In this document: positions 1 to 38,086 of the stretch, piece after piece
Numbering within the stretch: position 1 is the first letter of the stretch
Layout: the number at the start of each line of letters is the position of its first letter
IMG/VR virus record: IMGVR_UViG_3300043450_000132
Location: 1-38,086 of that record
DNA: 38,086 nucleotides
Reading direction: 5' to 3' (one strand)
Source: a virus
Notes under the pieces: model-generated
What the model was told of the DNA's origin: nothing
Database searches by the model: none
What the model saw: the letters and a program-made list of their open reading frames with translations, nothing else
Program-made: the position numbers and the translations under genes

Positions 1-134
1 TGCGTCTCGTGAGACGCGCAAGGGTGGGAAAAGGAGGCCCCCGACGCCCTCACGCCGGGGGCCAGTTGCGCTCGAGCATGTGGGAGGAGGTGCCATGCGA
101 GCGTCGTGCTGGGAATTTTAGCCTATGCGGCGCG
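1..134. repeat. Terminal direct repeat, left copy (circular overlap)
   Basis: These 134 bases recur at 37953-38086. The only difference is position 127 (G here, C at 38079); the first 126 bases are identical. The simplest reading is assembly overlap of a circular or circularly permuted genome of about 37,952 bp. A true short terminal repeat cannot be excluded. The repeat lies just upstream of the small terminase gene, where pac or cos sites usually sit. Confidence 0.9.
36..63 (-). terminator. Rho-independent terminator-like hairpin upstream of terS
   Basis: Arms 36-46 and 53-63 pair over 11 bp (one G-U on the minus strand) around a 6-base loop. On the minus strand the stem is followed by TCCTTTTCCC, a short T-run. 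It would stop leftward early transcription before the terminase gene, or act as an antitermination-controlled barrier for late transcription. The same hairpin is at 37988-38015 in the repeat copy. Confidence 0.55.
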
Positions 135-142
135 GTTGGCAA

Positions 143-226
143 GGGCTGGGGGTGGGGGGGGGCTTTCGGTGTCTGTCAGCTTGCACCAGAGCCAGGGCGG
201 GGATCCTTCGCCGGGGGCGGGGGGGG
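143..226 (+). other. G-rich tracts with quadruplex potential
   Basis: The plus strand carries clustered G-runs, including about ten consecutive Gs near 153-162 and eight near 219-226, with shorter runs between. Four or more runs of three or more Gs with short spacers fit the G-quadruplex pattern. Long homopolymers are also error-prone in sequencing, so exact run lengths are uncertain. Confidence 0.4.
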
Positions 227-304
227 TCTTCGCCCCAGGCCCTGAGCCTCGGCCTGCGGTGGCCGAGCGTCGTGCCCGCGCAACCAGAAGGCACAGATGC
301 TCCG

Positions 305-330
305 ATAATGTGTATTATGTAATACGCTTT
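305..330 (-). promoter_or_regulatory. AT-rich palindrome, candidate late leftward promoter
   Basis: This is the most AT-rich patch of the 492-base gap and contains the palindrome GTATTA-TG-TAATAC (312-325). On the minus strand it offers -10-like hexamers (CATAAT, TATTAC), but no good -35 element is visible at 17 bp. If used, it would give a leader of about 250 nt before the hairpin at 36-63. The assignment rests on base composition and position only. Confidence 0.25.
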
Positions 331-403
331 ACCCGTTACAGGTTGCGCACGACATGGCAGCATCAACCGCAGGAAGATGCCATGCGCCCAGCGCAACGCA
401 ACA

Positions 404-421
404 GGCCGCCCGAAGGCGGCC
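404..421 (-). terminator. UUCG-loop hairpin after the leftward operon
   Basis: Arms GGCCGCC (404-410) and GGCGGCC (415-421) flank a 4-base loop that reads TTCG on the minus strand. C(UUCG)G is an exceptionally stable RNA tetraloop. It lies about 70 nt after the stop of the last leftward gene. No T-run follows, so termination would need Rho; it may instead protect the transcript 3' end. Confidence 0.4.
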
Positions 422-492
422 CGTGAGGTATCTGGATACCGCGCTCGTCTCGCGCGCCCTGCGGCGTCGGCCCCGGTGCGCCGGGCAGTGGA

Positions 493-786
493 TCACAGCG
501 CCTCGCCCCTCGCCCTGCGGCGCTCGCGCTCCAGCACCACACGCTTCGACAGCAGGTCAGACGCCAGCCACAGCTCGTGGCCGACCTGAGCCAGCGCGTC
601 GATGTCCTCCTCGCCGATCATGCCGAAGCGCCCTTCGCGGCTCTCGATCAACTCGGTCGCCAACCGCGTCAGCTTCACGCCCTGCGTCTCATCGGCGACC
701 GTGACCAGCACGCTGCCGCCGACCAGCGCCACGCTGACCTCCAGCTCCACCTTCATGCTGTCCCCCAGCTCCTTCCACTTCGCCAT
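493..786 (-). CDS. Hypothetical protein, last gene of the early leftward operon
   Basis: I do not recognise this 97-residue protein. The start is taken at the ATG at 784-786, which overlaps the upstream stop as TGATG and has GGAGGG about 7 bases upstream; a GTG at 787-789 would add one residue. The N-terminal half looks beta-rich (alternating Val/Leu around residues 14-35). The rest is predicted helical with an acidic stretch near GEEDID, then a strongly basic Glu-Arg run near the C-terminus. There are no cysteines, signal peptide or membrane segment. Its position, last of seven tightly coupled genes behind cro, suggests an accessory early function. Confidence 0.7.
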   Translation of the reverse strand: MAKWKELGDSMKVELEVSVALVGGSVLVTVADETQGVKLTRLATELIESREGRFGMIGEEDIDALAQVGHELWLASDLLSKRVVLERERRRARGEAL

Positions 787-1046
787 CACGCGCCCTCCTG
801 CGCCAGTTCAATTGCCATCTGCAACACCATGCTCTGCACCTCGCCCACGGCCTCCAGCCGCAGGCTGGCAGGCACGCGCTTCAGGTACTCCTCCGCCGCT
901 GCCTCGAGCATGCCCGCGACGTACGCCTGGGCCCACTCGTTGCCATCCGCGCTGTCCATCTCCTCCGACACGAGGTCGTAGCCCATGTCGTACTCGTTCA
1001 GTGCCTGCTCCAACTGCTCGACGCGCGTCTCGCTGACCTCGGCCAT
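786..1046 (-). CDS. Hypothetical acidic helical protein
   Basis: An 86-residue acidic protein without a recognised domain. The sequence is rich in Glu, Ala and Met and looks almost wholly helical. The ATG has GGAGGG seven bases upstream. The stop overlaps the next start (TGATG), so the two are likely translationally coupled. It could be a small DNA-mimic or host-inhibitor protein, judging only from acidity and early position. Confidence 0.7.
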   Translation of the reverse strand: MAEVSETRVEQLEQALNEYDMGYDLVSEEMDSADGNEWAQAYVAGMLEAAAEEYLKRVPASLRLEAVGEVQSMVLQMAIELAQEGA

Positions 1047-1049
1047 CCT

Positions 1050-1328
1050 TCAGCCCTCCATCGGCTTGATCGTGACCACCGTCGCCTCGGTGGCCTTCAT
1101 GTACGGCTCCAGGGCGTCATCGCCCATCGCCTCCTTCAGCGCCTTCGTGTCCAGCGCCGTGCGCTTCACGGTCGCCACGCGCACCTCGTTGTACCTGCCA
1201 ACGCGATCTGCCTCCGGCAGCTCCGCGCACACCTTCTTCAGCTCCGCCTCCTCCTCTTGCAGCACCTTGATCCTCTGCCGCACGAGCGCCAGCCTGTCTG
1301 CCGGATGGTTCAGTCCGTCGTCCATCAT
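1050..1328 (-). CDS. Hypothetical coiled-coil protein
   Basis: A longer frame runs to 1541, but the true start is almost certainly the ATGATG at 1328. It overlaps the upstream stop (ATGA) and has GGAGGAGAG just before it. The 92-residue product begins with a Leu/Glu/Lys coiled coil (about residues 10-45, with QEEEAELKK) and ends in a short, more beta-like segment (ATVVTIKP). It resembles small phage proteins described only as siphon-Gp157-like or coiled-coil; I cannot assign it. It sits mid-operon in the early leftward cluster. Confidence 0.7.
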   Translation of the reverse strand: MMDDGLNHPADRLALVRQRIKVLQEEEAELKKVCAELPEADRVGRYNEVRVATVKRTALDTKALKEAMGDDALEPYMKATEATVVTIKPMEG

Positions 1329-1603
1329 CTCTCTCCTCCACTGCCCGCCCGCGCTCCCGCGCGGTGCTTCGTCAGCGCCTGCCTGATCCGCCCCTCGTAG
1401 AGGTCGCACCCGTACAGCCGCGTCATCATCCCGCCGTTGGCGTGCCGCCAGAGCTGCACGGGTTCGCCCGCCCGCTTGTTCAGCTTCGCCGCTTCGCGGC
1501 GCATCCAGCCCGGCGCGTTCGGCACGTCCAGCTTGCGCCACACGAGCACGCCATCGCCCCTCACCTCGATCCTCTCCCTGATGTCGTCATCCGTGATCGG
1601 CAT
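1325..1603 (-). CDS. Hypothetical basic protein
   Basis: A 92-residue basic protein that I do not recognise. The first half holds a G-x-L-x-W-like beta element (DGVLVWRKLDVP), similar to the start of some phage HNH or AP2-type proteins, but no HNH histidines follow, so no nuclease is claimed. The C-terminal third is Arg/Gly-rich. The start has GGAGAG four bases upstream. It follows a 220-base non-coding gap, so it may have its own expression signal. Confidence 0.65.
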   Translation of the reverse strand: MPITDDDIRERIEVRGDGVLVWRKLDVPNAPGWMRREAAKLNKRAGEPVQLWRHANGGMMTRLYGCDLYEGRIRQALTKHRAGARAGSGGER

Positions 1604-1823
1604 GATGCTCTCCTGACCTGTGAACCTCTTCCTATTCTACGCCACGCACCACCACTTCGCCACTGGTGTCCCACCACCTCTCACTCTCTATAGAAGGTGG
1701 TGGTGGGAAAGGTGGGAACCCCCCTGTGTGATGGTGCCGAAGGCGCACCACCACCACCCCGCCCGCTGCGCGGCGGGGATGGATGGTGAGCGCCACATCC
1801 GGCATGTTGCGAACTGGTGGACA
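1604..1823 (-). other. Non-coding gap with CCACC/GGTGG inverted repeats
   Basis: This is the only long gap inside the leftward early operon. It contains inverted arms TCCCACCACCT (1669-1679) and AGGTGG-rich 1695-1708, where the right arm carries one extra GGT unit. The 15-base AT-richer loop includes TATAGA on both strands. Further GGTGGG and CACCACC copies flank it, and a smaller hairpin (GGTGC/GCACC) lies near 1733-1749. It could be an attenuator, a processing site or a promoter region for the three or four downstream genes. I see no gene in it. Confidence 0.5.
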
Positions 1824-2753
1824 TCACTCCCCACCGCCATTGCCGCGCCCCTGCGGGGCTGGCGCACGCTCCACCAGCATGCCCTTGGTCCGCTCTGCGG
1901 CATCCCGCAGGCCGGGGACCACGCGGCCTTCAATCTCGGCCAGCACGTCGCGGATGTGGTCGCACTCTCCGCACGTGCAGTCGTGGCAGTGCATGCGGCC
2001 CCGCAGCGCCACCACCGCCTTGTCGAGCAGCGCCAGAGTTTCCCCGCGCTTGCGACCGCTCTCCTCCAGCGCGGCGATGGCTGCATCCCGCTCCGCCTCC
2101 ACGGCTTCGACCTTGGCCTCGGCCTTCAACTGCGCCTCGTAGGCTTCCTGCGCCTGACCCGCTGCGGCGAGGGCATCAAGCGCGGCTTCGCGGGCCTTGG
2201 CCTCGGCGGCTTCGGCGCGGCGAAGCATGTCTGCCATTGCGTCACTTGTGGCAGGGATACGGTTTCGCAGTTTGACCTCTGACTGGAAGAAATCCCGCTC
2301 GTTCTGTGCCTCATCCCGCTCCCGCTCCAAGGCTTCGATGCGTTCCTTTGCCAGCGTGACGGTGTTGGCCTTTACATAGTGGCCTTCCTCTTCAAGCATG
2401 GCCCAAAGGTTATCCAGCCGCTTCACCAGATCGTCGGTCGTGGGCGCGGGCGTGTCGAGGGCGGCGACGTGATCGGCCAGCGGCGCAACGCTGCCCGTCG
2501 CCTCGTAGGCCCGCAGGGCGGCCACGCCATCGAATGACATCAGGTGGCGGCGCGCCCGCTCGACGAGATCATCCGCCTGCGGCGCAGGGGCGGTCGTCAC
2601 CGCAGGCACGGCGGCGATTGCTTTCTCGTAGCGCCGCTTGGCCATCTGCAACTGCAAGGGCCCGAAGTCTTGCCCATGCGCCACCTTGTCGATGGCGTCA
2701 AAGACGGCGGCCAGTGCGTCCCCGCGCCGGATCGTGTCGTCCTCGTTGGTCAT
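1824..2753 (-). CDS. Hypothetical coiled-coil protein, large early gene
   Basis: A 309-residue protein and the longest gene of the early leftward operon. Residues about 85-250 are rich in Glu, Ala, Arg and Lys in heptad-like order, so a long coiled coil is likely. A short cysteine/histidine cluster follows (HCHDCTCGECDHIRD), which looks like a small metal-binding knuckle. The C-terminus is Pro/Gly-rich. The ATG overlaps the upstream stop (ATGA). Similar phage early proteins are annotated only as DUF or ead/Ea22-like; an Ea22-type assignment is possible but not shown. Confidence 0.75.
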   Translation of the reverse strand: MTNEDDTIRRGDALAAVFDAIDKVAHGQDFGPLQLQMAKRRYEKAIAAVPAVTTAPAPQADDLVERARRHLMSFDGVAALRAYEATGSVAPLADHVAALDTPAPTTDDLVKRLDNLWAMLEEEGHYVKANTVTLAKERIEALERERDEAQNERDFFQSEVKLRNRIPATSDAMADMLRRAEAAEAKAREAALDALAAAGQAQEAYEAQLKAEAKVEAVEAERDAAIAALEESGRKRGETLALLDKAVVALRGRMHCHDCTCGECDHIRDVLAEIEGRVVPGLRDAAERTKGMLVERAPAPQGRGNGGGE

Positions 2754-2974
2754 TGCACCCCCCAGTATCCGCTGGCCACCTGCTCGGCGGTTTCGACCCC
2801 GTCGATCAGGCTCGCCTTCATGTCATCCTGCACAATGCGGTTGCACAGCGTGCGGACGCGCTCGCTTCGCAGCCCCAGCGCCGCCGCCGTCTTCGCCGCG
2901 CCGTAGCGCGTACGCATGGCCAGCACAGCCAGCAGCTCGTCGTCGTCCTGCCGCGTCTTGATCACTGCGCTCAC
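2750..2974 (-). CDS. Hypothetical small protein, HTH-like
   Basis: A 74-residue protein starting at GTG 2974, coupled to the resolvase stop by a GTGA overlap. Residues about 25-45 (YGAAKTAAALGLRSERVRTL) read as a helix-turn-helix of the kind seen in small phage regulators, where a plausible recognition helix follows the Gly. No other domain is visible. It may help regulate the leftward operon. This is inference from motif shape and position. Confidence 0.65.
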   Translation of the reverse strand: MSAVIKTRQDDDELLAVLAMRTRYGAAKTAAALGLRSERVRTLCNRIVQDDMKASLIDGVETAEQVASGYWGVQ

Positions 2975-3438
2975 TTCAGTGCCTCCGCGCCATACAGCGC
3001 AATCAGGGCCGCCTCGGCGCGGCCATCATCCTTCGCACGCGCGAACAGGCTGGCCACGGCAGGGAAACGCTCCATCGCCACCTTGCGCGCCGCGCCCTTG
3101 TCGGCGCTCAGGCCGAAGTGCGCCTTCCACTTGGCGGGCGTGACCCAGCGGAGCTGGTGCTCAGTGGCAGCCACAGCCATCTCCAACGCGCCGAGCTGCT
3201 GGCCGAAGCGAAACATGCTGCTGACGCCCTGACCGGGCCGCGCGCCCACCTTCTCGATCCAGACGGTCGCGGGCTCGCCTGCCGTGTGCAGCAGCTCCAG
3301 CACCGCGTGGCAGTTCAGCTCCACCTTGCCCTTCTGGCCGGGCACGGTCGGCATGTCGTGGACGTAGAGCTTCCGCTCCACCGGGTAGAACTCGGCGATG
3401 GCTCCGCTGAAGCCAGGGTCGATCCCGAAGGAGATCAT
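2971..3438 (-). CDS. RuvC-like Holliday junction resolvase
   Basis: A 155-residue RNase H-fold nuclease of the RuvC/poxvirus A22-like group. These enzymes cut four-way junctions and branched DNA made during recombination and before packaging. The acidic active-site positions are visible: Asp7 in GIDPGF, Glu62 in WIEKV, and Asp138 with Glu142 in the C-terminal KDDGRAEAALIAL helix. The central Gly/Arg-rich loop and FRFGQQLGALE resemble the substrate-binding part. It overlaps cro by ATGA, so it is made early. It complements the Sak4-like annealase and Cas4-like nuclease in the rightward operon. Length is typical for the family. Confidence 0.85.
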   Translation of the reverse strand: MISFGIDPGFSGAIAEFYPVERKLYVHDMPTVPGQKGKVELNCHAVLELLHTAGEPATVWIEKVGARPGQGVSSMFRFGQQLGALEMAVAATEHQLRWVTPAKWKAHFGLSADKGAARKVAMERFPAVASLFARAKDDGRAEAALIALYGAEALK

Positions 3439-3623
3439 TGCAGCACCAGGTCGTTGGGCTGCACCAGCCCGCGCGTGGCTTGGTAGATCGCCCGCATCTG
3501 CTCCACGCTCGGCGTGCGCGTGCCGTTCAGCCAGCGGCGTACGGTGTTGTCGGCGACGCCGAGGTCTTCGGCAAACTGCGCCGCCCTCCTATCGGTCGCG
3601 TCGAGGTAATCTCTCAGCTTCAT
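3435..3623 (-). CDS. Cro-like helix-turn-helix repressor
   Basis: A 62-residue XRE/Cro-type DNA-binding protein, first gene of the leftward operon. Residues about 14-45 form the helix-turn-helix (AAQFAEDLGVADNTVRRWLNGTRTPSVEQM). There is no C-terminal dimerisation or protease domain, as expected for Cro rather than CI. The start is placed at the second ATG (3623), six bases from GGAG; ATG 3626 would add one Met. Upstream lie three ACCGNNNCGGT palindromes, the likely operators. CI itself is encoded about 10 kb away. Confidence 0.8.
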   Translation of the reverse strand: MKLRDYLDATDRRAAQFAEDLGVADNTVRRWLNGTRTPSVEQMRAIYQATRGLVQPNDLVLQ

Positions 3624-3673
3624 CATCTGCTCCAGTGTCCAGGGACAGCCAATGCCGTCCAGCGTGTGCCAGC

Positions 3674-3702
3674 ATGGTAGGAGTAGAGGCCTAAAAGAGC
3701 AA
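3674..3702 (-). promoter_or_regulatory. Candidate leftward promoter for cro
   Basis: On the minus strand TTGCTC (3702-3697) is separated by 17 bases from TACCAT (3679-3674). Matches to the sigma-70 consensus are 3/6 and 4/6, so it is weak. The first palindrome (3702-3712) abuts the -35 element, so a bound repressor would block polymerase. Confidence 0.35.
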
Positions 3703-3712
3703 CCGCAGCGGT
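3702..3712. promoter_or_regulatory. Operator O1, ACCGCAGCGGT
   Basis: Perfect-arm 11-bp palindrome of the ACCGNNNCGGT family. It abuts the candidate leftward -35 box and is likely bound by CI and/or Cro. Confidence 0.65.
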
Positions 3713-3723
3713 GTGGAAAAAAT

Positions 3724-3734
3724 ACCGCATCGGT
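3724..3734. promoter_or_regulatory. Operator O2, ACCGCATCGGT
   Basis: Second palindrome, 22 bp from O1, flanked on both sides by runs of A or T. Confidence 0.65.
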
Positions 3735-3780
3735 TCATTTTTCTGTTGAACACCTCGCAGAGATATGGGAATGTCTTCTT

Positions 3781-3791
3781 ACCGAAGCGGT
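3781..3791. promoter_or_regulatory. Operator O3, ACCGAAGCGGT
   Basis: Third palindrome, 57 bp from O2, on the rightward-operon side. A degenerate half site (CGGT at 3798-3801) follows about ten bases later. Confidence 0.65.
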
Positions 3792-3939
3792 TCGCCTCGG
3801 TAGCTCTTTCCCTCCCCTCTCGGAGGCGCGTAACGGCGGAAACGGACACCTCCACAACGGCGCGGACGCGCTGGCCCGATGGTCGCAATCCAATGCGTGA
3901 AGGGCGAGCCCGCAAGGGGGAACGAGGGACGGCAAGAGA

Positions 3940-3985
3940 GTTGAACAATTCGTGCAGCCCTGCGGGGCTGCATCTGTGGTTCAAC
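3940..3985 (+). promoter_or_regulatory. Two-tier hairpin just upstream of the first rightward gene
   Basis: The outer stem GTTGAAC (3940-3946) pairs with GTTCAAC (3979-3985). A symmetrical 6+6 internal loop follows, then an inner stem TGCAGCCC (3953-3960) with GGGCTGCA (3965-3972) around a TGCG loop. The ribosome-binding site GAGGAG begins two bases after the outer stem. This looks like a designed 5'-leader structure, for example for mRNA stability, translation control or antitermination. Confidence 0.6.
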
Positions 3986-4000
3986 AGAGGAGACTGACAG

Positions 4001-4273
4001 ATGGCCACGAAGATCGACTTCTACTCGGTTCACGCGGACGAGATCGAAGCTGGCGTGTTCACCGTGAACGCCAAGGGCATCGACGGCACATGGTTCCAGC
4101 ACGAAGGGCCAAAGCACTTCGCCTTCTTCACCGAGGCGCAGGCAACCGCGCTCGTGTGGAAAGTACGCGCCGCTGGCGAGATCAACGAGGCGCGCTGGGT
4201 GTCTGGTGGCACGGGATACGGCACCTTCCAGCATGAGATGGCCCAGATCGAAGCCGAGCGCTTCGACGCCTGA
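4001..4273 (+). CDS. Hypothetical protein, first rightward early gene
   Basis: A 90-residue acidic protein with many aromatic residues and no recognised family. It appears to be a mixed alpha/beta fold. The C-terminal GGTGYGTFQHEMAQIEAERF segment suggests a turn followed by a helix. The ATG has GAGGAG eight bases upstream, and a structured hairpin precedes that. As the first gene behind the operator region it would be made immediately after infection, the usual slot for host-takeover or anti-defence proteins. Confidence 0.75.
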   Translation: MATKIDFYSVHADEIEAGVFTVNAKGIDGTWFQHEGPKHFAFFTEAQATALVWKVRAAGEINEARWVSGGTGYGTFQHEMAQIEAERFDA

Positions 4274-4284
4274 CGCATCGGTGT

Positions 4285-4303
4285 CTGGCCCCGCGTGGGC
4301 CAG
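4285..4303 (+). other. Intergenic hairpin
   Basis: Arms CTGGCCC (4285-4291) and GGGCCAG (4297-4303) flank a 5-base loop between two early genes. No T-run follows, so it is probably not an intrinsic terminator. It could be an RNA-processing or stability element. Confidence 0.4.
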
Positions 4304-4333
4304 CATCCCATGCGCCAACAGAGGAGACGCGCC

Positions 4334-4678
4334 ATGCCTGAGTATAGTGACTACATTCGCTGCCGCCGCGACGAGCGCGAGCTGGTCGCCAACAAGCAGG
4401 TTGCCTTCGGGTTTAACGACGCCAAGGGCCGCGAGATCGGCTACAGCGTCCTGATCGACCGCGAGCTGTGGGTCGCCGACGGCGCATCATACAGCCTCTG
4501 GAAGCCGGGTTTCGTCGGTCGCCCGATCTGGGTCGTGATGCCAAGCGCCATGCGCGACGGAACGAGCTACGGCGCAACCCCGAATGCGAAAGTCTGCCTG
4601 ACCGAAGAGGAGGCACTGGAGAAGGCCGATGCGATGATCGCGGCCTACCGCAAGAAGATGGCGAAGCAGTTCGCATGA
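4334..4678 (+). CDS. Hypothetical protein
   Basis: A 114-residue protein of unknown function. A longer frame starts at 4295, but the ATG at 4334 has GAGGAG nine bases upstream. That leader repeats a 13-base string (CAACAGAGGAGAC, 4316-4328) also found before the gene at 4001 (3982-3994). The middle is aromatic and beta-like (ELWVADGASYSLWKPGF), the end is a Lys/Ala helix. It overlaps the next gene by ATGA. Confidence 0.7.
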   Translation: MPEYSDYIRCRRDERELVANKQVAFGFNDAKGREIGYSVLIDRELWVADGASYSLWKPGFVGRPIWVVMPSAMRDGTSYGATPNAKVCLTEEEALEKADAMIAAYRKKMAKQFA

Positions 4679-4818
4679 CCCTCGAGCAGCACTTCAACGA
4701 GCTGGGCGTCATCGCGCGCCCAGCCGCCCCGACACCAAAACCGCCAACAGATCGGCCCGACGGCCCCGCCAACGCATGGCGCGGCGTCTGGTACGCCGAC
4801 GGCAACATCCCGCACTGA
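4675..4818 (+). CDS. Hypothetical small protein
   Basis: A 47-residue product coupled to the previous gene by an ATGA overlap. The N-terminus is helical (LEQHFNELGV), the middle is Pro-rich and the end carries AWRGVWYADGNIPH. No family is recognised. The overlap and the continuous operon spacing are the main support that it is translated. Confidence 0.55.
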   Translation: MTLEQHFNELGVIARPAAPTPKPPTDRPDGPANAWRGVWYADGNIPH

Positions 4819-4831
4819 GGAGGAGACAGCG

Positions 4832-5467
4832 ATGACCAACTACCGCACGCCCACCGCTGAAACGTACGACGCACTCGACCGCGCCTTCAATCACTTCAAT
4901 GGCGAGCTGTTCCAGCACCGCCTGCCCGCCTGCCTGATCACGCTGCAGCGCAAGCGCGGCGCGCGCGGCTACTTCTGGGCCGAGCAGTTCCAGCACCGCG
5001 AGGATGGCGACCGCACGCACGAGATCGCCATGAACCCCGAGAGCATGGGCCGCACGGTCCCCGAGGTGTTGTCCACGCTGGTGCATGAGATGACGCACCT
5101 CGAGCAGCAGGAGTTCGGCCAGCCCGGCAAGGGCGGCTTCCATAACCGCGAGTGGGTCGGCCTCATGGAGCGGATCGGCCTGATCCCCACCGCCACGGGC
5201 GAGCTGGGCGGGCCGCAGACGGGCCGCAAGGTCACGCACGTCATCGAGGAGGGCGGCCTGTTCGAGCAGAGCTGTCGGCGGCTGCTGGACAGCAGCTACG
5301 CCCTGCCGTGGTTCACGGAGAAGGCAGAGAGCGCGGCCAGCGCCAAGAAGAAAGACCTGTCGAAGGTCAAGTTCCAGTGTCCGTGCTGCGACGCGAAGGC
5401 GTGGGCCAAGCTCGGGTCGAACTTGATGTGCGGCGAGTGCAGCGAACACATGGTCGGAGAGGAGTGA
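4832..5467 (+). CDS. SprT-like zinc metalloprotease
   Basis: A 211-residue protein of the SprT/Spartan-like family. The catalytic motif HEMTH is at 85-89 (zinc ligands His85 and His89, catalytic Glu86), with a likely third ligand His104 in FHNREW. A C-terminal zinc ribbon is formed by Cys183/Cys186 and Cys200/Cys203. In eukaryotes Spartan degrades DNA-protein crosslinks; phage SprT-like proteins are common in early regions but of unproven role. Here it could clear proteins from DNA for replication, or cut a host factor. GAGGAG precedes the ATG. It sits among small unknown early genes. Confidence 0.85.
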   Translation: MTNYRTPTAETYDALDRAFNHFNGELFQHRLPACLITLQRKRGARGYFWAEQFQHREDGDRTHEIAMNPESMGRTVPEVLSTLVHEMTHLEQQEFGQPGKGGFHNREWVGLMERIGLIPTATGELGGPQTGRKVTHVIEEGGLFEQSCRRLLDSSYALPWFTEKAESAASAKKKDLSKVKFQCPCCDAKAWAKLGSNLMCGECSEHMVGEE

Positions 5468-5470
5468 GAC

Positions 5471-5641
5471 ATGGCCAGCACACAGAAGATCGAGGTCATC
5501 CGCGACACCCGCGAAGAGGTCGAAGCTTGGTGGGCCGACTACAAGGTCCGCGCGTGGGGCTACGACCCCAGCGGGCGCATCGTGCAGCGCGACGACGGCA
5601 AGTGGGCCTTCGTGGGTTCCCAGTACACGAGCTGCGACTGA
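5471..5641 (+). CDS. Hypothetical small protein
   Basis: A 56-residue protein with many aromatics (AWWADYKVRAWGYDPSG). It starts three bases after the SprT-like stop, with GGAG upstream. The layout, an N-terminal helix followed by a strand-turn-strand, suggests a compact folded domain. I do not recognise it. Confidence 0.6.
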   Translation: MASTQKIEVIRDTREEVEAWWADYKVRAWGYDPSGRIVQRDDGKWAFVGSQYTSCD

Positions 5642-5649
5642 GGGGCGGG

Positions 5650-5967
5650 ATGCGTGAGATTGACCTTCAAGGCGCGCAGCAACTGTGGCGGCGCGTCGTC
5701 CTTCAGGCGGTGCGCGATGCGCTCGTCCTGACCCTGCCCGCCAAAGACCCCGCCGTGAAGCGCGACCGCCGAGAGGCGCGGGCGTGGATTGAGCGCGGCG
5801 GCAAGGACTTCCAAGAGGTTTGCACCCTGGCGGGCTTTGAGCCCGACGTGGTGCGCGATTGGTGGCTGTCGATCCGCGACACGCCACAGAAGATTGAAGC
5901 CGCAGCGCGCCGCATGCGCGATGCCAACTACGGACCCAGCGCATTCGGGGAGATTGCCCATGACTGA
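5650..5967 (+). CDS. Hypothetical protein, predicted helical, DNA-associated
   Basis: A 105-residue basic helical protein. It has the pattern (AWI near 38-40, DFQEVCTLAGFEPDVVRDWW near 47-66) common in small phage proteins encoded in early or regulatory clusters. That segment resembles a helix-turn-helix with Cys and Gly at the turn, so DNA binding is possible. GGGGCGGG precedes the ATG at 5650. The end overlaps the next gene by 8 bases. A late-transcription activator or antiterminator would fit, but nothing proves it. Confidence 0.65.
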   Translation: MREIDLQGAQQLWRRVVLQAVRDALVLTLPAKDPAVKRDRREARAWIERGGKDFQEVCTLAGFEPDVVRDWWLSIRDTPQKIEAAARRMRDANYGPSAFGEIAHD

Positions 5968-6214
5968 AGAGGAACCGACGAAGCTCGACGAGGAGATCGG
6001 TGGCGCGTTGCGCGACTGGCATGACTTCGAGAGCACGCCGCGCAAGATCATCGCGCGGCGCATCGCCACGCAGCGCATGCACCAGAACGAGGCGGCGGCC
6101 ATGCGCGCCGCCAAGGCCCTGCTCGACGAGGGCGTCATCTCCATTCTGACCAGGATGACGTACAGCGCCCTCGGTCGGCCCACCATCACCTACATCGCGG
6201 AGCGCGTGAAATGA
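5960..6214 (+). CDS. Hypothetical helical protein
   Basis: An 84-residue, mostly helical protein starting inside the end of the previous gene (8-base overlap). It is acidic at the N-terminus and basic in the middle (RKIIARRIATQRMHQNE), with Ala-rich helices afterwards. No family is recognised. It ends in an ATGA overlap with a membrane peptide gene. Confidence 0.65.
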   Translation: MTEEEPTKLDEEIGGALRDWHDFESTPRKIIARRIATQRMHQNEAAAMRAAKALLDEGVISILTRMTYSALGRPTITYIAERVK

Positions 6215-6297
6215 CTGACCTGATCGAGCGGATCGCCGAAGTGGCATTCGTGGTCTTCCTGTTCGCCATACTACCCACCATCGTCCTGAGCTTGTGA
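6211..6297 (+). CDS. 28-residue single-span membrane peptide
   Basis: A short frame from ATG 6211, overlapping the previous stop as ATGA. After MTDLIERIAE comes a run of about 17 hydrophobic residues that would span the inner membrane. There is no charged tail. It may be a toxin-like peptide, a small holin-related factor or an exclusion peptide. Support comes from the tight coupling and the clean hydrophobic segment. Confidence 0.5.
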   Translation: MTDLIERIAEVAFVVFLFAILPTIVLSL

Positions 6298-6307
6298 GGA
6301 GAAAACC

Positions 6308-6652
6308 ATGCTCAACACCATCACGTCCCTGTTCAAGCCCCGCGCCGTGGCCGCGCCGCCCGCCCCGCAGATCAACGACACGCCCGACCTCCACCTCGCG
6401 GGGCGCGGCAAGAGCCACGGCAAGATCGCCCAGATGGCCGTCGAAGTCGTCAAGGCGGGCGGCGTCTGGTCGGCCAAGGAGCTGGTCGAATACCTCCTCG
6501 GCGCGAACGACAAGAAGGCCGCCGACTACGTCAGCATCTACTTGCAGGTCGCCTGGAAGCGCGGCGAAGTGGCGCGCGGCGAGGTGCACCAGCGCCCCGG
6601 CCAGGGCCGCCCGTCGGTCGTCCGCTACGCCGCCGACTGGAGGGTGCTGTGA
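6308..6652 (+). CDS. Hypothetical winged-helix-like protein
   Basis: A 114-residue basic protein. After a Pro/Ala-rich N-terminus, residues about 40-110 give a helix-helix-beta pattern (AVEVVKAGGVWSAKELVEYL, then VSIYLQVAWKRGEVARGEV, then GRPSVVRYA). This is the pattern of a winged helix with a GRPxxxR-type wing. It is likely a DNA-binding protein, perhaps an early regulator. The ATG has GAGGAG eight bases upstream. It is the second-last gene before the internal promoter at 6755. Confidence 0.6.
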   Translation: MLNTITSLFKPRAVAAPPAPQINDTPDLHLAGRGKSHGKIAQMAVEVVKAGGVWSAKELVEYLLGANDKKAADYVSIYLQVAWKRGEVARGEVHQRPGQGRPSVVRYAADWRVL

Positions 6653-6795
6653 CCCTGAGCCACTACGAGCTTGAGAGGCTGCTGGCGCGCGTCGCCAGCG
6701 GCACCACGACGGAAAGAGATGCCCGCGTGCTGCGGCAGGTTCTTCGTGCTTCGGTTGCAACCGATGCGGTTGCTTCTGATAAACCGCAACGGTAG
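6649..6795 (+). CDS. Hypothetical small helical protein overlapping a control site
   Basis: A 48-residue frame from GTG 6649, coupled to the previous stop as GTGA. The product is one amphipathic helical unit (YELERLLARVASG, then RDARVLRQVLRAS). Its last 13 codons overlap the promoter and both operator palindromes at 6755-6793, so coding and regulatory sequence share the same DNA. No family is recognised. Confidence 0.5.
   Translation: MTLSHYELERLLARVASGTTTERDARVLRQVLRASVATDAVASDKPQR
6755..6793 (+). promoter_or_regulatory. Repressor-controlled promoter of the recombination/replication genes
   Basis: TTGCAA (6755-6760) and GATAAA (6778-6783) are exactly 17 bases apart, each 4/6 to sigma-70 consensus. 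One palindrome, ACCGATGCGGT (6760-6770), sits in the spacer against the -35 box. A second, ACCGCAACGGT (6783-6793), starts at the end of the -10 box. The pair is 23 bp apart, matching the O1-O2 spacing. A perfect 14-bp palindrome, TCGGTTGCAACCGA (6751-6764), overlaps the -35 box. A repressor bound here would block transcription of the genes from 6824 on. Confidence 0.65.
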
Positions 6796-6823
6796 TATCG
6801 CTCGGCAGTCTGGAGGGACACAC

Positions 6824-7621
6824 ATGAGCTTCAAGATCATCAGCGCCGAGGAGCGGATGTCGCAGCCTCGGCGCATCAAGGCGGCCATCTTCGGCCCGTC
6901 GGGGGTGGGCAAGACCAGCCTGCTCCGCAGCCTGACCATCCCCGCGCTGTTCGTCGATCTGGAGGGGGGCGACCTCTCCATCGCCGACTGCCCGGTGGAC
7001 AGCATCAAGCTCCGCCGCTGGGAAGAGGCCCGCGACCTGGCCTGCCTGATCGGCGGCCCCAACCTCGCGGCGCAGCCGACCGAGCCGTACAGCCTCGCGC
7101 ACTTCCAGCACGTGGAGAGCCAGCTCGGCAAGCGCGAGGACGTGCTCGGCAAGTACGAGCTGCTCTTCCTCGACAGCATCACGGTCCTGTCGCGCATGTG
7201 CATGGTGTGGGCCGAGGTGCAGCCGGAGAACATCGCCAAGAACGGCGCGAAGGACACGAGAGGCGCGTACGGCCTCATGGGGCGCGAGATGCTGAAGCTC
7301 CTGACCCACGTGCAGCACACCGCCGACAAGCACGTCATCTTCGTCGGCATCCTCGACGCCAAGACCGACGACTTCAACCGCCCTGTCTGGGAGCCGCAGA
7401 TGGAGGGCTCGAAGGTGGGCCGCGAGCTGCCAGGGATCGTCGATGAAGTCCTGTCGATGGTGACTATGGATGACCCCGAGCAGCCGGGCGTGAAGCACCG
7501 CGTCTTCGTCACGCAGCAGGCCAACCAGTGGGGCTACCCCGCCAAGGATCGCAGCGGGCGTCTGGACCCCATCGAGCGGGCCGACCTGCAGCACATCATC
7601 ACGAAAATCCAAGCTCAGTAA
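6824..7621 (+). CDS. Sak4-like RecA-fold ATPase (single-strand annealing recombinase)
   Basis: A 265-residue protein with a RecA-core ATPase fold and no extra domains. Walker A FGPSGVGKT is at 23-31 (Lys30) and Walker B LLFLDS near 113-118 (Asp117). The motif after the P-loop (ALFVDLEGGDLSI) is typical of the phage NTP-binding group that includes Sak4. Sak4 proteins promote annealing of single strands and usually work with a phage SSB; an SSB-like gene follows 11 bases later. It is the first gene behind the operator-flanked promoter. It could alternatively be a generic phage nucleotide-binding protein. Confidence 0.75.
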   Translation: MSFKIISAEERMSQPRRIKAAIFGPSGVGKTSLLRSLTIPALFVDLEGGDLSIADCPVDSIKLRRWEEARDLACLIGGPNLAAQPTEPYSLAHFQHVESQLGKREDVLGKYELLFLDSITVLSRMCMVWAEVQPENIAKNGAKDTRGAYGLMGREMLKLLTHVQHTADKHVIFVGILDAKTDDFNRPVWEPQMEGSKVGRELPGIVDEVLSMVTMDDPEQPGVKHRVFVTQQANQWGYPAKDRSGRLDPIERADLQHIITKIQAQ

Positions 7622-7632
7622 CGGAGGGTTCC

Positions 7633-8205
7633 ATGAGCACATTCGACCTGAACGCCGCAGAGACTGGTGGCGGCGGCGGCGACCTGATCCCTGATGGCAC
7701 CGTGGCGCGGGCGGTCCTGACCGTTCGCCCTGGCGGCGCAGGTGACGGCGGCTGGCTGAAAACCAGCTCAACGGGCGGCCTCATGCTCGACACCGAGTGG
7801 ACCATCGCCGACGGCAAGTTCGCCAAGCGGAAGGTGTGGTCCTACATGTCGCTGTCCGAGAAGGCCGCGCCGATCACCATGCGCTCGCTGCGGGCCGCCA
7901 TCGAGGGCCATCACGGCATCCGCCCCGATGACATGTCCGAGGCCGCGCAGGCCAAGCGCCGCGTGTCCATCGACCAGCTCAACGGCGTCGAGGCCTGCAT
8001 CCTGATCGGCATCGAGCCTGCCGCGAACGGGTACGAGGCCAAGAACAAGATCAAGGCCGTGATCGCGCCCGGCGAGAGCAAGTACATCGGGCGCGGCGCG
8101 TCGCCGATGCTGGCTGGCCCGACGGGTGCGGGCAACGTGGCGGCCTTCCAAGCGCCGCCGCCTGCCGCTGCTCCCGCCGCCAACAAGCCTGCGTGGGCGG
8201 TGTGA
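7633..8205 (+). CDS. Probable single-stranded DNA-binding protein (Sak4 partner)
   Basis: A 190-residue protein with a beta-rich core (about residues 18-75: TVARAVLTVRPG, GLMLDTEWTIADGKFAKRKVWSYMSL). This recalls phage DUF669/SSB-like proteins that follow RecA-fold recombinases. The C-terminal 40 residues are Pro/Ala-rich and disordered. There is no acidic SSB tail. Function is inferred from pairing with the Sak4-like gene and from fold pattern, not from a catalytic motif. GGAGG precedes the ATG. Confidence 0.6.
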   Translation: MSTFDLNAAETGGGGGDLIPDGTVARAVLTVRPGGAGDGGWLKTSSTGGLMLDTEWTIADGKFAKRKVWSYMSLSEKAAPITMRSLRAAIEGHHGIRPDDMSEAAQAKRRVSIDQLNGVEACILIGIEPAANGYEAKNKIKAVIAPGESKYIGRGASPMLAGPTGAGNVAAFQAPPPAAAPAANKPAWAV

Positions 8206-8675
8206 AACCGCGCGTGACTGTCCGCAAGAAGGGGGAGGCTGCCAAGCCTCCCTCGCCTGCGGACGAGGCGCAGCTCGCTGCGCTGAAGGCTGCCGCAGAC
8301 ACGCTGGTGCGGCTCTGCCCTGCCGCGAAGCTCAACGCCACGCAGATCGCCGAGTGGGTCATCACGGCCCACATCCTGAAGCTCTGCGAGGTGCAGCACA
8401 CGGAGCCGTCGATCCTGAAGGCTCTGACATCCGAAAGGCCCTGGGACTTAATGCGACTGATCGACAAGACGAGGGAGGAGGAGGCCGCGATCCTGAGCGC
8501 GCTTCCGGCAGTCGGCGACATCGTCGCCGAGATGGACCCCAGCGGGACCAAGCCACTGTTTGCCTACAGCAAGGACGAGATCGTCCGCATGTTCGAGGCG
8601 GTCATCTGGTGCTGGGAAGAGAGCAAGAGCGCGCGCTCCAAGATCGGGGCGCTCGATGACACGATCCCATTTTGA
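8202..8675 (+). CDS. Hypothetical protein in recombination operon
   Basis: A 157-residue protein. I choose the GTG at 8202, which overlaps the SSB-like stop as GTGA; a GTG at 8193 would add three residues. The N-terminal 20 residues are basic and probably flexible. The rest is helical, with LNATQIAEWVITAHILKLCE and an aromatic helix MFEAVIWCWEE. No domain is recognised. It may be a replication accessory factor, by position. Confidence 0.65.
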   Translation: MKPRVTVRKKGEAAKPPSPADEAQLAALKAAADTLVRLCPAAKLNATQIAEWVITAHILKLCEVQHTEPSILKALTSERPWDLMRLIDKTREEEAAILSALPAVGDIVAEMDPSGTKPLFAYSKDEIVRMFEAVIWCWEESKSARSKIGALDDTIPF

Positions 8676-8685
8676 GGAGGGTGGC

Positions 8686-8976
8686 ATGAAGGCCATCGCA
8701 CTGATCGCGGCGCTCTGCGCCGCACCCGCCGCCGCGCAGGACGCACTGTGCCTACAGCGCGGCGAGATGATGACGACCCTCGAGGGGAGCTTCGGCCAGG
8801 TGTCGATCGGCTACGGCCACGAGCGGCGCGACGCCGTCGTGGAGGTCTACGTCTCGGCGCGTGGCACGTGGACGGTCCTCGTGACCGGGCCGGAGGGCAT
8901 CTCCTGCATCGCGGCGACGGGCACCGATTGGGTGTTCGTCGAGCAGCCCTGGCCGGGCATGGGCGAGGAGGGCTGA
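8686..8976 (+). CDS. Small secreted (periplasmic) protein
   Basis: A 96-residue protein with a clear signal peptide: MKAIALIAALCAAPAAAQ, with likely cleavage after AAA at about residue 17. The mature part has two cysteines (CLQRGE and SCIAATG) that could form a disulphide, and a WTVLVTGPEG beta segment. This layout recurs in phages of Rhodobacterales-like hosts, from memory and not checked. GGAGG lies before the ATG. It is odd to find an exported protein between replication genes; superinfection exclusion is one possibility. Confidence 0.7.
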   Translation: MKAIALIAALCAAPAAAQDALCLQRGEMMTTLEGSFGQVSIGYGHERRDAVVEVYVSARGTWTVLVTGPEGISCIAATGTDWVFVEQPWPGMGEEG

Positions 8977-8978
8977 GC

Positions 8979-9401
8979 ATGGAGCAGGCAACTCAGGTGA
9001 CCATCGCCGAGGCGGTGAAGCAGGTGGGCGCGGCGCTGGCCGAAGCGGCCAAGGAGTATGGCCCCGACGCGGTGGACCTCGCCCTGATGGCGTACCGCGT
9101 CGATGCGGCGCAGCAGCTCGTACTCGGCACGCTGATGGCGGCGCTGGTTCTCGCCGTCGTCAAGGCGTACCTGCTCTTCTGGGCGTGGTCGGGCAAGCAG
9201 ATCGAGGTCGTGGGCCCTGTCAACGATGAGGGCTACTTCGTCGGGCGTCTCGCCTTCGGCCTCGCTGGCGCTGGTGCGGTGGTGCTGCTGTCGGCCAGCG
9301 CGATCTACCGCCTCCTGGATCTCTCCGCGTGGGCGGCCAGCTTCGGCTACCCGGAGCTGCGGATCGCCATGAAGGCGCTGCAAGCGGCGGGGTTGATGTG
9401 A
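8979..9401 (+). CDS. Two-span inner-membrane protein
   Basis: A 140-residue protein with an N-terminal amphipathic region and two hydrophobic spans, about residues 46-68 (LVLGTLMAALVLAVVKAYLL) and 86-105 (LAFGLAGAGAVVLLSASAIY). The loop between carries KQIEVVGPVNDEG. It follows the secreted protein by two bases and overlaps the nuclease gene (TGATG). The pair may act together at the cell envelope. It could be holin-like, but the lysis cassette lies elsewhere. Confidence 0.65.
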   Translation: MEQATQVTIAEAVKQVGAALAEAAKEYGPDAVDLALMAYRVDAAQQLVLGTLMAALVLAVVKAYLLFWAWSGKQIEVVGPVNDEGYFVGRLAFGLAGAGAVVLLSASAIYRLLDLSAWAASFGYPELRIAMKALQAAGLM

Positions 9402-10162
9402 TGGACCTCGACCTCAACAGCCAGACGCTGACGCGCCAGTTGGCGAGCCAGCCGATCGTCGAGGCCCTCGACCGCGCGATCCTCGCAAAGCAGGCGGCGC
9501 AGACGCCGCGCCAGTACCTCGGCGGCTCCTACGTCGGCGACGATTGTGAGCGCAAGATCCAGTACCAGTACACGCTCACGCCCGTGGATGAGGGCAAAGG
9601 CTTCCCTGCCGACGTGCTCCGCATCTTCGAGCGCGGCCATCGCACCGAAGACATGGTGGCAGGCTGGCTGCGTGATGCGGGCTTCGTGCTGAAGACCGAG
9701 ACGCAGGAGGGCCGCCAGTTCGGCTTCAGCTCCGCGCAGGGCCGCTTCAAGGGCCACGCCGACGGCGTCATTGTCGGCTGGTCTGGGGAGGGCGCGCCCC
9801 CGAGCGCCTTCCCCGCCCTGTGGGAGAACAAGGCCCTCAACACGAAGACGTGGGAGAAGGTCCGCGCCCACGGCGTGAAGAAGGTGAAGCCCGTCTACCA
9901 CGCCCAGGTCGTGCTCTATCAGTACCACTTGCAGCTCACGGACCATCCGGCGGTCTTCACCTTCATCAACGCCGACACGATGCAGGTGGGCGTGGAGCTG
10001 ATCGACTTCGACCCGCTGGAGTGCCAGCGCCTGATCGACCGCGCGGTGCGCGTCATCTCGGCGACTGATGCACACGAGCAGCTCCCGCGCATCGCGGGCG
10101 AGCCTGACCACTTCGCCTGCCGCTTCTGTTCCTATGCCACACGCTGCTGGAGTGCGCCCTGA
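9401..10162 (+). CDS. Cas4/RecB-like PD-(D/E)XK nuclease
   Basis: A 253-residue nuclease. The active site is visible as Asp in GHADGVI (about 119) and Glu-x-Lys in WENKAL (about 142-144). Four cysteines, one in DDCERK near the N-terminus and three in CRFCSYATRC at the C-terminus, match the iron-sulphur cluster arrangement of Cas4 and AddB. Phage Cas4-like proteins act as 5'-to-3' exonucleases that make single strands for annealing. This fits the Sak4-like protein upstream. It has no cas gene neighbours, so it belongs to phage recombination, not CRISPR. Confidence 0.8.
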   Translation: MDLDLNSQTLTRQLASQPIVEALDRAILAKQAAQTPRQYLGGSYVGDDCERKIQYQYTLTPVDEGKGFPADVLRIFERGHRTEDMVAGWLRDAGFVLKTETQEGRQFGFSSAQGRFKGHADGVIVGWSGEGAPPSAFPALWENKALNTKTWEKVRAHGVKKVKPVYHAQVVLYQYHLQLTDHPAVFTFINADTMQVGVELIDFDPLECQRLIDRAVRVISATDAHEQLPRIAGEPDHFACRFCSYATRCWSAP

Positions 10163-10189
10163 CGGGCGCACTTCCTCCACTTCGGGAGG
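10152..10189 (+). promoter_or_regulatory. Tandem hairpins covering the primase-helicase ribosome-binding site
   Basis: Hairpin 1 pairs GTGCGCCC (10152-10159) with GGGCGCAC (10164-10171); its 4-base loop contains the nuclease stop codon. Hairpin 2 pairs CCTCC (10174-10178) with GGAGG (10185-10189), and that GGAGG is the Shine-Dalgarno of the next gene. With a TTG start following, this should limit translation or couple it to the upstream gene. Confidence 0.55.
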
Positions 10190-10194
10190 CCACC

Positions 10195-12243
10195 TTGGCA
10201 GAAATTTTCGACTTCAACCTGGCGGCCACCGCCGCCGCACCAAGACAGATCAGCGCCGCCGAGGCCGAGCGCCGCTTCATGGATCTCGCCGCCTCGATCG
10301 GCATCGACACGCGCGACCTCCAGAGCTTCGGCCCGACCGATGACATCGTGCGCGTGGCCACGACGCAGGACAAGCGCGGCAAGCGCTCCGGCTGGTACTC
10401 GCTGCACGAGGAGGCGGGCCTGCTCTACGGCATCGTGGGCAACTGGCAGACGGGCGAGCAGGCCAAGTTCTATGGCCGCGAGGTCAGCCAGATCGACGAC
10501 GACCTGCTGCGTACGATGCGGATCAAGCAGGAAGTGCGCGAGCGCGAGGCTGCGGAGCTGAAGCGCCGGAACGCGGCGGAGGCCGCCGAGATGATCCGCC
10601 ACCTGCCGCCCTGCCCCGACAGCCACCCCTACCTGGTCCGCAAGCGGGTAAAGGCCCACGGCGCGCTGCTGGTCGGCTCCGACCTGCTGCTGCCGCTGTA
10701 CGATGCGGCGGGCAACGTGGTCAGCACGCAAACGATTGCAGCCGACGGCGACAAGACCTTCCGCACGGGCTGCACCTCCAAGGGCATGTTCGGCATCGGA
10801 AGCCCCACGGCGACGGTCGTCGTCTGCGAGGGCTTTGCCACGGGCGCGTCGATCCACGAGGCGACGGGGCTGCGCGTCTACGTCGTCTTCAGCGCGGGCA
10901 ACCTGCCCGCCCTGATCGGCGACATTGCGGAGATCGAGGCGGTGAACGGCGCGCAGATCGTGATCGCCGCCGACAACGATCTCAGCGGCACGGGCCAGCG
11001 CGAGGCCGAGAAGGCTGCCGAGAAGATCGGCGGCGCTCAGGTGCTGATGCCTGGTGAGGTCGGCGCGGACTGGAACGACATCGCCATCCGTCGGCCCGAA
11101 GAGCTGCGGAAGGCCTTCGCCGAGATCAGGCCGCTGTTTCAGAGCTGGGAGGTCATCGACTTCGCGGCGCTGCCGCGCCGCCAGTGGGTCTACGGCCACA
11201 CGTACATTCGGCAATTCTGCTCGATCACGGTGGCACCCGGCGGGCTCGGCAAGTCCACGCTGGTGCTGACCGAGGCCATCGCTATGGCGACGGGCCGCAA
11301 CCTGCTGGGCGTCGAGGTCAAGGAGAAGCTCCGGGTCGTCTACTTCAACGCGGAAGATCCGCTCGTCGAGCTGCAACTCCGCGTGGCTGCGATCTGCCTG
11401 CGGTTCGGCATCGATCAGCGCGAGCTGGTGGGCAAGCTCTTCCTCCAGTCGGGCCGCGACAACGAGATCATCCTCGCCACGGGCGACCCTGGCGAGCTGA
11501 TCGAGGCGGCCTTCACGCGCATCGAGGCCTTCGTGAAGTTTCACGGGGTCGATGTCGTGATCCTCGACCCCCTCGCCAACATGCACGAGAGCGAGGAGGA
11601 CAACCGCACCTACCGCAAGCTCGGCAAGCGGCTCTCGCGCATGGCTGACGCCTACCACCTCGCCTGCCACCTCGTTCACCACACGAAGAAGCTGAACGGC
11701 ATGGCGGCGACGGTCGAAGACAGCCGTGGCGGATCGGCGCTGATCGGTGCCGTCCGCGTCGCGCGGGCAATCAACCCGATGGAGCCAGACGAGGCTGCGC
11801 GCTTCGGCCTCTCCACACACATCGACCACTTCCGCATCGAGGCGGCGGGCAAGAACAACCTCGCCCGCCCTGCCGACAAGGCGGAGTGGTACGTGCGCGA
11901 GGGCGTGCCACTGCCGAATGGCGACACCTGCGCCGTGGTCGAGCGGTGGACGCCGCCCGATCCCTTCGAGGGCATCGGCCATGAGCACGCCAAGCGCGTG
12001 CAGGTGGAGCTGATGAAGGCAGAGCATGGAGCCTGGCGGGAGAGCGCGCAGTCGAAGGATTGGGTGGGCCACCTCGTCGGGCGCATCTGCGAGATCGACC
12101 CCGAGGATCGCGCCGGAAAGGCGCGCATCAAGGGCATCATCAAGCAATGGATCACCAACAGCATCCTCGCCATCGACTACGTCGAGGACAAGGTGAAGAA
12201 GCGCGAAGTCCCCGTCATCGTGGTCGGAAAGGAGCTGATGTGA
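10195..12243 (+). CDS. Toprim primase - RepA-like DNA helicase fusion
   Basis: A 682-residue replication protein. An N-terminal region of unknown fold is followed by a Toprim domain with Glu212 (VVVCEGFATGASI) and Asp260-x-Asp262 (IAADNDLSGTG), the metal site of primases. The C-terminal half is a RepA/AAA_25-type RecA-fold helicase. It has Walker A APGGLGKST at 347-355 (Lys353) and Walker B VVILDP with Asp458, followed by HLVHHTKK. It probably primes and unwinds the phage origin while host polymerase copies it. Translation starts at TTG 10195 behind GGGAGG, which is buried in a hairpin. A typical N-terminal zinc finger is not visible. Confidence 0.85.
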   Translation: MAEIFDFNLAATAAAPRQISAAEAERRFMDLAASIGIDTRDLQSFGPTDDIVRVATTQDKRGKRSGWYSLHEEAGLLYGIVGNWQTGEQAKFYGREVSQIDDDLLRTMRIKQEVREREAAELKRRNAAEAAEMIRHLPPCPDSHPYLVRKRVKAHGALLVGSDLLLPLYDAAGNVVSTQTIAADGDKTFRTGCTSKGMFGIGSPTATVVVCEGFATGASIHEATGLRVYVVFSAGNLPALIGDIAEIEAVNGAQIVIAADNDLSGTGQREAEKAAEKIGGAQVLMPGEVGADWNDIAIRRPEELRKAFAEIRPLFQSWEVIDFAALPRRQWVYGHTYIRQFCSITVAPGGLGKSTLVLTEAIAMATGRNLLGVEVKEKLRVVYFNAEDPLVELQLRVAAICLRFGIDQRELVGKLFLQSGRDNEIILATGDPGELIEAAFTRIEAFVKFHGVDVVILDPLANMHESEEDNRTYRKLGKRLSRMADAYHLACHLVHHTKKLNGMAATVEDSRGGSALIGAVRVARAINPMEPDEAARFGLSTHIDHFRIEAAGKNNLARPADKAEWYVREGVPLPNGDTCAVVERWTPPDPFEGIGHEHAKRVQVELMKAEHGAWRESAQSKDWVGHLVGRICEIDPEDRAGKARIKGIIKQWITNSILAIDYVEDKVKKREVPVIVVGKELM

Positions 12244-12464
12244 TGCGTGGCGTGATACCCAAGTCCGTACTGAGTGAGATCGAGCAGTCCGGGCTGCCGT
12301 GGCGGCTGGAAATAGGTGGCCGCCACTACAAGCTCATCGTGGCCGACAGGCTGGCGGGCATCCTGCCATACAGCGGCAAGGCGCAGCGGCAAGAGAGCGA
12401 CCAGCGCGCCACGCTAAACATGCGAGCGCAGGTGCGCCGCATCATAAGGGAGGTGAAGGGATGA
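12243..12464 (+). CDS. Hypothetical small protein, HicA/dsRBD-like pattern
   Basis: A 73-residue basic protein. The pattern SGLPWRLEIGGRHYKLIVADRLAG followed by an Arg-rich helix (MRAQVRRIIREVKG) is common in small phage proteins. It loosely resembles the alpha-beta-beta-beta-alpha dsRBD-like fold of HicA. No HicB partner is adjacent, so no toxin role is claimed. The ATG overlaps the primase stop. The end overlaps the next gene by ATGA. Confidence 0.65.
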   Translation: MRGVIPKSVLSEIEQSGLPWRLEIGGRHYKLIVADRLAGILPYSGKAQRQESDQRATLNMRAQVRRIIREVKG

Positions 12465-12598
12465 AGAAGGGTAGTGACACGAGGGTGGTGAGGGTCCGCA
12501 ACGGCACCACCTTCTCCACCAGTACGCCGCGCGAGATGCAGATCACGCTGCCGCGCATGCCCTGGGAGCCGAAGGAAGAGATCAAGGAGGAGGCATGA
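12461..12598 (+). CDS. Hypothetical small basic protein
   Basis: A 45-residue product with a basic start (MKKGSDTRVVRVRNG), a Thr/Ser-rich middle and an acidic-lysine end. ATGA overlaps at both ends show translational coupling inside the replication operon, which is the main support that it is real. Function unknown. Confidence 0.55.
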   Translation: MKKGSDTRVVRVRNGTTFSTSTPREMQITLPRMPWEPKEEIKEEA

Positions 12599-12885
12599 GC
12601 ACGGACATCCCGCGCGCGCGCCAGCTCCTGCGATCGGCGCTTGCGCCTGCGGCCACGGGGCCGCAGATGCGGACGTTGATCGTCGAGGCCCTGGCACTGA
12701 TGACGCGCACGCGCACGAAGCGGATCACCGCCCCTGCCGAGGGGCGGAAGATCACCCCTGAGCTGGAGGAGGCAATTTGGCGCACCTACGCCGCCTCGCC
12801 CGACTGGTCGATCCTGACCATCGCAAACCTGCACGACGTGAACCCTGGTCGCGTCTCTGAAATCATCGCAAGGAGATCGGCATGA
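12595..12885 (+). CDS. Hypothetical HTH protein
   Basis: A 96-residue basic protein. Residues about 53-92 read as a helix-turn-helix (ELEEAIWRTYAASPDWSILTIANLHDVNPGRVSEIIARR) like those of small phage transcription factors and terminase-like DNA binders. The N-terminal half is an Arg-rich helix pair. It overlaps both neighbours by 4 bases. It could regulate late genes or assist origin recognition; position near the end of the early operon fits a late activator, but this is inference. Confidence 0.6.
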   Translation: MSTDIPRARQLLRSALAPAATGPQMRTLIVEALALMTRTRTKRITAPAEGRKITPELEEAIWRTYAASPDWSILTIANLHDVNPGRVSEIIARRSA

Positions 12886-13379
12886 TCGCCCAGAACTGGC
12901 TGGCGCACCGCGTCCAGCGATACCACACGAACCCGCACTTGGCCCGCGTCGGCCAGACGAACGCGGATCACGCGCATGGCGTGGCCTCGATCATTGCGAT
13001 GCTGCACCCTGAGCCCAGCGCGGCCCTGCTGCGCGCGGCGCTCTGGCACGACGCAGGCGAGCGGTGGGCGGGCGACCTGCCGTCGCCGTTCAAGGAGGAG
13101 TTCCCTGATGTCGCGCGGCAGCATCGCTTCGCGGAGCAACGGCTGGCGCTGCGCGCCGCGCCCCTCGAGCCGATGCTGACGCCCGACGAGGAGAGCTGGC
13201 TGAAGATGGCCGACGGCCTTGAGGCGCTCTTCTTCGCGGCCTTGCACCGCCCCAACCTCCTGGAGCGCGCCGACTGGCTGAAGCACATGGACGACGTGCT
13301 GGATCGCGCCGAGGACCACGGCGCTCGGCGCGCCATTGAGGCGGCCATCAAGATGGTGATCGAGGAGGGGATGGCATGA
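12882..13379 (+). CDS. HD-domain phosphohydrolase, YfbR-like
   Basis: A 165-residue HD-superfamily protein. Metal ligands are visible: His30 or His32 in NADHAHG, His56-Asp57 in WHDAGE, and Asp111 in KMADGLEA. The order and spacing resemble YfbR, a 5'-deoxynucleotidase acting on deoxynucleoside monophosphates. In a phage it would adjust dNTP pools during replication, or remove modified or signalling nucleotides. It is coupled to the DUF6378 gene downstream. Confidence 0.8.
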   Translation: MIAQNWLAHRVQRYHTNPHLARVGQTNADHAHGVASIIAMLHPEPSAALLRAALWHDAGERWAGDLPSPFKEEFPDVARQHRFAEQRLALRAAPLEPMLTPDEESWLKMADGLEALFFAALHRPNLLERADWLKHMDDVLDRAEDHGARRAIEAAIKMVIEEGMA

Positions 13380-13687
13380 CCCCGAAGGAAGAAATGGACG
13401 CGCTGGCGGAGACGCTGCTGAAGCCCACGACGCGCAGCGAAATCCTGGAGGAGGCGAGCCGCCTGATCCACGGCGAGCGCGCGAAGGCCTACGGGCCGCC
13501 GGAGGTCAACCACCTCCGCATCGCGAGGGGCTGGGCGATCATCCTCGGCACCGAAGTCAGGCCTGATCAGGTGGCCCTCTGCATGGCGTGGCTGAAGATT
13601 GCGCGCCTGTGTGAGGGGCCGCACCGTGACAGCTACGTGGACGGTGCGGCCTATTTGGCGCTGGCAGGCGAGCTGGCGCTGGACTAG
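13376..13687 (+). CDS. DUF6378-like protein, possible nucleotide metabolism
   Basis: A 103-residue helical protein. The pattern EILEEASRLIHGERAKAYG, then IARGWAIILG, VALCMAWLKIARL and DSYVDGAAYLALAGEL matches the phage DUF6378 family as I remember it. The family resembles all-alpha NTP pyrophosphatases (MazG-like), with acidic residues along helices. Paired with the HD hydrolase, a nucleotide-pool role is likely. The last 4 bases overlap the convergent cI gene. Confidence 0.75.
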   Translation: MTPKEEMDALAETLLKPTTRSEILEEASRLIHGERAKAYGPPEVNHLRIARGWAIILGTEVRPDQVALCMAWLKIARLCEGPHRDSYVDGAAYLALAGELALD

Positions 13688-14250
13688 AGCCGCTTGCCCG
13701 CCCAGACGACGCGCCCAGCGACCTTGATGTCGCTGGGGGCGACATCGCCGAGCGGCGCGTAGAGCGCATTGTCGTTCGTGATCGTGAGCTTCTTGCGGAT
13801 CGGGTTGAACGACACGCGCTTCACCATCGTGTGGCCTGCGGCCTCGATCGCGTAGACGCCATCCTGCGTGACCTTCGCCACCGTCTTGTCGATCAGGACG
13901 ATGTCGCCCCGCGCAAGCGTCGGCAGCATAGCGTCATCCTCCACTTCGATCGCCTGAAGCGTTGAGGGCTTGCCTATCTTGTCCACCTGATCCCCATCGA
14001 AGGCCATGCGCTTCTTGCCGCCCAGAAAGGGAAGCACTACCACAGGCTGCTCGATGATTTGGCCATCGCCAATCAAGTCTGCGACGCGGCAATTCAACGC
14101 GCCCGCGATCTCCTCGAGCAGAGGCATGTTTACGCGCCCCGGCTCCTTCTCATACCTACCCACTGATACCCCCGTCGTACCTATTAACTTGGCAAGGTCA
14201 GATTGCGACATCCCTCGCGCCTCGCGCAACTCGCGTATTCTTAATTTCAT
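13684..14250 (-). CDS. CI-type phage repressor with inactive S24 domain
   Basis: A 188-residue repressor. Residues 1-60 form an XRE helix-turn-helix (SQSDLAKLIGTTGVSVGRYE). Residues about 95-188 form a LexA/CI S24-type dimerisation domain. The catalytic serine motif reads EDDAMLPTL, so Ser is replaced by Ala107, while the Lys144 of MVKRV remains. Self-cleavage, the usual RecA-triggered induction step, should not occur. Related proteins with DAM in place of DSM exist in other phages, some controlled by antirepressors. The gene overlaps integrase (ATGA) and is convergent with the replication operon. It probably binds the ACCGNNNCGGT sites. Confidence 0.85.
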   Translation of the reverse strand: MKLRIRELREARGMSQSDLAKLIGTTGVSVGRYEKEPGRVNMPLLEEIAGALNCRVADLIGDGQIIEQPVVVLPFLGGKKRMAFDGDQVDKIGKPSTLQAIEVEDDAMLPTLARGDIVLIDKTVAKVTQDGVYAIEAAGHTMVKRVSFNPIRKKLTITNDNALYAPLGDVAPSDIKVAGRVVWAGKRL

Positions 14251-15092
14251 GCAAGGTGCCCCCGCACTTCATCCATCCTCGCCAGAACATCCTCTGGCCG
14301 TAGATTTACGTACCGCTGAAGCATCCTCCAGTCCGCGTGGCCGCTGACCACCCGGAGCATGGCGGGCGTCCAGCCAGCCGCCGCGAGACGAGATAAGCAC
14401 TCATGGCGCAGGTCGTGCCAGTGAAAATCCTGTAGGGAGGGCATGACGCTGGCGGCGCGGTCACGGGTGCGGTGCCAGCTCAGGCGGTGGGCGTTGGCCG
14501 TCATGTCGAGCAGCGAGCCCACGCCAGCGTGCGGCCTGAGCGCCTCAACGGCGGGGATGGACAGCGGCACCAGCCTGCCCTTGTTCGTCTTGGTCACCTC
14601 CTTGGGCAGCCGGATCGTGCGGGCCGAGAGGTCGATCCACTCGCGCCGGATCGCGCACATCTCATTGCGCCTGACGCCCGTCTCGACGGCCACCACCATC
14701 GAGAGGCGCATGCGCTCGCTGGCCTCGCCCCACAGCGCCTGCCACTCGCCGGGCAGCAGCCTGCGCTCGCGCCCGCTGTCGATCGTCGGCATGGCGATGC
14801 GACTGAAGGTCTGCTTGTGGTCGGGGATGTCGAGGCCCCACTCCTGGCGCGCCGTGCGGATGATCGCCTTGAGGCAATTCAGCTCGTGCGTGATGGATTG
14901 GGGCGAGAGGTGCGCGCGGGTCCGCATGAAGTCCCGCAGATGCTCCGGCTGGAGCTTTCCGATGCGGATGTGGCCGAGGTGCTGGGCCACGGTGCGGGCG
15001 CGGTAGCCCGTCTGGTGGGGGCGTGGAAAGGCCGCCGCGTAGCGGTCGGCCAATTCACGTATTGTCGGGGAAAACAACTTAAGGCTGATCAT
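14247..15092 (-). CDS. int: Tyrosine-recombinase integrase
   Basis: A 281-residue site-specific recombinase. The catalytic set is visible: Arg141 (ETGVRRNEM), a Lys near 168-171, His226 and Arg229 (HWHDLRH), His252 (SGHADW) and nucleophile Tyr261 (RYVN). An N-terminal SAM-like core-binding domain (about 10-90) precedes it; the arm-binding domain seems reduced. The ATG at 15092 has GGAG seven bases upstream. attP lies 66 bp upstream. The stop overlaps cI, so integrase and repressor come from one mRNA. Confidence 0.9.
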   Translation of the reverse strand: MISLKLFSPTIRELADRYAAAFPRPHQTGYRARTVAQHLGHIRIGKLQPEHLRDFMRTRAHLSPQSITHELNCLKAIIRTARQEWGLDIPDHKQTFSRIAMPTIDSGRERRLLPGEWQALWGEASERMRLSMVVAVETGVRRNEMCAIRREWIDLSARTIRLPKEVTKTNKGRLVPLSIPAVEALRPHAGVGSLLDMTANAHRLSWHRTRDRAASVMPSLQDFHWHDLRHECLSRLAAAGWTPAMLRVVSGHADWRMLQRYVNLRPEDVLARMDEVRGHLA

Positions 15093-15276
15093 GTGTGTCT
15101 CCAGTTATGGCGACACTCAGCCTGCAGTCCGAATTACGGTGCCATCTTTTTGAGGAGATGGCGCGAGTGACGGGGCTCGAACCCGCGACCTTCGGCGTGA
15201 CAGGCTAAGTGCGGAGCCTGTTTCGCGCGGTCCGAGTGTCCCGTCTACGCACTGGAGGTTGCGAGTTCGCCGTATG
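15093..15276. promoter_or_regulatory. att and integrase leader region
   Basis: This gap between the last late gene and integrase holds the attP core (15159-15205) and the integrase leader. No convincing intrinsic terminator stops late transcripts before int, and no strong promoter hexamers are seen ahead of int. GTCCGA occurs on both sides of the core (about 15126 and 15220), perhaps part of arm sites. Confidence 0.5.
15159..15205 (-). other. attP core: 3' half of a tRNA-Asp(GTC) gene
   Basis: Read on the minus strand, this 47-base stretch is a canonical tRNA 3' half: anticodon loop CTGTCAC (anticodon GTC, Asp), 3' anticodon stem GCCGA, variable loop AGGTC, a T arm with TTCGAGC loop, acceptor strand CACTCGC, discriminator G and CCA. 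The 5' half is absent: the preceding bases do not form the other anticodon strand. This is the standard form of attP for phages that integrate into a tRNA and rebuild its 3' end. A 7-bp inverted repeat (GCCATCT/AGATGGC) spans 15141-15162. Confidence 0.85.
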
Positions 15277-17310
15277 TCACCGATCGGAGAGCAGCCCTTG
15301 CTCTGCAACGATGGGCGATACCCTCGCGCCAGCCCTGCCAAGGCCATCGAGCGTGTTGACGACCTTCTTCTCAAGGACGCCGATCAGGCTGTTGTCCTTC
15401 AGCGCCCGCTCCACCAGCAGCGGGTCATCGGACAGCACGATCCTGGCGATCTCCATGCGCTGCGCCTCGGACAGGTTCGGAGCCCTGTCACCCACGAGGC
15501 GCGACAGGAGGCGTGCCCATGCGAACAAGTCCGAGCCGCCAATGGCCGACGCCGCATCCTGCGCCACGCCCATGTTGTCGCCGATGCCTTGCGACATCGT
15601 CGTCTGCGCTGTCTGCGACCCGCCGATGATAGTGTCGCGGGCGGCCTGCGCGTCGCGCGCCACCTCCAGCTTGGGGACGACGCGGCCCTCCGCCCCATCC
15701 GGCAAGGCAAGGCGCAACGCCGTACCCCGCCCGGTGCTGGGTTCAGCAAGATCTCGGATCACGCCGGGCGCAGTGCTGGGCCGCGAGAGTTGCCCGCGCA
15801 GCGCGGCGACGAGGCCAGCGCGGAATGCCTTCAGCCCCTCGTCAGTTGCGAGCGCGGCGTCGCGCTCGGCGATCTGGCGCATGATCAGCTCCAGCTCGTC
15901 GGGGGTCTTCCCGGCGGCAGTCTGGCCGAGCTTGAAGAAGTCATTGGCGTGTCTGACGATGGCCGCCTCAGCGCGCGCTGCCTTGAGGGGCAGCGACGTG
16001 TTGTCCAGCTCCTGCTTCAGCATGTCGCGGAACAGGCCATAGCCTTCGCCGATGTCGCCGCTGCTGTCCTTGTAAGCCTTGCTGGTGAGGTCGCGCAGCG
16101 CGCGGAAGGTGCTCTCAGCCTCGGCGAGAGTGGGCGTCCGCGTGAAGCTGATCACGCCATCCTTCTCGGTGAAGAAGGGCTTGATCCCGTACTTCAGCCG
16201 CGCCGCCTTCGCCGCGTTCGTGAGGGCTTCCGGCGCATCCCTTGCCACCATCTCCAACATGGAGATGACCGTCGATGCCGGGGCGATAGGCGTGCCGTCT
16301 GGCCTGAACAGCGCGCCCGCGTAGGCATCTCTCTCGGCAATAGCCGCAGCTTCGTCGCTGACGCGCTTGTTGGCGAGGGGGTTGCCCGGATCTGCCAGCT
16401 CGCCCTGCACCGCGTCCAGCGCGGCTTTGCGCGTCTCGGCAGGGCGCGCGTCCAGGCGGTTGCGGATCAGCGACTGCGCCTCGCCACCCTCGGAGTAGAA
16501 CTTGCGGATCATCAGGCCAAGCGTCTTGTTCTCGGCCATCAGCGTTCCATTGCGGACGCCCTCGATCACCTCATCCGGCGTCAAGCCGCCACGCTGCGCG
16601 AGGCGCTGGATTTCCGCAGAGACGACGCCAGCCATGCGGTCGCCAGACTTGCGCCTGATCCAGTCAACGGCGGGCTTGAAGATAGACTGCCCAACAGCGG
16701 TCATTGCCCCGCCGATGACAGCCCCGCCGCCCGCGCCAACAAGGCCATCCGCGACGGCTTTGCCGAAGCGGTTGCCGATGTCGCCCTCGCCAGAGTTGAA
16801 GCCGTAGACAGCGCCCGTCGCGCCGCCGACCTTGGCCCCGTGCAGGGCGGATCTGCCGATCGCAGCAAGCCTGCCTGCCGTGGGAGCAACGGCGGCAGCC
16901 GAGCTGCCGCCAGTGAAAGGCGCTGCGAGCATCGCCGCCACCGTCGGGGCCAGCGCGCCGCCACCCTCCCAGGCAAGCGAGGAGTATGGGTAGGCTGCGC
17001 GATAGGCTTCCAGCGCGTTGCGTTCAGCCTCGACCGACTGGTTGTAGGCGTCGGTGTAGCCGTCGCCAGACATCCAGCTCGCCGCGCCAGAGGCCGCGCC
17101 CTTGATCTCGTCCCACGCGCCGAGCGTCAGGCCCTGCATGAAGGCCTTGCCACGCTCAGTGGGCGGAGGCTCGTTCTTCGTGACGCCTTGGCTGACGGCC
17201 TCTCTGATCGCCTGCCGCTGCCGCTCCTGATCTTCGGGCGAGAGTGCATTCCAGACTTCGTCTGGGACTTCCACGGGCGGCAGGCCGCCTCCAAGCTCAA
17301 CGATTGCCAT
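15277..17310 (-). CDS. Large internal virion/ejection protein
   Basis: A 677-residue protein at the end of the late operon. It has glycine/alanine-rich hydrophobic stretches (about 115-135, 150-175 and 185-205) flanked by helices, as in podovirus proteins ejected with DNA to build a channel across the envelope. The opening motif FMQGLTLGAWDEIKGA recurs at the start of many phage ejection or polyvalent proteins. The C-terminal two thirds is helical and charged. No enzyme motif is seen. It follows a peptidase-bearing virion protein, consistent with a three- or four-protein ejection set. Confidence 0.65.
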   Translation of the reverse strand: MAIVELGGGLPPVEVPDEVWNALSPEDQERQRQAIREAVSQGVTKNEPPPTERGKAFMQGLTLGAWDEIKGAASGAASWMSGDGYTDAYNQSVEAERNALEAYRAAYPYSSLAWEGGGALAPTVAAMLAAPFTGGSSAAAVAPTAGRLAAIGRSALHGAKVGGATGAVYGFNSGEGDIGNRFGKAVADGLVGAGGGAVIGGAMTAVGQSIFKPAVDWIRRKSGDRMAGVVSAEIQRLAQRGGLTPDEVIEGVRNGTLMAENKTLGLMIRKFYSEGGEAQSLIRNRLDARPAETRKAALDAVQGELADPGNPLANKRVSDEAAAIAERDAYAGALFRPDGTPIAPASTVISMLEMVARDAPEALTNAAKAARLKYGIKPFFTEKDGVISFTRTPTLAEAESTFRALRDLTSKAYKDSSGDIGEGYGLFRDMLKQELDNTSLPLKAARAEAAIVRHANDFFKLGQTAAGKTPDELELIMRQIAERDAALATDEGLKAFRAGLVAALRGQLSRPSTAPGVIRDLAEPSTGRGTALRLALPDGAEGRVVPKLEVARDAQAARDTIIGGSQTAQTTMSQGIGDNMGVAQDAASAIGGSDLFAWARLLSRLVGDRAPNLSEAQRMEIARIVLSDDPLLVERALKDNSLIGVLEKKVVNTLDGLGRAGARVSPIVAEQGLLSDR

Positions 17311-17318
17311 GCTAGCCT

Positions 17319-18692
17319 CTACGGATTGATGACAGTGTAGGGGACAACGGTGGAGGCCGAAGTCGCAGCCCCATAGGGCTGATAGGCTGGCGGAGAGATC
17401 ATGAAGCCCGGATTGACGCCGTACCGCCTCGCAAGGTCGCCATAGGTCTGGTTCACCGTGCCGACATTCTTTGCGACGCGACTGTAGATACCGTCCGCCT
17501 GCCGCAGGAAGTTGCGACGCTGCTCTGGCGTCAGCTTGTCACCATTCAGGATCGAGTTGTAGACGCTGACGACGGCCTGATCGACGCCTCCAGCGTTCTG
17601 CGCGTTGGCGTATTCGCCCTGCATGACGGTCGAGCCGGGGTCCAGCATCTTCATGTAGCTGTAGACGATCGCAATATCGCCAGCGCCCGCTGCCTCCGGC
17701 GAAGCCTCAGTCGTCTCGTAGGCCGACCGCATCCGCTCGTAGTAGTCGCGCACGCCCTGGAACGACTGAACGTCCTTCTCGCCGCGATACACCTTCAACA
17801 GGTCAAGTTCGCTGCCGAAGGCCTCCTTCTGGTCGGGGCCGCCGTCGTAGACGACTGTGCCGTCTTCGGACACGAGCTTGCCATTCACCTCGAACACATT
17901 CGGCTTTCCAGGCTTGTCGAGCGCCATCTTAACGGCTCCGCCTGCGTCGCCCGTGGCTGCCATGTACTGCGCCGCCTGAATGGCCTGCGGCGTGCCGAGC
18001 GTCTGGAGCCAAGACGCCGTGCGGTTCACCGCGTCCTTGACCTCCCGCCGATCCGCGCGAGCCTTCACCATCGCCCCGATGTTCGGGTCGGGGCTCATCC
18101 GCATGGAGTTGACCCACGTCAGCAGGCCGTCCATCGCCTCCGGCGACCGCAGGCGGTCGCGGAGCGTCATCGGCTGCTCCGGCTGCATGTTGAAATCGAG
18201 CAGGCCCATAGGCTGACCTCCGCTTGTGCTCATTGTAACGCCGCTACCCGGTGGCATCGCTCCGCCTCTGCCACCCAGCAATTCGACCTGCCACGGCTCC
18301 CACGACATCGGCACGTCGAGCCCGAAGCGGGCTGCGTTGGCTGCAATCCACTGCGCCTCTCGGCTGTTGGGATCGCGCAGCAATCTGCCGCTAGCGTCCG
18401 CGAAATCGACTGCCATGCCGATATTGTGCTGCGACCGACCCGGCGGGGCCACCCACTTGCGCGCAGCTTCTGGGCTGCCGTACTTTGCGACTGCGGCCTC
18501 GTAGAGCTGCGCTTGCAGCTCTGGCGAGCGGTACGCGGAGGTGATGGTCAGCGCGCGAGGGCCAAGCTCCTGGTCCGCCGCAGCAATCAGTTGAGCGACG
18601 CGAGCGGCATAGTCTGGGTTCAGCCTCGAAAAGCTGTCGGGCCTCGACGCCGCGCCCCCAACGGCATAGCGATACCAGTCGAAGCCCTCCAT
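17319..18692 (-). CDS. Internal virion protein with M15 D,D-peptidase-like domain
   Basis: A 457-residue protein. Residues about 22-137 match the M15/VanY-like peptidase fold: TSAYRS (51-56), then SQHNIGMAVDF with zinc ligands His89 and Asp96. The final motif reads EPWQVEL, so the third zinc ligand, normally His in WH, is Gln135. The remaining 300 residues are helical with Gly/Tyr-rich ends. Such proteins open peptidoglycan during DNA entry. Either another residue completes the zinc site or the domain only binds the wall. Confidence 0.7.
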   Translation of the reverse strand: MEGFDWYRYAVGGAASRPDSFSRLNPDYAARVAQLIAAADQELGPRALTITSAYRSPELQAQLYEAAVAKYGSPEAARKWVAPPGRSQHNIGMAVDFADASGRLLRDPNSREAQWIAANAARFGLDVPMSWEPWQVELLGGRGGAMPPGSGVTMSTSGGQPMGLLDFNMQPEQPMTLRDRLRSPEAMDGLLTWVNSMRMSPDPNIGAMVKARADRREVKDAVNRTASWLQTLGTPQAIQAAQYMAATGDAGGAVKMALDKPGKPNVFEVNGKLVSEDGTVVYDGGPDQKEAFGSELDLLKVYRGEKDVQSFQGVRDYYERMRSAYETTEASPEAAGAGDIAIVYSYMKMLDPGSTVMQGEYANAQNAGGVDQAVVSVYNSILNGDKLTPEQRRNFLRQADGIYSRVAKNVGTVNQTYGDLARRYGVNPGFMISPPAYQPYGAATSASTVVPYTVINP

Positions 18693-18695
18693 GTG

Positions 18696-19322
18696 TTACC
18701 GCCCGGCCATCATCATGAAGGGCAGCGTCAGGTAGTCGAACAGGCCCGGCGTCCTGGTCGCCGTGCTCGTGCTCTGCCCCATGTTTGCCGCGCCCACAGC
18801 CGCCATCGGGAGCTGGATCGAGCGCTCAGGCGCGCCCGTGAAGCCCGCGAACTGGCCCTTGGCCGCGTCGATCAGCGCCTGCTGGATCGCCTGCTGCATC
18901 TGGCCCTGCTGCATCTGCTGCTGGTTCAGTTGCTGGCCGAAGCCGAAGCCCTGCTGCGCGAGGTTCGACATCATCTGCTGCTGCTGCTGGGCTGCGCCCA
19001 GAGCCGTGTTGAAGCCCTGCATGTTCAGGTTGGCCGACGTGTCGGCGAGCTGCTTCGTGAAGCCCGCGTTCGTCTGCGCCTCGGCCACGCCGTGGCGCGA
19101 TCCGCCGAAGGCGCGAGCTGCCTGAGCCTGAGCCCCGAGCTGGCCCATTGCTTGCCGCTGCGCGATGCCGAGGTCGGCCATCACGTTGTTCGTCACGTTC
19201 TGCGTGAACGGGTTCATGAACTGGCCGATGTTCGGGCCCTGCAGGGCGGTGCCGTAGGCACCTGCCGCCTGCTGCATTACGTTCGGCTGCTGCACGTTCT
19301 GGGGGTTTGCTCCGCCTGACAT
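18696..19322 (-). CDS. Gln-rich internal virion/ejection protein
   Basis: A 208-residue protein very rich in Gln, Ala, Met and Gly. It includes NPFTQNVTNNVMADLGIAQ and a run of Gln/Met repeats (about 112-145), followed by a Gly/Ala hydrophobic C-terminus. This composition resembles small internal virion proteins of podoviruses. It starts one base before the stop of the next gene upstream. The C-terminal LFDYLTLPFMMMAGR could enter a membrane. Confidence 0.6.
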   Translation of the reverse strand: MSGGANPQNVQQPNVMQQAAGAYGTALQGPNIGQFMNPFTQNVTNNVMADLGIAQRQAMGQLGAQAQAARAFGGSRHGVAEAQTNAGFTKQLADTSANLNMQGFNTALGAAQQQQQMMSNLAQQGFGFGQQLNQQQMQQGQMQQAIQQALIDAAKGQFAGFTGAPERSIQLPMAAVGAANMGQSTSTATRTPGLFDYLTLPFMMMAGR

Positions 19323-19323
19323 C

Positions 19324-20031
19324 TTACTTTCCTCCGCCCATGCCTGAAGAACGACTGGTCGGCGGGGCTGTCTTGACGCCGAGAGAGTTCAGCATTCCCG
19401 AAATCGGCCCGCCGACAAACGTGCTGCCGCTCGTGCCAGGGCCACCGCCATCAATCCTGTCGCGGAAGTTCGTGAAGGGCGATGCGTTCATCGACTGCGA
19501 GATGTAGTCCCCGCCGCCGCCCAAGATGGCTCCGAGGTTCATGCCGCGCCCGAAGGGGCCGCCCCGCGACCCGCGCGAGGGCTGCACCGCGCCCGCAGGG
19601 CTGTCGCTGAAGCCGCCTGCGCCGCCGCCGAAGGGCGATCCCGGCTCTGCGCCAGTCACTGGATCGATGAAGGGCGCGTTCAGCGCCGCGAACTGCCCAG
19701 GCCGCTGCGCTGCCAGTGCATCGATCGACTGCTGGAACATCGGCGCGGAGCTGTAGCCCTGCACGCCGCCCGCGAAGGTCTGCGGCGCAGGCATGCCCGC
19801 CATCGCGTCCGTCGGAGCGGCCATGCCGAAGGCCGAGGCTGCGTCGTTCGTGTTCTGGAAGGCCGCCTGCTGCATGGGCGTGAAGCCCGCCACGTCTGGC
19901 CCGAAGTAGGGAGTGTAGCCGACCTGCGCGAGCTTGTCGGCGCGCGCCATGTTCTGCCGTGCGCCACCTTCCAGCCACGCAGGAATTTTCACCTGCTGCG
20001 TCTGCTTGCCGCCCTTGCCTCCGCCGCTCAT
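19324..20031 (-). CDS. Gly-rich virion protein with GGPxSGxLNxLGV motif
   Basis: A 235-residue, Gly/Pro/Ala-rich low-complexity protein. A longer frame runs to 20151, but the ATG at 20031 overlaps the upstream stop (ATGA). The N-terminus (KIPAWLEGGARQNMARADKLAQVGYTPYFGPDVAGFTPMQQAA) is typical of podovirus internal proteins. Near the C-terminus residues 205-219 carry a motif shared with the 232-residue protein at 35078-35776. Probable ejection or head-tail interface component. Confidence 0.6.
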   Translation of the reverse strand: MSGGGKGGKQTQQVKIPAWLEGGARQNMARADKLAQVGYTPYFGPDVAGFTPMQQAAFQNTNDAASAFGMAAPTDAMAGMPAPQTFAGGVQGYSSAPMFQQSIDALAAQRPGQFAALNAPFIDPVTGAEPGSPFGGGAGGFSDSPAGAVQPSRGSRGGPFGRGMNLGAILGGGGDYISQSMNASPFTNFRDRIDGGGPGTSGSTFVGGPISGMLNSLGVKTAPPTSRSSGMGGGK

Positions 20032-20399
20032 GCCGCGAACTCCTTTTCCAGCACCGTCATCACGGGCCTGTATCCGTACTTGCCGAGGACACGCGCCCAG
20101 CCGTGTCGCCCCGCGATTGTCATGCTTGTGCAGCCCTGCCCCTTGCTCCACTCGACGGCGCTGTCGATCATGTCGATGATCTGATCCATCTCGCCGCCCG
20201 CGAGAAACACGTGCAGGACGCTCTTCCTAGGGTATAGCACGATTTCAGTGACCGCGCACCCGCGCGCGGCAGGCCAGAGCTGCATCCGGCCCTCGACGAT
20301 GCCCTGCACCACGTCCTCGAAGGCGTGCGTGCCGCCGCTGTACTCGAGGGCATCCTCGATCCACGGGCGGCACCGCAGAAGCTCCGCAGCGCCGTTCAT
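20028..20399 (-). CDS. GNAT-fold internal virion protein, T7 gp13-like
   Basis: A 123-residue protein with the end of a GNAT fold: beta strands around EIVLYPRKSVLHVFLAGG and a helix with DSAVEWSKGQGCTSMTIAGRHGWARVLGKYGYRPV. T7 gp13 and its relatives share this fold and position before ejection proteins, and are thought to serve virion assembly, not acetylation. The acetyl-CoA loop is weak here. It overlaps neighbours on both sides. Confidence 0.65.
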   Translation of the reverse strand: MNGAAELLRCRPWIEDALEYSGGTHAFEDVVQGIVEGRMQLWPAARGCAVTEIVLYPRKSVLHVFLAGGEMDQIIDMIDSAVEWSKGQGCTSMTIAGRHGWARVLGKYGYRPVMTVLEKEFAA

Positions 20400-20602
20400 A
20401 TGGCCACCGCCGTGATCACGCCCGCGTTCGACACCGTGACGCTGTAGCGCGTGCCGTTGGGGCTGGTCAGGATCAGACGGGCCTGCCCGATCTCGACATC
20501 GGCGCTGCGCTTGTGATTGCGCTGATCCTCCAGCTCAAGGGTGCGGCGCAGCTCCTGCTGATCCGCGCGCGAGTAGCTGGTGGGCGGGAGTTGCAGCTTC
20601 AA
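20396..20602 (-). CDS. Hypothetical small virion-region protein
   Basis: A 68-residue protein starting with TTG 20602, which overlaps the nozzle-gene stop (TTGA). It has an N-terminal helix rich in Arg/Glu (SRADQQELRRTLELEDQRNHKR) and a C-terminal beta hairpin (RYSVTVSNAGVITAVAI). Short proteins with this layout are common between tail and internal virion genes of podoviruses. Function unknown. Confidence 0.6.
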   Translation of the reverse strand: MKLQLPPTSYSRADQQELRRTLELEDQRNHKRSADVEIGQARLILTSPNGTRYSVTVSNAGVITAVAI

Positions 20603-22074
20603 CGGCGACCCCCAGATCTCACATCAAGGCGAGGCACGCCGAAGCGCCAGTCGGCCAGGCGCGCGCCCGTGACGCGCATCGTAGCCTGTCGCCCAGTGAA
20701 GCGCACAGCGGTCGGGTTTGCCATGCTGTAGGGGCCGTAGCTGCGTTCGGTGTCATTCGGGTGGAAGCGCGTCGAGAAGGTGAGCGTCACGTCTCCCCGC
20801 GTTTTCTCGTCAGGGATCAGCTCGACCGCCGACAGCACTTGATCGCCCTGCCCGATCTGCACGGGGCCGCTCTCCGCAAAGATGGTCGCGCCGCCGTAGT
20901 TCAGGCCCTTCTCATGGTTGTACGCGATGCCCGCGCCACCAAACCAGATGGGGTTCGGGAAGACACCCGCATCAACACCAGCCGTGCGCGACAGGGAGCC
21001 GATGGACCAGTGCCGCTCGCGCACCGAGAAGGCGATGTAGCGGTCGCACTCCGTACTGCCAGAGGACGGGTAGAACCACCAGATTTCGCCGTTCTGCGCG
21101 TTCGCCACGCCCCAGACCTTCGACCGCTGCGCTTGGTTGATGTCCGAGAAGAGGTAGTCCAGCACATCGCAAGGCACTTCCTGCACCGCACCGCCAGAGA
21201 AGGCGTGGATGCGGCTTTGGCCGATCCAGAAGACACCCTCATCGACCGAGACAGCCGACCGACGCGAGATCGCTCCGCAGCCGCTGCCGACGCGCTCAAA
21301 GCCGTACACGAAGGGCGGCCCGAGGTAGGTCATGCTGTGCGCGTCCTGATCGGTCAGGATCAGCGTCTGGCCGCGCGTGCGGATGCCCTGCATGATCTGG
21401 CCGGAGGTCTGCAGCTCGATGTCGCCCGCCTGATTGGTGGCCGCCGCAGTCCAGACGGTGTTGTTCTCGCGGTCGGACCACTGCACCTTGCGCGGATTGC
21501 CGCCAGCGCCGAGCGCCACGAGGAAGCGCTCCTCAGTGACGACGAGGCCAAGGTTGTTGGTCGGCGCGCCGCTGATCGCCGCAGCATCGTTGGCGACGTT
21601 GAGCTGCCATTCCAGCAGCCTGCCGTCGGCGCTGGAGCATGCGACGAGGTATTCGCCCCAATTGTCGAGGGACCACGTCGTGATCTCGGAGTAAGCGCCC
21701 GTGTCGGGGCGCGGCGTTCCGTAGAAGCCCAAGCCGTAGAAGTAGCCGCCGTAGCCAGTGTTCACCGCCGCATCGTCGATGCCGAGGACGAGACTAGCGG
21801 GCGTGATGTCGGTGATGGTGCCCGTGGCCGAGGCGACCACCAGCTTCTGGTAGGTGCCAGACACAAGCCAGCGGTTGCCGTTCAGGGCGCGCCACGCAAG
21901 CGCGCCTCGGGACTTCTGCCCGCCAAGCTCGGCGCGCTGCTCCCAGCCGCCGACAGGCTGCATGGTGCCGTCAGTCCAGCGCACGAGGCTGGCGTCATGC
22001 CAGCGCCCCTGCGCTTGGTACTCTGTCCCGTTGCGGAAGACGCCGGGCGGGAGGGCGAGCGGCACCAGCGGCAT
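20599..22074 (-). CDS. Tail nozzle / P22 gp10-like protein
   Basis: A 491-residue beta-rich protein with repeated Trp/Gly-containing strands (e.g. VQWSDRENNTVWTAAATNQAGDI, SMTYLGPPFVYGFERVG, GVFWIGQSRIHAFSGG, EIWWFYPSSG). The spacing suggests a beta-propeller. This pattern fits the P22 gp10 and SU10 nozzle family that closes the short tail below the adaptor. Length is close to the family's. It sits between the fibre genes and the internal virion genes. Confidence 0.75.
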   Translation of the reverse strand: MPLVPLALPPGVFRNGTEYQAQGRWHDASLVRWTDGTMQPVGGWEQRAELGGQKSRGALAWRALNGNRWLVSGTYQKLVVASATGTITDITPASLVLGIDDAAVNTGYGGYFYGLGFYGTPRPDTGAYSEITTWSLDNWGEYLVACSSADGRLLEWQLNVANDAAAISGAPTNNLGLVVTEERFLVALGAGGNPRKVQWSDRENNTVWTAAATNQAGDIELQTSGQIMQGIRTRGQTLILTDQDAHSMTYLGPPFVYGFERVGSGCGAISRRSAVSVDEGVFWIGQSRIHAFSGGAVQEVPCDVLDYLFSDINQAQRSKVWGVANAQNGEIWWFYPSSGSTECDRYIAFSVRERHWSIGSLSRTAGVDAGVFPNPIWFGGAGIAYNHEKGLNYGGATIFAESGPVQIGQGDQVLSAVELIPDEKTRGDVTLTFSTRFHPNDTERSYGPYSMANPTAVRFTGRQATMRVTGARLADWRFGVPRLDVRSGGRR

Positions 22075-22078
22075 GTGG

Positions 22079-22579
22079 TTACACCTGCGAGTAGGTCGTG
22101 AAGAAGGCGTCCAGTTGCTCAGGCGTCTTGCCCTGCGCTGCGCCCAGCGTGAGCACCAGCGGATCGGTGCGCTCGACCACCGAGGGCCGCAGGGCGCGGG
22201 CCTTGGCGGCGAAGCGCTGCTCGCTGGGCAGCGTGTCGATCAGCGCCGTGATCGGCGCGGGCAGTGCCCCTGCCAGCCACGCCTCGCCCTCGGCCTCAGT
22301 CATCCACGCCTCAGAGACGAGGCCGATCAAGAGCTGGGCGAAGGAGAGCGACATGGCCGCCCGCGCTGCGTCCAGAGCAGCAGCGACCTCCTCCGCGCTT
22401 GGCGGCGCGTAGGGGGCCGTGGCGGGATCGGCCAGCATCTGCGCGTGAAGCGCAGCCACGTCGAACTGCGCGCCCGCGTCGGCGGGATCAGCAGTGAAGG
22501 GTATCCAGCCGAGGATCGGATGCTCGATCTCGCAGTCGATGCGACCGTCGATGAGGGTTCTTGCGTTGCGGTAGTCCAT
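22079..22579 (-). CDS. Putative tail fibre assembly-like protein
   Basis: A 166-residue protein. The N-terminus (IDCEIEHPILGWIPFTADPADAGAQFDVAALHAQM) resembles small phage proteins encoded beside fibre genes, often called tail assembly chaperones. The rest is Ala-rich helical. I choose ATG 22579 (TGATG overlap, AGGG seven bases upstream) over GTG 22582. It may help the fibres fold or fix to the tail; not proven. Confidence 0.55.
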   Translation of the reverse strand: MDYRNARTLIDGRIDCEIEHPILGWIPFTADPADAGAQFDVAALHAQMLADPATAPYAPPSAEEVAAALDAARAAMSLSFAQLLIGLVSEAWMTEAEGEAWLAGALPAPITALIDTLPSEQRFAAKARALRPSVVERTDPLVLTLGAAQGKTPEQLDAFFTTYSQV

Positions 22580-22917
22580 CACGAAACCCTCAGAAACAGA
22601 GTTGCAGCAGCGCCCGCGACCACAGTGCCGCCCACGTTGAGCCAGGTGCCACTAAGGGTTCCACCCTGAGTGTCTCGGCTGTCCGAGAGGCGAAGGCTGG
22701 AGCCCGCAATCGTCGCCCCTGCGGTCGATCCAACGCCCGAAGTGGCGCAGAAGGCGTATGTACCAACAGCTTGGGCTGCCGCCGACGCAGTGGCGGTCAG
22801 AACCTGCGCCGTCGTCGGGGCGGGCACATCGGCCAGCGCGATTGGCGTCTTGCCGTTGATCGTGACGGTGTTGCCGCCGGAGGCATCGAGGATCGTGTTT
22901 ACACGGATCGTGGACAT
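22579..22917 (-). CDS. Small modular tail fibre/receptor-binding protein 1
   Basis: A 112-residue beta-rich protein. MSTIRVNTILDASGGNTVTINGKTP is a common opening of phage fibre tips and their paralogues. The C-terminus (TLSGTWLNVGGTVVAGAAATLFLRVS) reads as a beta-sandwich tip. It is the last of three fibre-like genes in a row. Probably surface-exposed and trimeric. Confidence 0.65.
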   Translation of the reverse strand: MSTIRVNTILDASGGNTVTINGKTPIALADVPAPTTAQVLTATASAAAQAVGTYAFCATSGVGSTAGATIAGSSLRLSDSRDTQGGTLSGTWLNVGGTVVAGAAATLFLRVS

Positions 22918-22927
22918 GTGTGTCTCC

Positions 22928-23419
22928 TCACCCGTAGATCACGACATGGACGGTAGCGGCGTCCACCACGGCGGGGTCCGTGTCAACTTTAAAAGTGCGG
23001 ATGCGACAGGCAGACGCCGTGTTCGCCACGGTCGGGTGCATCTCAGCCCCAAGCCCGCGAGTGGTAGAGGCCCCGCGCGAGGCGATGGCAGAGACGGCGT
23101 AATTCGCGTCGGGCATGGCCGTCGAGAAGGTGATCGTGTAATCGCCAACCCCGTTGCGGGTCACGCCAGAGACATTGCCGGAGGCGACGATGGAGCCGTT
23201 TGAGCCGTTGAAGGTGACCCACGCCCGAGCACCATACACGGGCGCGGAGCCCGTAGCGTTCAGGGCAGTCTTCGCCTGCGCCTCGATGTTGCTCGCGTTG
23301 GTCAGCACGGTGCCTGCCTCATCCGGCAGCGTCAGCGTGCGGTTCGTGTTTGTCCCTGGCGCGGCGATGGTGAAGGTCGCGGTGCCGGATGCGTTCGGAG
23401 AGAGAGCAATGGAGGACAT
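22928..23419 (-). CDS. Modular tail fibre/receptor-binding protein 2
   Basis: A 163-residue protein. Its N-terminus (ALSPNASGTATFTIAAPGTNTNRTLTLPDEAGTVLT) is the usual thin-fibre opening. Its C-terminal half (ARAWVTFNGSNGSIVASGNVSGVTRNG, then YTITFSTAMPDANYAVS) is a well-known phage tip module. The likely role is receptor binding. It shares a 1-base TGATG-type junction with the gene upstream. Confidence 0.7.
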   Translation of the reverse strand: MSSIALSPNASGTATFTIAAPGTNTNRTLTLPDEAGTVLTNASNIEAQAKTALNATGSAPVYGARAWVTFNGSNGSIVASGNVSGVTRNGVGDYTITFSTAMPDANYAVSAIASRGASTTRGLGAEMHPTVANTASACRIRTFKVDTDPAVVDAATVHVVIYG

Positions 23420-23988
23420 CAGACAATGATCCAGCGTTGGCCTGCGCCCACCGTCACGGTGACGCCAGCATTGACGGTGACGGGCCCTGCGCTCATCGCA
23501 TTGCGGCTCGCCGAGATCGTGTAGTTGGTCGTGACGGTCTGGCCGTTCTCATAGAAGACGCGGTCAGAGCCGCCGCCCGTGGCACCGCCGACCGAGCCCC
23601 ACGCGGAGCCGTTGTAGCCCTCAAATGCACCGAGCGTGCTGTTGAAGCGGAAGTATCCAGTCAGTGGCGTGGCGTCGCGCTCGGCGGTCGTGCCGACGGG
23701 CAGCGCCGCCGATCCCGTCGGAGAGGTGCGGGCCGTCTTGCCGTCGAGCTGCGTCTGGATCGCCGAGGTCACGCCGTCGAGGAAGTTGATCTCAGCGGCG
23801 GTCGGCAGGATGATCGTGCCGCCGACCTTCCACTCGCCCGCAGTCAGGTTGGGCTTGATCGCCACCGTGCCATCGAGCAAGTCGTCGATGTCGTCGAAGT
23901 TGTCGTTGACCTTGGTGCCCCACGAGTTCTCGGAGGCACCGACCCCCGGCTTCGTGAGGCCGTATGTCGTCGTGGTCGTGTCAGTCAT
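23419..23988 (-). CDS. Tail fibre protein with TYGLTKP anchor and tip domain
   Basis: A 189-residue protein. The N-terminus (TTYGLTKPGVGASENSWGTKVNDNFD) is a common anchor of short fibres in podoviruses and gene-transfer-like particles. Mid-sequence LTGYFRFNSTLGAFEGYNGSAW is a repeatedly seen fibre module. The tip ends in VTVNAGVTVTVGAGQRWIIV, a typical beta-helix cap. It is the first and longest of the three adjacent modular fibres. Confidence 0.75.
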   Translation of the reverse strand: MTDTTTTTYGLTKPGVGASENSWGTKVNDNFDDIDDLLDGTVAIKPNLTAGEWKVGGTIILPTAAEINFLDGVTSAIQTQLDGKTARTSPTGSAALPVGTTAERDATPLTGYFRFNSTLGAFEGYNGSAWGSVGGATGGGSDRVFYENGQTVTTNYTISASRNAMSAGPVTVNAGVTVTVGAGQRWIIV

Positions 23989-24015
23989 GCCAGTGGCTCC
24001 TGAAGGCTGCGGCCA

Positions 24016-25248
24016 TTATACCGCGCGCACCCACGTTTTGCTACCAGAGGTTGCGCCCTCCCAGACTTCGCCATTGGCAGCCTGCGGCGTCCAGTCCTCG
24101 CCCTGCCCACTCTGGGCCGCCCACGCCTCGCCCTGCGCGCCTTGCGGCGTCCACGCCTCGCCCTGCGCTGCGCCTTCATCCCACAGAAGGCGGCCTGTCG
24201 CCGAGGCCAGGAGCTGCGCCAGAACGCCCGCCACGCCATCGCGGTAGAAAATGGGCGCACTGGCCGTGGCGGTAACGGAGGCCCCGATCAGGGCGCTGCC
24301 GAAGACGACGTTTGACTGCCCAGACTGCCCATCGACGATGATGGAAAGGGCTGCGAATGCGCTGGCAGAGCCCTGCGCGATCAACTGGCCGGAAGCGGTC
24401 GCCGATGCCGCCACCGCAAGCGCAGCCCCACCAGATAGCGTGAGCTGCGTCGCTGCGGCCACGGTGGCCGCTGGCAAGATCGCCGCCGCGCCCGGCTTTA
24501 CGATCCCGCCAGCGCTTGCGGTGACGGTCGCGCTCGGAGAGATCACCGCCGCGCCGTCGCGGAAGGTCACTCCATCGCGGAGGGCAATGGTGTAGGCGCA
24601 CCAGGCCTGCGTGCCGGAGTTGGCCGACCAACTGAAGAGAGCCGGATTGTAGCTGACGCCTGCCGCCTGCCCCGTGACATAGCCCGCACCCATCGTCGTG
24701 CGGTTGGTCGAAGCAGCGTTCTGACCTGTCCGAAAGTCTGTCGCGTACGATGCGGTCAGCGTGCCAGTTGTGCCGTGGGCGTTGGCACCCGCGACGTAGA
24801 TGACGTTGTTCGCGGTGGCTGGCGTGATCGCCGCCGGGTCTGGAAAGCCGCCATTCGCACCCGTTGAGGTCGTGTGCGTGACATCCAGCGGCGTGGTCGC
24901 GTCCACGCCCCTGAAGACGTGGATCGTGACGAAGCCGCCGTCGCTGGTCGATCCAGTTGGGCCGAGCTGGACTTGCGTGTCGGGCGTGGAGCCCATGCGC
25001 TTGTAGCCGACGCGCAGGTTGGCGTCGTAGGTGTCGGCGGCGGTCAGCGCCGCGAGCTGCGTGTAGCCAGCCGTGTTGATCGCGGGCGTGCGCGCGACTG
25101 TGGACCCGATGGAGTAGGCAACGATCACGAGGTCGCCGTTCGCTGGCGTGCTGGCGAGGCCGCCCGTCAGCGCGAACGTGATGTTCGTGTTGGTGCCCGT
25201 CGAGGCAGTGACCGAGGCCGTCTGTGCGCCGACAAATGTGATCGCCAC
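24016..25248 (-). CDS. Large beta-rich tail fibre/adhesin-like protein
   Basis: A 410-residue protein starting at GTG 25248. The first half is a Thr/Gly/Ala-rich beta-sandwich-like domain (residues 1-225). The second half is Ala-rich beta repeats. The C-terminus carries four tandem units of the form GExW-x-x-Q-x3 (GEAWTPQ, GEAWAAQ, GEDWTPQ, GEVWEG), a pattern seen at the ends of phage surface proteins. Likely a fibre or head-decoration adhesin. Confidence 0.65.
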   Translation of the reverse strand: MAITFVGAQTASVTASTGTNTNITFALTGGLASTPANGDLVIVAYSIGSTVARTPAINTAGYTQLAALTAADTYDANLRVGYKRMGSTPDTQVQLGPTGSTSDGGFVTIHVFRGVDATTPLDVTHTTSTGANGGFPDPAAITPATANNVIYVAGANAHGTTGTLTASYATDFRTGQNAASTNRTTMGAGYVTGQAAGVSYNPALFSWSANSGTQAWCAYTIALRDGVTFRDGAAVISPSATVTASAGGIVKPGAAAILPAATVAAATQLTLSGGAALAVAASATASGQLIAQGSASAFAALSIIVDGQSGQSNVVFGSALIGASVTATASAPIFYRDGVAGVLAQLLASATGRLLWDEGAAQGEAWTPQGAQGEAWAAQSGQGEDWTPQAANGEVWEGATSGSKTWVRAV

Positions 25249-25272
25249 GATGGCCCCCTAAGCGGTCAGGCG

Positions 25273-25653
25273 TCAGTTGAGCGTGATGTCGAGATCGCCC
25301 GCAAGGATACGGAACACGTCGCCAGAGTTGACCGTCCGAGAGGTGGTCAGGTTCGCATAGGCCAGCAGGTTGCCCGCAGTCGAGGCGTCGAAGACGCCGA
25401 CCGCAACCACGGTACCCCAGTTCGCGCTGGCGGCAGGCCACTCGACGTTGGCGGTGTTCGACGCGGTGTCGCCCGTCACGGAAAAGGTCACGGACTGGCG
25501 CGCGTAGGAGCCGCCCGACAGTTCGGTGCCGCCGCCCGTCTCGCCTGGAGCGACGGTGTAGAGGGCGATGAACCACGTGGTCGGTCGCGTCGCAGCCGAG
25601 CCCGTGAAGGCCCACGTCAGCACGGTCGTCTCGAAGGAGTTGCTGAAGCTCAT
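25273..25653 (-). CDS. Phage tail fibre-like beta protein
   Basis: A 126-residue protein of a widespread phage structural family. Its marks are an N-terminal SFSNSFE, then TTWFIALYTVAPGETGGGTELSGGSYARQSVTFS, and a VFDASTAGNLLAYANLTTSRTVNSGD stretch. It usually lies between neck and fibre genes and is predicted to fold as a beta-sandwich. It may be a tail or decoration component. It overlaps the adaptor gene by ATGA. Confidence 0.7.
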   Translation of the reverse strand: MSFSNSFETTVLTWAFTGSAATRPTTWFIALYTVAPGETGGGTELSGGSYARQSVTFSVTGDTASNTANVEWPAASANWGTVVAVGVFDASTAGNLLAYANLTTSRTVNSGDVFRILAGDLDITLN

Positions 25654-26270
25654 GACATGCCCCTGATGCGAAGGCGAAGACCAGAGCCGCTATTGCGCGC
25701 GCGCTCGGACGCCGAGTTGAGGTTGGTGATCGCGTTCTGGTACAGGCCAGCCCACACGGCAGCGCGCTGATCGTCTTTCAGGTAGGGCGCGCTCTGGACG
25801 AGCGCCCCGTAGAGGTACACGTCAGGCGCAGCCGACAGCAGCCAGTTGGTCGTGGCGGTGTCGGACAGCGCGGGCACCTTGGAGATGTAGACCAGCTCGG
25901 CGGTGAACGAGCCGCTGGGCGTCGGGAACAGCTCAAGGCCACCCGCCGTGTGCGCGTAGTGCGTCGGCACGCCCGTCTGGTCGTTGAGCATGCCCCGCAT
26001 CTCGGCCAGCGCGCCGTCGGAGGCCAGCTCAAGGCGGCGGGAGCCGGAGGTGAGCTGCAGCCGGATCGTCTCGACCCAATCACCCGGCAGCGCCGAGTAC
26101 TGCGCCTCCAGCGTGGCCGTGGAGCGCTTCTCCATGCGGTAGTCGCGCAGGGAGCGGTTGATGTCGGCCTCCGCGAGCGAGACGAAGCTCGGGATCACCG
26201 CGACCAGGTCGTCGCGGTTCAGCCAGTCAGCGATGGCTGTCTTCAGCTCTGCGTAGGTCGAAATCGGCAT
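25650..26270 (-). CDS. Head-tail adaptor protein (P22 gp4/SU10-like)
   Basis: A 206-residue protein. A longer frame reaches 26366; I choose ATG 26270 (TGATG junction). The N-terminal helix pair (ELKTAIADWLNRDDLVAVIPSFVSLAEADINRSLR) and the strand TATLEAQYSALPGDWVETIRLQLTSGSRRLELAS are typical of podovirus adaptors that bind under the portal. Two C-terminal helices include the YLYGALVQSAPYLKDD motif common to the family. Position after capsid fits. Confidence 0.8.
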   Translation of the reverse strand: MPISTYAELKTAIADWLNRDDLVAVIPSFVSLAEADINRSLRDYRMEKRSTATLEAQYSALPGDWVETIRLQLTSGSRRLELASDGALAEMRGMLNDQTGVPTHYAHTAGGLELFPTPSGSFTAELVYISKVPALSDTATTNWLLSAAPDVYLYGALVQSAPYLKDDQRAAVWAGLYQNAITNLNSASERARNSGSGLRLRIRGMS

Positions 26271-26572
26271 CAGACCCCCTTGACGCGGAGGGCGGCGAAG
26301 TCGCCGTCCATCAGCTTCTTCTTGCAGTAGAGCGCGAACTCTTTGGTGCCGATGGCCGCGCCACACTCAGCCGACCACTGCTCCGCGACCACGAAGGGGA
26401 TCGAGCCGACCTTGCGGTACGCCGCTTCGCCGTACATCGACGGCATGACATCGGCCTCGCGCTTGTTCTGCTCGATGATGGCCTGCACGTCCTGATGGCG
26501 GCTGACGATCAGCTTGCCATCCTGCTCGACCATCCGCTCAACGATGCCGCTGAACTGGTCAAGCGTCCGCAT
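26270..26572 (-). CDS. Hypothetical neck-region protein
   Basis: A 100-residue protein. The start at ATG 26572 has AGGTGG eight bases upstream and overlaps the previous gene by 14 bases. The N-terminus is helical (LDQFSGIVERMVEQ); the rest is mixed, with AEQWSAECGAAIGTKEFALYCKKKLMDGDF. Its place between capsid and adaptor suggests a role in head completion. Function unknown. Confidence 0.65.
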   Translation of the reverse strand: MRTLDQFSGIVERMVEQDGKLIVSRHQDVQAIIEQNKREADVMPSMYGEAAYRKVGSIPFVVAEQWSAECGAAIGTKEFALYCKKKLMDGDFAALRVKGV

Positions 26573-26735
26573 CGCGCGCCACCTTCTTCGGCTTCTCGTC
26601 CTTGACCTCCCGCGCCCAACCCTGGTCGAGCAGCCAGTCGGCGCTGTCATCGGGGGCCTCGACGATTTCGCCAGCCGCGCGGGGCTTGTCGCCAATCCAC
26701 GGCATGCGGTCGGTCAGTATCTTCAGCTTGATCAT
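26559..26735 (-). CDS. Hypothetical small head/neck protein
   Basis: A 58-residue protein. A longer frame exists upstream, but the ATG at 26735 has AGG six bases before it. The sequence (IGDKPRAAGEIVEAPDDSADWLLDQGWAREV) resembles the small proteins that follow the capsid gene in many phages, with a G-x-I-x-x-A-P-D-x-x-A-x-W-L turn. The end is Lys/Asp-rich. No enzymatic role is suggested. Confidence 0.65.
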   Translation of the reverse strand: MIKLKILTDRMPWIGDKPRAAGEIVEAPDDSADWLLDQGWAREVKDEKPKKVARDADA

Positions 26736-26787
26736 TTGCCTGCTCTCGCGTTGCAACTTGACGGCGAGTATAGCAGCAAAGACATGC

Positions 26788-26824
26788 ACGCAAAAGTAGA
26801 AGGGGCCGCACGGTGGCGGCCCCT
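26788..26824 (-). terminator. Intrinsic terminator after the major capsid gene
   Basis: Perfect 9-bp arms at 26801-26809 and 26816-26824 flank a 6-base loop. On the minus strand the stem is followed by TTCTACTTTTGCG. It starts 22 bases after the capsid stop. A partial terminator here would keep capsid mRNA high relative to the fibre genes downstream. Confidence 0.75.
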
Positions 26825-26846
26825 CCAGACGTTGCGTCAAGCCGGA

Positions 26847-27830
26847 TCAGAGAGCCGGGTTGATGTCGGCGATCACGCCGTGCGCGGCTTCGGTGTCCAC
26901 CTGGAGGCTGTACTCCACCGAGATCAGGCGGCGCTCCGAGTGACCCGTCTTCGCCAGCTCTTCCTGCTTGGTGCGTTGCAGGTAGGCCATGCGGGCGTAC
27001 GACGGATCGAGGACGAACACGTCGCGGGCACGCTGCCAGCGGTTCGGAACAACTTGCAGCTCACCGAAGTCCGACACGTACAGGTCAACCGCCGCGACGA
27101 TCTTCTTGTCGGAGATGTCGCGGTACTTGGTCGCCGAGCCCGTGAAGGACTGCGAGATCTTCTGCTTCGCGCCAGCGCCGACCATGATGATCGACGGCTC
27201 AGCGCCGTTGGTCCAGCAGGACGAGATGACGGTGCGCAGCAGCGCCTCGGTCAGCTCGCGGGTCGTGCCAGCGTCGGTGGCGGCGGCGTTCGGGAAGCCG
27301 TTGGTGCTGCCCGACAGGGTGCCGTTCGCGCCGACGGGCGAACCCGTGCCGCGCGACACGTTGGTCCGCAGGAACGCAGGCAGGCCAGCAGCCGCGCGAG
27401 CGGTGGAGCTGTCGCCAGCGTTGGCGGCCACGTTGTCCAGAACCATCGTCTCCATGTCGCGCTTCAGCTCCTTGAGCTTGAACGCGATCTGCTTGGCGAG
27501 CGTCTGCGCGTCAGCAGCGCCATTCACGGCGTTGGCGGTCGAGGACACCTCGACGACCTTGTCCGAAATCTGGGTGTAGTTGCCCAGACGGTTGGCGTTG
27601 GTCGGCGCGTCGTTGCCGGGGCTGTCTTCGCCTTCGATCACGCGGTTCGACGAGGACGGCGCGGCCAGGGCCACGACGGGCCACTCGACGAAGGTGTTCG
27701 ACGCCGACTTGGTGCCGATGGCCGACATGAACGGGGTTTCGGTCGGCGAGATCGAGATCATCGCGTCCTGAAGGTCTTCGCGGATCGTACGAACGTCGTA
27801 CGTCTTATTGCTGTTTGCAGCGGCAGTCAT
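26847..27830 (-). CDS. Major capsid protein (DUF5309/SU10-like, HK97 fold)
   Basis: A 327-residue protein. The opening (TIREDLQDAMISISPTETPFMSAIGTKSASNTFVEWPVVALA) is the hallmark of the DUF5309 capsid family, as are the ISDKKIVAAVDLYVSDFGELQVVPNR strand and the final VEYSLQVDTEAAHGVIADI. Length is near the family norm. It follows the scaffold gene by four bases and is followed by a strong terminator. There is no N-terminal delta domain, as expected when a separate scaffold exists. Confidence 0.85.
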   Translation of the reverse strand: MTAAANSNKTYDVRTIREDLQDAMISISPTETPFMSAIGTKSASNTFVEWPVVALAAPSSSNRVIEGEDSPGNDAPTNANRLGNYTQISDKVVEVSSTANAVNGAADAQTLAKQIAFKLKELKRDMETMVLDNVAANAGDSSTARAAAGLPAFLRTNVSRGTGSPVGANGTLSGSTNGFPNAAATDAGTTRELTEALLRTVISSCWTNGAEPSIIMVGAGAKQKISQSFTGSATKYRDISDKKIVAAVDLYVSDFGELQVVPNRWQRARDVFVLDPSYARMAYLQRTKQEELAKTGHSERRLISVEYSLQVDTEAAHGVIADINPAL

Positions 27831-27834
27831 TTCT

Positions 27835-28821
27835 TCATCCTTTCAACAGGAAGGCAGCTACGTCATCGACGCTGCCTGTGGACTTCATCCGAGACATCGC
27901 CTTCTTGGCCTCGATCTGCTTGCCAGTCGTTTCAGGCCGCTTCGCACCGGGTCGCACCACGGGGCGATTGACCTGAGCAACCTTCTCCTGCACCCGCTCC
28001 TTGCCCGCCATGAGCTGGCGGTAGCGCATGGCGTCGTGCAGAACCTGCACGTGCCGCGCGTCGGAGACGCCCTGCAACTCTTCCGGCGTGAAGCCGTAGT
28101 GCTGAGAGCCTGCCTCGATCAGCGATCGCTTCAACTCGCCTGCCTTCTTGGCGTCGGCGAAGTCGGGGATGCGCTGCGTCAGGAGCTGCGCCTGCTCGGC
28201 CAGGTAGGCCTTGTATGCGCGCGCCTGCTGCTCGGACTGCTGTTGCATCAGGAAGGCCTGCTGCTGCGCCAGTGCCTGACGCTGCTCCATGCCCTCACGA
28301 TATGCAGCCTCTTGCTCGAGGTATGCGATGGGGTCCGTCTTCAGGAGTTCCCTCGACGGAGGTTGCGGGTTCCCAGCCGCAGAGAGCTGCTGCTGGTAGA
28401 CGGCAAGAGCCTGAGCCAGTTCGGCGCGCTCTTGGTTCAGCGCATTGTAGACAGTCTCGGCTTCCCTACGGACCGCCGCAACTTCCTGCATGCGCTTCTG
28501 GATGTAGCCTTGCCCTGCGAAGGAGCGCTTTAGGTCGTCGAGGGTGACCTCCACTTCCTGGCCGTCAACCTTGACGCGGAAGCTCTGTGTGGGTTCCTCT
28601 CCGCCGTCGTCTTCGTCGGCAGTCTCATCCGTCTCGACGGCGGCGCCGTCGTCTTCGCCAGCCGGATCGTTCGCCTCATCCACAACATCGTCAGCCTGCG
28701 TGTCCGCGTCGGCCTGTGCTGCGTCGTCTGCGACTTCCGTCTGGTCGTCTTCATTTTGCCCCGACAGGAGGGACATTGCAACGCTGTCGATATCGCCAGC
28801 GCCGAGGGTCGTGGTCGTCAT
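27835..28821 (-). CDS. Scaffolding protein
   Basis: A 328-residue protein with the usual scaffold make-up. It has a very acidic, low-complexity N-terminus (Asp/Glu/Ala-rich, about 20-85), a short beta segment (SFRVKVDGQEVEVTLDDLKRSF), a long Gln/Glu/Arg coiled coil (about 110-215) and a basic C-terminus (RPVVRPGAKRPETTGKQIEAKKAMSRM). It lies between portal and capsid. The ATG at 28821 overlaps the upstream stop (ATGA); a longer frame to 28911 is rejected. Confidence 0.8.
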   Translation of the reverse strand: MTTTTLGAGDIDSVAMSLLSGQNEDDQTEVADDAAQADADTQADDVVDEANDPAGEDDGAAVETDETADEDDGGEEPTQSFRVKVDGQEVEVTLDDLKRSFAGQGYIQKRMQEVAAVRREAETVYNALNQERAELAQALAVYQQQLSAAGNPQPPSRELLKTDPIAYLEQEAAYREGMEQRQALAQQQAFLMQQQSEQQARAYKAYLAEQAQLLTQRIPDFADAKKAGELKRSLIEAGSQHYGFTPEELQGVSDARHVQVLHDAMRYRQLMAGKERVQEKVAQVNRPVVRPGAKRPETTGKQIEAKKAMSRMKSTGSVDDVAAFLLKG

Positions 28822-29060
28822 TGCGGTGCCACCTTGCTTTGACGCCTGTCGAAGACGGCCTCGTCGTCCGAGAACGATTGGAGGCGAGCTTCCAGCGCGT
28901 CGAGCGCCCACACCATGTGGCGCGCTTCAATGAGGACTTCATCGGGCGCGCGGCCCGTGAAGATGGCGATCTGATCCGCGCGCAGGCCGTCGATGGCCTC
29001 CCGCAGAACGAGATCGCCGAGAAGGGCCCGCGCGCGGGATGCCTTCTGCTTGATGTCCAT
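28818..29060 (-). CDS. Hypothetical small protein between portal and scaffold
   Basis: An 80-residue helical protein, typical of the small gene that sits between portal and scaffold in podoviruses. It opens with a Lys/Arg-rich helix (KQKASRARALLGDLVLREAIDGLRADQIAIF) and ends in a flexible tail. It overlaps both neighbours. Function unknown. Confidence 0.65.
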   Translation of the reverse strand: MDIKQKASRARALLGDLVLREAIDGLRADQIAIFTGRAPDEVLIEARHMVWALDALEARLQSFSDDEAVFDRRQSKVAPQ

Positions 29061-31162
29061 CAGATCACCCCACCGTTACCCGCAGGCGCACCGCCAGGGC
29101 CACGCATCGCGGCCTGCTCGGCCTTGATCTGGGCCGTCTGAACGGCGACGCCGCTCCTGGCCTCGATCTCCGCCGCGCGCAGGTACAAGTCCTGCGCCAT
29201 GCGGTCGCGCTCGCGGTCGTCGGCCATCTGGGCCTTCATGGCTTCGATCTGGTTCTTCTGCATGTCGGCCTGCACGCGGGCGCTGACCTTCATCTGCTCG
29301 GCTTGGAGGAACGCCGCCGACTGCGGGTCTTGCTGCGGCTGCTGCTGCGCGGCGGCCTGTGCCGCCTGGCCCATGAGCTGCTGCTCGATCTGCATGCTCA
29401 TCGGGCGGTAATAGCGATCGGCGTTGCGGACGCCAGCGGCGAACAGGATATCAGCCAGCGTGTTGCGGATCTCCGTCAGGCCGACGAGCGGGTTCTGCGG
29501 GCCGTAGGCCTGCATGATGCCCATCTGGGTCTGCAACGTGGCGGCCAGCGCCATCTGCTTCTCTTCCTCGCGGCCAGTGCCCAGGCCGACGTTGATCGTC
29601 ACGTCCATGTCAGCGTTCCAGACACGCGGGTCCATCGGCACGAAAGACGTGTTGAGGCGCATCATTTCGGGGCCGCGTGCGTGCTTGATCCAGAGGTGCA
29701 GCATGATCTTGTAGAGGCGGCGCAGGCCGCCTTCGGCCAGGTTGCGCGCCATCGTCTCGACCTGAGCGGCGGCGGCGGAGATAGTGGCGGTGACGGCAGC
29801 CTTGGTCGTCGATTGGAGGGCATCGGGATCAAGGCCTTGAGAAGCGCGCGTCACCCCCGTCTTCTGTTCGACGAGGTCGTCAATGTATTGCAGGGCGGGC
29901 AGCGTCTGCCCGGCCACGAAAGGCACCGAAAGCTCGCGGACGGCGTCGATCTGGCGCATCCGCACCACGCCGCCGATCTCATTGTTGAGCAGGTCGGACA
30001 TGTTCACCATGCCCTCAACGGCCCCCGTGCGGGGACTGTTGGTCATGGCCACGTTGTCCAGGATGCCGCGCAGCACAGCCGTGCCTGCGTCCTGCTCGTT
30101 CTTGATCAGGTCGTAGATCGATCGACCGAAGAAGGCGTGCGGCTCAGGGTCGATCTCGAAGACGGCGAAAGGGCTCTCATCGGCAGGCTCGAAGTCCAGC
30201 AGCTTGTAGCCCGTGCCGCCGAGCAGGAAGCGATGCAGGACGGGGACGCCCGTGCCATCGACATCCACCCGCATGTAGGCCTCAGTCAGCGTGACCTTCC
30301 GCATGGCCGGATCGCTCGCACTCTCGTCGTCCATGTAGTCTGCGGTGTACTTCCGGCGCGCGTCGCGCTCCTCGTCCGACAGGTCGTCGCCGCCATCGTC
30401 GAAGGATCCGAGATCGACCACGTCGTCGAAGGCGAAGCCCATCTCCACGAGATCACCGACGCGCATCTCAGTGCGCTGGCCGTGGATGTAGGCTGTCTCC
30501 GCGTCGCGGGCGCGGCTGTCCACGAAGAACTCTTCCGGCGGCACCGAGGCGACGCACATCTTGCCGCGCGTCTCCGTGCGGCTGATCTTCAGGTCATGCG
30601 TGGACATGGACATGGCCATGCCCATCGGATCCATCTGCTCGACCACGTTCGCCGTGTGCTCCAGCACCTCGACGCCCGGCTCGTTCAGGACGAGCATCAG
30701 CTCGTCGTCGGAGAGGTCGGTGAAGGTGAAGACCTCGGCCTTCGACTGATCCTCCCACCACACCTTCAGGATGCCTGTCTTCTTGCGAAGCGCGTCATCG
30801 AAGGCGTCGTTCAGGAGGCGGAAGCCGTTCGACTGCTCGAGCTTCTTCTGGATGCCGATCGTGGCCTGCTCCGCGCTTGCCACGTCTTCGGGGCCGACGG
30901 GCACGAACTCGGCGGGCTTCTCGTGCGACAGGAAGATCCGCATCAGGCTCGGCTTGACCTGCCGGATGGTGTCGCGCACCTTCGTGGCGACCACCTTCGA
31001 TCGGCCTTCCTCGACCCCGATGTCCACTTCGCCATCGAAGTACTGCTGCGCCTTCACGCGCTCAGGCGCGATCTCGCTCTCGATGAAATCGACAGCGTCC
31101 TGCACCGCTCCGGCCACCAGGGCCTCTAGCTCGTCTCGGGTCTTCGGCTTCAGTTGAGCCAC
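29060..31162 (-). CDS. Portal protein (P22/SU10-like)
   Basis: A 700-residue portal. The N-terminal half has the wing and stem features of P22-type portals (VKPSLMRIFLS, FDDALRKKTGILKVWWEDQ, ASVPPEEFFVDSRARDAETAYIHGQRTEM). The central part (YDLIKNEQDAGTAVLRGILDNVAMTNSPR) and a Gln-rich helical barrel near the C-terminus (MQIEQQLMGQAAQAAAQQQPQQ) also fit. Translation starts at GTG 31162; the GAGGG site six bases upstream is in a 6-bp hairpin. It is the first gene after a 72-base gap carrying an operator-like site. Confidence 0.85.
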   Translation of the reverse strand: MAQLKPKTRDELEALVAGAVQDAVDFIESEIAPERVKAQQYFDGEVDIGVEEGRSKVVATKVRDTIRQVKPSLMRIFLSHEKPAEFVPVGPEDVASAEQATIGIQKKLEQSNGFRLLNDAFDDALRKKTGILKVWWEDQSKAEVFTFTDLSDDELMLVLNEPGVEVLEHTANVVEQMDPMGMAMSMSTHDLKISRTETRGKMCVASVPPEEFFVDSRARDAETAYIHGQRTEMRVGDLVEMGFAFDDVVDLGSFDDGGDDLSDEERDARRKYTADYMDDESASDPAMRKVTLTEAYMRVDVDGTGVPVLHRFLLGGTGYKLLDFEPADESPFAVFEIDPEPHAFFGRSIYDLIKNEQDAGTAVLRGILDNVAMTNSPRTGAVEGMVNMSDLLNNEIGGVVRMRQIDAVRELSVPFVAGQTLPALQYIDDLVEQKTGVTRASQGLDPDALQSTTKAAVTATISAAAAQVETMARNLAEGGLRRLYKIMLHLWIKHARGPEMMRLNTSFVPMDPRVWNADMDVTINVGLGTGREEEKQMALAATLQTQMGIMQAYGPQNPLVGLTEIRNTLADILFAAGVRNADRYYRPMSMQIEQQLMGQAAQAAAQQQPQQDPQSAAFLQAEQMKVSARVQADMQKNQIEAMKAQMADDRERDRMAQDLYLRAAEIEARSGVAVQTAQIKAEQAAMRGPGGAPAGNGGVI

Positions 31163-31168
31163 GTCACG

Positions 31169-31187
31169 CCCTCACATGGTCTGAGGG
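31169..31187 (-). promoter_or_regulatory. Hairpin covering the portal ribosome-binding site
   Basis: On the minus strand CCCTCA (31187-31182) pairs with TGAGGG (31174-31169) around a 7-base loop; the GAGGG inside the second arm is the Shine-Dalgarno for the portal GTG. The structure should lower or gate portal translation, useful because only 12 portal subunits are needed per virion. Confidence 0.5.
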
Positions 31188-31216
31188 CATGATACAACTT
31201 GCGCGTTCATTTCACA

Positions 31217-31227
31217 ACCGAAGCGGG
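31217..31227. promoter_or_regulatory. Operator-like site upstream of portal
   Basis: ACCGAAGCGGG matches the ACCGNNNCGGT operator in all but the last base. Unlike most of the late region it lies in a non-coding gap. A single site with one mismatch could be chance. Confidence 0.3.
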
Positions 31228-31234
31228 AATGTGG

Positions 31235-31333
31235 CTACTTCTTGTAGCCGCCCTTGCCCATGCAGCGGCCAGCGGCCTTGCACTTCGACGGGGACAAGCA
31301 GCCCTTGCAGGGCTTGAGCACGGGCTTCTTCAT
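31235..31333 (-). CDS. 32-residue Cys/Lys-rich protein
   Basis: A small frame overlapping the holin stop as ATGA (31330-31333). The product has four cysteines, two as CKGC and two later (SKC, GRC), and many Lys/Gly residues, ending KGGYKK. The spacing C-x2-C-x5-C-x5-C suggests a tiny metal-binding knuckle. Similar very short Cys/Lys proteins occur near late genes of other phages, from memory. Function unknown; the coupling supports translation. Confidence 0.6.
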   Translation of the reverse strand: MKKPVLKPCKGCLSPSKCKAAGRCMGKGGYKK

Positions 31334-31521
31334 TTCTTCGCGCGCTCCACCTTGTCCCAGGCCGAGAGGGCGACGCCGACCAGCGTCAGCAGAGCGCCGG
31401 AGACGGTTTCGACCTGGCCGGAGGTGATCACACCGTACGACGCAAGAGCGCCGCCAGCGGTCGTGGCAAGGTGGCGAGAGATCGCCAGGATCAGGGGTTT
31501 CATGAAGGCAGCGTTCAGCAT
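31330..31521 (-). CDS. Holin, Pam3-gp28-like
   Basis: A 63-residue membrane protein with two hydrophobic segments (about 10-30 and 38-55) linked by a short turn, and a basic C-terminus (WDKVERAKK). The pattern RHLATTAGGALASYGVITSGQVETVSGALLTLVGVALSAWDK matches a common small holin family in phages of alphaproteobacteria. It lies directly after the endolysin. It would open the inner membrane so the amidase reaches the wall. Confidence 0.75.
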   Translation of the reverse strand: MLNAAFMKPLILAISRHLATTAGGALASYGVITSGQVETVSGALLTLVGVALSAWDKVERAKK

Positions 31522-31525
31522 CGTG

Positions 31526-31963
31526 TCAGTCCTTCTTGCTGTGCCACGAGGGCACGTTGAAGCCAGGGCAAGCCTTCTGGGCCCACTGATTGTGACCGCT
31601 CACCGCGAGCTTGCCGTACTTGCGTTGCAGGTCCGCGATGACGGCGCGAAGCGCCCGATCCTGCGACGCGGTGAAGTTTTCCTCGAAGGTGTCGGTCGCC
31701 GCCGATCCGAAGCCGCCGACCAGGCACACGCCGACGGTGCCCGTGTTGCGGCCCTGCGTGTGCGCGCCGACCCGCTCCAGGGGGCGGCCAGCGGTCACGG
31801 TGCCATCGCGGTCGATCACGTAGTGGTATCCGATGTCGGACCAGCCGTTGTCGCGCATGTGCCAGAGCTTGATCTCGCGCACCTTCGCCGACGCCGTCTT
31901 GCCGTCCATCCAGTTCGGCCTCGTCGCCGAGCAGTGGACGATGACCTCCTTGATGGGCCTCAT
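31526..31963 (-). CDS. N-acetylmuramoyl-L-alanine amidase endolysin (T7 lysozyme-like)
   Basis: A 145-residue Amidase_2 enzyme that cleaves the bond between MurNAc and L-alanine in peptidoglycan. Zinc ligands are His10 (VHCSAT), His124 (SGHNQW) and Cys132 (KACPGF); Tyr46 (IGYHYV) and Lys130 match the catalytic Tyr and Lys of T7 lysozyme. The size equals T7 lysozyme and there is no signal peptide, so release needs the holin. A longer frame to 32221 is rejected because ATG 31963 overlaps the upstream stop. T7 lysozyme also inhibits T7 RNA polymerase; no such polymerase is here. Confidence 0.9.
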   Translation of the reverse strand: MRPIKEVIVHCSATRPNWMDGKTASAKVREIKLWHMRDNGWSDIGYHYVIDRDGTVTAGRPLERVGAHTQGRNTGTVGVCLVGGFGSAATDTFEENFTASQDRALRAVIADLQRKYGKLAVSGHNQWAQKACPGFNVPSWHSKKD

Positions 31964-32346
31964 GCGAGCAGCTCCCTTATCGAGGCCTCCATGCGTTCGC
32001 GCGTGAACAGTTCGGGCCTGACGCGGCGGCGCATGTCCTCGGGGCGGAAGAATAGCACAATCTCCAGTTGCAGCGCCACTAGGGCGTAGATGTCGGTGTT
32101 GGGGCCGATGGAGCGGAAGCAGAAGCCGTAGGTTTGCAGCTTGTCCTTGCCGTAGGCCGTAGGCTCTGTTGCCGACTTGACCTGGACCGTGAGCATCCGC
32201 CCGCTGGGCGTCCTGACCCACAGGTCGTGCTCCTCTCGATCCACATGCGCCACCTGCACGCCGTGGCGCTCGAGCTGGTACATCGTCAGCAGCTCACCGA
32301 CCAAACCCGTGTCACGGGTGGCGCTTCTGCGGTCTACCGCATGCAG
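31960..32346 (-). CDS. PD-(D/E)XK-like nuclease, possible CTG start or frameshift
   Basis: A 114-128-residue protein. TGLVGELLTMYQLERHGVQVAHV, then HDLWV and LTVQVKSA give the Glu...Asp...Gln-x-Lys order of small PD-(D/E)XK nucleases. The only near-standard start in frame is TTG 32304, which lacks a Shine-Dalgarno and drops the usual TG before VGEL. A CTG at 32346 has GAGG seven bases upstream and restores 14 residues. The ATG overlapping the previous stop runs out after five codons in another frame. So either a non-AUG start or a frameshift is present. Confidence 0.6.
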   Translation of the reverse strand: MHAVDRRSATRDTGLVGELLTMYQLERHGVQVAHVDREEHDLWVRTPSGRMLTVQVKSATEPTAYGKDKLQTYGFCFRSIGPNTDIYALVALQLEIVLFFRPEDMRRRVRPELFTRERMEASIRELLA

Positions 32347-32347
32347 G

Positions 32348-32575
32348 TCATTTCCTCAGGGCGGCCTCGATGCTGTCGAGCTTGGCGAAGATCGCGTCGA
32401 TGGTGCGCCGCATCTCCTTGAACTCGCGGTCGTGCGCCTCCTTGGATGCCTCGATCTGGGCCTGCATCACGGCGATCAGCGTGGCGTGCGACTGCTGCTT
32501 GGTGTGCAGCAGCCAAACGAACGCGCCGACGGGCAGAACCACGTACTTCAGCGCCATGTCGATCCACGTGTCCAT
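32348..32575 (-). CDS. Single-span membrane protein with coiled coil (spanin-like?)
   Basis: A 75-residue protein. A short N-terminal helix and one hydrophobic span (about 8-24: ALKYVVLPVGAFVWLLH) are followed by a charged coiled coil of about 45 residues. This is the shape of an i-spanin or of DUF2730/T7 18.5-like proteins. No lipoprotein partner (o-spanin) is seen. It sits at the head of the lysis cassette. The start is ATG 32575, with a TGATG junction; TTG 32578 is less likely. Confidence 0.6.
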   Translation of the reverse strand: MDTWIDMALKYVVLPVGAFVWLLHTKQQSHATLIAVMQAQIEASKEAHDREFKEMRRTIDAIFAKLDSIEAALRK

Positions 32576-33690
32576 CAATACTGCTCCTGCTCGGGACGCA
32601 GGCCAAGGAGGCCGAAGAGGGGGGCGCTGCCCGCAAGGGCGGCGCTCAAATTTTCAGACCGCGCCCGGCGCGGGTCGAAGGCAGCGAAGCGCGAGCGCAG
32701 CACCGCGTCGGAAGCACCGCCGCGATCCGTCAGCATGATGTTGCTGACGCTGCCGGGGTCTTCGACATCGTTGATGTAGGGCAGGCTGGTGAAGCCCTCA
32801 TCGGCCAGGCGGCGGCGCATCATGGGCGGAACGTCGCGGCGATCGATGCCATGCTCGTCGGCCATTGCCGAGATGAACATCTCGAGGTCAAGCTCGGTCC
32901 AGGGCTTCCCCGTTGACGGATTATTGAACGGGCGCGACAGATCTGCCTTCAGTGGGATCGTGAAGCCTGTCGGCTCCTCCCACCCCATAAAGCGGTCCTC
33001 GGCTGCGCGCTGCGTGCCAACGTGCGGGCCGAGCCTGCTGGTCGAGCCCGTCGATTTATCCAGGTCAAAGGCGGTGAAGTCTTCGGGGGAACGCGACCAG
33101 TGGTACACGTCCGACCAGCCATCGCCGAAGTCAGCCGCACGGCCCGGCATCGTCAGCGCACCGCCGTCGCCGACAGCGAAGTCCACGATGCTGCGTTTCA
33201 CGGCGGGGCCGGAGGTCGCCACGAATTGCGCGGCATCGCTCAGGAGGCCGTCAGCGGCCCGCGCAGCGCCCTTGGCCGCAGGGCCGAGGCCCAGCAGCGA
33301 CGGGATCACCATCGCGCCCGTCAGGGCCGCCTCCGCAGCCGCTGTGCCGTAGTTTCCGGCGCGGGTCTGATCGGCGACGCTCTGCCCCATCAGGCGGATG
33401 TCCTCGATGCCCTGCGGCACGCCCGCGACGGGCGTGAACGACAGCGCGGTCAGGTACTCCGGCGTGCCGCGCACAAGGCCTGCGTCCATCGCCTTGTCGG
33501 CCAGATACGCGGTGACGCGGTTCTCGCTGCTCAGCGCCTCGGCCATCGACAGCAGCTCGTCCAGATCGAAGCGCGACTGGCGGTCCCAATATGCGCGACC
33601 TTGCGCGTCCGTCTTCATGACGGGCAGTGTGTCAATTGCCGCGCGCAGGATGCGCGGATCGTCCAGGAGGGCGAGATACCTCTCGTCCAT
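32575..33690 (-). CDS. ADP-ribosyltransferase-like late protein
   Basis: A 371-residue protein. Residues about 192-340 follow the pattern of phage ART-like domains found in polyvalent and MuF-type proteins: VYHWSRSPEDFTAFD (195-209), IPLKADLSRPF, then FTSLPYINDVEDPGS, and a closing LRSRFAAFDP (331-340). The N-terminal 110 residues are helical; residues 115-150 hold a Gly/Ala hydrophobic stretch. The C-terminus ends in a Gly-rich hydrophobic segment before PEQEQ. It is probably packaged or late-expressed and acts on host proteins after ejection. The catalytic Glu is not certain. Confidence 0.6.
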   Translation of the reverse strand: MDERYLALLDDPRILRAAIDTLPVMKTDAQGRAYWDRQSRFDLDELLSMAEALSSENRVTAYLADKAMDAGLVRGTPEYLTALSFTPVAGVPQGIEDIRLMGQSVADQTRAGNYGTAAAEAALTGAMVIPSLLGLGPAAKGAARAADGLLSDAAQFVATSGPAVKRSIVDFAVGDGGALTMPGRAADFGDGWSDVYHWSRSPEDFTAFDLDKSTGSTSRLGPHVGTQRAAEDRFMGWEEPTGFTIPLKADLSRPFNNPSTGKPWTELDLEMFISAMADEHGIDRRDVPPMMRRRLADEGFTSLPYINDVEDPGSVSNIMLTDRGGASDAVLRSRFAAFDPRRARSENLSAALAGSAPLFGLLGLRPEQEQY

Positions 33691-35078
33691 CAGCGGGCCT
33701 CAAGGCTCTTCAGGTACTGGATCATCTCGTCTTCGGGCGACATGGTCGCCGCCTGCGCTTGATCGGGCTGCATGGACAGGAGGCCGCCGCCAAGGCCTGC
33801 GCCCGTCACTGCCAGCGGAGAGCGGCCCTGCGCGAAGTCCATGAACTGCGAGCGACGATCTGTGATGCGCTGCCCTGCCCGCTTGTCAATGGTGCGACGC
33901 ATCAGCTCCATGAAGGTGCCTTGGCTCTCATCGGCGAGGCCCGTCAGGTCGCCCGCGCCCATCCAGAGGTTTGCTTGGAACTGGGCGGGCGTCATCTCGT
34001 AGCGCGCAGCCAAGCGCTGCGCCATCTCTTCCAGCGCCGCGTACTCGTTGTCGTTGGGCACATCAAGCCACGCCTGCGGGACATCACGGAACAGCGCGGT
34101 GTCTTGGATCACGCCATCCTGCGCCGCCTTGTACAGGTTCACCTCAGTCACGAGCTGGCCCGTCCCCGTCTTGCGGGTCTTGATGTACGGCTCGATCACA
34201 TCGCCGTATGCGGCGCGGAGCTTTTCGAGGTTTGCGCCGGAGAGCTGCGCCTGCTGCGTCAGGAAGTCGGTGCCGCCGTCAGACATCGCCAAGAGGCGCA
34301 TGAAGTGCTTGTCGGCAGCAATGTTCTGCTCAGAGCCAAGCAGGTCGTTGCGGAAGCCCTTCACCTTCGGGTTGGCCTTGAGCCACGCACTCAGCTCGCC
34401 CTTCGTCAGCCCAGCGGGCGGCGTTTCGGACCAGTTGCCGTCCATGATGTTGAGCACGTTCTTGGCGTGGTTGCCCTGCATCACGTGGCCGTAGTTGTAG
34501 TCGTCGGGCATGTTCGGAACGGAAACGCCAAGCTCCCGCGCTGCCGCTCCCGGCGTGATGCCGCCCTGGGATACTCGCTCAGCCACCGCGCGCCGCATCT
34601 CCGGCGGCAGGGTGTAGTAGAAGCTCGCATTGCGGAGGTTGGAGGGCACATCAGAGCCCGTCGAAGTCGCGCCGACCATGTTGACGTAGTCGCGCCACAT
34701 TGCGTCGCCGCGAGCCTCGTCACCATTGGCGGCGGCGATCATCCAGTCGCGCAGCTCTTCCGAATTGTACCAGTCCGACCCGCTCAGGGTCTTGCCCTTC
34801 TCGATGTAGCTGTCGAAGACGCTCTGGATCGGCGCGTTCGGGTCATCCGCCGCCGCGATCAGACGCGACATGCGGTCGGTGTTCACCTTCGGTGTATAGC
34901 GTGGGTATTCGGTCGTGCGGTTGGGAGCTGCGCCACGGTATTCAGGCCGCGATCCGGCGGGCAGGTCGATGGTGTCCATCGCGGGGCCGCCGTTGTTGCC
35001 CATGATCCGCCGCAGAATGTCTTCCGCCACATCGACGCCGAGCTTGACGCCGCCCTTGATCATCTCGCCCTTGCCCAT
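33690..35078 (-). CDS. Large unknown virion-associated/polyvalent-like protein
   Basis: A 462-residue protein without an assigned fold. The segment NHAKNVLNIMDGNW, then VKGFRNDLLGSEQNIAADKHFMRLLAM resembles a helical domain repeated in phage polyvalent proteins (K-x-F-x-N-x-L-x-G ... D-x-H-x-x-R). The C-terminus has a Gly-rich hydrophobic stretch (AVTGAGLGGGLLSM) followed by PDQAQAATM, parallel to the end of the ART-like neighbour. Both probably travel in the virion or are made late. It starts at a TAATG junction. Confidence 0.55.
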   Translation of the reverse strand: MGKGEMIKGGVKLGVDVAEDILRRIMGNNGGPAMDTIDLPAGSRPEYRGAAPNRTTEYPRYTPKVNTDRMSRLIAAADDPNAPIQSVFDSYIEKGKTLSGSDWYNSEELRDWMIAAANGDEARGDAMWRDYVNMVGATSTGSDVPSNLRNASFYYTLPPEMRRAVAERVSQGGITPGAAARELGVSVPNMPDDYNYGHVMQGNHAKNVLNIMDGNWSETPPAGLTKGELSAWLKANPKVKGFRNDLLGSEQNIAADKHFMRLLAMSDGGTDFLTQQAQLSGANLEKLRAAYGDVIEPYIKTRKTGTGQLVTEVNLYKAAQDGVIQDTALFRDVPQAWLDVPNDNEYAALEEMAQRLAARYEMTPAQFQANLWMGAGDLTGLADESQGTFMELMRRTIDKRAGQRITDRRSQFMDFAQGRSPLAVTGAGLGGGLLSMQPDQAQAATMSPEDEMIQYLKSLEAR

Positions 35079-35776
35079 TAGCGTCTTCCATATCCAGAGG
35101 TGGTGGGGTAGCCCGTTGAGTAGGTCAGGGGCGCGATGGTCGCGGGAGCCCCAAGCACTGGCGGGGTCGTCATCGCAAACGGGGGCGGCGGGGATGAAGT
35201 GAAGCCGCTGCGGTCAAACCACAACGCCGCCTCCATGTCGCGGGCAAGGCGCTGCCTCTCCATCAGCTCCTGCATCGTCGGCATGCGCGGCGGCTGCATG
35301 ATGCGAGGGCCGACAGGCGCGCCGCGCTGAATGGCGGCCAGGATGTCGTCAGTGGTCAGATTGCCGATCATCGGCGACGCGCTGACCTGGCCCGGTGCGG
35401 GCGGCTGGGGAGCCATCGCGGGTGCCGTCGTAAGGTCCGTGGGGCGAGGCATAGGCCGCGCGTCGCTCATGCGATCGCGGTAGCCCATCGGGCGCACGCC
35501 CAGCTCATTCAGGAGGCCGGAGAACGGGCCGCCCTCAAAGCGCTGGCCGGAGCGGCCCGCGCCGCCACCGTCGAACATGTCGAGCAGGCCCGTGTAGCCG
35601 AAGATGCCGCCGCCAGGTGCGCGCGGGGCGGCAGGGCCGCCAGGCGAGCCGGATCTGCTGGGGCCGAGGGACGGCGTCACGCCGCGAAGGTGTGACGGGA
35701 TCGGGGTGCCGTCGCGGGCATTCGCCGCCCGCGCATATCCAGCCGCCGCCGCCCGGTTTCGCTCTTTCATGGACAT
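35078..35776 (-). CDS. Pro/Gly-rich protein with GGPxSGxLNxLGV motif
   Basis: A 232-residue low-complexity protein rich in Pro, Gly, Ala and Met, with no enzyme motif. Residues 80-94 share 11 of 15 positions with residues 205-219 of the virion protein at 19324-20031. The motif is preceded in both by Gly-rich linkers. It is the first gene after terL, with AGGA seven bases before ATG 35776. Likely a flexible virion component or docking partner. Confidence 0.6.
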   Translation of the reverse strand: MSMKERNRAAAAGYARAANARDGTPIPSHLRGVTPSLGPSRSGSPGGPAAPRAPGGGIFGYTGLLDMFDGGGAGRSGQRFEGGPFSGLLNELGVRPMGYRDRMSDARPMPRPTDLTTAPAMAPQPPAPGQVSASPMIGNLTTDDILAAIQRGAPVGPRIMQPPRMPTMQELMERQRLARDMEAALWFDRSGFTSSPPPPFAMTTPPVLGAPATIAPLTYSTGYPTTSGYGRR

Positions 35777-35842
35777 GTCGGTTTCCTGTCGCTTGCTGCT
35801 GGCAGTTTACACCACCTTCGGTTGCATGGAAACCTCGCGGCG

Positions 35843-37258
35843 TCAGGCGACGCCCTTCAGGCCGCGCCGCAGGGGCTTGTTCCACGAGCCGCTGGCCGAG
35901 ACGCCGTAGATGGCCGTGGCGGCGTCAGCCGCCATCGTCAGGCACACCGCGTCAGCCAAGTCAGGCGACCGAAGCCCGCGCCGCCGCATGTCGTCCTTGC
36001 TCTCGACCTGCAACTTGCCGGAGGAGGAGAACTTGAAGCGCGGGCCAGCCAGTTCAGCCATCAGGTCTTCATCGCGGGGCAGCTTGCAGCCGCGCTGCTC
36101 CAGCCACGCCTTCGTGGCAAACCACAGCTCCGCGCGCAGGTTCTGGTACGTGCCCTTCATGCTCGGGCTCTCGGACACGTTCACACCCCGCGCGGGGAGC
36201 TTCAGCTCCCGCAGTCGGTCCACGACGCCGGAGCCGAGGCCGATGCTGTCCACCAGGATCTCGACGGGCCGCAGGTGCTGCGGCTGCGCCTGGTACTCGG
36301 CCACGACCGCGCCCGTGAGTTGCATGAGATCCAGGCCCGCCCACCGCTTGATCTCAGTGATCACCTGGCCGCGCCGCTTGGCGAGTGCCGATCGGTCGGT
36401 GCCGAAGCGCGCCACGTCCAAGGCCCAGATCGCCGGAGCGCGCTCATCCTCCGCCAGGTCGCGCGCCATCGACGCCTCGATCAGGTGCATGGGGATCACG
36501 GTGTCGTCATCCGAGAGCGGGAACTCGCCGAGGACGCGGACGCGGTAGGCGTTGCTGTCCTCGCCGTAGCGCTGCCTCATCTCGTCAACGTACGCTGCAC
36601 TGACGCGCGGACTGTCCACGCAGCTCACGCGCCGCGTCCACCACTGGCCCTTGAGGCGGTTGTGCGTGTCGAAGAAGAAGCCGCTGGATCGCGTCGGGTT
36701 GCCGAGCAGGATGGTGCAGGCCTCCTCGCCCGACATCGAGCCTGCCGCCGCCTCGAAGACGGCCTCCGGCACGCCCGACGCCTCGTCCGCGATCAGCAGC
36801 ACGTTGTCGGCGTGGATACCTTGCAGGGCTTCGGGGCTCTCCGCGCGGCTGGTCCTCGCGGAGATGAAGCCCGTCTCCGGGGCCGCCGCGATCTCGACGC
36901 GGTCGCTCTTCACGTTCAGGAGCTGCTGCACCTGCACGGGCAGGACGTTGACCCAGCGCTTGATCTCCGCGAAGAGCGCGTCGAAGAGCTGCGCCGATGT
37001 CGGGGCCGTGATAACGATCTTCACAGGGTAGCGCGTGAGCAGATACCAGATGCACAGGATCGCCACCGTGGTGGACTTGCCGACGCCGTGGCCGGAGCGC
37101 ACGGAGATGCGCCGCTCGCCAGCGGCGACGGCCATCATCAGATCGGCCTGCCACGGGTCAGGCTCCACTGCCAGCACCTCCCGCGCGAACAGCACGGGGT
37201 TGTCGCGGTAGCGCTTCAGCCACTGGATGAAGGCGTTCTGCTCGGCTTGGCTTGTCAC
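35843..37258 (-). CDS. terL: Terminase large subunit
   Basis: A 471-residue DNA-packaging motor. The ATPase domain has Walker A SGHGVGKST (55-63, Lys61) and Walker B VLLIADEAS (153-161, Asp158/Glu159), with TAPT and GNPTRSSG coupling motifs. The RNase H-like nuclease domain has Asp281 (ALDVARFGTD), Asp337 (ILVDSIG) and a final Asp near 433-436 (PDLADA). GTG 37258 overlaps the upstream stop (GTGA). It cuts and pumps genome concatemers into proheads through the portal. Close to the family's usual length. Confidence 0.93.
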   Translation of the reverse strand: MTSQAEQNAFIQWLKRYRDNPVLFAREVLAVEPDPWQADLMMAVAAGERRISVRSGHGVGKSTTVAILCIWYLLTRYPVKIVITAPTSAQLFDALFAEIKRWVNVLPVQVQQLLNVKSDRVEIAAAPETGFISARTSRAESPEALQGIHADNVLLIADEASGVPEAVFEAAAGSMSGEEACTILLGNPTRSSGFFFDTHNRLKGQWWTRRVSCVDSPRVSAAYVDEMRQRYGEDSNAYRVRVLGEFPLSDDDTVIPMHLIEASMARDLAEDERAPAIWALDVARFGTDRSALAKRRGQVITEIKRWAGLDLMQLTGAVVAEYQAQPQHLRPVEILVDSIGLGSGVVDRLRELKLPARGVNVSESPSMKGTYQNLRAELWFATKAWLEQRGCKLPRDEDLMAELAGPRFKFSSSGKLQVESKDDMRRRGLRSPDLADAVCLTMAADAATAIYGVSASGSWNKPLRRGLKGVA

Positions 37259-37458
37259 GACAGCCTCGCCACTTTCTGGCGCTCGAAGCCGTCCACCTCG
37301 ATCTCGTCAGCCGTCTGCCGCAGCAGATCGACCGCCTCCTCCTCGTCCAGCGTCGAGAGCGAGGTGACCTCGCCCGAAGGCTCCACGCGGATCAGGATGA
37401 AGTCGTCGTCGGGGCCAATGGTGGCGATGTCGCTGGCCAGGTCAGTCCTCGGAGACAT
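37255..37458 (-). CDS. Hypothetical small protein between terminase genes
   Basis: A 67-residue acidic protein. ATG 37458 has GGGAGG seven bases upstream and overlaps the end of terS by 17 bases. The sequence reads as two strands (DDFILIRVEPSGEVTSLST) then a helix (EEEAVDLLRQTADEI). It is translationally coupled to both terminase genes. Function unknown. Confidence 0.65.
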   Translation of the reverse strand: MSPRTDLASDIATIGPDDDFILIRVEPSGEVTSLSTLDEEEAVDLLRQTADEIEVDGFERQKVARLS

Positions 37459-37912
37459 CGCGTGCCTCCCCCTCGATGGTCTGGCCGACGGGCTTGGCCA
37501 GATCGGCCTGCACCTTCCGCAGTGCGTCCAGGTGGAGGCCACCGAGCGAGATGTTCACCTGCGTCTGCTTGGTGCCGAAGCGGTCGGGGTCATCGACGCC
37601 CGCCAGCCACTTGCGGCTGTCGATGCGCAGGCGGGCCTTGTTGATCTGGTTGGGGTCGGGGTCCACGTTGTCGGCGATCTCGATGGCTTCCTCGGCCCAC
37701 TTGTCGGCGCGCGACTTGCGCGCCTGCACCAGGCGCTCCTTGACGCCGGGCACCTTGTTGACCTTCCAGCTCAGGAACGAGCGCGACACGCCCATCTCCT
37801 CGGCGATGAGCTTGAGGCTCTCGCCCTCGGCCACGCGCTCGATGATGCGGTCGATGCCGCCCATCTTCTCGATCTTGGCCCACATCTGGGTTTCGATGGG
37901 ATTGCTCGCCAT
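37442..37912 (-). CDS. terS: Terminase small subunit
   Basis: A 156-residue DNA-recognition subunit of the packaging machine. Residues about 25-50 form a helix-turn-helix (LKLIAEEMGVSRSFLSWKV). A helical oligomerisation part follows, with the common KWAEEAIEIADNV and ARLRIDSRKWLAG motifs. I choose ATG 37912 because GGAGG lies nine bases upstream and is only adjacent to ATG 37921. It would bind a pac or cos site in the palindrome-rich region just upstream. First gene of the late operon. Confidence 0.85.
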   Translation of the reverse strand: MASNPIETQMWAKIEKMGGIDRIIERVAEGESLKLIAEEMGVSRSFLSWKVNKVPGVKERLVQARKSRADKWAEEAIEIADNVDPDPNQINKARLRIDSRKWLAGVDDPDRFGTKQTQVNISLGGLHLDALRKVQADLAKPVGQTIEGEARDVSED

Positions 37913-37952
37913 GAGCGTCATCCTCCGCTGCTACCTATGCGTGCAGTTTGGC

Positions 37953-38086
37953 TGCGTCTCGTGAGACGCGCAAGGGTGGGAAAAGGAGGCCCCCGACGCC
38001 CTCACGCCGGGGGCCAGTTGCGCTCGAGCATGTGGGAGGAGGTGCCATGCGAGCGTCGTGCTGGGAATTTTAGCCTATCCGGCGCG
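37953..38086. repeat. Terminal direct repeat, right copy
   Basis: Second copy of bases 1-134, with one mismatch at 38079. It includes the 7-bp-arm palindrome (37954-37969) and the GC-rich hairpin (37988-38015) also seen at 2-17 and 36-63. It starts about 40 bp upstream of the small terminase start. Confidence 0.9.

Follow-up and report, generated by a model that had tools for sequence, protein, structure and literature searches.

A phage protein encoded among head and packaging genes carries a divergent ART-PolyVal-like domain and may be a virion-associated effector

We describe a 371-aa protein of a virus (IMG/VR record IMGVR_UViG_3300043450_000132), the C-terminal domain of which represents a divergent family related to the phage ADP-ribosyltransferase (ART) domain ART-PolyVal. 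Using computational analysis, we found that this domain is homologous to ART-PolyVal and has a corresponding predicted fold, that the location of its gene in the head module is conserved, and that its pocket-like residues are invariant. With a probability of about 0.6, the protein is a virion-associated effector with a C-terminal divergent ART fold of the phage ART-PolyVal type, which would be packaged, ejected and ADP-ribosylate a host macromolecule. The window is the whole stretch of DNA that was analysed (38,086 nucleotides, positions 1 to 38,086 of the record). The positions of the main features are given in Table 1.

The gene and its place among the head genes

The preliminary description placed an ART-like late effector at 32575-33690 without naming a strand. 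It turned out that an ORF with exactly these ends lies on the minus strand. The GC content at its codon positions 1, 2 and 3 (0.68, 0.52 and 0.83) is that of a real gene in a virus record with 66% GC, and the conservation of its C-terminal domain in viral contigs speaks against a chance ORF; the plus-strand ORFs across the same positions are unsupported shadow frames. The start codon of the gene overlaps the stop codon of the 462-aa gene lying upstream (TGATGG), and the small gene that follows has its ATG overlapping the TGA of the ART-like gene. Thus, with TGATG-type stop/start junctions at both ends, the three genes look translationally coupled. The 462-aa protein has a Gly-rich hydrophobic C-terminus and is a possible partner of the ART-like protein or a second virion protein.

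Table 1. Positions in the window of the ART-like gene, its domain and conserved residues, and selected neighbours
Feature	Position	Strand	Remarks
Terminase large subunit	35843..37258	-	PHROG 2, E 7.7e-49
462-aa ORF	33690..35078	-	Directly upstream, same operon; weak DUF7178 match
ART-like gene	32575..33690	-	371-aa ORF, ATG start; helical N-terminal half and C-terminal ART-like domain
N-terminal residues 1-185	33136..33690	-	Helical, low-confidence; Ala/Gly-rich hydrophobic stretch at residues 117-139
ART-PolyVal-like domain	32626..33135	-	Residues ~186-355; family alignments, AlphaFold2 model, Foldseek to ART-PolyVal-like viral proteins
H197	33100..33102	-	Motif 1, strand 1; present in 55/55 members covering the position
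H223	33022..33024	-	Motif 2 (G-x-H-V-G-T), strand 2; invariant 57/57
E310	32761..32763	-	In N-x-V-E; invariant 57/57; putative catalytic acid
S316	32743..32745	-	Start of strand 5, invariant; near the Glu/Asp site of other ARTs, to which it may be equivalent
RSRFAAFDP tail	32671..32697	-	Also follows Pfam-matched ART-PolyVal domains (L010, L011, phage ctTUS972)
Small protein	32348..32578	-	Directly downstream; one hydrophobic stretch and predicted helical tail; start overlaps ART-like stop codon
SU10-type portal protein	29060..31162	-	PF23899, E 1.4e-186

On the minus strand, the genes of the small and large terminase subunits and two unknown genes precede the ART-like gene. It is followed by the genes of the small hydrophobic-stretch protein, a short REase-like ORF, an amidase endolysin, a small TM protein, the SU10-type portal, the scaffold, the major head protein and virion structural proteins. 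A DNA-ejection-protein-like gene is found at 18696-19322. Among the proteins scanned, including a subset of the small ORFs, neither a neighbouring antitoxin nor an ADP-ribose hydrolase was seen. A 114-aa ORF between the head and lysis genes (31960-32304) weakly resembles REases (pPIWI_RE_REase, DUF4365) and phrog_5018. Two Pro/Gly-rich proteins encoded 15 kb apart (35078-35776 and 19324-20151) both contain GGP[FI]SG[LM]LN.LGV.

Portal and terminase families differ among the phages of the relatives, so the head-module position is shared across lineages. The gene lies directly before the portal gene in L001, L081 and L083-L086, between TerL and portal in L010, after TerL in L011-L014 and L025, and upstream of portal in L029, L039, L042 and L048. 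In distant members the order is TerL-ART-portal (L061), TerL-portal-ART-capsid (L071) or TerL-portal-ART-scaffold (L055), and in the virus Rctr197k a family member is part of a 2183-aa protein encoded straight after the terminase. The late-operon placement given in the preliminary description agrees with this terminase-ART-portal-scaffold-capsid order in the window and in relatives. Encoding among head and packaging genes, as in phage polyvalent and virion effectors, is thus found here as well.

According to published surveys, polyvalent-protein ARTs are encoded near virion genes, their active site is His/Tyr/Asp, and packaging and injection of the T4 Alt kind are likely for them (PMC5512222, PMC9503650). 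The SU10 head releases five types of ejection protein (PMC9509320), and the phage of the window has the portal type of SU10. By analogy, the most likely course is that the ART-like protein is packaged and, once ejected, modifies a host macromolecule. It would be made together with the head proteins, would probably enter the head, perhaps by means of the helical N-terminal half, and would be ejected with the DNA; ADP-ribose from NAD+ would then be transferred to the host macromolecule early in infection. An ejection with DNA of the T4 Alt kind that modifies host proteins, as first suggested for this gene, is plausible from the context and from the published work on polyvalent proteins (PMC5512222, PMC9503650).

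It is also conceivable that the protein is an active enzyme that remains unpackaged inside the producing cell and acts there late in infection or in lysogeny, for example in counter-defence. The genome has an integrase next to a CI/LexA-like repressor with S24 peptidase (13684-15092), which indicates a temperate phage, and the gene is close to that of the amidase endolysin. Moreover, a phage ART that acts against CRISPR inside the cell is described (PMC12421852), and AcrIF11 shows that an ART can serve in counter-defence. However, several relatives have the gene immediately next to that of the portal, with the scaffold and capsid genes after it, and we consider a purely intracellular role distinctly unlikely.

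Relationship to ART-PolyVal and other ARTs

Scans of the 371-aa protein with the Pfam, PHROG and NCBIfam models gave no direct match. PF18760, the Pfam model of ART-PolyVal (curated cut-off 31.2 bits), left the window protein unmatched and matched 3 of 62 family members, with a best E of 0.027. Sequence search of the PDB yielded nothing for the protein and two insignificant matches with the family profile. No match to the window protein was obtained by tblastn in isolate phages even at E 10; a relative used as the query gave weak matches only, of which Rctr197k was confirmed as real by the family profile. No relative was found in plasmids, nor in GTDB genomes by pattern scans, which reach only patterned candidates. 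So far, nearly all members of the C-terminal domain family come from uncultured phages. In viral contigs, the domain has relatives at 33-58% identity. At least 110 stretches of these contigs encode a relative, and 80 of the stretches were retained. For the N-terminal half, conservation was not detectable in these relatives, and the search gave no convincing relatives. The window protein has one recognisable domain, and some relatives of 800-2183 aa contain a second ART, a DUF6884 or a GNAT domain. L006:616-3072 joins a family member to a DUF6884 domain (E 1.6e-9), which is a polyvalent-style architecture.

The family domain and ART-PolyVal occur in the same polypeptides. In L073:5251-7137, a Pfam ART-PolyVal domain (E 1.5e-19) comes after the family domain. 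The closest relatives of the window gene (L010:2167-3951 and L011:5521-7245, 56-57% identity) contain the family domain and a second copy, the ART-PolyVal matches of which (E 3.7e-5 and 2.1e-6, respectively) are below the curated cut-off. Both copies in both proteins end in a related A.FDP tail, and the second copy of L011 finds the divergent L048 branch of the family (E 5.8e-6). This tandem ART-like pair, present in the closest relatives, is absent from the window gene. The family profile and an ART-PolyVal profile are co-linear over 163 columns (P 2.6e-5) with a probability of 74.8%, whereas the best of 40 shuffled-column controls reached 1.6%. Without the bridge copies of L010 and L011, the similarity to Pfam-type ART-PolyVal shrinks to motifs 1-2 (P 0.0013) and is still above all shuffles.

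The low-confidence N-terminal half blurred the fold search with the full-length model, and therefore the C-terminal domain was folded alone. The AlphaFold2 model of the domain had a pLDDT of 88.6 and a pTM of 0.86. In the viral structure library, Foldseek matched it to ART-PolyVal-like proteins at probability 1.00 with E down to 1.6e-5. There were 19 matches with E < 0.001, several of them named ART-PolyVal-like; a virion RNA polymerase and a MuF fusion protein scored slightly lower. Fold matches in the PDB were mainly to ARTs, with PARP catalytic domains as the largest group and NatT in addition; they were weak and not significant (E ~0.8 or worse, TM at most 0.40), so that the PDB comparison alone is insufficient for assigning the protein to ARTs. 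The PDB sequence search gave no match to PARPs or NatT. The ART fold was recognised by comparing the predicted domain model with viral ART-PolyVal-like models.

The preliminary description had made its ART-like call dependent on a predicted fold related to ART. The structure was predicted and compared and did not refute this call, which the tandem fusions, the profile comparison and the fold comparison with phage ART-PolyVal proteins support. The motifs cited there also lie in the C-terminal half, namely VYHWSRSPEDF at residues 195-205, ADLSRPF at ~249-255 and LRSRFAAFDP at 331-340.

The domain resembles ART-PolyVal in fold, in the YH of motif 1, in G-x-[HY] of motif 2, in the GY..I strand and in the RSRFA.FDP tail, as well as in its fusions and head-gene context. 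It differs in that the Pfam model does not recognise the stand-alone window protein, the motif-2 Tyr is His, and the invariant acid, part of N-x-V-E, precedes an invariant Ser. The RSRFAAFDP tail and ART-PolyVal copies are also present in protein UOF78806.1 of Caudoviricetes sp. ctTUS972 (MW202573.1; L108:4564-6603), which differs from the window protein by its classical ART-PolyVal sequence (E 1.2e-17 over two stretches) and multi-domain organisation. Its gene sits in a head-tail/DNA-injection module, surrounded by genes for tail adaptor, stabilization and DNA injection, and its annotation as a 'DNA repair protein' is likely wrong.

T4 Alt (Alt/VIP2 family) is similar in its proposed role only, as a head-packaged ART that acts on the host immediately after injection. 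It belongs to the R-S-E clade and has another active-site signature and no sequence kinship with the window protein, in which strands 1 and 2 both carry His. The window protein is thus not an Alt-family enzyme. This is in line with the earlier view that the sequence is unrelated to T4 Alt: the closest group is H-Y-[EDQ]/ART-PolyVal, whose signature is altered here to an H-H-E-like one. We conclude that the family represents a novel form of phage ART-PolyVal, neither a relative of Alt nor strictly a member of PF18760, and that its assignment to ARTs is well supported.

Invariant residues and the putative active site

In 57 aligned domains, 11 columns are strictly invariant (G221, H223, V224, G225, R233, E266, Y305, N307, E310, S316 and I318). 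The strand-1 His expected of the ART-PolyVal/H-Y-[EDQ] clade is present as H197 in every member covering the position. The classical clade has Tyr at the strand-2 motif-2 position (PMC5512222); in the family this position is His in all members. The strand-5 acid seems to be replaced by Ser316, at which the strand starts, and Glu310 is located six residues upstream, in the preceding loop. In the Rctr197k member, N-x-V-E and D-S-W-I are both present. Catalysis may depend on E310 instead, or it may be changed or absent. The putative catalytic residues are H197, H223 and E310.

The absence of the classical strand-2 Tyr and the apparent absence of the strand-5 acid count against the putative activity and leave it in doubt. 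It is possible that an ART fold with lost or changed catalysis has NAD+, ADP-ribose or a partner protein as its ligand and serves as a structural or regulatory component of the head or of ejection; the consistent tie of the gene to the portal and head module would fit such a role. However, H197, H223, N307 and E310 are invariant, although the mean column identity in the family is 30%, which suggests a working pocket. The classical H-Y pattern in the partner copy of some relatives is neutral in this respect. We regard such loss or change of catalysis as unlikely.

His in strands 1 and 2 and the lack of an acid at the apparent strand-5 position would also suit an ART of the H-H-h (KptA/Tpt1-like) clade with RNA or small molecules as substrates. 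Such an identity is highly improbable, since PF01885 was unmatched, the tandem fusions are with ART-PolyVal, and the 50 PDB fold matches listed included no KptA/Tpt1 structure, the ARTs there being mostly PARPs. On the PF01885 and fold results, the KptA/H-H-h identity was set aside. Returning to a packaged ART, we tentatively suggest, as a rather doubtful extension, that the family forms a lineage of its own among ARTs packaged in the head and has a rebuilt His-His-Glu active site, in which the acid has moved upstream of strand 5.

To our knowledge, the injection of phage ARTs with the genome has been proposed as a first-line strategy against the host, and few of these proteins beyond T4 Alt have been tested. 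Phage ARTs are already known; judging by the alignments, what is new here is the strand-2 His in all members and the apparent strand-5 Ser together with the invariant Glu located six positions before it. The family is widespread in uncultured phages and is missed by Pfam, PHROG and NCBIfam searches; a model built from the family alignment (A5) would let annotators find its members. The invariant residues make the catalytic question directly testable. If the active site is indeed rebuilt, the chemistry or the acceptor would differ from those of known phage ARTs.
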